DNA of 64,000 nt from Cerioporus squamosus (lineage: Eukaryota > Basidiomycota > Agaricomycetes > Polyporales > Polyporaceae): positions 310,001-374,000 of the forward strand of contig JABYQS010000014.1 of the NCBI GenBank assembly GCA_022592435.1, given 5' to 3'. Every line of letters begins with the position of its first letter. Within the stretch, counting starts at the first letter, position 1. The position numbers and the translations under genes are program-made. Shown in pieces: positions 1 through 64,000 of this stretch. A model generated the notes under the pieces. It saw only the letters and a list, made by a program, of their open reading frames with translations. It was not told the DNA's origin and ran no database searches.

Positions 1-1964
1 TGACGTGCGGCCGCGTAACGGTCATCGGCACACCACCGTCGGCACCCGGCATATCCACCTGCAGCATACCTTGTCGCGACCTCGAAACCGTGATCTGCCC
101 GTTCACTTGGCCAGCCATGTTCGGGTTCGTCATGCCCATCTGGCCCGATAGCGACGGCGCCATGCCCATGCCCATGCCCATCATGCCGCCCATCCCAGGA
201 CCAGCAAGACCCGAGAGGCCGAGATCTTGCGGCGGGAGCGATCCGTGGTTGAATCGGGGGGACGCTGACGGGCTCGGGTAGGGGCTTGCACTGGTGCGGG
301 CGCTGGACGCCGCGCTCCCGCTCCAGCCAGCGACGTTGCCCACCATGCCGCCGCCCATGCCAATCATACCTCCAATGCCGCGCTCCCGAGACCCCGAGCT
401 GGATCGTCGGTGGTGTCCGCGAGTTATCGACTGCACGGGCTCGCTCGGGTGCAGGAACTGTTGGCGCATGAACTCCTGTTGCGTGTGCGATGCAGGCGGG
501 AACATCATCCCAGGCTGAGGAGACATGGAGTTCGGACGGAGGTCCAGTGAGCGGACTTGGCGCGTGTGCGTGTTGCGCTGCCCGCCGTCGCTCTTTGCCC
601 GCCGAATCGCACCCGGTGGGTCAACCGTGAGATAATCCGCCGCATACTGATTGTACGAGTTCGGCTGGTTGCCGAACGTCGTCTGGTGGGGGCCTGCAGA
701 CGAAGGGTGACGGAAGTCCTGAAGCGGATCCTGCGACTGGCCCTGGCCGGGACCCGGGAGGACATCGTTAAGGTTGACAGTCCCGCCTTGTCGCTGGTCG
801 GCCGTGGGTATGGTGTTCCATACTGGCGGCGGGCGCAAGGAAGTATCGGACAAGCTCCGCGTGCGCGTCGGGGCCTGTGGGAGCAAGAACTGCTGGCCTC
901 GGTTGAACTGCATCTGCCTTTGCTGGGCGCTGTCGTCGACGAGCGCCGAGGATGAGCTTGATCCGGGAGGGAAGGTGAAGGCCTGATCGGCGAAGTGCCC
1001 TCCCTGCGCGCCGAACTGTTGATGTTGCGCCCATTCTTGCGCGTTCGACGGCCCCGCGTTGGAAGATCCGCCTAGACATTGACAACAATAGGTGAGCGAT
1101 GGGAAGATGGTAGCGAAGGCTCGGAGACAACAAGTACTACGCACCTTGCTGGAGGTTGGCAAGAGTGTCCTGGAAAGGCACGTTCTGCGCGGTCACGCCG
1201 CCGCCGCTGACGGGGGTAGCTGGAACGATTTGTAAGGTTGGGCCGGACCCAATGAGACCGCCGTCTCCATCGGGAGCGTTGATGATGGGCGGGGAGTCGC
1301 CGCTCGCGCCGCCTGGGCTTGTGGTGTCTGGAATGACGAGCTGGGGCGGGGACTGGGGCTTGTTCATGGGGGGAGAACGGCGGTCCTCGGGGAGGGAGCC
1401 TGCTGGCCAGGCGGGTGAGTGGAATGACAAGCTGTCCTGGAAGGACTGAGAGATATCGGGGCGAGGAGATGAGGGATGCATGTAGGACGAGTTTGATGAT
1501 GCGTGACTGTGTCCGTCGTCTTCGAGGCCGTTGCTAGAGGCGGGAGAGGCGTGATCGAAGGCGTTGGGAGATGAGTAGTCGTGGAGCGGAGGGGTTACGG
1601 AGACAGAGACGTGGGCACCGTTCATATACCGTTCGTCAAGAATGAGGGGGCCCCCGGAGGAAGGGACGTCGTACTCGTCCGGGTTGTACTCCTCGGTGAT
1701 CGTGATGCCGGAGGGGTTGTCGGCGAAGAGGGCGAGGGAGTCGTCTGTGCCGTCTATTGGCGGGAGGTCGGAGTAGGTTGAGTAGGGGGAGTTCTGGTAG
1801 GAGCCGTTGTAGGAGGGCGTGTGGGGGAAGTGGGAGACGGGGTCTGGGTAGGGGTCGAAGGAGTCGTAGGCGGACTGGTGGGGCGAGGCGTCGTAGAGAT
1901 GGGGGGAGGAGGGGAGGAAGTCCTGGTCGGTATGGACCGCGGGGGCAAGGAGGAGGGGGTCCAT
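1..1964 (-). CDS. N-terminal part of a low-complexity transcription-factor-like protein (C-terminus outside window)
   Basis: Two exons are visible: 1071-1 (running off the window) and 1964-1145, joined by a 73-nt GT-AG intron (1072-1144) that keeps frame through a split Gly codon. The start is the first ATG of the open frame. The roughly 630 visible residues are disordered: rich in Ser, Pro, Asp and Tyr at the N-terminus, then Gln/Gly/Met-rich, with a run of GMGMGM-type repeats near the left edge. The last visible residues (SRSRQGMLQVDMPGADGG) resemble, from memory, the linker just before the C2H2 zinc fingers of basidiomycete AZF1/CRZ1-like regulators. No zinc finger lies inside the window, so the DNA-binding class is inference. 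Acidic and Gln-rich stretches fit an activator. Confidence 0.6.
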
Positions 1965-4900
1965 AGCCGAGTGCTTTAACGGAAGGAACGGAGGAGAGAG
2001 TGCGCAGGCGATGATGTCGATTATTTGACGGAGGCGGTTGCACGAGCGAGGCGATGCGGGCAGAGGACGAGGGCGGACGGGGCTGTGCGGAGAAGAGCAC
2101 AGCAGGGCAGCAGCTGGACAGTGGACGGACGAGAGGACGGGACGGCGGGCTCAGACTCTGCGGGCGCACCTGGTCGTTCTCAGTCGCCGCCCGTAAGCTC
2201 TCTCCTTTATTCATGCTTCCGCGACGCCTCGGGCGACAACTTCACACTCCGCTGATCTGTTTCATCTCCTCTGTCACCCGGCCTCCCATCCGCGAGCGAG
2301 TCCTCGGCCTCTGCGCACGACAAGAGAGGCTCGCTGCACTCGCTGCCCATCTCTCTCGTGCTCCCCGTCGCAGGAGCTGTCGAGAACGGCGCACACCGCC
2401 TCGCGGGCCAGTGCATCGCCTCGCCAGCGAGCGCCGCTCTGCGGGCCACCAATTGTGTGCCACAGCGCCCATATGTCACCCCCCGCGTGGCCCTCGGCAA
2501 CTCCCCGCCCTCGGCCCGATGTGGACGTCCGCTCCGGCGACTTTGTCTCTGCGCAATGTGCGCATCTTGTCCTTCTCCATCCCACTCCTCCTCCTGCCCC
2601 GCCCCGGACGTTCGTGCCCCGTTCAGCCAGTCTCTCGCATCGTACCCACTATGATCATCCGTGTTTCACCGTTACCCTCGAAAACGAGTCAGCCGCATAC
2701 ATCGACCTCCGTGGAGTCTGCCCGACATCGGCTTTACGTGTCGCCAGGTGTCGCCAAACGGCCTCCCACACCTGCGCGCCCAGCATCCGTCTCAATCGCA
2801 TTCGCCATCACAATCCTCTCCTGAACAGGAACTCTCAGCTTGCGGGGTCTCCGCCGGCACGCCTTTCGCAGACCAACAAACTCAAAGTTCACCATCCCAT
2901 CATCCACTCCTGATGCAGCATCATGACACTCGCAACGCGACGATGCGAAGATGGCTGGATGCCTGTCGGATGCGGATGGGATCCCCCGTGTTTCCATCTC
3001 AATCACCGTCCTTGAGCCGCAGACGCATGCTCCAGCCTCCTCCAGCAAGCACGGTTCCGCGGTTAACGGTACCAGCGCCCCCTTCGTTCCCTCAGCCATG
3101 ATGCTCGGCTACTCAATTCTGAGGAAGGACCATGCTTGGCATCTGTGCTTGTCCATGGACTTCTGCCGCTCGAGAGAACCCAGCTATGTATCACGCACCA
3201 CCGTAAGATGCTCCTGCACCTCGCCGAAGCCCGAGCTCGAGCATCTGGGCTCGGTCTTCGCAACACAATCGCTCCGAGTGCCGCTCGTGAGGGACTCTTT
3301 CGCGGCGTCTGTCCAGCCACAAGTTTCGTATGTCGCGACACCGCTCACGATCAAGTCTGGCCATGAAGATACACGCCAGATCCGTGTTTTGAAGCTTGTC
3401 TGCATTGCGCGCGGGCGCGTTTGTCATAACCTTACGTTCTGGGTAAGCAGGGAACGTGAACGTGCAATTTACGGAGACCACCGTTTAATTTCGCTCGTTC
3501 ACAGCCTTCCCGCCGGGCGGTGCCTTTCCCCAAGGCCAAAGTCTGCGCACCGTCTATACTCGAGGCGTTGACGGTTGAAGCTCGATCATTAGGCGTTCGC
3601 AGTCCCCGGGCTTCATGCATTGCGATGCACGTCAAGGGCAAGAATATGCAGGGGCAATGTTTGCAGGGACGCCTTCGGACGCAATCTGTCACCCTCCTCG
3701 CTCTTGGTACCACTGATCCACCAGCCTGTTCCATCACCGGCGACAATACCACTTCTCCTAACATTAGCCTGAGGTCGTTCATCCGCGCGAACCTGCAATG
3801 ACGAGCGGGCTCTTCTGACGCTTCTCTCCGTCCTCGTACCCTGCTACGCTGTCTACCTACTATCGGACCGACTGGCCGACAACGACCACCGACCGCCTCG
3901 TGGCATCTGGCAGGGCGTAGCTCTCGTCGATAGGAGCTGTCTGCAGACACACCATCCCGACCCTGCTCGTCGTCGTGGACCCACACGGATACACACTCCT
4001 CTCCGCCCCATCAGATTCATCCTCGATCACTTCGAAGGCACGGGGATCGTACGCAACTCCACCGGACTGACTGCCACTCCTCTTGTCGTTCGATCACAAT
4101 TGCCCTGGTTGCGCCCTCGGCTTGCAGCCAGCGCTCGCAGGTCGAGGCGGGCCCGGAGTAGACATTCGAACAGGCAGTGTGCACTCTCGCAGATATCCAG
4201 CGACACATCGTGGCGGGACCAGTCGTGAGGCCCGCCGTGGTTGTGGGCGTCCCGCGTAACGTGCATGCTTCCGATCGAATACATAGGAGAATGAAATCTG
4301 AACGCGATCCGGCGGCATCTGCGTCGGTCTATCTGGATATCTGGCGCATCGGTGGCGGCGTGCTAGTCGAGCAGTTATCCGAGCGTCGAGACGTCAAAGG
4401 CGCATCGCCTCGAGCCTGAGACCGACACCGCCCCGCCAGTGCGGTACTTCTATATCCTCCACCAGCCAGCGTCGCAGGCCTATGTATCCCACATTGACCC
4501 CGACAGAATTCGACCTGGATGGCCGTCAACAACGACTCGCGCGCATCCCTGCTGCAAATACACACTCTCATTCACTGTGCCGACAGGGACGACATACGCA
4601 AGCATTGCAACCTTGTGGATGCTCCAAGCTTCGCCTCCCCGTTTCTCGTGGTCCTTCTGCCCTCCGATCGCAAGCGTCGACTTCCTGGCATTCCTGCTGT
4701 CTTCCTGCTCAGCTCCTACACACCAGCAAGGTTCGCATCCTCCATCTCGGGCGCAACTGGGCATGATAGGGGCTACTGGCTTCTCTGTTCTCTGGGACGA
4801 CCCGCATCCGGCGTCTTGCAACCAACCTACCTGCCTTGATCGCTGCTGTCATCGCCATGGAAGTTTCATGTCCCGGACGCCGCCGCTGCGAGCCTCCTGC

Positions 4901-5707
4901 CACATCTCCGTAGCAGCTACCATGGGGTTCCTGCCGTGCGTGGAACTCGCAACACCGAGATTCAGACTCGAGCTTGAGCTGAGAGCTCAGGGGTGCCCCC
5001 CGTTTCATGGATATCTCCGAACCGGCATTCTTCCAAGTCGCCAGCCGAGCACTAGCACTCAGTACTCAGCACTGGCCGCCATCTTGTTGCATCGCCATGG
5101 AGCAAATCAAGTCTGCGCACCACCACAGTCGTTGCGCGCAGGTCGCGATGTACTTATGCCGGCGCTTTGGATTGTGGTCAGTGGCATTGTGCCCCGTCGG
5201 GTTATACCCTCTCGCTTCTCGGCCGACTCGGTGATGGTACGGAGGGCGTCTCGGGTTCGGGTGCGGTATCCATGGAGTGCAGGTGTAGATCCCCCTATTC
5301 CTGCTCAGTGCTCGCCTGCAATAGACACCGGTGACCGAATGCCCGCTCTGCGGCTCAACGGCTCAGCGCTCAGTCCAGGCTTCTCGTACCCCGGGCCTGG
5401 CTCCAAAGCTGCAAGCTGCCTAACAGGTCAGGACGTTCTCGACACAACGAGCAACTCGAGTCTCGCGTGCATCTATTCTCCGTCACGTCACCGCGCGGCG
5501 GGTGCGTTCGAACTTCTCGCCCCGTGCATCAGTCCACCCCGTCCCCAGATGCTCAGAATCCGGATCATTCCTTCTGCGACTCTCTGCGATCAGGGTCCGG
5601 CGGCACTCCGTCCGTTCCTCTGGCAGTGGTCGAGTGACAGGCCTGATCGCAGCCTCCTCCTCCGCGACGCTGGTGCACATCCCGCGACTTTGTGCCGGAT
5701 GTGTGCC
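1965..5707. other. Long stretch without a recognisable gene
   Basis: This is 3.7 kb between the transcription-factor-like gene and the hAT element. Long open frames occur on both strands (the longest, 4439-5725 plus, has 428 codons), but they are Ser/Pro/Arg/Cys-rich, overlap equally open antisense frames and show no known motif, as expected from stop-poor GC-rich DNA. The first 300 bp upstream of 1964 is the likely promoter and 5' leader of the minus-strand gene, with pyrimidine-rich tracts around 2180-2290. Confidence 0.5.
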
Positions 5708-5722
5708 CAGTGTTGTGCCGGT
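5708..5722. repeat. Left terminal inverted repeat of the hAT element
   Basis: Fifteen bases identical to the reverse complement of 9809-9823. Two further bases match after one mismatch, and a cluster of GTTGAC-like words follows up to about 5820. Confidence 0.85.
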
Positions 5723-5999
5723 TGACAGACTGTTGACACGGTGGTCCAGTTGTGTCGACCGCGTCGACAGTCGTCACAGTTGACCGTCAACTTTCTCACG
5801 ACTGGGCGACTGTCAACGCGCCCTCCTCCTCTCGCCTGAAGACTGAATTATTCCCTACTACTAGTACTGATGCCTCTGTTGCTCAAGCATAAATATGTAC
5901 TCAATTGCATCTGTATCTCCGCATGTATACAAACCAGAATATAGTCAATCGTATGCGTCCGCTGTTAGCTGTAGCCACTTATATGTGAATAAGATGCAC

Positions 6000-8900
6000 T
6001 TATCCCGCGATGAGTATCCCTGCGAGCTCGTCCATCCCTGTGTCCTCTTCCCCATCGCCATCCATGTCCAACAAGTCCCAGACGGCAAGTTCCTCATCAA
6101 GGCTATTGGTGTGTGTCCTCGCCATGTATGCGCTCCAGAAGTCCGACTGAAAATCGAACATCTTGGACAGTGGAATGCGCAGCTTCGACGGCCACCTATT
6201 AGATGTACGCAGCTCATCGTCGTCATCCCCCCGGCTTGAGAAGTGCTCGATCAGCGACTCCAAGCCACCGAGCATCTCTCGGGCGGCCTCTGCAGTTCTA
6301 GATTGCGCAGGTCCTGTGATGATGGATAGTAATCAATATCATTGAGACGGTGAAAGTGCGAAGTACTCACGGCCAGTGTCGGCATTGCGCGAAGACGAAG
6401 ACTCCTCGGAGGTGTTGACCTCTGGACGGGAAATGCGCTCGCCAAAATGCCTCTTCAGCCGCGCCTTGGTATTCTTGCGGACGTGTTCATCGCGCAGATG
6501 GAGCCGAAGTTCAGCGATGTTCATGAGATTGTCCATGGTGAGCCGTGTGCGTCGGTCCGACATGATGATCCCAAGAACGCTGAATAGCTGTTCGCAGTTT
6601 GCGGCTGTCGGGCATATCGAGAGGACGTAGACGGCGAGGCGGTACAGAGAATGAAGCAAAGGCGGGGCCCGGGGATTAGTAGTAGTCTGGCTGGGCAGTA
6701 AAGATGGAGCGCTGTCGTCGTCTTGTGCTGAAGTCTTGTCCTTCTGCCGCGAGTTGAAGATCCTCTCCCAGACATCTATGGGATTAGGAGTTCGTTTGGG
6801 CTTCTAGTCGATATCAGTAAGGCTCAAGCAGAGTGTCAAGGTACAATGAAGGGTCGCATTTACCTCCTTTTCAGCGTTAGCCTTAACACTGTCTGCGGTG
6901 CTTGGCATGACTTCGAACAACCCTGTCGCCTGGAGATAGTCGGTGACCATCTTGTGATCGGGCCTAGCTTCCGGCTCATCGGGGAAGAAGCGATCCCAGA
7001 GACGGCAGAGGAGGTCTTCGATGCGAGCGTAGGAGAAATACTGGTGGAGGTCGAGATCGAAGAGGTTCCTCTTCAGGTAGGGATTCAGGACGGCAGCACC
7101 GATCATGGCGTCTTGATCAGCCGCATCCCACCGCATTGTGAGGCTCTTCAGGACAGCAGAGCGAACAGGAGCATCGTCGGGGTCCTCCTGAACAAGGTTG
7201 TCGAAGTATCTGTACAGGAATCCAAAGGTAAGTACGACATCATCGAGGCGGCAGCTGTTGGACTGCGTGATGTGTGCTGCTATCGCCAACGGCTCGAGAT
7301 GAAGCTTAACCCTGCAACATTTGCAGAACGTCAGCGAAGATCATATGCAAAACAAAGTAGAGGCGACACTCTACCTCGCAATCCCATGCCAGAACAAAGG
7401 ATTCTTCAAGATCTTCAACATCTTGCGTGTACGCTGATGGCTCTCCTCCTTCCCGCTGAGGAAGATGCGATTGTCGACTGCGAGGAGTTCCAAGGGAATT
7501 CTGAGCTGGAGCACTCGACGATAGGCAAGATAGTTGGACGTCCAACGTGTGAGGACACCTCGGATGACACTGAGCGCGGTGGGAGGATCGCCGTTTGCAT
7601 TCCTAGGCATATTGAGCTGGATCTCGTTGAGAATACCAAGCAGGTAATTGTGACTCCGAAGCCATTGAATGACTTCGTCTGCCTGCTTCGTCCACTGGAA
7701 AAAATCGGCGTTGGCCTTGAAGTAGTCTGTAACGACGCGCTCGACCTAAGTACACCCATAATGCGATGAGTGATAGGTGAACTTGTCCGACGAAAATGAG
7801 GGACAGTACCTGGTGTGCATAACAGTCGGGTCCTACAAGGTTCATCAGTAAAGTGTGAAAAGTCTGAGAGCTCTGAGATCTCTTAAATTCAAATTCAGAG
7901 TTCACAGAGGTCTACAGACCTCAGAGCCATTCTCCACCATGGCAGAAAATGAATATTGATATGTTTGGGAAGAGGCCTCTGAGGTCTGACATTTCTGACC
8001 TCTGAGGATGTCTGTGGGAGAACTTTCAGAGTTCTCAGAGTTTTCGCACTTTACTGATGTTCGGACGCTCTCTTACTAGCAGCTCCCGTGCCAAACGCGA
8101 CTCGCCGCTGCAGTCAGATGTCATTGCTATGACCCGGGCACCCCAGTCCTTCTCAACGAGCTCGATGACTTGACGCATCATCCTGATCAAGAACTCCGCT
8201 GTCTTTGGCTCCGTCGAGGTGTCAAAGGTGCGGACGGAGTATACCTATAATGAATACAGTGAACATGTATCAGCAGACGTCGAAAGATGCGGCCGGACGC
8301 CTCGGACGAGATGAGAATCAGTACTCACACGTCCGCCTACAGTGATCATGAAAGCAACAATGTGGTGGCGGTTGCATGCGGTGAAACCGTCGCACTGCAC
8401 AGTCACGAGTTTACCGCGGCATGTCTTCTGGGCAATCCCACGGAAGTGGACAACTTGATTGGGGATAATCCGTTGCGTGAGGACTTTGCGACTCGGGATG
8501 TTTGCATCTGGGAGGAAAGTGTCACAGAACTCAAGCCATATCGGGTTCTCGACCCATGAGAGCGACCATCCCTGCGATGCAGTCAACCGGCCGAGGAAAG
8601 CTTCAAAGAGCTCCTGGCGGCCTCCGTCCCATGCTGGCGCTGCTGCGACGTTCCCTGAGCTGCCGCCTCGAGAGGCTGCGGAACGCGAGTCATAACGAGG
8701 ACGCTTCTGAGGGGAGCCTGCATCTAAACCACTGTCATAGCGTCGGCGGAGGCTTCCAGCAGGGGAAACAGTGGGTAGGCCAGGAGTTGAAGCGGCCGAC
8801 GGGGGAAATGGAAGGCTTGCAGATGCGCTGTAGGAGACCGGCGTGTTTGTGCGAGACTCGAAGGAGGTGGACAGCCCGGACAAGACGAGTGGAGATAGAC

Positions 8901-9520
8901 TTGGCAGCGGTGTTGTGGAAGTAGATGCCACGGACTCGGACGCGCCCTCTGCTGGGTGAACAAGTGTAGGAAAGGGGAAATACATAGGAGCAATGGTAGG
9001 CTGAGGCGCGGGGGCCTCGGGGTGGGCCTGCATGCGCACAGAGTTGCGGTGCAGACGACGCGGGGACTTGTTCTTCTCCTCATGCTCCCGAGATGCCCTC
9101 TGACTGACCTCAGGACTGATAAGTGGACACTCTATAAGGTGGACGAGAAGGGCCGGTCCAGCAGCTGCAATCCATCGCCGGCTGCGATCGACCGCCAGCT
9201 TATCGAGAGCCCATACTGTCCAGAAATTAGTAACTGCACCGATCCTGACAGAAGCACGGACGGTGCTCACGGCTTTTCTCAATCTCCTCTGTCTCACGGA
9301 TAACACCTTGTCGGATGTCACCCAGCTTCTCTTCTTCAACGCGCTGCTCGAAGCACTTCTTGCACCACACCTTCGTCTTATCGCCGTCCTTCGAATGCGC
9401 AGGCCTCTGAGGGAAGTAGTCCGGATGATCGTAGAAGTGGGACCTATACCAAGCACGACCTGATCGTGACAACTGGTTTGACGGGGTTTGCTTAGACAGG
9501 GTGTACTCGGCGGCAGACAT
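6000..9520 (-). CDS. hAT transposase, interrupted by a MITE
   Basis: Multi-exon gene read from ATG at 9520 (start MSAAEYTLSKQ) to a stop at 6000-6002. The N-terminal exon has a WCKKC zinc-binding-like pair. A large second exon (about 9090-8245) carries a disordered Ser/Pro linker and the first catalytic Asp in VTVQCDGFTACNRHH. The next exon (about 8240-8059) has the second Asp in AMTSDCSGES. After the MITE comes the hAT CxxH motif (DCYAHQ, about 7810-7830). Further exons run at about 7770-7375, 7310-6865 and 6800-6370. The last includes the dimerisation motif SICPTAANCEQLFSVLG near 6600, and a final exon ends in an acidic tail. Apart from the MITE, I see no stop or frameshift in the coding blocks. 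Exact borders of the first intron are unresolved. Confidence 0.8.
7844..8058. mobile_element. 215-bp MITE inserted in the hAT transposase gene
   Basis: Non-coding insert with imperfect inverted repeats of about 26 bp beginning ATCAGTAAAGTG at both ends, and an interior made largely of TCTGAG/CTCAGA words. It is flanked by a 4-bp direct repeat GTTC (7840-7843 and 8059-8062). Removing the insert and one GTTC rejoins the hAT frame exactly at RPN-LVGPDCYAHQ, so the borders are well supported. The 4-bp duplication does not match hAT (8 bp) or Tc1 (TA); superfamily unassigned. Reading through the insert meets a stop within a few codons. Confidence 0.85.
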
Positions 9521-9808
9521 GGTGTGCGAAATGGAAGAGACATGGATTGCAGAAGTACGAGTACTGAATATGTCGAGGCACCCGCGAGGATGGCATGAGG
9601 GAAACGCGTGCCTACTGCAGCGCGACGCGCCGCGCGCGACATTGATTAGATTGAACGCGTTCGCGTCTGATCTCCAGCCAATCACCGTACGTGCCTGACG
9701 CCCTGAGAAAGTGGACCAGTCGTGCGACAGTTGCTGCTCACTTTGTGCCGACTATCGACGTCGTCAACAGTTGACCAGTTGACAGCAGTTGACCTCAACC
9801 GTAGGTCG

Positions 9809-9823
9809 ACCGGCACAACACTG
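9809..9823. repeat. Right terminal inverted repeat of the hAT element
   Basis: Perfect complement of the left end. It is preceded (about 9700-9808) by the same kind of GTTGAC/GTCGAC subterminal repeats. Confidence 0.85.
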
Positions 9824-11875
9824 TAACAGTGTGCCCCCCCCCCCCTGCAGATCGCCGCTTGTCGCTGGTCGCTAATCGCTGTCCGTTGTCATGCTCGCGG
9901 CGCTCAATGCTCCACAAGGCTCAGACTCAGTCTGTTCAAGCTCCGAGTCCGCGACTCGCCTCCGTCACGGCGTTCCTGGCCCTGACAATCCGTCCTACGG
10001 GCGACCCTTCTGGCGACGTCAACGTGCATACTGCATCCGAACGTCTCGTCTCGTCCCGGGTTTGTGCGGTTTTGCTGCGTCGGGGCCGGTTTGGTCGCAG
10101 ATGCCAGATGCGGTCGCGACGTCTGATTCCGTGCCTTCCTGCCTCCGTCATACGTGCATCATGCATGCACCCGAGCCCAGGTGTCAAAAGGCAAATCCTG
10201 TTGCTCGAGTGAAGGGACAGGGCTCCGAGCTCCAGGGACGGGCCTCGAGGTACCACGTCAGTGGGACGCATCGGCATCGACCTCGCGGTCCTCGACTCCT
10301 CGCCCCCTTCTGACTTCGCTTCGCCGCAGGTACCCCGGGCACACTGAGGGGCGTGGCTTGAAGATCTTCAGCCCTTCCGTGTGTTTGGGGGCACGGATCT
10401 CTCCGCGACGGAACGTCAGTCACGGTGCGGTCATGCACGAATCCTGCGGGGACTGAATGAAGCTCGTGAAATGCGGTTTTGACAGGTAGCTTCGGGCGCG
10501 GCTGCTTGGATGCGGCGCTGGCCGCCTTCCAAGCTCCGAAGTTCGCGTCCCTGGGCCCGTCCATATTCGCATCCGCCCAAGATTAGACCCCGTCCGAGGA
10601 TCTGAATGCCTTCGATACCACGCGATGTCAAAGTTCGAGACGGCGATGGCGACAGTTCGCGGAGATGTGCAGGCAAAGGCTGACACTTCCCAAGCACGCG
10701 CGCACTACTATCGGTGGCCATCGTTTCGAGAAGCTAACTTTGTTCTCTCGCACGTAGGCTGTGGCCTGCTGTGGTCCGACCGCAAGCTGCTGGGACGCTG
10801 CTGGGACCTGCCGAGCCCGGAGGCCTGAATGTGCCTGGGTTTCATTTTGAGTACGCCCTGTGCCTGGCTGCTTCTCCGGGACCCTGACACCCTGACACCC
10901 AGGCGCTCACGGCTTCTGCAAGTTCGAGCGGAGCGACACTTACAGCGTGCAGCTGGAACGCGGCATGTCGTCGTCTACCTCCATCTCATGCTCGCTTCCC
11001 CTCAAGCTTGGACGGCAGCAGGTCGCCCAACCTCGACATATTATGCTAGCGAGCAACATAACCGGCCCCTACTCTCAACACATCGCCGCATTGCGGGCCC
11101 ACGAGCGAATACTTCTGGACGTCTCGAACCTGAATCGGATGACGACCGGTCGAGGACATTTTTCGTCAGTCGCTGACGTACTGGTGCCTCTGATAATGGT
11201 ATCACTGACTGCAGTCTGCAGTTGTCCCAGGTCCGGGTCGTACCTCACTCAGCTGTCGCCTGCAATAGTGAACGGTTTCGGCCAGACTCAATTGCATCTG
11301 GGACATTGGTAACGTAGGCAACCTGAGATGATCGTCCGGCGTCAGCATCTCGATTCTCCTGGCGCGTGTACTATGATCGGCACACCAACCTCCGAGTACA
11401 TCGGAAGCAGTGTCGGTGGGGAAAGTCTAACCATACTCGACACGCGTTGCCAGTGGAGTTACCCAAGGCCCCCCAAGACCCCGGGGTAGCGCTACGGAAC
11501 CAAATGCCGACGGCACATTCATGATCTCCGGACGCATCTAAGAGAAAGTCGGTATGACTTTTCCCCTCAGGCGGCAAGACTCGCCCAGGCTGCCAGTGAT
11601 ATACGCTGTTCAGGTAAGTCCATCCGTCGTGTCAACGATATCTGAGATGACATTACATGATAGTAAGCAGAGTAGATATATTCTACTGATTTGTTGCGCT
11701 TGCTGCAGAACAATGGAAACTGGCTTTGCCAGAGAACGATGTAATCTTTTCGTGTCGATTGACGCTGAGGGCTGCTTGCTAACCACCGGACTACAGGATA
11801 TAAGGCTCATCACGATATTCTCCACTCTATACCGAACCACCGCATACAACATTCCCTACCTCAAGATTGCTTGGC
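9824..11875. other. Intergenic, no gene recognised
   Basis: Between the hAT right end and the F-box gene. It holds a 12-C homopolymer at 9834-9845. Short open frames on both strands have no motif and no consistent splice pattern. Confidence 0.5.
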
Positions 11876-13096
11876 ATGGGTCAATACTGGAAGCTGTAGG
11901 TCGTTCAGTGTCTTTCGACTCTTGCCACTTCTGCTCATCCCACAATCTGTCCAGTTTCAACGTTAGCAAGTGTCAGACGAAGACTCCTAATGGCGGTCCC
12001 AAGTGGCCATTCTTCGAATGCAAGCAGGAATTTCTGGTCAGGAGTATCACGGTGCCGTTCCCAAGGTGCGTTCACAGTTTTGCTTCTGCTTGCCCCGACG
12101 AGATTGACCAACACCAACCACCGCAGTCCGGAGCTTGAAAGGCATTTGGAGCGCCTCTCCAGCACTCGCCCTGCCAACAACAACAAAGGATTTCTCTCCC
12201 TTCCTGATGAGCTGCTTCTCGACATTCTCGACTTACCAGAGATCCAGTGGGACGAACTTGTGGTCCTTGCTGTGACCTGCCGGCGGCTTTTCGACCTCTC
12301 GCGCAAGATGATCGACTACTACCGCACCCTCATATCAGCTCCTTGGGCCAGGTGTCGCATTGTCTGCATCGGCGACTCCTACAAATATGCCGGGCTTCCT
12401 GCCACTCTACTCACGGCCGATGAGCGCATGGTCATCGATGCGAAGATCAAGCAGGGCGAGTACGCAGACTATGGCGGGCTTGAGCTGCTCAACTGCCACG
12501 ATGCCGACCTGTACCGCGGCGCGTTCACCTTCTCGAACAGCTGGCGGCGCAAGTTTGGATCTAGCGTCGACCAGAAGGCGTTCAAGTTCATCGCGGGTGT
12601 CACCTTTTCTCCCGAGCGCACGGACTGGGCCCTTTGCAACCTTACGAAGAAGGAATATGTTCGTGCATCCGCAGTAGCAGAGCTCGCGGGCAAGCCGAAC
12701 GACCCACAGCCGTTCCTTCCGCGCTGCAGGCTCGACCTCGGCCACGCACTCCTGACTCGCATTTGTTGGTCGAACGAGGCGCTCCCAAATACACCACCCA
12801 AGATGAAGATACACAATGGGCCGTGGGTCGGCGACCGATTCTGCATCACCACCATGGGCCGCTGGGCCGAGCCGAAGGAGGGCGAGGAGCCCTGGGAGTG
12901 GAAGGTCGTGAGCAGCCAGGTCGTGAGGGAGCTCTTGCAGGTCTACCGGGTGGCGTTTGAGAAAGACTGGCTCGCGGAGGTCGAGGGCAATGTCCTCATC
13001 ACGGACCACGCGGAGCCTTACTGGTTCGGATCTGACGGAGAAGACAGGGTTGCCTCCGCTGGCCGTGGCTTATGGAGTCCCTGGCCATCGCTCTAG
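11876..13096 (+). CDS. F-box-type protein of the MGQYW family
   Basis: Three exons, 11876-11895, 11955-12065 and 12127-13096, with GT-AG introns of 59 and 61 nt; lengths sum to 1101 nt (366 aa). The start is supported by the MGQYWKL N-terminus, which I recognise as the usual opening of a large Agaricomycete F-box family. Residues about 60-100 form an F-box (FLSLPDELLLDILD followed by VLAVTCRRLFDLSRKM). The rest has no repeat domain that I recognise. F-box proteins link substrates to SCF ubiquitin ligases; the substrate here is unknown. It is the only non-transposon protein gene between about 2 and 24 kb. Confidence 0.8.
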
Positions 13097-13236
13097 ACTC
13101 GCTGTGGAGAATACGCTCGCAGTCGCGACGTCAATTGCGAACGTTTCCAAGCAGGCTTGGCCCCACCTTTGTCGCTCAGAACGGAGGGAAGTTTATTATT
13201 GAAACATAATATGAAGACCATTTGACTGTAGTTGAA

Positions 13237-13338
13237 GCCACCGTGGCGCAATGGTAGCGCATCACCTTCCTATCGTCTAGGATTGAACACGATTGCGGGG
13301 CCAGGTGGGGGTTGCGGGTTCGATCCCCGTCGGTGGTA
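13237..13338 (+). tRNA. tRNA-Arg (anticodon CCT) with a 30-nt intron
   Basis: Cloverleaf: acceptor GCCACCG/CGGTGGT with discriminator A at 13338, D stem GCGC/GCGC, anticodon stem TCACC/GGTGG, and T arm GCGGG-TTCGATC-CCCGT. With the intron at 13273-13302 removed, the anticodon loop is TTCCTAA, giving anticodon CCT (13269-13271), which reads AGG. The intron starts after position 37 as in all nuclear tRNA introns. It contains TAGGA, complementary to the anticodon region, which is the standard anticodon-intron helix. Confidence 0.9.
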
Positions 13339-13357
13339 GCTGGATACAATGTATCGC

Positions 13358-13362
13358 TTTTT
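13358..13362 (+). terminator. Pol III oligo-T terminator of tRNA-Arg
   Basis: A run of five T, 20 nt after the tRNA discriminator base. Confidence 0.7.
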
Positions 13363-13380
13363 CCATCTCGCAACACCCTA

Positions 13381-13389
13381 CGTAGCGAG
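13381..13389. repeat. 9-bp target-site duplication, left copy
   Basis: CGTAGCGAG lies directly outside the left end of the large DNA transposon and is identical to 23710-23718. It is 43 bp past the tRNA-Arg gene. Confidence 0.9.
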
Positions 13390-13525
13390 CAGGCTCCTGC
13401 CCACCCGCGCGCCTCGGGTTGAGGCCAGAATCTCAGCAGTGGGAGGCAGGCGAAATCCGAGAACCCAGCGCTTGCCTTATCCTCTGAGCGGGAGTCACGT
13501 GCTTTGTAGTTGTTGGGCCTCAACC
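13390..13525. repeat. Left long terminal inverted repeat of the large transposon
   Basis: It matches the reverse complement of 23573-23709 in blocks: 14 identical bases at the tip, then CCTCGGGTTGAGGC, AATCTC, AGCGCTT, GTCACGTG and GTTGTTGG-CCTCAACC, separated by diverged spacers. Confidence 0.85.
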
Positions 13526-15826
13526 TGGGGACCGGCAACGCCTGCGAGGCTGGCGGGCAGCTTAGTCACCAGGCGCCCATTTCCCAGATGGTCCTGACCA
13601 TGACGGCGTCTGTCTCGCGGTACGCGTCGCGCGCGCGCGCGCGAGGCTGGCCGCAGCGCTCTACCTCTGCTCATGTATTCTACTTACTACGATTCTACGA
13701 CCCTCGATGGGATAACAAACACTCGCATTATACACATCAAGTACTATCAACAAGCTAAGCTATGTGCAATGCACTGTAAGGCAAGATTAGGGAGGGATAC
13801 TAGGGAGTAAATGAGGGTTATGCTGCAAGTGCAGCTCTACTGCGTCCATCAAGGCCGCCAACTTCTCCTTGCGCAACCGGATGCGAGACTTCTTCGGTAT
13901 CTCACCCTTGTACTTCTGACGGTAGACTTCCAACTGTTCTTCCATAGCTGCAACCGTCATCCGCTTGATGGACTCCTTGTCAAAGACAAGCACCCGCCCC
14001 TGGAGCACTTCCAAATACTCGGCTGCTTTGCGCTCTTTCTCTGCAATCTCCTTCGCGTTCCGCTGAGCAGTGCTGACCATGTGCTCTGTGAGTTTCTTCC
14101 GCCGCTCCGATTCATGGTGCTGTGTCTCCATCTCCCGCGCGCTGCCACGCAGACTCCGCTGATCTTCTTCCGTGTTCAGGTGCTTCTCAATGAACTCTTC
14201 AGTCTCGTTTCGCTCCGCTTTCTTCTCGGCATTGAAGACGGCCTCGCTTCCATTCGGATTTTGGCGCGTCCAAATACGATCTGCCCCTAGGACACCCTCG
14301 TTGTGATCGTTGGTCGGCATGATCCAGGTGCTCTTGCGCTCCGCCACAGAGAGGTTATCGATGGCACCGCCCGCTGCAAACTCGACGGTAAACTTCTCCC
14401 ACGTACGGAGAGCCCCTGTCAAGAAGCGGACTAGAAGCGGCTTGAGATGAGGTAAGTTTGGGGCCATTTTCTGGATTGCGGCAACAGCTTCGGGGTGTTC
14501 CCATGGCTGCGCATCCAATGCTGGTGTCCGGGCATCTGCAGGGCCAGCATGAATGAGTACGTCGGGGTTCTCGATGAGGGCCTTGATGTACTCTTTCAGC
14601 TGATCGTGAAGAGGGCCGAGTTGAAGGCCATTCAGTTGTGGTTGACGCACAACCCGCATGTATGGGTGTGTGATAGCTTCCCCATAAAGGGCAAGGACCG
14701 CAAGCTCAGTGAGCGTTGCAGGGTCCCTGAGACCCTTGTACACGTTCTCTTCGATGTTCGTGAAGCCAGGTTTCGTCTTCTTGTCACGGACAAGCTCGAG
14801 GAAGCGGATATAGTGGGGAAGATGCGTGAGGAGCTCGGCGGCGGCAGCGCAGTGTGATTGATAGCGGGTGTTACTGGTGTCTGGGAAGCGCAGGGGATGA
14901 CCGGCAATCTGTTGGAAGTAGTACACATAGGTGTCATGATAACCCCGCTTGTCGTCGGTGTGGTTGAACAGTGCACCCGCGAGACTGGTCAGTTTGACGG
15001 CGCCGCGCATCGAGGACTCGAGAGCACGGAGTTCTGCAGGAGTGAGGTCCTCGGCAGTGACTGAGGATGGCCCTGCTTCGAGAAGATCTGGATCGACGTC
15101 GCGGAGAGTTGACGCGTTCTCCTTGTTGGCTAGAAGAATCGGGGGAGCTGCGCCTAGTTCTGACCATGCCGATCCCATTGCAGCAGCACCACCTTTGACG
15201 GCATTCAAGTCCTTGTGCATCGCGCAGCCCAGGCGCAAGAAGAGATCCAGGGGCCGCTTCTCCTGTTCTGGTAACGCATCGTAGACCGTCCGTCCGATCT
15301 CCAGGGTTTCAGCACGAAGCTTGTACGCAAATGTGCTAACCCGATCCTCAGAGGCGAGGCACTCCCAAGCTGTCAAGCCCCCGGCCGCCTCTATAACAGA
15401 GGCAGCCACCTTGGACGTCAAGCTTTGCAGGGTGTGTGATGGTTCGGGGCCAGAGGTGAGGTGGTTGCATGCGAGAGCCAGGTATGTCATTTCCCTCTTC
15501 CAATCCTGGAGTTTCCGTGTCGTCTTGAGCTGGTCTGCGGCGTGATCTCCGCCGACTCCACGTAGCTTCAAGGCGAACATCTCGAGATCGACCTGCTCGC
15601 CAATGCGTTGCGCAAACGGTGAGTTGTTGAACGCATAAGCAATGTGCTTAAACTTTGTTTGCCACCCTTCAACCTGCGTCTCACTTGTATGGTCCGTTGT
15701 GGCATGCACACCGAGGAGGCGGTTCTTTGCAATCAATGACTGGCCATCCTCGGAGGGCAGCACAATCAGGGCGTGCTGAGCTTCCTTGTTGACGCTTCTA
15801 TTGGTCGTTGTGTCGCCACTGATTGT

Positions 15827-15831
15827 GAAGC
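15827..15831. repeat. 5-bp target duplication of the Ty3 element, left copy
   Basis: GAAGC directly before the left LTR, identical to 21492-21496. Confidence 0.9.
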
Positions 15832-16070
15832 TGTAATCCCGATGCCTCCGGATTACGCACACACTTTGGCTCTGTTTACGTAGACGCGCATTCCCCTTTG
15901 CTTCCGCGAACCTTCGTTGTGTCCCTTACCGTTACCACCACCGGACGCAACGAAGGTATGTTCTCCCGCACATTAGCTACCTCTCATGTACTTACCGTTA
16001 CCACCACCGGACGCAACGAAGACCCGTTCCCGTTCTGTTCTTCGAGTGTTACCGGCAGAGCCGGTTTCCA
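15832..16070 (+). repeat. Left LTR
   Basis: 239 bp, TGTAATCC...GGTTTCCA. It contains two copies of a roughly 30-bp unit (core ACCGTTACCACCACCGGACG, around 15929 and 15991). It is followed by C and eight T, with no classical tRNA-primer binding site visible. Confidence 0.95.
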
Positions 16071-16530
16071 CTTTTTTTTGAACGACGAACATTCTTCACG
16101 GTCGCCACTCGAAGTTGGACTTCGACTAAGCGGGCCACAACGCGCCGTCCTCGACGAGGAGGCTCCCCACGTCATCACGTCGACAGACAACGCGAGGATC
16201 ACCCGGAGCTACACTAGGGAGCACTTCGTCAACCCCCTGACGACACCGCTGCCCTTCTCCAGTGTAGACAACGCGGAGATCTCGACACTTCTTCGTGCTG
16301 ACGAGCACGCAGACAGTGAGTCAGACTTCAGTTGGTTAGGCAATTCCCCGCTATCCTCGATCCCCTCTACACCGCTGTCATCGTCACGCCCGCATACGCC
16401 GACCGTCCCTCTTCCAATCCACGATACTTGTCCTCCCTCTCCCAGTCCTTCTTCCTCGTCTTCCTCATCGTCAGAGAACGCCGAGTTGCACGCATACAAC
16501 CACCCTTCGCCCGCATATAGTCAACCCACT

Positions 16531-19500
16531 ATGCCCCAGGACGCCCCTGTCACCATCCACTCAAAGGGTCCGCCCACTCTAGGTGAAGGGACGCTCACTC
16601 CCTCCGTCTTCAACGCGTGGGAGCACGGTTGCAAACAACACTTCCGGAAGCGTTCAATCAAGGACGAAGACAAGGTCATGGAGGCCTCCGATGGTTTCGT
16701 CAATGAACGAGTTCTCGACTGGTACCTCACAGAGAGCGCGCGTCTTGATGCGCTCTCGTGGGAGCAGTTCACCGCTGCTATCCGCGAGCGTTTCCTTCCT
16801 CGCGGCTGGGCTCTGTCTATCCGCTCGCAGATCTTCGCCCTTCAGCAGACTCCGGACCAAACCTTCGAGGACTTCGTTCTCGCGGTCGAGAAGCTCAACG
16901 CGCGTCTTCAAGGCAACAAGCACCGTCTCTCCGAGGACGCTCTTCGCGGCATCTTGAGCTCCAACATGGACGTGCATCTCGCGCTCGCCTGCGACACCGG
17001 AGCTATCGCGTCTATCAAGGACTACGCTGACTGGAAGGCTGCTGTCTGCACTGCCGACTCTCAGCGTATCCTCGTCCGGAAGACCGCCCGCGCTGCTAAC
17101 GCCACCGCATACAAGTCCACCGCGAACACCGCGTACAAGTCCTCTGCCGCTCCTGCTGCGTCGACCACCAAGTCCACTAAGCCTCGCATGCACCCGCCCA
17201 AGCTCAAGCCGGACGAACGCAAGCTCCTGGAAGACCACCAGGGCTGCTTCTCCTGCCGCCAGTTCTATGCCGACCATCTTGCTCGCGACTGTCCCAACCA
17301 ACCTTCTGAGCCCTCCACGTACAAACCTCTGACCGCCGCCATGGCCAGCGCTGCCAAGGCCAACAAGGAGAACCGCCAGAAAGGGAAGTCTGTAGCCGCC
17401 GTCGTTGACCCGGACCTCGACGTGGACGTCGACGCCATCGCCGCTGTTGCGTCCTCCCCAATCGCGAGCACCACTGGCATTTTGGGCACAGGCTCGGATT
17501 CTGACGAGTGCGTCACTCCCCTCTATGCTCCCCACACCATTCTTACCGCAAACCTCCTCTCCCCCATCACCGACGCTCTTCTCTGTCGAACTCTTGTGGA
17601 CTCCGGTTCGCATGCAGTTCTGATTAGGGAGGACGTTGCAGACCGCCTCAAGCTCCCGCTGCGCGATCTCCCCGAGCCATTTCGGCTGGGAAACGCGTGG
17701 GGAACTGGCGTGGAGGAAAGTAAGAAGTGGGTTAAGCTTAGAATCGCACTACCGGATTTCTCTTGGACCTCTGTAACCTGTCGCGCCATTGTCGTCCCGC
17801 ATCTCTGCGCCCCTGTACTATTAGGCAAGCCATTTCTGGAATCAAATCACCTTGTCGAAGACCACGCTGCCCGAACGCTCGTCCACAAGTCTTCCAATCG
17901 CGACATTCTCACCCCCCTCGCAACCGTCCCTGCGCTGCGCCCCATTCTTGAACAAAGGCAGGCAAATCGGGAGGAGAGAATCGCCGCCGACGACGCCTCC
18001 CGTCTCCGACACCTTCGATTCCTGAAAGAGATGCACGACACAACGCGACTGTGTCGCATCGAACTCGACACGCACACGGTCGATGGCTCGTCAGTGGCCG
18101 CCGCCGCCGTCCGTGATCGAGTCGAGGTTCTTGCGCTACTGGAGCGGCTCCAGCGCGAGAACGTTTCGATGAAGCAGGAGTTTATCGACCGCTTCCCCGA
18201 TGACATACCTCATATCGATGATCTACCTACAGATTGCTACCATCGATTCGTACTCAAGGATGCGAACATGGTGATCGCTCGACGGCAGTACGACTGTCCG
18301 AAGAAGTATCGGGAAGCGTGGAAGATCCTGCTCGACCAGCACCTCGCCGCGGGGCGGCTCCGCAAATCCGACAGCCCGTACGCCTCACCCTCGTTCCTAG
18401 TCCCCAAATCCGACCCTACCGCCCTCCCGCGCTGGGTCAACGACTATCGGGTCCTCAACGAGAATACGGTGCCGGATATGCATCCGCTTCCCAAAATCAG
18501 CGATATTCTTGCGGATTGTGGCAAAGGCAAGATCTGGGCTAAGATCGACATGACGAACTCTTTCTTTCAGACCCGAGTCCATCCAGACGACATCAAATAC
18601 ACGGCAGTCACCACCCCCTTCGGCCTCTATGAATGGACGGTCATGCCCCAAGGTTGTCGCAACGCTCCCTCTACCCACCAGCGACGCATGTTCGACGCCT
18701 TGCGTCCCTTCATAGGTTCGATCTGCCACGTCTACTTGGACGACATAATCATCTGGTCCCAAACGATCGAGGAGCACCGTCGCAACGTCCGCCTTGTCCT
18801 CCAAGCCCTCCGGAAGCACCACCTGTACTGTTCTGACAAGAAGACGCAACTCTTCTGTGTCGAACTGGACTTCCTCGGACATCGCATCTCGACCGACGGG
18901 GTGCAGCCTGACCCCAAGAAGGTCGAGAAGATCCTAGCCTGGCCTGTTCCGCGGTCCGTCGCGGACGTCTGCGCGTTCCTGGGCCTTGTGCGGTACGTCG
19001 CGAATTTCCTTCCGCGACTTGCAGAGCACACTGCTGTTCTGACTCCTTTGACGACGAAGGAGGCGGAACGCGAGTTCCCGGACTGGTCATCCTCACACCA
19101 GGCCGCCTTCGTCGCCATTAAGGAGTTAGTCACCAGCAGCGAGTGCCTCACGGTCATTGACCACGAGGACCTCGAGCGCAACAAGATCTTCGTGTCATGC
19201 GACGCGAGTGATCTGCCCACTGGGGCGATGCTGTCTTTTGGCCCTACCCTTGAGACAGCTCGGCCTGTGGCGTTCAACTCCATGCAGCTCAAGGGCGCAG
19301 AGTTGAACTACCCTGTGCACGAGAAGGAGCTTCTAGCGATCGTGCGCGCACTGAAGAAGTGGCGCTGCGATCTGCTCGGGGTCCCTTTCACCGTGTATAC
19401 AGACCACAGGACCCTGGAGAACTTCCACCGCCAGAAGGATTTGTCGCGGCGACAATCCCGATGGCACGAGTTCTTGTCGCAGTACGACTTCGTCATTAAG

Positions 19501-21186
19501 TACATCAAGGGCGAACACAATGTCGTCGCCGATGCTCTGTCGCGCGCGCTGTTGCCCTCGGACGACGTCATCGATCCATCCACTTGTGCTGCTGTTGCGA
19601 ATCTCCGCGAAGCCACCCGCACCCTGCGCGACATGCCCCAGCCGATGCCTCCTGCGCCTGTCTGTGCTACCTCGCGTCTGAAAGTCTCTGCCGACCCTAA
19701 CTGGCTGCAATCGATCCGCGATGGCTACGACAAGGACAAGTTCTGTCTCAAACTTCGTGAGCAGACCGGCACTCTGGGCATCCGTGAGTCTAATGGCCTG
19801 CTCTATGTCTGTGATCGCCTCGTCATCCCTCGCGTCGCCGATCTCCGCGAAGGTCTCTTCCGCTGCGCGCACGACAATCTTGGACACTTCGGCTTCGACA
19901 AGTCCTATGCCATCCTTCGAGACGTCTATTACTGGCCCAACATGCGCAAAGAGCTCGAGACGATGTATATCCCTAGCTGCGACGACTGCCAAAGGAACAA
20001 AGCGACCACACGCAAACCTCCTGGGCCTCTGCACCCCCTGCCTATTCCCTCCGCCCGCGGTGACTGCGTCTCCATCAACTTCATCGGTGCCCTGCCCGAC
20101 GACGACGGCTTCAACTGCATCGTCACCATCACCGACCGCATGGGCGCCGACGTCCGCATGCTTCCTTGTCGCACAGATATGACAGCAGAAGAGTTCGCCG
20201 TGCTCTTCTTCAACCACTGGTACTGCGAGAACGGCCTACCCTTGGAGATCGTGTCCGACAGGGACAAGCTCTTTGTCTCCAACTTCTGGAAAGCTCTGCA
20301 CAAGCTCACTGGGATCAAAGCGAAGCTCTCAACATCCTTTCATCCGGAGACGGACGGCGCCTCGGAACGCACTAACAAGACCGTCATTCAGGCGCTTCGT
20401 TACCATGTCGCTCGCAACCAGCGCGGCTGGGCACGCGCTCTACCTCGTGTCCGCTTTGCGATTATGAACACGGTAAACACTTCCACTGGTTTCTCCCCCT
20501 TCCAGCTCCACCTGGGACGCTCGCCCCGCGTCTTGCCCCCACTCTTTGACGACGACGTCACGCGAACCACCGCCACCTTCCCCATGGACACCGACTCCGC
20601 CGCGAAACTTCTCCGACAAATCGATACCGACGTCCTCGAAGCTCAAGACAACCTCTTCCATGCTAAACTCGCACAAGCACAGGCCGCCAACCGCCACCGT
20701 GGCCCGGAGCATACGTTCTCGGAAGGCGACCTTGTCATGCTTTCCACATTCCACCGGCGCCGTGAATACATGCAGCACGGTAGTAACCGCGTCGCTAAGT
20801 TCATGGTACGTTTTGATGGACCTTATAAGATTCTTCGCGCGCACCCCGAGACTTCTGTTTACACATTAGATCTTCCCCCTTCTATGAAAATCTTTCCGAC
20901 ATTCCATTCTTCCCTTCTTAAGCCTTATATCCCAAACAACGATAACCTTTTCCCCTCCCGTTCGAAACCCCGTCCCGGTCCCATTGTCACGCCTGACGGC
21001 GTCGAGGAGTATGAAGTCGAACACATTCTGGACCACAGGCGTAGGGGCCGAGGTTACCAGTTCCTCGTGCGTTGGCGTGGTTGGGGTCTGGACGCGGACC
21101 GCTGGCTGGCTGGCGCCGAGTGCAAAGACTTGGAAGCTCTCGATGTCTACATGGCTGATAACGACCTTGACCTCTTCCCAACATGA
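16531..21186 (+). CDS. Ty3 gag-pol polyprotein
   Basis: The start chosen is the first ATG after the LTR (16531, 1551 aa), although the frame is open upstream into the LTR to 15898. With this start: gag with a zinc knuckle CFSCRQFYADHLARDC near residues 239-254 (CX2CX6HX4C, longer than the usual X4); protease with LVDSGSH near 356; reverse transcriptase with YLDD at about 735; RNase H with SCDAS near 890; integrase zinc-binding segment near 1113-1160; integrase core with Asn at 1183, Asp at 1243 and Glu at 1279 (35 residues between the last two); and a C-terminal chromodomain at about 1490-1540. The family normally has Asp where residue 1183 is Asn, so integrase of this copy is probably inactive. 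Gag and pol are one frame with no shift. Confidence 0.95.
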   Translation: MPQDAPVTIHSKGPPTLGEGTLTPSVFNAWEHGCKQHFRKRSIKDEDKVMEASDGFVNERVLDWYLTESARLDALSWEQFTAAIRERFLPRGWALSIRSQIFALQQTPDQTFEDFVLAVEKLNARLQGNKHRLSEDALRGILSSNMDVHLALACDTGAIASIKDYADWKAAVCTADSQRILVRKTARAANATAYKSTANTAYKSSAAPAASTTKSTKPRMHPPKLKPDERKLLEDHQGCFSCRQFYADHLARDCPNQPSEPSTYKPLTAAMASAAKANKENRQKGKSVAAVVDPDLDVDVDAIAAVASSPIASTTGILGTGSDSDECVTPLYAPHTILTANLLSPITDALLCRTLVDSGSHAVLIREDVADRLKLPLRDLPEPFRLGNAWGTGVEESKKWVKLRIALPDFSWTSVTCRAIVVPHLCAPVLLGKPFLESNHLVEDHAARTLVHKSSNRDILTPLATVPALRPILEQRQANREERIAADDASRLRHLRFLKEMHDTTRLCRIELDTHTVDGSSVAAAAVRDRVEVLALLERLQRENVSMKQEFIDRFPDDIPHIDDLPTDCYHRFVLKDANMVIARRQYDCPKKYREAWKILLDQHLAAGRLRKSDSPYASPSFLVPKSDPTALPRWVNDYRVLNENTVPDMHPLPKISDILADCGKGKIWAKIDMTNSFFQTRVHPDDIKYTAVTTPFGLYEWTVMPQGCRNAPSTHQRRMFDALRPFIGSICHVYLDDIIIWSQTIEEHRRNVRLVLQALRKHHLYCSDKKTQLFCVELDFLGHRISTDGVQPDPKKVEKILAWPVPRSVADVCAFLGLVRYVANFLPRLAEHTAVLTPLTTKEAEREFPDWSSSHQAAFVAIKELVTSSECLTVIDHEDLERNKIFVSCDASDLPTGAMLSFGPTLETARPVAFNSMQLKGAELNYPVHEKELLAIVRALKKWRCDLLGVPFTVYTDHRTLENFHRQKDLSRRQSRWHEFLSQYDFVIKYIKGEHNVVADALSRALLPSDDVIDPSTCAAVANLREATRTLRDMPQPMPPAPVCATSRLKVSADPNWLQSIRDGYDKDKFCLKLREQTGTLGIRESNGLLYVCDRLVIPRVADLREGLFRCAHDNLGHFGFDKSYAILRDVYYWPNMRKELETMYIPSCDDCQRNKATTRKPPGPLHPLPIPSARGDCVSINFIGALPDDDGFNCIVTITDRMGADVRMLPCRTDMTAEEFAVLFFNHWYCENGLPLEIVSDRDKLFVSNFWKALHKLTGIKAKLSTSFHPETDGASERTNKTVIQALRYHVARNQRGWARALPRVRFAIMNTVNTSTGFSPFQLHLGRSPRVLPPLFDDDVTRTTATFPMDTDSAAKLLRQIDTDVLEAQDNLFHAKLAQAQAANRHRGPEHTFSEGDLVMLSTFHRRREYMQHGSNRVAKFMVRFDGPYKILRAHPETSVYTLDLPPSMKIFPTFHSSLLKPYIPNNDNLFPSRSKPRPGPIVTPDGVEEYEVEHILDHRRRGRGYQFLVRWRGWGLDADRWLAGAECKDLEALDVYMADNDLDLFPT

Positions 21187-21252
21187 TCTACCCTACGATA
21201 CGTTCTCCCCTTCTTTCGGCACCCCGTATTTTTGATTCAGAACTGGCGAGAG

Positions 21253-21491
21253 TGTAATCCCGATGCCTCCGGATTATGCACACACTTTGGCTCTGTTTAC
21301 GTAGACGCGCATTCCCCTTTGCTTCCGCGAACCTTCGTTGTGTCCCTTACCGTTACCACCACCGGACGCAACAAAGGTATGTTCTCCCGCACATTAGCTA
21401 CCTCTCATGTACTTACCGTTACCACCACCGGACGCAACGAAGACCCGTTCCCGTTCTGTTCTTCGAGTGTTACCGGCAGAGCCGGTTTCCA
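21253..21491 (+). repeat. Right LTR
   Basis: 239 bp, 237 identical to the left LTR. It is preceded by a short purine-rich stretch GGCGAGAG that may act as the polypurine tract. Confidence 0.95.
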
Positions 21492-21496
21492 GAAGC
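21492..21496. repeat. 5-bp target duplication of the Ty3 element, right copy
   Basis: GAAGC directly after the right LTR. Confidence 0.9.
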
Positions 21497-22524
21497 CTAG
21501 TATTCAATGATGAGCACTGTGCGTACAGTTGCAATGCGCCATTTGACACTTACATTTTGCCCGTAGAATCTCATACGCCGTTTGAATATCACTTGCTGCA
21601 CCAAGCTCCAACATCGCCCTCCGCACGGTGCGTGCACTCATCTTCCCTTCGACCGATACCCCGAGCACACGGCCCATCAGCTGCAGAACCTTCCCGACCC
21701 GGTCCTGTGCGCAGCCAAACCGCACGAGTGTACGCGCGAGCATCCGCACTTGGGCAGTATACACCCCCTTGTCCCGCAGGCGCAGGGTGAGCGGCCGGGA
21801 CCGCTCCTTCTTGAGCTTCCTCTCCACCATCATCGGAATACGCGCAAGCTGCTTCTTCAACATCCGCACCTCCCGGCGTACGCCTGCTAGCGCAACTCGC
21901 AACCTTCCATTCTCACCGTCCATCCAGTTGAGGACAAGCTCGACCTCCGATCGTATGTGCTTCTCCCGCTCCGCCGCAAGTCTCCGTTGTTCGGACTCGG
22001 CCTGGGCTAGAGCGTGCTTGTGGCCATTCTTGAAGTTCCGGAACCTCTCTCCCAGGATGGTCAAGGCTCGCCGCGCCCGAAGAAGTTGGCGACGTTCATT
22101 GTGATGCTGTGACTGGTAGGCAGTGATACGACGATGTAAGAACGCGTTCTCCTGCTCCTTTGTCTGAAGCTGACGCAGTAGCACTGCTTTAGACAGGTGT
22201 GTCCTCGCATTAACTTCATTCAGAGAAGCCGGAACGTCGCACAGTACTCCGCAGGACTGCGGTGAGCGCAAAGTCTATTGAGAAGTTCCATGACATCAGA
22301 ACATGAGAAGTTCAGGGCATATGAACTGCGAGACCCACGGTACACTGCTTCCCTGCCTGCTGAGCACCCGAACTGACATTCTCCTTGTTCTTCTGTGATT
22401 GTGCGTGCCGGGATGTCGGTCGGGAGGCTCTTGCCTTGGCCAAGGCCTCGAGCTGTGCAGAGCTCTTCTTCTTAGGAGAGTAGCGTGTTTGTTGATGGTT
22501 CCCCATTAATTGAAGGTATGCCAA

Positions 22525-23572
22525 GCCATTATAAAGCTCCAGTATGCTTGTAATGCTCTAGTAGACCGTATGCCAGAAAGTGGGAGAGGTGCCACGGTCC
22601 TGCCGCTGTGGGAGCCTCAAGTTTCTGCAAGTCACTACATATGGTGCTAGTCAGTCAGTACTGTTATTTGCACTGCTTCTGTTCCTGACACTTGCCTTCT
22701 TAACAGACATGCATTCTCCCAGACAGTAGGCTCAGAAGGGACTGCAAGCAGGCACTTCGCAACGGCGGAGGTGTCCCCAAATCGGAGCGCAACAGGGTCA
22801 CATGACCAGGGCCTCCGCGTCGGTGGCGTTGGCGCTTAGAGCGCGACGCGTCGGCCGCGAGCTCTGACTCTGCGCGAAGTTTTCCTCTCTGTCAGGGCGG
22901 ACGCGTCTCTCAAAACAATGTGCAATTTAATTGGGCTGAAACTGTCTGTCATTTGGACAATGGACTTACTCGTAGCCCTACTATAAGGATGAGAACAGCA
23001 AGTAACTGCTGGGAGCTTCAATGTACCCATGAATGTGGAGGTCTCAATTCTGCATTCCATGCCAATTCCTCTGTACAAATAAGGGAGTCCTGCAGCCGTA
23101 TATCATTGCAGCCATCCGCTACGCTGTAAGGGCCTAACATCCTTGCCAATCTGTCTCGCATTCTCGCGACCGACTCTAGCCAGCGTCTACACTGTATTGC
23201 AAACAAGAACAAACAAAGTGGGCTTCGCAGGAATTGCCGGTCCCCACTCAACCCTCAGGCCTCAGCGACGGCTGGCACCAAACACGAGTAGATGCCGGTA
23301 TCAGCTGATGGGCGCCCAGGTTTCCCTCCATTTGGTAGTGGTCCCGGGAGACGCAGACACTTCCCCTTGGATGTATCCCATCCATTTTGCTGTTGTGGGG
23401 GCTTTCTGTGCTGCTGGCTAGGCAGTCGGAAGGTTTTCGGGGGCCATGGATGAGAGCGGAGCGATCCTCTGCCAAATTCCGTTAACGGGAGGATGCCCTA
23501 TATGGGGTCCTCCCGAGCAGCTATCAGCCGCTCCCCGTTATTTACTCGTGTTTGGTGCCAGCCCTCTCTGAG
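22525..23572. other. Non-coding right arm of the large transposon with an internal inverted duplication
   Basis: No coding frame is recognised. Two arms, 23247-23290 and 23541-23580, are inverted copies of each other with a core of about 20 identical bases. Sequence after the inner arm (GGGCGCCCAGG...TGGTCC, about 23309-23345) resembles the inner part of the left end (about 13570-13600) in the same orientation. The right arm therefore looks like a partial copy of the left subterminal region. It also contains the promoter side of the transposase gene. Confidence 0.55.
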
Positions 23573-23709
23573 GGTTGAGGCCAACAACACTTTTACACGT
23601 GACCCAGCGCTACGAGAGGTGTAAGCGCTCCCCCCGCTGCAGGGAATCCACCTTGCCCCCGCCTCAGAGATTCAGCCTCAACCCGAGGAGAGGGATGGGC
23701 AGGAGCCTG
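23573..23709. repeat. Right long terminal inverted repeat of the large transposon
   Basis: Counterpart of 13390-13525 with the same order of conserved blocks. The tip ends GGGCAGGAGCCTG at 23709. Confidence 0.85.
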
Positions 23710-23718
23710 CGTAGCGAG
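23710..23718. repeat. 9-bp target-site duplication, right copy
   Basis: CGTAGCGAG, identical to 13381-13389. Confidence 0.9.
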
Positions 23719-24109
23719 GCACACACATGGGCAAGAGTCTTGTTCACACCCACTTCGACCATCAATATAGTAGCTAGCGAGCACCCCGGGCCCCACCAAC
23801 GTAGGTCATCATCATGAATACAATGTGAGCTGGGTTCAAAGCATGCGGCGTGATATTATACAGGTGGCAAATGTGTGTAGGTGTACCGACGAAACTGCTC
23901 TAAGCCGAGACGGTGAAGGCTATTAAGATGGTACTGGTGACGTTACGTATAGCTATAGATTCTGCACCGCGTCGCTTCGCGCGAAGGGCGTGCACGATGC
24001 CACCTGCGGACGAGTCCAACTCGTGGAGACTCGTCTTCCGGCGACCCCTCTGCAAGGAATGCGCCGAAAGCACTGTAGCTCGCATAGGTTGAATGCGTTG
24101 GCTGACGCT
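23719..24109. other. Intergenic, 3' flank of the Lon gene
   Basis: No gene is seen. It lies between the right target duplication of the large transposon and the stop codon of the Lon gene. Confidence 0.5.
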
Positions 24110-27100
24110 TCAGAGCGAGAGGGTGTCCTTCCAGCGCTCCGCGACTGCCTCGCCGCGGAAGACCTCGTGGAGGACCTCCTTGACGTCCTCGACGTAGACG
24201 AAGCGGATGCCGGTCTTCACGCTCTCAGGCACGTTCGCCTCGATGTCCTGACGGTTACCCGCGGGGGCGATGATGGTCTTGATGCCGGCGCGGTGAGCGG
24301 CGAGGATCTTCTCCTTCAGACCGCCGACGGGCAGAACCATACCCACGAGCGAGATCTCACCAGTCATGGCTAGTGCACGAGGAGCGTCGTCAGCATTGGC
24401 ACACCGCACATACACGACACTATGGACGTACCGATGTCGGGGCTGATCTTCGTCTTGGTGAACAGCGAGACGAATGCAGACAGGATCGCGGTACCAGCAC
24501 TGGGCCCTCCTTCCCGATGCTGCCCTCCGGCATGTGGACGTGAATGTCCTTGTCCGCCAGGAACACCTCATCTGGCGTCTTCGTTATGCCGAGCTCGTAC
24601 GCGTGACATTTCACCCAGGAGAGCGCGATCTGCGCACTTTCCCTGATAACTTCGCCGAGCTTACCCGTGAGTTGGAGACCACCCTTGCCGGGCGTCGACT
24701 GCGAATATTTGGTCAGCAAAAGTAACGACCCAACAGACACAACAGAAACACTGACCAATGCCTCAATCGGCATGACTGCTCCGGAGCCATTGCCGAGATA
24801 ACCAAGTCCGGTGCTCACGCCTGCAGGTGGAGCTTGTACGTAGAGCCTGTCCTTCTGATAGACCGGAGGACCAACGTAGTCCTTCAGGTTCTCCGGTGTG
24901 ATGGTGACGTGGACGGTGTCCGGGACCTTCATGGGCTTGCGCTCCGTGGTGGTCACGACGCGCTCCGGATCTTCCTTAGCATCGGACTTGGGGGTCGAAG
25001 TTTCGGGTGCAGCAGGGTTCTCTTGAGGTGCGTCTTGCTTCTCCACCGTGCGGGTCGTCTCGGTAGATTCACCATCCGCCTTGGTGGTGTCCGCCGCCGC
25101 CTCAGGAGCGGGTGTAGGAGTCGGCTCAGGGAAGACCTCCTCGCCAAGCTCCTGGACGATCTTCAACGCGGCCTTCCGGTAGATCTGCATGATGGGGCGA
25201 TGCATAAGCAAGTATGTCAACGTAGAGCGAGAGGTACATCACACACCTTGTCGATGTGCTTCTTCAGGTTACGCACGCCGCTCTCGCGGCAGTAGTACTT
25301 GATGAGAACGTCAACGGCAGCAGGATCGAGCTGAACATCCGCATCCTTGAGCCCAGACGCCTCCTTCGCCTGTGGGCCAAGGTACCTAGACGCAATCTGC
25401 GCCTTCTCCTCCGAGACGTAACCGCTGACCTCGAGTACCTCCATGCGGTCGAGCAGGGGTGCAGGGATAGTGTCGAGCATGTTCGCTTGATCCGGTGTAA
25501 GTATCTGGAGTGTACGAGTGAATAAGGGTGACTTACCTGTGCAGACGAAAAGCACACGAGACAGATCTACGGGAACGTCCATGTAGTGATCGAGGAAGGC
25601 CGTGTTCTGCTCGGGGTCGAGCATCTCAAGCAGAGCACTCGCAGGATCACCGTTGTGTCCACGACCAATCTTGTCGACCTCGTCAATGAGGACAAGCGGG
25701 TTCTCAGTGCCAACGCGCTTCAGCGCCTGGATGATCTTGCCAGGAAGGGCACTGCAGGTCGACATTGTAAGCAATAGTTTCAAGTCTGTCGAACGGTGAC
25801 GTACCCGACGTAAGTGCGACGGTGACCCTTGATCTCCGCAACATCGGTCAGGCCTCCGACTGAGAAGCGGAAGAACTGCCGGTTCAGGGCACGAGCGATT
25901 GACTTGCCGATGGACGTCTTGCCAACACCCGGAGGGCCTGCGAGGCAGATGATCTTGCCCTCGACCGTCCCGCGCAGCTTGCCGACCGCCAGGAACTCCA
26001 GAATGCGGTCCTTGACATCCTTCAAGCCATAATGATCTTCGTCAAGAACCTTCTGCGCGTGAGCAATGGAGTAGTTCTCGCGCGAGTGCTGGCCCCACGG
26101 GATCTAGGGACATATGAATGAGATGACATGAAACCGTACAGACAATGACGGACGCACCTGAGTAAGCCATTCCAGATAGTTCCGCGTAACGTTCGCTTCG
26201 GAAGCAGCGGGCTCGAGGTGCTGGAGCTTGTTCAGCTCCTCGTCGAACACCTTGCGCACGGCCTCGGGCATCTTCAGCGCGGCAGCACGCTCTTTGAACT
26301 TCTCGATGAGTTTGTCCTTCCCGTCAGACTCCATGCCGAGCTCCTTCTTGATACCCTTGAGCTGCTCCATGAGATAGTACTCGCGTTGACGCTTCGCAAT
26401 TTTGCTGTCGACGTCGCGCGCTAACTTGCTCTGCAGTTGGGCGTTGATGAGCTCCTTCTTCAGAACAAGCAGCGCTTTGCGCAAGCGATCGCTGACAACC
26501 AGACTTTCCAGGACATCCTGCAGCTCGTTTGGTTCACCGATCGAGACGGCCGCTGCGAAGTCCGCGAGCTTGTCCGGTTCGTCAAACACATTGGAAGCGA
26601 CCTGGTTCATGGAGAAGTTGGCGATTTGGTCTCGGAAGAGGGGGTTGAGCTGAGCGATGTCCTTGAAGACAGAAACGATCTCCGACATGAACGCGCGAAT
26701 GTACTGGTCGTCCTTGTTGTACGGCTGCGTCGCGAGGTTCTCGACGTTGACAACCGACACCGCAAAGTTCTCGAGGAACGAGGTCTGCATGTTCATAGGG
26801 AGACCTTCGCGTTCGGGAGGAGGAGTCGGTAGTTGGCCTTCTGCTTCTGCAGCGGACGTGTCCGCCTCGGCACCTTCAACAGGCTGTACCGACGCAGATG
26901 TGCCGCCCTTGATGAGCTCCGTGAGCCGGATGCGGCGGTGGGGATAGAGGACGGCTGTCAGGCCCTCCTCCTCTCCCTCCTTGCTGCCTTGGGCCGTAAA
27001 CACGCTTGTAATCTGCGCGAAGACTCCGACAGGGTGTACCGAGTTGATGTCCGTGATGATGTCACTGTCCGCGTTCTCGTCCTTCAGTAGGAACGCACCC

Positions 27101-27717
27101 AGGTACGGTTGACCTCGGCGCATCATCTCCTTGATTGCGGCGACGACAGCAGGATTCCGGACGACAACAGCCTTATAAAAACCAGGGAAGAGAGGCCTGC
27201 GTGCGATAGGTAGAGCAAGAACCTGGGGATAGGACTCGGGTACAGACTGTTTGGATATTGACGTCTGCGGTGGCGGAGGAGTTTCAGGAGGGGGAGGAGG
27301 AGGGGGAGCATCTGAGCTATCGGAGCCGTCACCCGAGGACGAGGAAGACGACGACGGGGGCGTGGATGGTGGTGCTGAGGCTGGGGGCGAAGACTGACCA
27401 TCTTCCGGTCCATCCAGCCGTGCGCCAGACTGAGACTGGTCCGTCGGGGATTGCGCGTCGTCAGACTCCTGGTCGCGTGCGTGGCCCAATCTCGCGTTGA
27501 CCCAGCGCGGGAGACGAATTGCAGCTGTCGGCGTGTAATCCGCGACGGTTGACGAGTAGAACGTACGTCTCGTCACCACTGCCCTGCCCGCTGCATAGTA
27601 CGCTAGCCTGGACGGCCCCGCAACGCCCGACAGCGCGAGCCTGGAAGGACCCGGGTCACGACTGCATATCCGTGCGGACGACCCGGCTGCTGCTCGTAGG
27701 CTTCCGAAGAAGTTCAT
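24110..27717 (-). CDS. PIM1: Mitochondrial Lon protease (PIM1-type), with one apparent 1-nt deletion
   Basis: ATP-dependent AAA+ serine protease of the mitochondrial matrix. Seven exons: 27717-26158, 26103-25805, 25751-25537, 25485-25247, 25184-24756, 24698-24432 and 24369-24110, with introns of 51-62 nt. The N-terminus is Arg/Ser/Ala-rich with few acids (targeting signal; an in-frame ATG also lies at 27753), then a disordered Ser/Pro tract and the Lon substrate domain. The Walker A motif is GPPGVGKTS, Walker B VLIDEVDK. The protease domain carries the Lys-containing helix [14 protein letters not shown]. The lengths sum to 3269 nt, one short of a whole frame. The break is at 24502-24507, where KEGP should continue with the catalytic-Ser motif SAGT; one extra base restores the Lon sequence through to the stop. 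I read it as a probable sequence error in a functional gene of about 1,089 aa. Confidence 0.92.
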
Positions 27718-28049
27718 GCGCTGAAAAAGCCCGTCTGAGGCTACGCGATGCAACGGTGCTCGCTGGCTGGCAAGAGGACAGCGGGAGACAAAGAGAGAGC
27801 GGAAGGAGGGAGGGAGTGGACGGCGAGGACGATGAGCAAATCCGCGTCGGTGACCGTGCTGAGCAAGGGACGTGACGCGTCACCGAGTTATCAGATAAGA
27901 TGCGCTTGGTCAGCACAGATTAGATCCAGCTGCCATATCTGGGACGCCCGCCTTCGTCGGCCTCCGAGTCAGTTTGAGGTCGTCGTGAACCTTGCGCTCG
28001 ACGCTCTCTGCCAATCCCACATACTGCATGGCACGCGCGCTCTCATCCC
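27718..28049. promoter_or_regulatory. Divergent promoter between Lon and the 28-kb gene
   Basis: The 332 bp between two start codons pointing away from each other must hold both promoters. I see no clear TATA box. Confidence 0.45.
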
Positions 28050-31000
28050 ATGGCTGCAAAAGTCTCGTCGCGAGCGAAGGCGTCCGAGAAACATAACGAG
28101 AACTTGTTCCCACTCTTCATCGAGCACCTCGGCAGCAGCAGCCTCAACGAATACTCGACGACGGCGGAGAAGTTGGCGTCTTGGTTGAGCGTAGGGAAGG
28201 CCTATTATCCCAAGGCGAGGCCATCGGTATGTTTTCCTCAGCCTTGTTTGCGGGACCGGTGACCTATAGTCTCTGCGCAAGATCGTACAGATGCTAGAGG
28301 TGAGTCTTGTCTTCGATGTCTGTTACCTTCCACGCCTGAATGATGCGCCGGACAACAGACAGCGCACGACAACGTGTGTCGGCAAACTGGCCTTTCCCCT
28401 CCTTTCCATGTGAGCCGCGTCCTTCCAGGCATCGAACAGTGGACACAGCCGTATCTGAAGTTGGTCAGAACGGTTGTGCCGTTCTACACGCGCTTTCCGG
28501 AAGAGGGTTTACGGCGTGAGTAGTTCGTACTCACTCTCTCGTTGCTCCAACTCACACTTCACGATCTTCGTTCAGTGCGTTTGAGGACCGTCATCAAAAC
28601 CGTATGCACAGACGTCGACGAATTACTGTCACAGCAAAGCATGGTGCAACGCAGCTCGACAGTGGATAGCACGTGAGTATCTTCTCCATGGTTGATATAC
28701 CGTTTCCATCAGATTACATCTTGGTCCATCATCTCTCTTGTATGTACCCTCTTGCGATCGTTATAAACTTGTGACTTCAAGCGGAGACGAGAAGAGCAAG
28801 TGCAGCAGATGGCATATCTATGCTCGCGGTCTTGTCGCGGCGTTTGAAGGTCTTGTCGCGGGCTATGATAACCCGTTTTGGAACATAGTACTGACGCCAC
28901 TTGACAGTAGCTCGACAACATCCACTTCTCCTGCGGTCACCAGCGGCCCTGTTGTTCCTCCAGACCCGATCATCACAGGCCAGACTTCTTATCCGACGCT
29001 ACAAGAAACTGGCCCGCCTGGCGCGTTTGTCGCCGCGTCTGCACCTCAAGCCCCTTCTTCATCCGCTCTTTCCCCCTTTGCTCCCCCCTACATGCCTTCT
29101 CCCTTCGCGCCTCCGCAACCTTCCAGCAGGCGCCCGCATCCGCACCTACCGCAGCTCCTGCGAGCGCAGCAATGCCGTCGCAGCCCTCGAAGTCGGCGAA
29201 GCCGAAGAAGAGGAAGCTGATGATCGACGATGACGATTACATTCAGGCCGACCTGAACTGGTACAAGGACAAGCAGAGTGTCCAGCCCTCGCCAGTAGAG
29301 CAGTCACCTACACAGTCAACGGGCCCTACTGCACCTCCCCCTGACAGCAACTCTACGACCGCACCGATGGTTCCTGCCTCCGTGCAGCATGCACCCAATA
29401 CCAGTCCATCGATCACTCCTGCTACAGACGGCCTGCCTGCACTAAAGCGGCTTCGGTCTCGCTCGCCTTCAGTCCCATCGCAGCACGCGGCAGATGTGAA
29501 GTCTCAAGCACTCTCCGTCCCCCCACCCGAAGTCGCATCACCGCCCAAACCAAAAGAATTGTCATCTGACACATCGGACCCCTCATCTGCGTCGCGCTCT
29601 CCTACGCTCGTTCAGCTCTCCACTCAAAGACCACGCTCTCGAGAACGCCAGACCGAGACGCTACCCTCTCCATTCGCCAACAAGAGGGCGATCGTGAAGA
29701 GGAAGGGGAAGGGCAAAGGTCCACCTGGTCTCAAAGTCTTACCCTGCCCTCCTGAGCAGCTGCTAGGTCTCGGCGAGAGCACACGTAGTGGTGGTGATGC
29801 TCGTGTCACCGCGAGTCCTCTATCGGAGGCGACCTCTTCGCATACGACGCACGTTGCAACATCGCAGTCCGCGTCAGTGTCTCCTGCCAAGACTTCTCCG
29901 CCGCCACGCACGACAAGTCCACCCCTCGCTCCGACTTCTCCACCTGCAGGAGGCTCCGACGCACCTGCTGTGACCGCTGAAAGGCCACTAACTACCACGG
30001 ATAATCGTAACTCTCCGAATGCTCCAGAAGACTCGGTACTCGTGGCTGATACGACGTCGGTATCGGTCGTTCTCCACGAGACGACGGCGATAGTCGCCTC
30101 GCCCGAGCCGATGGACCTGGGCTCTGATGAACCCGCAGTTCCTGCCACTGAGGCGGATGATCGTATAGCGGATGAAGCAACCTCACCTATCCAGCAGGAT
30201 ATGCCCGACGAAGATGTCGTAATGCGAACGGAGCCGCCTCAACCTAACGAAGTTCGTGTGGACGCCGTCGTACCGCGCCCAACTCAGGAAGATGTTGTAG
30301 ACACCGCCGGAGCTGAAGGTACGTATTTCATTACATAGTTGCGGTAGTAAGTAACGAACCAGTTGCCCGTACTCCAGACGTTGAGATGCAGCTAGACGAT
30401 ATGACACTACTTGTGTCTCCGTTTGCGCACAAATGTATTCGTCTCCTCGGACTCACGCGCGGCCATTCGTCGTACACGCCCGCCCAGAGACCAGTTGAGC
30501 TAGCATTCGAGCTCACCGCCGAGGAGGTTGCGCAAATCACGCGCTGGAGGAACCGTGACACGATCACTGGGTAAGTGGGCTCTAAACTTGCTCGCCAGTG
30601 GCGCTACTGACTGTCCATCTCAGCGACCTGTCAACGAGCATGTGTCTATCGCTAGTATGCTATCCGAGTTCCCAATGCACCGCCGTCTTCGCGCATATCA
30701 CAGACGAACCGTCTCCTGCGGACGTCGTCAGATGCGGCCAACCGGCAGAATGGCCCACAGACTCGTCCGTCTTCGCTGTGCTGGACTCCGCCGGTGGCTC
30801 CGGTCCGTCGCACAGCTTCACGCTCTCCCCTCCATTCACACAGGTACGCGCTCGTCTGCCTTGCTCTCCGTGACGACTCATTGAAAGCCCCCACGACATA
30901 AGTGCGAGTCGGACAGATCCGTAGACCTTGGCACGCGCGGGGTCTCCCCAGGTGTCAACACACTGCGGCTGTTCCAACACCGCGACCACTCGGACCTGGC

Positions 31001-31175
31001 CTTCGCGGTCGTCCTCCACCACCCTACCGCTGTCCAGCTCGCCGAGCTCCAACGGGTCCGCGAGCAGGACCGCTCGTGGCACGAGTTTCTCGACGGACTG
31101 GGGACGTTCACCCTGCCCGCGCCGACGCTTGTCCCTCCTACGTTACCGAAGGTGAATGCTGTGAGTGGCAGCTAG
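28050..31175 (+). CDS. Disordered protein with C-terminal PINIT-like module, unknown function
   Basis: Exons begin 28050-28226 and 28270-28299. Later exons near 28440-28510 (IEQWTQPYLKLVRTVVPFYTRF), 28575-28672 and 28781 onward form a helical N-terminal region. A long Ser/Pro/Thr-rich middle follows (to about 30319), then exons near 30361-30571, 30622-30842 and 30901-31175. The C-terminal segment DLGTRGVSPGVNTLRLFQHRDHSDLAFAVVLHHP in the last exon resembles the end of a PINIT fold, as in PIAS/Siz SUMO ligases; no SP-RING follows. This is a weak, memory-based resemblance. Between 29101 and 29130 the frame must change by one base (FAPP to ATFQQAPASAP) with no usable intron, so a missing C there is likely. 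The last exon could instead end through an intron starting at about 31152. Confidence 0.6.
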
Positions 31176-31774
31176 CAGCTCCGAAGTCGCCCGCCCATCT
31201 GATCGCTGGACCCCTGCCGTGCTAGGTGTACAGTCGCTGTAATATGTGAGCATCAACTCATGGACTCTATCTATCGCCGATGCTGTCGCTCGCGGTCGCA
31301 TGTTCGCTTTCGTGTTTTGTGCCGTGTTAATGTTCTCTCATTTTTATCTGCTATTCGTTCTGCATGCTGTTCGCGGGGTTTCTGTATGTGTCTGCGAGTG
31401 CAAGAATAATGATACATGCTTGTGTGTAGGTATCTAAGGTCGTGCAGTACGTGCGGATGTGATTACAATCGGAGAGAATGACGTGAATGGATGCTGCTAT
31501 AACCGATGCACTCATGATGCCAGGACTAAGACCGCCCCGCTTCCCGATTCCACCATCCGACAAGGTCCCGATTTCCTCGAAGAAAATTACTCGCGCCTTG
31601 TGTTGAGACGTTCGCTGGTAACCGGGCGTACACGCAGCCTGTATCGTCCAGAACATTTATCTTGCTCTGTTCCGCTGAGAGACAATGCATGTAGAGAGGC
31701 ACCGCTCGAGACGTTATGGCGCGCCTACCCGACGAGAGGCAGTAATACCAATGGGCATCGAGATGAATAAGAGT
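31176..31774. other. Shared 3' region of two convergent genes
   Basis: About 600 bp between two stop codons facing each other. It is T-rich and GT-rich after 31250, as expected for 3' UTR. No gene is seen. Confidence 0.5.
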
Positions 31775-34366
31775 TCACGTCGTGAGGGGCCGCTGGAATG
31801 GGATCGGCGGCCGTGGGCTCTGAGGCGTCCATTTCGACAGATGTGACCACGCCAACGTCTCCGCGCTCACGGTTTCTCGCAGGGCTTGAGAGGGTTCGGT
31901 GGCGTGCACGGCAAAGAAGCGGTCGGACATCCCTTGAAGCTGGATGAGGTTGATGATGTTTTTGCCAGGGCCGATGCAAGACGTGATATCAAGATGACCG
32001 AGGTCTGGTCGCTGAAAAGTCCGCACGTCAATACTAGTCTCGTCGCACAATTAGCAACGCGACACCTTACAAGATCGAGGGGAAGCCAAGCGCGCCCGAC
32101 GTGGCGGCTTGGATCCTTTTGCGATGACGGACTAACTTGAACCACGAGTGAGCCCTGCGCCGGCCAGTCGGGTTTCATATCCCACAGCGCAGCGACGATA
32201 TCTGCGGGAGTGGCGTCGGGTCCGAGGTTGTCGACGACCGACGTCACCGACGCCTGCGGCAGACAAAGTAGATGCACTGCCACATGCCGATCGTCGACGC
32301 TACGATCATGTTCAGTACGGGGTAGAATCAATGAACACGCCACAGGAAATTGCGGGGTATACCAACCTGAAAGTCTCCTGCCTCTGCGCCCAACATCGTG
32401 TTGCGTCCGCTGTGGCGTTGTCAACAAAGAACTCGATCTTCTCGATTCCCGGAGAGGGTCTGCCAGCGACGGCGGCCCAGAGGCCGGGGACCATGCACGG
32501 TACCGGCGGTTGTTCTTGAGGAAGGTCCTGGCTTTGACTGTCCATGCTATCGTCGTCGAGGTCGTTGGAGGGTTGTGCCACTGGTTCGTGCTCGGGAGAC
32601 GCGTTAGTATGAGGTGTGACTTCCTCGTGACGTGACGTGTCTGCTGATGTTGACAAGACCACGCTCTCGGGCTGGGTCGCGACCTGGACAGTCGCTGGAG
32701 AGGCCGGTCGTGTAGGCGTTGTGCGCGAGATCAGACACGTCTCAGAGCTCGGGGGCGTGGTGGACGTCGCGGAAGAGATGGAAGCCCCGGTCTCTGGTTC
32801 AGGCGCGTGTTCAGAAGGTGCCCGGGTTCTAGCGGTCCTCGTTGCCGGCGGCAAGTCGCTGGCATCCGATGAAGGCACAGATGCCTTCATGTTCCCACTC
32901 GTGTCGGTGGACATGATATTTGGATGAGGATCTGTACTTGGGTTTGCGCCTGGAACCGGAGGACTAATGGCCCGAGAGGATGACGGTGACCGCACAGCGT
33001 GCGGCTGCTGTGGCATAGAGGAACTCCCTGCTATAGTGGGATTCGCAGAAGCTCCCGGAGCGTGGCTTTCAGTGTCCATAATGGTATCATCAACTGTCCC
33101 AGGGACGAGAGGCGAGGAAACCATGGCAGGTACCCTGTCCTCTCCGACTGAAACTGCATCCACTGCATCGGTCTCCGACTCGACTCGGGGAACTTTCGTG
33201 GGCGGTTCTGGAGGCTGGTCCGAACCCTCCCGATACCGTTTTTGACCTCCCTGCATCTGTTTGCGCACCTCCCGAGCCAATCTGATGATCTCAGCACATT
33301 TATCATCAGAGAGAAGAGTAAGAGCGCGTTGCTTGACCAGCGCCTCGTCCACACCAGGTTTCCTCAACTTCGCGTTACGGTCGATGAGAGGAATCATCAG
33401 ATTTCGGCACTGTTCGAGGATAGCCGGAGGATATGGAGAAGGTTTGGCATGCAGAGACGAAGTAGAAGGGGCTGACAGGATAGATGGCGTGACTCGGGAA
33501 TCGGCAGCGGCAGCAGCAGGAGTAGTCGGCCTCCCGCCGGAAGAAGAAGATTCAAACGAGCTCGATAGGGACAAAGCTGGTATAGTGGAGGCCGGAGGAG
33601 GGTCCTGGTTTGAGGGATTAAGAGACAGAGTAGCCGGGTGCGCGGAGTTGGGGTCAATGCGGGAGTGGTTGACCGACGCTTGTCCGGTATCGACATGGAT
33701 CGTGCCAGAGCCAGTTAACGTTTTCTCTCGTTCTGGCAGACGAGGAGGGGACCTTGCATCTTCATCTTCTTGAGCACCCGTAGCATTCATTGGGTTTCCG
33801 AACTTGCACCATCGTGAACACTTCTGGCAAAGCGGTGAGACGAGCAGACTCACTACATCGATGGTTGAACGCGACCCCCTCTTCCTCCCGCTCGAACGCT
33901 CCGCGCTCTTTGGAGGCGGAATAGTGGGTATGGTCTCCTCGGCCTTGATGCGTATTCCGACGGCATTGGATGTAGGCGTGGCCTGCGGAGTACCTTGCAA
34001 ATTTCCGGACGCAACGAGCGGATCCTCACCTTCGTCCGGGGGTATCTCCCCCTCCTCGGTGGCGACAGGAGCTATACGGTCCACCAGACTCGATGTATGC
34101 GCGACGCTTTCTGGTGAACGGATCCTCGCGCTCAAGGGCTGTTTCGACGGGGACTCCGACATACGGCTCAGCAGGGATGGCTTGAACGCCGGATCCGACG
34201 GGTCCTCCGACGGACCCGCGGGTTGCGGATCCTGCGGGTATCCTACGGGTCGGTGCGGATACATTGGTCTCTTTCCCTTGACTGAAGATGGAGTGCCATT
34301 CTGCCGTGGGGTGTGAGGGCTGCTGGGAGACCGCTGGCTGTCGCGTACTGGAGATTCCGAGAGCAT
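31775..34366 (-). CDS. Disordered protein with C-terminal PINIT-like module, unknown function
   Basis: The main exon runs from ATG 34366 to about 32365 with no stop (start MLSESPVRDSQRSPSS). It is Ser/Pro/Thr-rich and disordered, with a short Cys-containing patch (PLCQKCSRWC) around residue 180. Later exons give FFVDNATADATRCWAQRQETF, then HVAVHLLCLPQ...DNLGPDATPADIVAALWDMKPDWPAQGS. The last exon (about 32012-31775) reads LGHLDITSCIGPGKNIINLIQL with FFAVHATEP. The order VDN, P..W.., DIT...N.I...Q.....FFAVH resembles a PINIT domain and also the C-terminus of the facing gene at 28-31 kb. No SP-RING is seen. Splice borders of the last two introns are approximate. The function is unknown; a SUMO-pathway role is only a suggestion. 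Confidence 0.6.
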
Positions 34367-35109
34367 CCAGGTATGGGTGGGTTTGCTGGGCTTGTCTGAG
34401 AGACACAGAAACCGTCGACCTTCTTATATGCAGCAGCAGTTCGTAGCCTGGCTTAGCAGAACCGAGACGAAAAGTCGTGGTGGTGGAAGAAGTCCAAGTC
34501 AACGTGTCGCCGCCGGAAGCGTCATTGTGGGCGCCCTTCTCTCACGCTATGCTGCTTTCGCAAGTGCGGAACCCAAAGAATGCTCGACCGAGGCATGCTC
34601 CCCGAGTTGATGGTCTATCATAGAAAAAGGGCCTCATGGTACAGATTAAGTTATTAGGTACGAGATTATCCGCGGGTACTGTGGAAAGCATGGCACAGGA
34701 GAAGATCACAAAGCGATCATCAGATGTACGAACAAACGTCTACTCAGGTATCTTGAGGTATTGCGATAATGAGGTGCACATTGCGACGCGACAGAAATCG
34801 CAGGGTGTGAGTCTTCTGCATGCGTCTGTCGGATAGTATTCAGTGGTGAAACAAGGTGGTGGAAAGGGATAACAAGGACGATGCATGATCTGCGAAGGGG
34901 CTATGTCCGTACCCGCCAAGGAAGTCGTGTCCCCTCATCGCTAGGAGTCCGCGACAAACGCAAGGAAAGCTCAGGCAGCCTAGTAGTAGAAGTCGGGCAC
35001 ACTCTCACGCCCAGACCACCACGCGTATACTGTCCACAAAGTGCTACTCACCTGATCGCCCGGAAGCCGAAGTGCCTAGGAGGTGAGCCACCCGTAGTAC
35101 AGTTGATCG
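34367..35109. other. Intergenic, no gene recognised
   Basis: Upstream region of the 34.4-kb gene and 3' flank of the cytochrome b5-like gene. Only short frames without motif. Confidence 0.5.
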
Positions 35110-35921
35110 CTATGAGGCGGACTCCGAGACCATGAAACCCACAAGGCATTCGTCTAGCATGTAGTCTATATTGACCCACGCATGAGTGAGAGCTGCATTT
35201 CGCGCACGACCCTCGTCAATCAGTGTATTCAGTACCGAAACAGGAGTATGCGCACCGAAGAGCTTAGTCCCATCTCTCCCTGCCACACGCATCAGCTCCT
35301 TCTCTCCTCCGGGATGGTAAGGCAAGTACGGCGTGAGGTTGTAGACCTTTCCACTAAACGACGACCATGCGTCGTCCCGCGTTCTGTGCTCCTTGAGCAT
35401 GGAAGGTGTCACTCTAAGCAGCGTGTCCGTGCCCTACAGGTCCACCATGAGTTACTGAACCACCTCCTGACGCGAAGTATTCAATAGGGAACGCACCCGG
35501 AGATTCTGCCCAGACTTCTTCAGGTTTGCCCAGTCGAGCGGCCCATGCCCGGTGCAAGTGCCACCTTGCCCTTCTTGGCTGGCTGTGGTAGAGGCTTGGT
35601 GGTAGTGATCGGAGCGAGTAGAGACGATGAACCTGTAGAAGAGACCCCAGATGTGCCGGGCCGCCGAGCAGCGAGGGAAGATGGCGGAGGAGGAGGCATG
35701 AGTTGGTTCTCCGTCAATATACGCGGCACATCGCCCGGCTTGGAAGCTTGCGCTGCTCGCTGTGCGCTATTCACTGCAGGGAAGGCTGGCGGAGCATCGT
35801 CATCTCCGTGGACAGTCTCGGCATCGTCGTCCTCTTCCGGAGTGGTCTCTATCGATGGTACATTGGAAGCATCCGCGTTCGGATTCTGGGCATATAGCCA
35901 GCTTCGCAAGTACGAGGCCAT
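35110..35921 (-). CDS. Cytochrome b5-like heme-binding protein (IRC21-like), with one apparent 1-nt deletion
   Basis: Three exons, 35921-35497, 35433-35256 and 35192-35110, with two 63-nt introns. The N-terminal 110 residues are disordered. The C-terminal domain has the cytochrome b5 core: WSSFSGKVYNLTPYLPYHPGGEKEL with the heme-ligand His in HPGG, and a second His in LTHAWVNIDYML. This soluble, tail-less layout matches the fungal IRC21-type group. The lengths sum to 686 nt, one short of a frame. The break is at about 35546, where LAPG should run into HGPLDWANLKKSGQNLRG; one added base gives a 228-aa protein. I read this as a likely sequence error. The role of IRC21-type proteins is poorly known, so no pathway is claimed. 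Confidence 0.85.
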
Positions 35922-36286
35922 GGTGTCCTCCTTGCAAATTGCTGGAGAGGGACACAAGGAATAGAGGTGGAGGTAAGAGGCCAAGTTGCTTCATGCATAG
36001 TCATGGTGAGTCGAGTCGTTACGCGCGCGGCGCTGCAGCGGGGGAGCGCCCAGCATCGCAGCCGGACCGGCGCCGATGCGGGTAAGCGCCCAGTAACTCC
36101 CAGTACAGTAGATCTAGCACTTAGCGCACTGTACTTCTGTACTCAGTAAATTATCAGTTCAAGAACGAGAAGAGCTGTGTATATAGTACATGAAGCAGAC
36201 GACGAGTTTCCGAGACGGAACTGGAGCTAGATGCAAGCTGGATGATGCATCACGCAGGCATGCAGGTGGACGATTGCGACACTCGA
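35922..36286. other. Short intergenic region
   Basis: 365 bp. It holds the promoter side of the cytochrome b5-like gene and the 3' flank of the hydratase gene. No motif is recognised. Confidence 0.5.
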
Positions 36287-37536
36287 TCACAGCTTAGCCT
36301 TGCGGTGGTTCACATTCGCCTCCTTCCACTGCAACCGAGGGATCGTCAGTATCAGCTCATGATGTTCGGGGAACGTACATACCCAAGGCATCCACGGTGT
36401 CAACACGTCGTCGGAGAGCTTGTCCGAGAACTGGGGCAGCCGACGTTCCTTGAATGCCCTCGCACCCTCCGCAGCGTCTCCGGCCTTCCCCAATATCCGG
36501 ATGCCGCGCGAGTCCAAGATGTGCTGCTCCTCGATGTTGTCGTACCCGCGCCACACCAACGCCTTTGTGACAGCAACAGCCGTCTGCGATGTGTTGGCGG
36601 CGAGGTCCTTCGCCAGGGCCAGGGCAGCGGGGAAGACTTCTTCACGGGTTGGCAGGATGCTGTGATACAGACCGGCGAGAAGAGGCGAGTCCGGTGAGAC
36701 GGTCGCTCCGGTGAGGAAGAGTGAGAGTGCGCGCGAGTGACCGAGGAGCTTGGGAAGGAGGTAGGACGATGCCGCTGGCATGCGGATGAGTATATGAAGT
36801 TTGGACCATGGTATGCCGTCTGCACTTCAGTTTCACTCACCTTCAGGCGCGATGCCCCGACGAACGAATGGAAATGCTAATTTTGCCCCAGCCCAGGCGA
36901 AGCGGATGTCGAACGGCAGCTGAAACCCTGTTACACCAACTCCAACCTGGACCAGATCACCGTAAGTCAGTCAAGGTTGCGTTGAGAGGTGCAGACTTAC
37001 AGCATGTCCGTTCACTGCTGCAATCGTAATCTTCCTACAACGGAATATGGCCATGCTGACCACTCCCCCAGAGTCTCTGTGAGCTATGTAGAATGGATGA
37101 TGAGGGCCGTGACCTGGCGGATGCAGTTTTCGGAGCGACGCACCATGTTCGCCTTCCTTGTCGACCTCCGAGGAGAAGAGGCCGCCCCATCCCTTGGTAA
37201 GGTCTGCCTGTGTACACTGGCATATAAACAATAGAAAATGCGAAATGTTGCTTTGCCTACCCCTGAGCAGAATGCTGGAGCGTCGGGCTCGGCAGTCAGG
37301 ACGACAACCCGGACGCGGTCGTCTCTGTCAAACAGGTCGAAGGCGTGGAGAGTATCCTTCACGAGCTCGGCGCTGAAAGTGTTGCGCCTGTCGAATTGTG
37401 CGTGAGTGACAGAGGTTATTATGTGGTTTTGTACTACGTACTCCTTGGAACGGGTCAAGGTGGCAATCGCGACGCCGTTGTCGAGCTCAACGCGCATGGC
37501 GGTGAAGCCCTGCTGTGCGTAGTCGGGGGCAGCCAT
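36287..37536 (-). CDS. Peroxisomal enoyl-CoA hydratase/isomerase
   Basis: Seven exons: 37536-37442, 37387-37261, 37207-37144, 37083-37001, 36946-36841, 36774-36383 and 36328-36287. The introns are 53-66 nt and the total is 909 nt (302 aa). Crotonase-fold landmarks are present: RRNTFSAELVKDTLHAFD, the first oxyanion-hole segment PAFCSGADLTKGW, AAVNGHAVGVGVTGFQLPFDIRFA with the second oxyanion-hole Gly, and FPFVRRGIAPEAASSYLLPKLLG with the active-site Glu region. The protein ends in AKL, a type-1 peroxisome targeting signal, pointing to fatty-acid beta-oxidation in peroxisomes. The third intron (60 nt) has no in-frame stop, so its retention would add 20 residues; splicing gives the family-typical GEHAHRDSGG. 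Confidence 0.9.
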
Positions 37537-38268
37537 ATCCTCTGATCCTATAGGAGAGAGATGCGAAAGATACTATGACAAGTCTTGCGGGGTGCACAGA
37601 CTGCTACAGGAATTCGAGTGCTGAGTGTGGGGTACTAGCACCGGCAATGCGGGGTAAGTGGTTCTATGCGTCTCTTGAAGCTGATATATATGCGCCGGAA
37701 GACCGAAGCCGTGCCCGAGACAAACAGTCAGACCGGCAACGAATATCACGGAGTCCGTATGCGCACCAACAGTGTACAGCGCGCCACAAACCTGACACCA
37801 GGGGTCTGTGTCTCTGTGGGGGAACTTGAAGAGCTCAGCCTGAGGCTGACGGTTTCCGGCTCTTCCCATATCCGGTGGCTGTGCGAGCGTGGTTCACCTT
37901 GCCACCTTGGCTGGCACCTGCCCGCGTCATCTCTACCTTTCGACCACGACACCATCTCATTGTAACCAATCGACGTGTTCTGCCACGGCCAATTATATAG
38001 TGTATGTGCGGCAAGGAGCTCGCAGATGCCAGTATTGGGGCCGCTATCACCCGCCAGCCGCCTACGCGGTTCGTTCTCGCTCGGCGCTCTTGAAACGCCT
38101 CGGCGGACGGCACCGGACCCTCGGACGAGTGAGTGAGTGATGAGTTCATCGGGCACTCAAGTACTCATCTGATCCAGGTACATTGTCGCCGATCCGGTTG
38201 GGTCGGAGGGAGCGAGATCTATGATGACTGGAGCAGCTTACGCCTCGGGGTTAGGCTCTCGTACGACG

Positions 38269-38275
38269 TATAAAT
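38269..38275 (+). promoter_or_regulatory. TATA-like box
   Basis: TATAAAT, about 195 bp before the start codon of the first SUR7/PalI-type gene. It implies a 5' leader of roughly 160 nt. Confidence 0.4.
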
Positions 38276-38342
38276 GCTCGGAGAGTGGTACACCGAGCTG
38301 CGCAGGTTCCTCCCTCAGCATCTCAGCAGTAGAGTTCAAGAT

Positions 38343-38429
38343 ATGAAGATACACCCTTCTGTGGCCATTGCGCAGTCCAAGGACTATGTCGCCGCGGCCT
38401 CGGAGCGCATGTCTTACGACAACATATAA
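38343..38429 (+). promoter_or_regulatory. Possible upstream ORF (28 aa) in the 5' leader
   Basis: Complete ATG-to-TAA frame of 29 codons ending 35 bp before the main start of the SUR7/PalI-type gene. If transcribed, it could lower translation of the main frame. Confidence 0.3.
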
Positions 38430-38464
38430 TAAGACCGGTCGGTACAGTGGGTGCGACGCCTATC

Positions 38465-39304
38465 ATGCTGCTTCTCACCTTGCTCGCACTCTTGGGGGGG
38501 AACGTCTCTGCGTTCGTATTGCTGTATGTGTCCTGATCTCTCTCCTATAATTGATCGTATCGTTGACCAGCTTTCATTCTGCAGGATCCTCGTCACATTC
38601 TCGGTTCCCGTCACAGATGACCTCTATTTCTTGCACTCATCTATCGACGGTGGAGTCCGGTTTGGTGTGTTAGGATACTGCGTGGAGTCGGTTAGTTTGG
38701 AATGCACGCGACTCAGGTACGTTTCTCTTTCCTGTGACCTGCGAAGTCTAGAACGGGATGCTGACTGCAATATGTGTTCGCGAAGGATCGGGTATCGGTT
38801 TGAACCAGAGTTGTATTACCCATTGCCCAGGGTTCTGGTGCTGTTTCCAGTCGGTATGTCCGAGACTACCTCCTGCTTGTCACGATGGGGTTCATCCCAG
38901 ACATCTCTCTAGCTGCGGGGTTCGCGGGGCTGAGTACACTCCTTCTCCTCCCCTCAATATCCCCCCGCTATAGAGACCAGCGGCCATCCATCCTGTACGG
39001 CATCGTCTCTAGTGCCGCGTTCTTTTCTTCCGCCGCGGCATTCGCGGTCGCTATGTGGCTATTTGCCCGGGCCATGCGCGATTTTCATGACGAAGGCTTT
39101 ACAGCATCCTTCGGTCCATCGGTGCGCTCTCTCTGCACATTCTCCTTGTCGCGTTGTTGACATTCATATATGCAGATTTGGATGTCCCTTGCCGCCACTG
39201 TTGTAACTCTAGTAGTTGCTCTGCACGCCTTACTGAGCACTTGCATGAGCATGAGGGGTCGCAATGCTGGACGGAAGTCCGGGAACATGCCTGGCATGTA
39301 TTGA
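38465..39304 (+). CDS. SUR7/PalI-type four-helix membrane protein, copy A
   Basis: Five exons, 38465-38523, 38585-38716, 38786-38853, 38913-39121 and 39176-39304; 597 nt, 198 aa. Four hydrophobic segments: an N-terminal helix (MLLLTLLALLGG), then an extracellular loop with the FGVLGYC signature and paired Cys (GYCVESVSLEC), then FAGLSTLLLLP, the Ala-rich FFSSAAAFAVAMWLF, and SLAATVVTLVVALHALL. This is the layout of fungal SUR7/PalI (RIM9) plasma-membrane proteins, linked to eisosomes or pH sensing. The tail is short and basic. Copy B lies 0.6 kb downstream on the same strand with the same intron phases. Confidence 0.85.
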
Positions 39305-39896
39305 TGACTGACAATGTTCGCTGCTCTTTATGTTATAAATAGTGGTAGCATCGTGGATGATTTGAATCCAGTGACCGGAGCTGGAAGACTCGGAGAGACG
39401 GTAGCACGGTCTTCATTACATTTCATATACAGATTGCAAAGATGAACCTGCTTGAGTATACCACAAGAGTACAGATAGCAGATCAATCAGGATCGAGCGG
39501 TAAGTAAGGTGACGGTGGCACTGGATGGCGCTTCGAGCTATGTACTCCGGGCCGAGCCACCGTCCTGCCGGACCGGAGGTTGGAAAGTTGAACTGGTCCT
39601 GCGCGATTACCTTGACCTTGTTCGCGTCGAGTCCGACCGTCGACGCGTCTCTGGACACCTCCCTTTGCGGCGTGCTTCATCTCGAGCTGGGATACCTACT
39701 TCGTCACGACCTCGTTGCCTCCGAACGACTAACGCCTCCCGTTTACCCACCCTGGCCACGGATTCCCAAGCCTGAATTGTACTGCGCATTCCCTACAGGC
39801 TCACCACTCGACTTCACCCGCTGACGAGTCTGACGACTTCTGCACGAATTTTAACGACGACCGACATATCGAGGGCATGCACTGCAGCAGCTCGCG
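39305..39896. other. Intergenic between SUR7-type copies
   Basis: 592 bp. A minus-strand frame at 39416-39658 (80 codons) has no recognisable motif and is not called. No gene is supported. Confidence 0.4.
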
Positions 39897-40719
39897 ATGT
39901 GTGGCACAACATTCCTCATGTTCCTGGCGACAATCGCCGCCCTAGCATTGCTGTAAGTGCCGTGCTCTTGACCGCAGTACTCAGAATCTGTTGAAAAGGA
40001 ATATGGCAGCGTGCTTGTTATATTCTCTCAACCATTCATCCATGCATTTTACTTCCTGCGCACCTCGGCTGAGGGAGGAATTCAGTTCGGAGTGCTCGGA
40101 TTCTGCCATGAGCTCACTGGGGTATGCTCAGAAAAGAAGTACGTCTTCTCCTCATAGCGCGTACGCAGTCCCCCAATCATCATGCGACGCCACTTGCAGA
40201 TTCGGTTACGAGTTTACGCCCGAATTGCTCAACCCACTACCAATCGTTCTCGTGCTCTATCCCGTCGGTACGCCCCTGCTCCGTCGCGTGTTTGCCAGGA
40301 AGCCTCCCTTACGGTCCGTCCAGCGGCCGGTCTCACGCTGCTAGGCGCAATCGTGCTGCTCCCTATATTCTTTTCCCGACGACCCCCGAGATGGCCATAC
40401 GTTGTCTTCGGTCTGCTCTCCACGCTCGCGTTCCTCGCCGCAGCCGCGGCGTTTGCGATAACAGTGTGGCTCTTCACTGTCGCCCGAGATCGGTTCCGCG
40501 CCGAAGGCTTCACGGCTGATTATGGGCCCTCGGTGAGTTCATACCTCCCTTCGCTCATGATCCCACAGCACCCTAACGTCGCCGCCACCTCGCCTCCAGA
40601 CGTGGATGGCCCTTGCCGCCGCCGTCGTGCTCTTCCTCGTTGCGCTGAACGCCGGCTGCGGAACTTGCTTGGGCGGCCGGTTTGGACGGCAAGCGCGGCA
40701 CCTGGCCTATACCTATTGA
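39897..40719 (+). CDS. SUR7/PalI-type four-helix membrane protein, copy B
   Basis: Five exons, 39897-39952, 40010-40138, 40200-40267, 40324-40532 and 40600-40719; 582 nt, 193 aa. It has the same four helices and loop signature as copy A (FGVLGFCHELTGVCSEKKFGYEF). Exons 3 and 4 are exactly the same length as in copy A (68 and 209 nt) and all intron phases agree, so the two arose by tandem duplication. Copy B has a Cys/Gly patch after the last helix (CGTCLGGRFGRQ). Protein divergence is high, so the duplication is old or the copies have evolved apart. Confidence 0.85.
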
Positions 40720-42068
40720 ATGGTACGGCGGCGCGACGGCGACTGGTTCGACGGGGCGCGCAACGCGCTATCTTGCCACACGCGGATAAGTTATTATTTT
40801 CTATGACCCTGGCCTCAGAACGTGTGCTTGGTTTATCGCGATTTGTATGTAACGCCGTGTTGTCGTGCTACTCACGTGCTATATCTAGGTCGAGGTGCTG
40901 TACTCAACGCCTATTGATATTATGACTGATCCAACTCGCGACACAATACAGCATCATCTTATGAATACACTCGCGCCGAGTGGGAGGGAGAACCCACTTG
41001 CACTCCGCGGCCCCGATCCTGACAACAGGTCCGAAGTAAGGGTATGTGGTCCTTTCCGCGTGTTGACAAACGGGTGCGCAAACATAGCGGCATGTTAGCG
41101 TGGGGGCTCGATAGAGTTTCGTAAACTGCTCGAACGCGTTTGCAGTGTCCAGATGGACGAGTGCAAACGCTCAGCTCGGGTAGTTAGCAAGTACCCGTAG
41201 CTGACCGCGTGCACTTTCAGAACCTGGCTCTGCTACACAGATTTGCGGGATTGTCGGACGTTTGTCGCCCAGTACGAACGGAGCGCGTACGATCTCGTTC
41301 TTACGTTGAGGTCCGGGGCCTGGGGAGGAATTTGCTGGGTATGGTCGGTTGCTGTCGCTGGTCAGTATATCACATACGGCAGAGATGGATAGCAGATTGA
41401 ACGCGTGACAGTAACCCACAGTAAGATTTGCGCTGCAGCGGTAAACCGAAACTTTCAGCGGCCTCTGATCTTGTCCCAGATATAACCCCTACCATCTCAA
41501 CTCCATGTCGTGTCAGGCGCACAAATTCCCATTCGATCTGGGAAGGGCGGATTCCAGAACAGAGTCGATTCATGATGCATGATGACGCGCTATCCTTCGT
41601 TGGACCGGAGGCGCGAAAGCGGGTGTGTGTCGGAGTAGCACTGAACAGTAGTTCGTATTCTGGGGCGAGCCTCAGCTCACTGATTTGCTAGCAATGCCAC
41701 CATACGTCACGAGATTGTACAGTCGTCCAAGCATCGCTGGAGTATTATCTGGTATCGCGACGCCATGTTACAAGATGATGCTCAGCATCTACTAGTAAGG
41801 ATGCATTGGGGCGGACGAAGGCAGGACTGAGGAAGGCCGGATCAGTGGCGACAATACAGCACCTTCCTTATCTGTCGAACGGTGCGGCGCCAAGATGTAC
41901 CGGCGCTTACTACGACATCATCTTCAAGCTGCCTCACACACACGGCCCTCCCCTGGACCAGCCATCCTTACCGCAGGGTACCTTGCTGGAGTACCTCAAT
42001 ATCCCCGTTTGCTGGGTCTGTATCTTCAACCGCAAACAGCGCGCTCCTGCAACACCTCGTAGGACACC
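40720..42068. other. Intergenic, no gene supported
   Basis: 1.35 kb. Open pieces at 40922-41041 and 41220-41400 could be spliced on paper, but two different frames fit equally well and no family is recognised. The last 250 bp is the leader and promoter of TMA46. Confidence 0.45.
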
Positions 42069-43507
42069 ATGCCGCCGAAGAAGCAGCAGCAGGCCTCCGG
42101 GTCGAAGGTGAAGGAGGACAAGGTATGTCCAACTTCGATGCATGGGCTATGGCAGTGCTGATGAGAGTCGTTGACGAGCTTTCTCTAGACCTTTGGCATG
42201 AAGAACGTCAGTCTTGCACGCACTGTCCAACCCGGTACATCTCCCTGATCACCCCCGCAGAAAAATCGCTCGGCCAGGGTCCAGAAGGAAGTTGCCACGA
42301 TCCAAAAGCAGCAGGCACTCGCAGGCAAGTCGCGTGCTGCACTCGAGAAGGAGAAGGAGAAGGCGATGCGGGAAAAAGCGAAGCTGGAGGAGGAGAAGCG
42401 GAAGAAGGAGGAGGCAGCGCTGCTGAAGCCTGTGCAGACGCAGAAGGTCCCGTTCGGCGTCGACCCGAAGACCGTCCTGTGCGTGTTCTTCAAGGCGGGG
42501 AACTGCGAGAAGGGCAACAAGTGCAAGTTCAGCCACGATGTGAACGTCGGGCGGAAGGTCGAGAAGAAGAACCTGTATGAGGACAGTCGGGAGGATAAGA
42601 TGAAGGGTGAGTGTCGATTATCTGCGCTCCTTGTGACTTGTGAGATTCATGGTTCCGGAAGACACGATGGAGAACTGGGATGAGGAGAAGCTGCGGAACG
42701 TTGTCCTGTCCAAGAGTGGGAACCCGCGGACAACCACCGATGTGAGTCCCATCCATCTTCCATTCGTTTGCGTACGGGTAGTGACGAATCATGCAGATTG
42801 TATGCAAGTTCTTCATCCAAGCCATCGAGACGGAGAAGTAAGCACCCCTCGCCCCTTGGTCGTATTTCCGTCTGACCCTTCCGTCACAGGTACGGGTGGT
42901 TCTGGGAATGTCCGAACGGCGAAAGCTGTCATTACCGGCATGCGCTTCCTCCAGGATTTGTGCTCAAGTCTCAGAAGAAGGCATTGGAGGACGCCGAGAA
43001 GGCGAACGCTATCAGTCTGGAGGAATTCTTGGAAGTAGAGGTGAGTCTGCTGTCAATGTCGGTATCTCTCCGTGATCCTGACAATCCCTTGTAGCGCCAC
43101 AAACTTGGTCCCAACCTCACGCCTGTCACGCCTGAGACGTTCGCCAAGTGGAAGCGGACACGTATGGACAAGAAGCTTGCGGAGGAGGAGGCGCTACGGA
43201 AGGCGAAGGATGACAAGCACGCCGCAGGCAAGAACAGCGGTATGAGCGGCAGGGATTTGGTGCGTCCATTGTTTCATTCCTCTGGTTGGGTTGTGAATGA
43301 TGGAGATCGGCATAGTTCACATACAACCCAGAGTGGTTCGAGGACGATGACGAGCCGGAGGAAGACGAGTGGGACCTTGCGAAGTACCGGAAGGAGCAGG
43401 AAGACGCCGACATTGCGGCGGAAGAGGAACGCATTCGCCAGCTACAGCTCGGCGAGGGCGGGCACTCAGAAGTTGCCGCAGACGACGCAGATGGTGGCAC
43501 CGCTTGA
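42069..43507 (+). CDS. TMA46: TMA46/DFRP1 homologue, CCCH zinc-finger partner of DRG GTPases
   Basis: Eight exons, 42069-42122, 42189-42206, 42261-42606, 42662-42741, 42797-42837, 42890-43040, 43095-43259 and 43316-43507; 1047 nt, 348 aa. The second exon is an 18-nt micro-exon (TFGMKN). The N-terminal [13 protein letters not shown] and the long charged helix [18 protein letters not shown] match the family. First CCCH finger: [19 protein letters not shown]; second: [34 protein letters not shown] segment ([13 protein letters not shown] and on) and an acidic C-terminus follow. In yeast Tma46 binds the GTPase Rbg1 on translating ribosomes; in animals ZC3H15 stabilises DRG1. Convergent with CWC2, with 104 bp between stop codons. 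Confidence 0.93.
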
Positions 43508-43611
43508 GGTTTCCTCATTGCTTCATACACAATCACTACCTCCTAGCATGTATCACTATTCCCCATGTTCAAACAGCAATGTTACATATGTCTACAAGTG
43601 CATGACACGAA

Positions 43612-44883
43612 TCAGTCCTCGTCGTCGCTAGCATAGTCGCCGAGCCCCAGTCCCCCAGATGGTGGTGGCGCAGCGACTGCACGCTGCGGAGGTGCCGCAG
43701 ATCCAAGCCCGTTTTTCCGACGTATCTCAGCGAAGTACTTGAGACCCTCCATCGCGTCGGCGCTCAAAATACCCGACTTCTGTTCGGTCTCTGACGGGGG
43801 TGGCGGCGAAGGTGAAACCTGAGGTTCCTCCTGCGCGCTCTCAATCAATCTCGGCCGCTTTGCTCCCCGCTCCTCCTCCTCCGGCATGTCTTCCTCCGGC
43901 TCGAGCTCAACCCCCTCCTCCAGTGCGCGCATGGAGCGCACGGCATCCACAATGCGGGGGTCCATGCGAGCCTGGATAGCCTCCCTGCCCATCTCCTCCA
44001 GACGCCGCTTCTCTGCTACTTTTGAGGTGGGATTGGGATCCTCTGTCGCCCAACGGACGTTCAAGATCTCGTCGTTGTCTAGTGACTGGCACGCCATCGC
44101 TTCCTTCGCGAACTGGGCGCTGAACTCGGACACGTAGGTGACGAAGGCGACGCTTCGGTATTGTAGGACACGGACTGCATGGGGACGTCAGCACACACAT
44201 GTTCTCTTAACCCACAGAAGCAAGTACGCACTCTTCTCGATCTCGCCCCACTCTTTGAAATGCCGCCGCACGACCTCCTCAGTCTCGGGGCCCGTACCCG
44301 TCTCCTTGATGCGGCCGATATAGAGCGTGCGGTTCTGCCGCTGAAAGGAACCCACACCACCCATGTCGTCTCGGTAGTCCGCGAACTTGTCTCGTGCGAA
44401 GCAGTCCTTGGACGTGTCCGGGAGGGCAGTCGACGCGTCAGGGAGCATGTGCAGGTACTCGCACTCCCAGCCGTACGGACAGCAGCCGCGCGCGAAGAAG
44501 AGGCAGCAGTACTTCACCCCTGTGGTGTTCGCCCGGGTGAGGCCGGCGTCACGTTTGATGTTGCACCGTGTTTGAGACTTTGTTTTGCTGCATGAGGAAC
44601 GGACGGTCAGTCTCGCATGCGGACACAGCACTCACGGGAGAACGCACTTGGAGTAGCTGTCCTCGCGGTCTCCTCCCGCCCATTTGTTGTACCAGATGTC
44701 TGGGTAAAATGTGAGCGTACGTTCGAACATCGAGCGACGGAGGTACGTACTGTACTCCTTTCCCGTCTGCGGAGCCTCTTTCTTCTCGACATCTCCCGGC
44801 TTCACCTGCTTGCGCGCGGGCTTCATCTTCTTGACCTTCTTCGGCGCCGTCACGACTTGAGTCTCAGCCTCGGTCATACTCAT
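43612..44883 (-). CDS. CWC2: Pre-mRNA splicing factor CWC2
   Basis: Four exons, 44883-44751, 44699-44636, 44587-44232 and 44174-43612; 1116 nt, 371 aa. Introns are 51, 48 and 57 nt. The N-terminal Torus region starts at EYNIWYNKWAGGDRE. The CCCH finger is in TGVKYCCLFFARGCCPYGWECEYLH, then the RRM: RTLYIGRI (RNP2-like) and SVAFVTYVS (RNP1-like). The C-terminus is acidic and Pro-rich, ending in DYASDDED. Cwc2 contacts U6 snRNA and the intron in the Prp19-complex spliceosome; RBM22 is the animal counterpart. A second ATG lies two codons in (44877). Confidence 0.95.
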
Positions 44884-47254
44884 GGTGGGTTTGTCGCGGC
44901 TATCAGGAAGACAAATGTGGAGGAGACAGACCAGTGAGTCTACAAGGTGACGGTGGCTTCAACGACGAGGTGGTAGTCGGTGTTGACGTCTATTAGTTTC
45001 GGAGGGCGATGGCTTCACTTACGTAATGCAGACTCAACATCGCCACGTGGGAGCTGATATCCTCTGACGCGCGCGCTTGCGCGTTCCTCCAAGCCGCCAT
45101 GATCCTTGTCCTCTCGCCGACCCCCTTAGTCACTGGCTCAGCGATCCTAGTCCAAAATACACTGACCGCAGCCTCGACTTGCTACACAACCCTCAAATTC
45201 CGTATTGCCTCCGCTGGCGTCAGCCCCCTGAAATCGGCAACATCCTGGTAGACCTGGAGCACAGGATCTAAAACGCGTCGGTAACTCCGGCGGCCTCGAC
45301 AGGGGCAAGCATACAACCATGCACAACCATCATCGGAGGTGAGGTCGTTCGTGATGTTCCTCGGCTACTCACTGTGAAGGCAAGCCATCGCCAGCACTGG
45401 TCCTTAACCCTCCGCTCGCTGCGGCCGGAGAGCAACGTTAGTTAACCTTGGTGATCAGGGCATAACATATAACCATGGAACCTTGACACAGCACGATGAC
45501 AACATGCACGGTAGTCCCTTGTTACCGTTATGGCAAACATGCCACCACTTCAGGGACACCAGTGGGACACCAGAATCGTTTCCTTCCGCCGAGTGTCCAA
45601 GATCACTGATCCATCGCTCATGTTGCATCGTTTCGCCGCAACACGCCCCGCAACGCGCACATCGGGACATAGAATTTGGTGTCCTGCGGTGCGCTTGAGG
45701 CGCGGTGGTTGGTATACTCGCTGTGTACACCCGGCGTGCCAGGGGTTCAGTGAGTACTGATCGAGACGCGAGGTGTTGTGAATGCACCGGCCCTCGGAGG
45801 GTGTCTGGCGTCCTCGTTGCGCCATGCATCAGCGGTCTCAGACTCTCAGAAAGGCATACTGCATGCATGCGTGTCCAGTTTCACCGACTTGTGCTCTGGA
45901 GTCTGCGCGCCTCTCCGGTCTTCCGCACGACCAAGTTGCGGCCTTGCGTCACGACAACATACCAGACCGTTCGCTAGGATGGTCAAATGGCTAGTACCGA
46001 CGGCAGTCCGTAGTACGGCACATACCTATCCTCGGCCGACGGGAAAGCTCAGCGGCCTTCGATTCTACGGCGACTCTCAGAGCCGCCCAAAGTGGATTCC
46101 GAAGCTTGAGGCTTAACCTAAGCCGCAGGCGTGGCTTGAAAATACGCTGAATCATCTCAGGGAAGTTCTGTCAAGCTAACATCTGGGTCGGACAATGTGG
46201 CTTCATCCCTCCGAGCTCACCCGATGTTGTTCGCAGGTGCAAGCAGTCGAGACATGTCCAACCTGGTCCTCATGTGGAAGGCCTGAAACATATTATGACA
46301 TCACCCGCCCGGGAATTCGTCCACTGAACGCGGAGATCGCCAACGCAAGTTAGGGATCTCAGGATCACTCCGAGAAGGCAGGAGTGGTACTCGGAGAAAA
46401 CAGGGTAAGCGTGGGTACGCGAACGAGCTCTGCTGACCTCATTTGCACAGTCCCAGGTTACTAGCCTGGTCGCCGTGCCAGTGTCGTAGACAACAAGACG
46501 CGTTTGCTTAGGGTAGCAGACACGGTGAGATGCACGCAGCCCGAAGGATGTGCGCAACGCACGACGGAAGCAGCGTCCCGGACCGCAACATGGTGTGGAA
46601 AGGATCTCTGTGTCAAAGGACAGCAGTCATACTGAGTCGAAGAGGATCACGGAGTCAAAGCATCGCGATCACCAATCGCGCACACCGCCGCAGCCACGGA
46701 CTCATGTCTTGAATCTTGGTGAATACGCCCATCAATCTTCCACGTGGCCCCGAACCCGCCCCCCGCCGCGTTCCGGCGGCAGAAACACCGGACGGAGGAC
46801 GCTCGCCATCCCGACGCTTGCCTAATGCGCCCTACTAGCGCTACGCAGCTTCGTCGCGTGCTCGGGGCGCGGCGTTCCTTACGTGCCTGCCCGATGGCAA
46901 TCATCAGATACGTATTCAGCCTGCGTTCTAAAACGTGTGGAGTCAATTTGAGAGCGTCTCAGTTTTTTGAGCGGCCCATCCGTTTGCGATCGGAGCTCGG
47001 CTTGCGGTCACAATCGCGTTGGGACGTGACCATCGCGTTCACTCCCGACCGGTTTCTTTGCACGAGCGCACGCGTCTCGCTCATCCGTACTACGCCAATG
47101 ACTCTAGTCTGGGTATCGTGGCTATGAAACGAACAGGCACCCATCTCCAGACTATATAAAGGTATGCGCACTCTCCTCCTGCTCTTCGTCCAACGAGAGC
47201 AACTCGCAGCAGTATCTACTCGTGCTTCCTTGCTCATCGCGTTAACCACCCTCA
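44884..47254. other. Intergenic region
   Basis: 2.4 kb with no recognisable gene. It contains the CWC2 promoter at its left end and, at its right end, the TATA box and leader of the Zn2Cys6 gene. Confidence 0.5.
47153..47160 (+). promoter_or_regulatory. TATA box of the Zn2Cys6 gene
   Basis: TATATAAA, 95-102 bp before the start codon, followed by a pyrimidine-rich stretch (CTCTCCTCCTGCTC) typical of fungal transcription starts. Confidence 0.6.
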
Positions 47255-49544
47255 ATGTCGCAGGCTGTTGCAGATGCTCCTAGCGGAGGAGGCCCGTCGG
47301 GTAACTCGTCCTCGAAACGAGCTCCCCGTGGTGCCGCCTGTCTCAACTGTCGCCGACGCAAGATGGTACGTCTTGCAGACCCTCCGTCGGGGTCGTTGCT
47401 TACCCCGCTCGCAGAGGTGCGATGGCGGTCGTCCTGTCTGTGGCCAGTGCATCCGCACTGGCAGGGAGGCCGACTGCGAATATACCGACGGCCCCGGTCC
47501 CAGTCCGACACAAGTGCTTGAGGAGCAGATTGCTCGTCTTGAGTCCCGCATCCGCGAGCTCGAGCACCCTGAGCTCGTTGCGCCATCTGTGACGCTCAAC
47601 CCCACTCATGGGCAAGGCCCCATGCAGGGCTTACCCCGAGCGCGTACGTACTCCCTCGATCAGACAAAAGAAGGCTCTCTAACTTTGTTTTACGTTGAGC
47701 AGTGCTGGCAGGTGCTCCCAACATACCCATGCTCGGCCGCATTGGCACCCCCGACCCGCTGCCCTTGATGATACCCGGTGCCTTCAGCCAGCCAGGTGGA
47801 CCAACGCCTGCTTTATCTCAAGACCCTCTCGTGGAGCCGCCTGTCGATCTTGTCCGGACTCTGTGAGCACGCATCATTAGTCTGTACGAGGCTTTTCATG
47901 CTGAACCATACTAGCGTCAACGCATTACTGCCGCATGTCTCTTCTTTGGGGTTCTTCCTGCATGTTCCGCGCTTTATGCAGGTCATCCAGCTCCCAGCCG
48001 GTGATCCTCGGCGGGCTCAGCTCTCACCCGCTCTTCTCAATGCCGTGTATTTGTGGGGAGCTCACCTGTCTACCTCCCAGAACATTCGTGCATACGAGGC
48101 AACATTCTTGTCGCGGGCAACAAGCGCCCTGTCGTGTGCGCTGCGCGATTCGCACTACACCGTGATGAACCTGATCCAGGCGGAGCTCCTCGTGGCCAAT
48201 TACTGTTTCACGATGTCTCGCTTCCTTGAGGGGAGGTACCATTGCAGTGCAGCGGTTGCTCTGGTGCTGAGCTGCCGTCTGGGTAAAATCCGGAGTTCAG
48301 CGGATCAAGGACATGGCCACGGAGGACAAGGGCGGGAAAATAATTTGCCGCCCCCACGCGATGCCATCGAGGAGGGCGAGCGGATTCGCGGGTTCTGGTA
48401 TGTTTATGCGCTCGACAAGAGCTGGGCCGTTGCCCTGGGCTCGCCATCGCACTTCAACGGCGTCGCGCACAGCGGTTCTCATGTCGACGCGCCTTGGCCG
48501 CTGGAGATGGCACAGTACGAGGCGGTATGTCCTCCGACCTTGTGTGATTGTTCTGCTGTTACTCATTGCTTTGACATTTAGGGCGGAATGGCTCATGACT
48601 TCCGGAGCGCTCTCACGGTGTACAACTTCCTTTCGGGCGCTGTCTCCGTACCATACTCCGGCCGCGATACCCAGCTGTCTCTTCGGGCGAAGGCCGCAAC
48701 TCTATTTGAGCGTGCCACCAACCTAGCGTCGCAATGGTCTGGTGAGTTTCTCCTGCTGTGGTACTGGTGGACGACATCATGGGCTAATCCTTCCTTGCTA
48801 CCTGCACAACAGTGAATGTCGACCGGAACGAGTTCTATGGTAGATTCATGGCCCTGGATGGCCTGATTGACCGCTTCACCGCTTCACTTCCTCCTATTGA
48901 GCGCAGTGGAAGTCCTGATGTCGCACTGACCTCCCTTGTCACGCACACACTCGCCCGGGCTGCGACGATCCAGCTGCGCAGCAACTTCAAGGACTACGAC
49001 CGGATGAACGACCGGAAGGACTTCACCGCCGCCCAAGGCGCCGCAGCACTTCTCGACAATCTCAACCTACCTCCGACAAACATTGACCCGATCCTTGCAG
49101 TACGTCGCAACGCTCTCTTTGATCCGTCGTCTAGAGCACTGACCTGATCTTGTTACGTTGCCCTCTTAGATCCTGTGGACGGCCATAAGCCGCGTGCTCA
49201 TTGGTGAGATCATCCGTTACGATGCTGTTCAGGCGCACTCCTCATCGCAGCCCCTGTCCGTCTTCGATCCGTACGCGCCCTCCTCGGCACTCCTGTCTTC
49301 GGCATCCCAACCGCCACCGCAACTGCAACCGCAAACATACCCGCACACGTCTTATGCCGCGGTGCTTACCGGGACGGCCCAAGCAGCGTCTGCCGGCCCA
49401 AGCACGGCACGCACACCCCAGCGCGATGCCGTACGCGCGATGCTCGACAGGGTCCTCGGCGCGATGAACAGGTTCCGGGACGCGTCCCCGCTTATGGGTA
49501 TGATCCATGATGGCTTCGTCTCTCTCCAGGCCGCGATGAACTGA
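47255..49544 (+). CDS. Zn2Cys6 fungal transcription factor
   Basis: Seven exons, 47255-47365, 47415-47643, 47712-47862, 47915-48524, 48582-48741, 48813-49099 and 49170-49544; 1923 nt, 640 aa. The binuclear zinc cluster spans the first intron: ACLNCRRRKMRCDGGRPVC, then GQC and ADC (six Cys), followed by a short linker and a coiled coil (QVLEEQIARLESRIRELE). The middle (about 165-420) is the fungal-specific regulatory domain, with SSLGFFLHVPRFMQVIQL, AVYLWGAHLS and EEGERIRGFWYVYALDKSWAV. The C-terminus is Ser/Pro/Gln-rich, then a helical end. Its targets cannot be read from the sequence; neighbours do not form a metabolic cluster. Confidence 0.92.
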
Positions 49545-52500
49545 CACATGGGGATTGGTTTTGGGTATGGCAGCCGTGCAATTTGCGGAGGTGCGCAGAA
49601 GCCTCGAGTAAGCGAGGCCAAGTGCAAGAAGAGTGAAGGTGTGGAAGCTCCATATGCACACTAGAACTAACATAGACCCGTTCCCTATAGAGTACACCCC
49701 ATTCACCAGACTGCTTTTCGACCGATCGACCGACCGACGTCGGACTGCATTTCAAGCCTCAAGTTTAGCCTCAACGTCCGTCAACGACGTCTGACCGGCA
49801 CTCCGATTCCAATATCCACTTCCGATCCCCGCAACTATACACGCAAACTTTCGTTCGACTGCTTCGCCTTCGCAACTCGAAGCTTCGCAAGAATTTTCGA
49901 TGATACCCTCTGCTCCCGCCCCTTAGATTATTCGCCGCACTGTATATCGCTCTCGCCCTGCGTGCATCGCTTCCTCGCTATCCTGAGTCCGTCCCGGTTC
50001 CGATTCCATAACTCTATTGCTGTATCCACTAGCGAGCACCCCCAAGTCGCTCGGAGCTCCGCACTGCTCCCTCATCCCGCCAGTCCCGTTTCAGCCTCGA
50101 CCTCCTTTCCTGCTGCTCACAGTGTATTTGTCGTCCAGTTTAGATGATGGTCGCTCGCCGTGAATATGTATTGCCACCACCCCGCCTGTATAGAACTCCA
50201 GTCCCCCACACAGACACTGCCTTGTATATGATGACGATACCCTCAGCCTGTGCGTGTGCGCATCAAGCCCGACAGTGTGGTCAAACCTACCAATGATGAG
50301 GACAGATCGCCAAAGCCTATGCGACATTCCAGAGCATCCCCAAATTGACAGTCCTTGTTCTTTACCGAGGCCGTGCACTAACAGTGCACCGCCCGAAAAA
50401 TTGCACGGTGGAAGAGGTGTGAACTTAGACCATTGAACTGTTAACTTTCTCCGTTTTCACGCCTAATTGCCCGCGAACACAGTGATAGGAAGCACGTCCC
50501 ATGACAGTCCACATCTCTTTCGCTGCTGGAAGTTTTGGCGGGCAGTGGTTCCCCGACTCGGAGACCGTTATTCCGACGAACATACATAGCGCCAGCACTG
50601 CATTCTCGTTGGGCAGGACTGGCGGTTGCCGTGTCACGCTTTTGGACCCGCGTCGCTCGAAAATCAGTGGATCAGTGTCTATCACGGTGGGCGGCCCAGG
50701 CGTGTGGTATGTATGTCTCTGTATGGTGCAGTGAGCACGTAGTACATGTGTAAGTACCTCCGATTCGGACGAAGCAGCCACCGCGTCGCTGCCAGGACGG
50801 CGTGTGTTCGCGCAACGCCGAAGAAGCCACCGACGGGTATGTGCACAATGTCGCCACGCTCACAATCGCCGCCGCTGCCGAGATTGGTTACAAAGATGGG
50901 ATGCTGGAGGCTCATAATCTTCCGAGGTCGGAAATTGGGTAGGGACGACATCACTAAGCAACACAGCATGCTACGTAGCAAGGAGTCCCGTGAGGACTCA
51001 GTACTCAGTACTCAGGGACGAGAACGCTGAATATCGGATACTGACTGCACTTGTTGAAGAGCGCTGCAAGGACCCATTCCAGCTGATTTGTAGTACGCAG
51101 CGCTGTCGAGACGTCGTGACCGGAAGCAAAGTCGATTACTGTATGATCGGAATGCACGTACGAGGCTGGGAAGACTGGAAGCGGCCGACAAGTCTACCAG
51201 TGCGGTTCGGGTTCGGTGCCGTGGCGACTCTGAGATCCTCGGCGCACGGAGTGAGGAAGCAAACATCGAGCATCCCGCGTATTGTACTTACTCACATCAG
51301 TGTTATCGCGCCATGGTTCACGATCAATGCTGGCTCCTGAGCCCTGAACCGAAGTGAACGGGAACAGACGGAAGCAAATGCGCACTGCGTGGCGGCTCGC
51401 CGGCGTCCTGATGGGCACCCGTGCCGGCGGGAACATATTTGCGCAGTAAGTGCGTGGCTGTGGATTGTTGCCTGTCGACTCGGAACGTGACAGGTGAGCT
51501 CGACACGGGTACTTTGGCAAGTCATAGCGCGTACAATACAAATGGAAGTGAATTGAGAGCGAGTGGGTGAGAAGGCTGCTGTGAAAGACAGTGTGTGGTT
51601 CGTTGAAGGCCTCGGGCAAGTGAGTCCGAGCAAAAGCCGCGCGGGAGGTGGTCAGCGGACTCAGGTGAGACGTGGCAGAGCGCGATGCGCGAGTGTCCAT
51701 AGCATGCCAGCGCAGCAAGGAAGCGCATAGGGGCGCAAGTTCCGAGCCTACTTACTTGCATGACTGTCGAATACGTACAATCTAGGTGATGAAACGGTGT
51801 CCCTGGGCCAGCAGAGATATTTTCGCCACATGAGCCACGAGGAAGGAGGGAAGTTTGTTGGCCTACTGGGTAGCGCTTGGAACCTTCGTCCAGGCACAGG
51901 AGTTGTCACGTAGAGTCTAGTATGTACTGCAGAGTCCAAGACCAGGCAAGACAGAGACGAGATCGAACAAGCATTCGCTCCATGGTGACTCGGCCCATGG
52001 TATTTCAGCCTGGATCGTATCTGATGCGGCCGTGAATCATGCCTGGCTGTAGACATGGAAGGCACTTCAACTTTGGCATATGGAACCTGTAGGACGTCAG
52101 AAGGCCATCATACTGAGCGGTACGTACTGTACTTGTGATGAAACGCGTTCCACGTATTGCTACCGTAGTGCTAGAGAGCTAGGTCGTACATCTCCGTTCA
52201 TGACAAGGAGGCAAACGCGCCGTAAACTCCTTCGCGCCATGGATAGATTGATTGCTAGAAGTTTGAGGTTTGCCTTCGAGCACTGCAGAAGACCACGAGA
52301 TCGCAGTGACGACAGGCTGATGCCAGAGAGCAGATGTGCGAGCCGAAGAAGCAGGTCTTTGTCAGAACACGGAGCTAAGGCATCGAGGCAGGTGGGTGAG
52401 TGAGCCACATGAGAGAGAGGACGGCCTCCGGACTTTGCGCCTATTGTCGTTGGCTCTGGGACGCGTCCTGGATGAGAGAACACGCGTTATTAGCGGGATT

Positions 52501-53045
52501 TATCGATGAAGAGACAATTGACAACGCCGCTAGGCGGAACTGGACGTGCCTTGGTTCGCTCGAAAAGGATGGTCGAGATGGGGAGGCACCGGATCGCGCG
52601 CGTCAAAGGCAAGTGATCCGGCACGCCAGCATGATGAACAACGGCTCGGAAGCATCGCGATGGTCCGTGCGCGCACGGGCCACCGCGCCAGGAGACAATG
52701 CGCGCGCAGATGGGGACAGGCGGAGGGAGAAAGGCGGGAGAAGATGTGGATGGCGCGGTGAAAGACGCGTCTTGAGGCTGGGTGGCTGCCTGAAACGCGT
52801 CGAGGCGATAATATGGGCGCCTCAGGAAAAAGCGCGGTCTATTATGTAAGCGCTCGGGTGGCGCCGGCTACCCCTCGACGCGACGCGCTCTCGCCGCGGT
52901 GTGCCCATCCGCGTCTCTTCCAGTCACACGTCCCCGACGTCCCAAACACTGCCCGGCATCGCGTCCCTCGTCCTCTGCGTCCCTCTCGACGCCAGCCACC
53001 ACGTCGGCGACAACGACAACCCTCCTGGCGACGCGTTCTGCCGCC
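49545..53045. other. Intergenic region with a possible coding remnant at 50.5-50.95 kb
   Basis: 3.5 kb. Between 50501 and 50945 both strands have open frames with natural-looking composition (plus: a frame ending NAEEATDGYVHNVATL...; minus: GDIVHIPVGGFFGVARTHAV...). I recognise neither and cannot choose the strand. The rest shows nothing. The last few hundred bases are the promoter side of the 53-kb gene. Confidence 0.4.
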
Positions 53046-55073
53046 ATGGCTACTCCCTCGTCATCCGCGACGACCCCGTCCCCTAGGCCCCGGTATCTCC
53101 AGTCTGCTGGGAACGCGTCTTCCTCCACGATCGCGTCCAACGGCCTCCCATCTACCGATAACGAGGAGAGGGAACGACTTGCACAGAAGATCACAGCAGG
53201 AGCCCACATCGGCGAGGTATGTTCAAACGCGTCCTCCCTCGTTTCGAACCGCTCTGCAAAGTTCAAATCGCCCCATGGTCCATGTCGCGTCTCCTACCGG
53301 GACGATGCTGCTGCATACATTCTGCACTGATTTTTTGGACCGCAAAACGCGTGCAGCAGCGGCGATTGCTTGGTTTGACCGTTCGATGTCCCTCTTGCGA
53401 AAGAGATTGCCGTGAGAAGCACCAAGACCCCGTTCATGTCTTCGGCTCGTCTTCTCGCGTCTTCTACCTCACGCACTATGTGCTGTGGCGGTATTGACGC
53501 GGTTATATGGACACACGAATCCTTCCTCATAGTCTGTGCCCAACCGCGGTTATTGTGGCTAATATACCCCTGTTCTTCTTCGCAGCTCGCCCTCAGTCTT
53601 CGCGCTCGGCTATTGTATGCCAACTTCAAGGTCAGAAGTAACACGACCAATCACACGCTCAGTGAGCTCGACTCTCAGCTGCATCCGTCAGGCAAGCACA
53701 CGCCGAATGCCAAGCGAACCGCCAACTTCTATAACGACCCGGGAAGTCCCACAGGCAATGCTATGTCGGGCGGTCAGTCGCGGACGGGCGCACGGAAAGG
53801 ATCCATGGCCCCGCCACCTGCAGTGACAGCTTCCGCTGCGCAGAGCTTATTCTCGTCCATATTGGCGCCGCCCGCGGCAAAACGGGCCCGAACCATCCAC
53901 AACCCCAATGATCCACCTGTCCCCGCACCGGAGAAAGTCGTCGAGCAGACCCGTTCTCCCCATCGTTCTACGAAAGCCACGCGCACCCCGGACGCTCGCA
54001 CGAAGTCCAAGTCGCATAAAGCGGCCAAACACAGCACTGGCGCTCCGTCATCGGGTAGAGGCAAGGGCAAGGGCAAGCAACGCATCACTGCCGAAGGCAG
54101 CTTCGGACAACCGGCCGTAGAGGACAGGGAGATCGACATGGAAGCTGCAGCTACTTTGACGACCCTCTTGTTGAACCAGTCCAGACCCTCAGTATCAGCC
54201 GGTTCTCCTCGTTCGAGCATATCTGCAGGGTCCGACTCAGGATCCACACACTCTTTCGCGCATTACGCGCAGAGTGCTACGAGGACGGCTTCAGGTGGTA
54301 CGCCTGGGCCGACCTCTCAACAGTCCTTGTTCGCACGCTCCACAGCTACTCCCCCCCATTCGCCAGCCTTGTCGCTGGCTTCCCCAGCTCTGTCGCACGC
54401 TACGGCGCGTCGGTCGAGCCTAACGCAGGGAAGCAACTTACGCCAAGAAGGCGCTGGAACGCCCAAGATGACGCCCCGTGACCGCGTCGAGGACTCTGAT
54501 GCAGCGGATATGCTACTGCTCATGGCCACATCCCCTTCTCCGGCCCGACCATCCACAACACGAGACAGAGACGCGAGAGATGCTGCTGCTTTCCGTGCAT
54601 TGCGCGGCGGCGGCTCGGGGCTCAAAGGCCGCGTCCTCTTTCCTACTTTCGGTGGGGAAGACGGCGGAGGTGGCGGTACGCCTCGGATGCTGTCTCGGGA
54701 AATGAGCGGCAGCTTCGCATCGATGTCGAGCACGATGACGGAACCTGTTTCCCCTCGAACGATCCCCGCCAGCCCCTCAGGTTCGCGAGAACATATGCTC
54801 CCGCAAGCTCCTTCACGACTGTCCACGGTCCAGGACGTTGCCCAACTCGGCGATCATGGATACCTAGATGTCCCTATGCTGCCCACGGTTACACCACCAA
54901 CGCCGACGGACCAGGCGCCGTCGCGACTGCTACCGCCCGCACTTCCCTCGTCTCAGCATCAGACCGCCCGGTTACCATCGCAGTCTGTAGAAGCGCACGC
55001 TTCTTCGTCTATGGTATGCTGGTCCAAGTTGTTCACGGTGTATCGCGTAGCTCACGTTTCATCGCAGCAATGA
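53046..55073 (+). CDS. Whi5/Nrm1-like candidate, disordered nuclear protein
   Basis: Exons 53046-53216 and 53586-55013, then six bases of a last exon (55068-55073). The 54-nt last intron has no stop and keeps frame if retained. The product is 534 aa spliced. The first intron is unusually long (369 nt). A short conserved helix spans exon 1 to 2: ERLAQKITAGAHIGE then LALSLRARLLYANFKVR. This resembles the GTB motif of fungal Whi5/Nrm1/Srl3 G1/S repressors. A second conserved patch is AADMLLLMATSPSPARP. The remainder is Ser/Pro-rich with many SP/TP sites, as expected of a CDK target. Family assignment is from memory of the motif and is moderate. Confidence 0.6.
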
Positions 55074-56661
55074 TAAGAACATGCTCGCACACGTCTGTCC
55101 TCTACTCCTTGCCTTCGAAGCGCACCCTAACAATTGACCGGCTACGGTCATCACACCCACTGTGCCCCACCCTACTCCCGCCGTCTCTCGCAGCAAGCGA
55201 ACTGAGCATGAGGCACGTCTGCGCCTGATGCTCGGCTCATCGTATATATTCATTTTGCTTCCCATCCCACAATTGTATCGGTCTGCTCAATCCTATGGCG
55301 CCATCGCAGAGAACCGGATGGACTCCTCGTGTATTCAAGCCCGCTTACATCCTGTAGCCTCCTTCTCAATCGACGTACACCCGTTAAGCGCAAGCAACGG
55401 ACGTGCGTATGACCGCAGAACAGCGGTCGAGTATTTATCGGAGATGCTCCTTTCATGCCACCATACACGCCGCGTCATGACTGCTCCTCCCGGCCCTAAC
55501 ATGCCCCTCTCCTCTATCATCCTGATTCCTCCCTACCCCGGCCCATCGTCCAGCTATTTATTGGGGCACTGCTTCGGGGCCGTGATCATACGGACTCACG
55601 ATATCAACCTTTCCCCACAACTTTCCACGACGAATCATGACCGACATGTCTTCAGGCTTTCATTGATCTTTCGTGGGGTTATGTCGCTGTGTTGGTCGTC
55701 AGGTTCATCTTCGTTATGTCTGCGTTTCTATCTTCGCCTCCTGTCCTCCTTTCCCACCTTCGATCTAGCTGGCTCGCGTATCTTGCTTTGCTGTCTATAG
55801 TTGTCTGTCCGTTTCGTGTTCGCGCTGTATAGGTATACGTACCCCGCCCCCCGCGTTTCGTTCTTCAGCTCCTCTGTTACGGTTCTCACCCATTCCACCT
55901 CTCTCCCTGTCCTTCTCCTTCCATGTTACCGCACATACGGCACTGGTGGTCTGTTCGCTGGGTCCGCGGTTTTCTCTTCTCCTTTCGTCATCTTTCGTCT
56001 CATGTTCATGTTCTCCAGAGTACACGTCGAGCTCCGTTGCTGCCAGTGTCGCTGTACGTCCGTTCTCGCACGCATTCCTACTCTCAGTCTGTACCTCCTC
56101 CATGTACTACTATACGACCATCTCATCCAATCTCATTCGAAATTGAATCATCCGAACTTCTCCTGAGGTTCAGTGCTGCGATGAGGTCTGGCTATGCTAG
56201 TAACCGGTGTAAGTGTGGTTCATCAACGGTTATTCGGCCGAGTGCGCGTTATTAGGAAAGCCGCTCAAACTACTTACGTCCAATAGGCGCTGCCATTGAT
56301 CATGCCCTTCTCCTCTTCCCCCTGCTTTCCCCGATCCTAACGCCGCGCTCTCGCTTTTCTCTCGACTCTCGGGCAGGTTGTTGGTTTCTCCGAAGACCGA
56401 CACGACGCGAATATTACCCGCTACCTGTGAGCGGAACCGTTTGGTAGCTCCGGGTAGACGGTGGGAACGTCCTAGACGGCTGCAGAGGGTTTCACGGGTG
56501 AGTGCTGTTGAAGTATGCGCGTAAAGATGGCACTCAAGTGAGGCATGGTGGGCAAGGCTGTTTATTCATCTCAGTACGGGCCCACATAGACGAAGTGGAA
56601 GGTGAGCAGTGTCTCCGCACGCGTACGCAACAGCTCAACGTGTGCGATATAGTGAACGAAC
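55074..56661. other. Intergenic, T-rich, no gene recognised
   Basis: 1.6 kb. T- and CT-rich sequence through 55650-56150 suggests a long 3' UTR of the 53-kb gene and then the promoter of the next gene. Confidence 0.45.
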
Positions 56662-59051
56662 ATGTCTATGGCAAGCTACACGAGTCCGCAACATCAGGCC
56701 CAGCAGTACGACATGAGTGCGTACTTGCGGCAGCCCTCCTCATCTCCTATCATGCAGCGCGCGAACATTCCCTCAAGCGCACACAACCCGGTCCCCTTCA
56801 GAGCTCCCGCTCACAAGCACGCCCATCATCTGCACTCGATCCCACCGCGTGAGAAGTCTACTCGGACGCTCATCATCGACCATCTCCTCTGGGTCCATGC
56901 TCGACGCGTTTCGCGCAGGCACGGGCGGAGCTGGGCATGACAGACCGCACTGGGGGCTCCTCGTCCAGCAACTACCAGCACCGGGAGCGCCCCGAGAATT
57001 ACGAAGAAGAGGAGGAGGTGTACAGCGACGGCGAGGACTATCGCGTCTTGAGCGCACGCGAAGGCGGCCCTGACCACACGCACGGTGAGGACGAGGAGGA
57101 CAGACTGGATAGGCAGGACCTGCCCCTCGCGCGTAACCTGCGTCTGCGTGCGGAGAGTGTCGAGAAGGTCGCAACGGCCATGCTAGATCAGCCCCCGTTG
57201 GAGAAGCCGATGCATCCAGACGATCTCTTGGACCCGCCGACATCCCCGTCTCTACAGCCGCAGAACTCGCGACAACAGCATGAGCACACGCTTCCGAACG
57301 GGGTTCGGCTGCGTCTGGCCCTTGCCACGGTCATCAATGACTTCTTCTCCCGCCGCGCACCAGACCCGCCCAACAAGGCTCCTGTTCTGCACACTGACCC
57401 CGCCGTCCCTTCTTCCTCTTTCCTACCGTCATCCCTGGTCCCACTCGCCGGCATGTCCAATGCGTCCTTCATCCCCGGGATGGCACGGTCACAGCGCAAG
57501 CCCATTCCCAGCGAGTACATCCGGTCGTTGTATGCGATCGGCTCAGACCCTGACGCGTCCAACGCGCCCCCGTCTCTGCGGTGTCCTCGGCATCTACACA
57601 TGGCCTGTCAGATATGCGTCGAGGCCAAGTCGCAGTTCAATGTCCGTGCTGGGCAATCGCGTGGTCGGTCAACTTCTGGTCGCGCTGGTTCCACCACCGG
57701 CAGCAGCCCTGGCGACGGCTCCTCTATGAGCAACGGACCCGTCATCGCGACTGGAGTCACTGGTTGGCAGGATGGGAGCGGTATCGGTTCGGGCTTGGCG
57801 CGCCCGGGACAGCACGGGACGGTGCTCCGACGGCCTTCTATGCCCAACGGTATTCCTGGGCACGGTGCCACTCCGACTATGCACAACACGAAGCTCGCGG
57901 ACTTGATTCCGCGATTCTTGCGCCTCAGTGCGCTTGTCGCGACAGAACTTGGCCGTGAAGCGACGGAAGAGCGAGCATCGGTCGATGGCGGGGACAGAAG
58001 GGACGAGGAGGGCCTCGGGGCGAACAACCATGGGGCTCCGCCTACTCCGCGTCCGATGCCCATGTCTCCGCAAACGTCGCCGAGGGTATCTGCACAGAGG
58101 AATTCGTCGGATGCCAGCTTCCATGCCTTCCGGCCCTCTCGGGAGTGGTACTACTTGTTCGCAGGCCTTCTCACGAGGGCGGTCCTCGAGGGATACCTCA
58201 CTGCCAACTGGCGAGGCATCGAGCCTCTCGAGGTGTTGCTTGGACTTGGACTTGCCATATCGCCGCAAGTTGTGCGGGCGAACGGGTCGATGAGGCCGCC
58301 CGAGACTTCGCCCTTGAGCTCGTCGGCGACAGCTGGACGTGCGAGTGGAAGTGGCGATCCCGGGTTTACGGAGTTTGACCCTGATGACCTCCCAGAGCTC
58401 GACGAGGCAGTGAAGGTCCTGTTCCCCTCCCTGCGGGACCCGATGGGTGGCGGTAACGCCCCGGTCTACTACCAACGCGAGGGCGCCGAGCTGGAGTACG
58501 AGATCGAAATGACGGAGAGGTTGGCAAGGGTGAGTATATGCGCTCGGCGCCGGATGGTAACATGCTGACATTCGTTGCAGTTCTACGCAGTCCCACAGTC
58601 GACCCCCGACGTGGCGACGCATATGGAGGACCTCGCATGGCAGTTCCCCGCGGAAGGCGTCGAGCGCGCCGCCGTCCGGTTCTGCGAGGCCATCGCGCGC
58701 TGGCGTGGCAAGCCCGAGCTCGAGACCTACAAGAAGGCGTCTTGGATCATCGGCTCGAAGGACCAGCACCAGACTTCGGGTGCTGCTAATGGTGCGGGGT
58801 CGAGCGCTGCGCCTGCGGCGATGTCGATCGAGTCCCTCGTTCACTCCAACCCGACGAGCCCCAGCACGTCGAACGCGATCCCGACGCCTGTGTCGGCGCG
58901 ACCGCCTGAGAGGCTGCGGCCGAGGAGGCCGCCGATCGAGCAATATTTCACACCGCCGCCGAGCTTTGCGCTATCGGGAAGGAAGAGGCGCAGAGATGAG
59001 ACGGATAGAGGGGAGGGAAGGCCGGCGCCGATGCCCCCTACCTACGGGTGA
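56662..59051 (+). CDS. Conserved basidiomycete protein of unknown function, with one apparent 1-nt deletion
   Basis: Start at 56662 (MSMASYTSPQHQAQQYDMSAYLRQ; a second ATG at 56668). The first block ends in TLIIDHLLWVHAR; the second frame continues FAQARAELGMTDRTGGSSSSNYQHRERPENY. No intron can join them, and one added base near 56903 does, so a missing base is likely. The second block runs to 58529, then a 51-nt intron (58530-58580), then 58581-59051. Conserved features: an acidic stretch, SLRCPRHLHMACQICVEAK with Cys/His spacing that may bind metal, helical segments LIPRFLRLSALVATELGRE and WYYLFAGLLTRAVLEGYLTANW, and MEDLAWQFPAEGVERAAVRFCEAIARWRGKPELETYKK near the end. I recall similar hypothetical proteins in other basidiomycetes but no function. 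Confidence 0.75.
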
Positions 59052-59929
59052 GCATCCAGGTGGACTATGGAACGGGACTGTCGCGGTTTCGGTAGATGTG
59101 GTCTACTACTATGTTATCCTTATTGGATGGTACGTGCTTGTGGTTCGTATCGATGCGAACGGTGACTGATCACGCTTCTCCATCGCAGTTGTATCATATA
59201 TGTATTTGCTCTTCGATGCTTTCCGAGCTATCTTCTTTTTACCGCCAATGAGCCTCCCACGAACTCCCCAGCCAAAAGCTGACAAACCTGTGCCTTTCGT
59301 GCTGGTCGCCGTTGCAGGTGAACCCCCGTGATCTCATGCTATGTCCGGTAGCAAGTTCGGCCTCGATCCTCGTCCCACTATTCACGCTGTCTCCCGAAAT
59401 CTCTGAGCATATCGATGCCGGCGCCGAAGAACGAAGCGATGTTTGGTTGCGTGGGCCAGCATGGGCGCGCGGCCATATGCTCGACCGGCATGGTATTCAA
59501 GTCTGCCATCGTTCGAAGCCTTCGCGGATGTTGTGAGCGAGCCGCTCGCGGATTCACTTGTAGCGGTACTCATCGATACGGCTGGTACCTGAACGAGCGG
59601 CCTCCCTGCATGTAGTTCAACTTCATGTGAACGGACCTACCTGTGAGTCGTTTACTGCTGGTATTGTGTCCCCGATCGTTACCAGCTATCGACTTACCTT
59701 GACGTCTTCAGTATCTACTCAGGCTGGAAGACTGACAGCTCCTCGACGGGAACTAAAACTATGCGCGCCGAGATCACTTCGAAACACCTACAAGCCTCTA
59801 CAAGCATCATCTGTCGTAGGAAGGGTCAGGTGCTTCTATCGATTCCAAGCTTCCTCGAGGTGTCTGCCCTGCAGACAGCACACTACATTTCCATTTCGCC
59901 GCGTGCAATCAGCGCCCTGGCCAGGATAG
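59052..59929. other. Intergenic, includes the unresolved 5' end of the hydrolase gene
   Basis: No gene is called. The start codon of the next gene must lie here, in a small upstream exon that I could not fix. Confidence 0.4.
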
Positions 59930-60959
59930 CATCTGGAAGGAGAAGTCCAATTCCCCGTCGACGGCGTCGACAAGCCATGCATGACCTGGTACAAGGTCTT
60001 CGGCAACTTGAAGACCACCCAGCACCGGCCCCACGTCGTCCTGCACGGCGGCCCCGGGGTCGTGCACAACTACCTCCTCTCCCTCGCCGATCTCGTCAGC
60101 ACTCACTCCATCCCCGTCGTGCTGTACGACCAGCTCGGTAACGGGAAGTCGACTCATTTGCCCGAGAAGAACGGCGATACCGCCTTCTGGACGGACGACC
60201 TGTTCATCAACCAGCTCGAACACCTCCTGCGGCACCTTAGGATACAGGACAGTTTCGACGTCCTGGGGCACTCGTGGAGCGGGATGCTCGGGGCGCGGTT
60301 CGCGACGAGGCACCCTCCGGGGCTCAAGCGTCTCGTCCTCACGAACTCACCCGCGAGCATGCACCTCTGGGTCGAGGCTGCGAACCGGTTGCGCTCCCAG
60401 CTGCCGAAGGATGTGCAGGTACGTTCTGCATCAGTCTCCGAACCGCCCGTGTTGATCTAACGCGGGGCTCGTCTTTGCAGGCGACGCTGGACAAGCACGA
60501 GGCTGACGGGACGAGTGACTCGAAGGAGTATCACGACGCTGTCGGGGTCTTCTACGCAAGTCACCTCTGTGGCCTCGATCCGATGCCTGAAGACGTCGTT
60601 GGTGCGTTGGGGGCGATTGAGGCTGATCCCACTGTCTACATGACCATGTGAGTCCTTTCACGACAGGCAGGCTATGGCGATCTCTAACGAAGACCTTTAC
60701 AGAATAGTCCCTCAGAGTTTTTCATCACTGGCTCTCTGAAGGATTGGACAGTCGTCGATGACATCCACAAGATCAATGTCCCGACCCTCTTGCTCAATGG
60801 CCGTTACGACGAGGCTCAGGATAGCGTCGTTGTCCCTTCTTCCGCGCCCTGCCGAAGGTGAAGTGGTACACCTTCGCGGAGTCAAGCCACATGCCGCAGT
60901 ACGAGGAACGGGAGAGGTTTATGCAGGTCGTCAGCGACTTCCTGACTGGAGATGTCTAG
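59930..60959 (+). CDS. Proline iminopeptidase-like alpha/beta hydrolase, with one apparent 1-nt deletion
   Basis: Exons 59930(or upstream)-60418, 60481-60647 and 60708-60959. The frame enters at HLEGEVQFPVDG after a likely acceptor TAG at 59927-59929; the first coding exon is unresolved. Landmarks of peptidase family S33: the oxyanion motif HGGPG, VVLYDQLGNGKS, the nucleophile elbow GHSWSG, the acid in LLNGRYDEAQD and the catalytic His in ESSHMPQYEER. Near 60836 the frame breaks: VVVP should run into FRALPKVKWYTF, and one more T in the short T run restores it to the stop at 60957-60959. The family cleaves N-terminal proline or hydrolyses small amides and esters; the real substrate is unknown. 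Confidence 0.82.
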
Positions 60960-61327
60960 GTGGGTAAGTAGTGTGATGGAAGCAGAGTCTTGACTACGAG
61001 TATAGAACTGAATTGTCATGACTATGTGCTGTACTAGTAGGTAAGGGAAGGTCGGGATGGTGACGTGTACTTGATGCGTGGCATCGCGAGCCAGAACGTG
61101 GGGGAGAGGATGTCGCGGAGCTCGAGGACGGACAGAGGCTCGCCAAGCCGTAGTCTCTCGTGGAACTTGCTACTCCAGCGGTCGAGGCATTCTGGGAAGG
61201 CTTATGACGGTATCATACGCACCACTGGTGGTCATAAAAGAGGGATGGTATGGACAGCTACCCTCTACGAGACAACCTGATCAGTGGCACTTATCCAGAC
61301 GACGAACTAGAGACACACCGATACAGT

Positions 61328-61813
61328 CTACTCCACTCGGACCTTGTACCATTTCGTTTGGTGGTTCTCGGGGTTGAGACCCAAGAACGCGAGTGCGCCT
61401 TGCACGTCTTCTGGAAACACCTCCACATTAAATGCAGCCGGAGAACTGTTGTCCTTCATGACGAGCAACCACGTCCCCTTGACCGGGTCGAGCAACACGA
61501 TATTGCGGCGCAGGCGAGGGATCCTGGGGAATGCGTCGTACACCTCGCGGGCGACATACAGGAGGGTAGCAGGGAGTGTGTCCTCGATTTCGTCACGAAG
61601 CTGCTTCGTAGATAATCTCGCAAACTGTCGCGGCCGAACTTCCTCGTATAGTCTGGAGCCCCACCGATAGAGAGTCTCCTCGTCGAGCAGTATACCGTAT
61701 GCACGGGTTGCGGTGCGTCCTTGCGGGATTCGCTTCGAGCGCACTGGCGGAGCGGCGTCGGCTGTGTGGGCAGATGCGATAGTTTCAGGCTGAGGAGAAG
61801 CGACAGCGTTCAT
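61328..61813 (-). CDS. Small protein of a tandem family, copy 1
   Basis: Single-exon frame of 161 aa from ATG 61813 (MNAVASPQPE; another ATG lies 10 codons upstream). No known domain is recognised. Family pattern shared with the two neighbours: TRAYG near the N-terminus, an acidic and basic helical middle, PATLLYVAREVYDAFPRIPRLRRNIVLLD, GTWLLVMKDNSS, PEDV, FLGL and a closing KWYKV. No signal peptide or membrane segment is seen. Confidence 0.65.
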   Translation of the reverse strand: MNAVASPQPETIASAHTADAAPPVRSKRIPQGRTATRAYGILLDEETLYRWGSRLYEEVRPRQFARLSTKQLRDEIEDTLPATLLYVAREVYDAFPRIPRLRRNIVLLDPVKGTWLLVMKDNSSPAAFNVEVFPEDVQGALAFLGLNPENHQTKWYKVRVE

Positions 61814-62473
61814 GGCGGATTCAAGGAGAGCAAGCAGGAGCAAGCGTAAGTATTAGATGGTGGTTGCAACTCACAACGCGCACGGCAGCGCCGGAGCTGG
61901 GTTGGCGTCAAACTTCCCGCGACGCATGACGTCACCCGGGTTCGTCCAAAACTTATGCGCACACAGGCGTACTATATCTGACTGTATGAAACGACAGAGG
62001 ACTAGAGACACTCGGCGAATAAGTAACGCTGAGCCTCGCTATCATACCGACCATCATCAGACCAGGCGGCATAAATCCGGTCCAAAGAGACGGCGGTCGA
62101 AGACCGCTGGATGGCAACTGGATGGGGCCTCGAGCTCAGCGCCGCCGAGCAAAGTCAATTCGCTTGCGAAGCTGCAGGAAGCAAAAGAGCCAACGTAGCT
62201 TCACGCGGGACAGTACTAGTGCGAATGGGCACTGTCATCCGATCAGTTGAGCAGTGAACCCATATGATGATTATGATCTGGCATGGAACGCAACGATACA
62301 TAGCTGCCTGTGCACGAATTAGCCTCGACGAAATGACGACGACCACGACTCGGAGTACTGACGTTATTCAAGATCTTAGGAAGCTCGGCGAGCGACGTTC
62401 AGCGACAATCTGAAGAAGGGGGCGGTCTTGAGCAACAGGCAGGTGCACGCAAAGACATTTCGGAAACGCACCA

Positions 62474-63097
62474 TCAGCTCGGGGGCACTTTATACCACTT
62501 CGCCGGTACATGCTCGAGACCCAACAACTTCTGTACCTTTCGAACGTCCTCCGGACCAACAGGCGCATGCAGTGCGGGATACGAGCTGTTGTCCTTCATG
62601 ACGAATAGCCAGACCCCGTTCGCAGGATCCAATTAGAGGATGTTGCGGTGTAGACGGGGAAAGTCAGGGAAGTGACGATACACCTGGCGGGGTATCCTGG
62701 ATAAGGTAGCCATGCGTTCGTCGAGCATTATCTCTTCAACCTCTTCAGGTGTCGCCTTCGAGATCTTCTCCTCGTCTCCCCATATCTCGAAGTGGTACCT
62801 TCTTGTCAAGCGGTGGAGGTCCTCGAGGTAGATCAAGAGCCCGTATGCGCGGGTGACAAAATTTTCCTGCGGAACGACTCTACTCGCTGTTGTTGTAGAA
62901 TGACGGGCGACAACTTTCGACGGTCCTGCGTCGGGCTGGGAGATAGCAGTAAGTAGTGGATATGATGAACTCTGCAGGAGACAAGGCAGCAGAAGTCACG
63001 CGAGGGGACATACCTGCAACGCCTTGACAATAGCTACGCCGAGCGACTCATTCTCTGCTGTACGTTCGAATTGATACTCATTCGCTATAGAGTCCAT
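62474..63097 (-). pseudogene. Small protein of a tandem family, copy 2, with in-frame stop
   Basis: Two exons, 63097-63014 and 62971-62474, around a 42-nt intron; 194 codons in one frame including the stop. It starts MDSIANEYQFERTAEN and keeps the family landmarks VTRAYG, RQVYRHFPDFPRLHRNIL, LFVMKDNSS, PEDV and KWYKV. A TAA at 62633-62635 falls exactly where the other copies read VLLD, cutting off about 52 residues. The rest of the frame is intact, so the loss is recent, or the stop is a sequence error. Confidence 0.65.
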
Positions 63098-63493
63098 GCG
63101 ATTTCAAGGAAAAACGATGGTGGTTGTGGGTAACTCACGAACTACAAGACGCCGGAACTCGAGCAGCCCGAGGCGCGTGACGTCACGAAGTCTGTTTGAC
63201 TTCATGTTCTTGCGTGACTCGGACGAACGAGATGACTGTCCCACACGACCCCGCCTTGAGCCCGCCATACATGCAGGATGTGCTCAAAAATACTCAACTG
63301 TCGCCATGAGAAGCGGGAAAGTGTGTTGTCGACAGCCACATCGCTGTAAGCCTGTACATATGAATTAATTACTCACAGCCGGCTACTTCAACACTCGGAG
63401 CATGAGGACAAGGGAGAGGATGTGGCACTACCGGTACCATTCTGCCAGAATGAGACGAGACGGATCGAGTCATGACCTGCCGCAAGGACTTTA

Positions 63494-64000
63494 TTAGTTA
63501 CAAACAATACCGAGAAGAGCTTGCGCAACATACCACTGTACCTTCACCTTGTACCACGCCACAGGCTCGGAGTCCGCAACACCCAGGAACTCCTTCGCAC
63601 GCTCAATGTCTTCCCAACTGACTGGCGCATCGAGTGCGGCCTGCGAGCTGTTGCCCTTGAAGACAAAGAGGAACGTGCCGGCCATGAGGTCTAGCAAGAC
63701 CACACTACGCCGTAGGCGTGCGATGGTTGGAATTGCCGCGTACACCTCGCGCGGGAGCGAGAGAAGAGTAGCAGGGCGAACGTCGCGAAGTCTCTCGCGG
63801 ACTTTCTTTGGCGACATCTTCGCCAGCATGCCAGGCCATATCTCCTCGTGATGCTTTGCGCTCCAGCGACGGAGGCACTCGGCGTCGAGCTTGAACCCGT
63901 AAGCGCGTGTTACGGCGGATCCCTGCGCGATGGACATGCGCAGAGGGCGAGAATGGTGTTGAGACGTGGATGAGCCCGTCCCAGACTGGATCAGGTTCAG
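63494..64000 (-). CDS. Small protein of a tandem family, copy 3 (5' end outside window)
   Basis: The frame is open from the window edge to the stop at 63494. An internal ATG at 63937 (MSIAQGSAVTRAYG) is a possible start, but the frame continues upstream. It keeps RPATLLSLPREVYAAIPTIARLRRSVVLLD, GTFLFVFKGNSS, WEDIERAKEFLGV and WYKVKVQW, and extends 13 residues beyond the usual WYKV end. Confidence 0.65.
   Translation of the reverse strand: MNLIQSGTGSSTSQHHSRPLRMSIAQGSAVTRAYGFKLDAECLRRWSAKHHEEIWPGMLAKMSPKKVRERLRDVRPATLLSLPREVYAAIPTIARLRRSVVLLDLMAGTFLFVFKGNSSQAALDAPVSWEDIERAKEFLGVADSEPVAWYKVKVQWYVAQALLGIVCN

Follow-up and report, generated by a model that had tools for sequence, protein, structure and literature searches.

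A minus-strand gene from a large family of unnamed mushroom proteins was traced to a mobile element nested inside another in a 64-kb stretch of the genome of the bracket fungus Cerioporus squamosus (the window, to whose numbering all positions refer). The gene is a broken copy of a predicted transposase gene, split by a nested Ty3 retrotransposon. We hold with high confidence that it belongs to a transposon at 13526–23246 lying inside an older element flanked by a 9-bp duplication, and that its protein likely moves such transposons by hAT-like cut-and-paste. Members of the family are carried in databases as hypothetical proteins: of 7995 candidates scored, 444 matched at E 0.001, and one relative bears the database name Myosin-10. 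The original prediction had cast the family as transposases of a transposon with terminal inverted repeats (TIRs), in agreement with the DDE transposase predicted here in an element with 25-bp TIRs.

The gene is read on the minus strand in two parts. Its upstream coding exon (21554–22274), delineated by an open frame and by-eye alignment to relatives, contains a coiled coil and a helix-turn-helix-like part; the upper limit marks where the open frame ends rather than a mapped exon start, and seven more matches to this exon are found elsewhere in the genome. A predicted intron (21497–21553, minus strand; GTAAGT...TAG) follows in the sequence, after which the reading runs on as in P0003. The last exon (13787–15831, minus strand), an open frame with a conserved core, encodes the catalytic domain. 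Its core codons, computed from protein positions 7, 96, 203, 206, and 512, are located at 15812–15814 (D), 15545–15547 (D), 15224–15226 (C), 15215–15217 (H), and 14297–14299 (E). The gene and its previously noted motifs (SGD, GGD, C-x2-H, and NDHNEG) are indeed present. Ty3 (15832–21491, plus strand) interrupts the gene where this last exon starts. As had been recognized earlier, it is nested in the element, with LTRs (15832–16070 and 21253–21491) identical at 237 of 239 positions and flanks carrying the 5-bp duplication GAAGC (15827–15831 and 21492–21496).

The ends belonging to the gene are a pair of 25-bp inverted repeats (TGGGGACCGGCAA; 22/25 identical) at 13526–13550 on the plus strand (TGGGGACCGGCAACGCCTGCGAGGC) and 23222–23246 on the minus strand. 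Directly outside them lie the two copies of a 7-bp target-site duplication, CTCAACC (13519–13525 and 23247–23253). The transposon they delimit, oriented on the minus strand, measures 9721 bp with Ty3 and about 4056 bp without Ty3 and one GAAGC, and it replaces the 9-bp-duplicating element of about 4.7 kb envisaged in the original prediction. Its tips (TGGGGAC...GTCCCCA) are of the TG..CA type. Across the genome, the tip pattern occurs at 35 places, 14 of them exact, compared with eight for a reversed control pattern. Such tips bracket five of the eight other gene loci of the family (the L010–L022 set), and a 7-bp duplication was detected at five of six gene-bearing elements, consistent with the earlier expectation that family members would have TIRs and duplications. 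A scan of duplication lengths from 7 to 10 at C805 returned a 7-mer accompanied by an inverted end matching at 20/20 positions; at C166, the same scan gave weak pairs alone (12/20). TIRs of 24 to 25 bp, a constant duplication length, dispersed copies, and unoccupied sites together describe a cut-and-paste TIR transposon, with C166, C209, and C428 as exceptions. Near-identical copies were located at different genomic sites, and the C490/C641 pair, at 99.5% identity and with unoccupied sites found, indicates recent movement. Short copies of 715 to 1018 bp share the same tips and were likely moved by intact relatives.

The 136-bp ends and perfect 9-bp duplication described in the original prediction are real and do flank the gene, but they delimit an older, non-autonomous element that later became the target of the transposase-bearing transposon. 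The left arm (13390–13525, plus strand; tip CAGGCTCCTGCCCA) has its inverted match at 23573–23709, and the tip also occurs elsewhere in the genome. The ends at 13390 and 23709 pair as inverted repeats over ~136 bp (local score 64; maximum of 28 among 200 shuffles). The remainder of the element (23254–23709, plus strand), assigned by comparison with contig C627, comprises the rest of the left inverted repeat, the middle, and the right arm. The 9-bp duplication CGTAGCGAG flanks both outer ends directly (13381–13389 and 23710–23718), these being its only two occurrences in the window. At C627, the outer element occupies the same site with the same 9-bp duplication and without the gene, and from 23253 on the two sequences are 98.8% identical over 648 bases. 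There the outer inverted repeat runs past the insertion point and the arms pair over ~185 bp; the repeat seemed to stop at 136 bp because the transposon insertion breaks it at that position.

If the gene were carried by a single transposon whose ends span 136 bp and whose duplication is 9 bp long, with C627 as its internal-deletion derivative, the outer ends on either side of the gene would be accounted for, and TIR elements commonly give rise to deletion derivatives. We consider this scarcely credible, since the C627 junction coincides with the second inverted pair and the 7-bp repeat while the outer repeat continues through it. Furthermore, it is the inner tips that bracket five of the other gene loci, whereas the CAGGCTCC tip (up to two mismatches) is absent within ~1.5 kb on each side of L010–L022, except for one two-mismatch match in L020. 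Using the outer ends as a genome query, as had been proposed, does recover them on other contigs, but without the gene: similar sequence lies behind the tip at C627, C339, C36, C174/C19, C137, and C201/C891, and none of these contigs contains a gene match. That comparison started from 18 exact tip sites, of which 13 with similar sequence behind were kept and C1, C91, C167, C282, and C634 were dropped. The 13-base outer tip alone was rejected as evidence, as it occurs with one mismatch at 163 places versus 260 for the reversed pattern. A tnp2 protein in C36 was likewise rejected as the protein driving the outer element; this protein apparently sits within yet another nested element, whose tips are CCAGTGAGAACC. 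The likeness to Mutator-like elements, namely long TIRs and a 9-bp duplication, pertains to the outer element alone. The transposon within it has 25-bp TIRs and 7-bp duplications, and no MULE Pfam domain was matched in family members, in keeping with the earlier remark that the protein is unlike Mutator.

Across a 97-row profile, the first D is conserved in all 93 rows with a residue at that position, the second D in 96 of 97, and C, H, and E in 97 of 97. Structure prediction yielded the RNase H fold that the original prediction had anticipated, with the D, D, E, and C-x2-H residues it proposed as the DDE core placed in that fold and a Hermes-type helical insertion before E. Spacing from H to E is 264 to 314 residues (93 of 97 rows with all five residues), and from the second D to C it is 101 to 123, typically about 105. 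In sequence searches, Pfam returned only subthreshold matches on pieces of the window (Alpha_kinase, E 0.069; Csm1_N, E 0.062; CENP-F leucine zipper, E 0.27), NCBIfam gave no match for five proteins, and the profile retrieved no hAT chain among solved chains, only two unrelated ones (best E 1.1). Among the matches listed in fold searches, no P, Kolobok, or other DDE chain appeared except ISCth4 (E 6.6e-3), a result that excludes no family.

How the family should be filed is a separate matter from its mechanism. With the hAT transposases Hermes, Ac/Ds, and Kat1, it shares the predicted RNase H core, the D/D/E residues, a long helical insertion separating C-x2-H from E, and short TIRs. Duplications in hAT elements are 8 bp, or 5, 6, or 7 bp in named subgroups. 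Among these, the 7-bp duplication of the family fits hAT7 alone, the subgroup reported with this length in rust fungi (PMC12730594). An ordinary, highly diverged hAT member, such as hAT7, is a serious if somewhat weaker candidate, favored by the Hermes-like predicted fold, the C-x2-H motif, the 7-bp duplications, and an H-to-E distance bracketing the 304 residues of Hermes (H268, PMC4763223; E572, PMC2533014). Against it, none of 40 members matched the hAT C-terminal dimerization domain PF05699 at E 0.1, although the genome holds 28 matches to it, all of them away from the family loci. Where hAT has a BED-like finger, the family appears to have the coiled coil and helix-turn-helix-like part; the C-x2-C...H...H/C motif was found in 0 of 97 rows, many of them without the N-terminus, and BED Pfam domains in 0 of 40 members. 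The stretch from the second D to C spans only 17 residues in the Hermes protein, counted from D248 to the C located three residues ahead of H268 (PMC4763223 and PMC2533014), and the TGGGGAC tips also set the family apart. One hAT locus of the genome, L092, displayed short exons alone.

Membership in the Kyakuja/Dileera/Zisupton (KDZ) group appears very improbable. Kyakuja has an Agaricomycotina setting and 7-bp duplications in common with the family, but it is reported with CA..TG termini without TIRs (PMC12730594), as opposed to TG..CA tips with TIRs. At E 0.1, the KDZ domain PF18758 matched none of 40 members; its 92 matches in the genome all fall outside the family loci. Dada, a DDE transposon with a C/DxxH motif and 6- to 7-bp duplications, resembles the family in both respects, yet its description (PMC3706591) specifies no TIRs and small RNA gene targets, whereas the family has TIRs and its insertion sites revealed no shared target. 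The odds are about even that the family forms a separate superfamily of eukaryotic cut-and-paste transposons, sister to hAT. Such a superfamily would be marked by its 7-bp duplications and TGGGGAC tips, by a DNA-binding head made of a coiled coil where hAT has the BED finger, and by a larger loop from the second D to C-x2-H; it would account for a large share of unnamed mushroom proteins and would have been recently mobile in C. squamosus. Titles and abstract openings in the searched literature contained no description of these tips or of the family, and a Repbase entry is possible.

This assignment would give a family of hypothetical proteins a likely job, moving DNA, and provide annotators with a searchable tip and duplication length by which gene counts of Agaricomycetes could be cleaned up. 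A hAT-like enzyme lacking the usual hAT head and tail would also allow comparison of how such transposases grip their ends.

Excision by hAT transposases forms hairpins on flanking DNA. The enzyme of this family would nick each element end, flanking DNA would be closed into hairpins as the element is released, and the freed element would be joined to its target with a 7-bp stagger. The host would then open the hairpins, leaving footprints. Beside the insertion in the window, CCTCAGG/CCTCAGC (23253–23266) is a duplication of 7 bp in which the final base is complemented; the extra 7 bp are absent from both arms of C627 and from C36, and the sequence is possibly an old excision footprint of this kind.

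The gene on the minus strand of the window, a member of the large unnamed Agaricomycete family of predicted DDE transposases, lies within two pairs of inverted ends. The outer ends (13390 and 23709), their perfect 9-bp duplication, the Ty3 element, and the gene are all present in the sequence as originally noted, and the outer 136-bp arms give an inverted match score of 64 versus a maximum of 28 among 200 shuffles. The outer ends had, however, been taken as those of the gene's own transposon, an assignment that we now transfer to an inner pair: contig C627 of the same genome carries the outer element without the gene, whereas inverted ends at 13526 and 23246 (TGGGGACCGGCAA, identical at 22 of 25 positions), adjoined on both sides by the 7-bp duplication CTCAACC, enclose it. 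Because C627 is uninterrupted across the inner insertion point (GGGCCTCAACCCTCAGCGACGG) and its outer inverted repeat pairs to ~185 bp, compared with 136 in the window, the inner insertion must have split the outer repeat. The gene itself is split directly 3′ of its predicted last intron by the Ty3 (15832–21491), which has LTRs identical at 237 of 239 positions and its own duplication, GAAGC. The best protein match to the last exon is the partial C8T65DRAFT_569375 of Cerioporus squamosus (98% identical).

The genome searched comprises 54 Mb in 988 contigs, with the window located in C46. A protein search with the last exon returned at least 14 rows at at least 9 loci, and the inner tip pattern (two mismatches allowed) was found at 35 places, 14 of them exact, versus 8 for the reversed pattern. 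The gene is flanked by both inner ends at six loci: the window, C166, C805, C446, C490, and C641. A single inner end was found at C113 and at C530, where the contig begins 1.4 kb before the match, and neither end was found at the gene locus on C328. Besides CTCAACC in the window, the 7-bp duplications are AGTACAG (C805), CTGTGTG (C490), CTCAGAG (C641), and TTGTCAA (C446); the right tip at C641 and the left tip at C446 each lack one base. The C166 element is flanked on either side by ATTACAG, but its right side includes 5 additional bases. Both tips were also read in four short copies. The one on C754 has an exact TAAAGAA duplication, that on C209 lacks a matching 7-bp pair, and the two on C428 display CTGTTTG and GTGGAAG arranged crosswise, as if their ends had been swapped by recombination. 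An exact 7-bp duplication is thus present in 6 of the 10 copies with both ends read.

Mobility is documented by the elements on C641 (3697 bp) and C490 (3709 bp), which are 99.5% identical over their full length and occupy different sites with different 7-mers. The empty C490 site is found on C558 (100% over 304 bases), and the C641 target is a dispersed repeat, other copies of which (e.g., on C268 and C57) span the junction at 100% over 210 bases. At both junctions, 73 bases of empty site equal the joined flanks plus one 7-mer, letter for letter; the same search found no empty site for the C805 element. Separately, C166:1553–5478 and C428:5147–7547 each seemingly hold the empty site of the other's insertion, which, from 30-base flanks only, suggests that they are alleles. 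Two elements with different tip variants, one at the right end of locus L010 (C530) and one at locus L087 (C756:112144), terminate beside a common flank, CAGTTCGCCGCGGAGACGTT, one base apart.

The outer tip followed by similar sequence also occurs at C627, C339, C36, C174, C19, C137, C201, and C891; among 18 exact tip matches genome-wide, those at C1, C91, C167, C282, and C634 were dropped, as similarity behind the tip was absent. Since the 13-base tip (one mismatch) occurs at fewer places than the reversed control pattern (163 versus 260), the tip alone is no proof. Four independent sites show both outer ends with an exact 9-bp duplication: CGTAGCGAG (shared by the window and C627), GCAAGGATG (C339), GGCCTCAAG (C36), and GGGGGTGAT, for which the left end lies on C174 and the right end on C19. 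Three of the four have empty counterparts with a single 9-mer, which match the joined query at 97% (C701), 94% (C211), and 98% (C203). The C627 element is 585 bp, and it and its flanks are 98 to 99% identical to the window's. Because this copy occupies the window's site without the gene, the 9-bp duplications, although real, are the property of a non-autonomous element.

At three of six independent sites, the outer element lies <100 bp from a tRNA gene: an intron-containing tRNA-Arg in the window (13237–13338, with the element from 13390), tRNA-Val at C174 (locus L065, 3469–3542 and 3626), and tRNA-Leu at C137 (locus L068, 2774 and 2863–2945). At C36, C339, and C201/C891, no tRNA gene was detected in the sequence read. 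The element may target tRNA gene flanks.

At a threshold of E 0.1, Pfam searches detected no transposase domain in any of 40 family members. Genome-wide, the hAT C-terminal domain (PF05699) is matched 28 times and the KDZ domain (PF18758) 92 times, never at family loci, and a search for a BED-like finger found none in the 97 rows of the family alignment, some of which lack the N-terminus. A 2025 survey of fungal elements lists 7-bp duplications for hAT7 and Kyakuja (PMC12730594). As described there, Kyakuja does not fit the gene's element despite this shared length; hAT7 agrees in duplication length, but the hAT domain search was negative here. The family is classed as a hAT-like lineage that is negative in one hAT domain test. 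A search of the open-access literature found no description of the family or its element. One Rhizoctonia solani member (P0127) carries the database name Myosin-10, perhaps due to its coiled coil.

The family's protein likely acts in a hAT-like manner. The hAT relative Kat1 nicks DNA and closes it into a hairpin, for which its C-x2-H pair is required, and the Hermes active site includes H268 of this motif (PMC4763223). Ac/Ds footprints are centered on the complement of the element-adjoining base (PMC5873905). Beside the window insertion, CCTCAGG|CCTCAGC (23253–23266) is a 7-bp duplication with its last base complemented, which is absent from both C627 arms and the C36 copy. This single case could be the remnant of an excised element with 7-bp duplications, or it may instead have arisen by slippage between the CTCAG repeats it contains.

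The outer element on C36 (loci L063/L064, C36:10558–19425) is interrupted by an apparent other element with tips CCAGTGAGAACCGGGG, which encodes a tnp2-type protein (PF02992, E 3e-9) and whose insertion point, GGCCTCAACC, coincides with that of the inner element in the window. Its direct repeat measures 7 to 11 bp, varying with tip placement, which is long for a tnp2 element.
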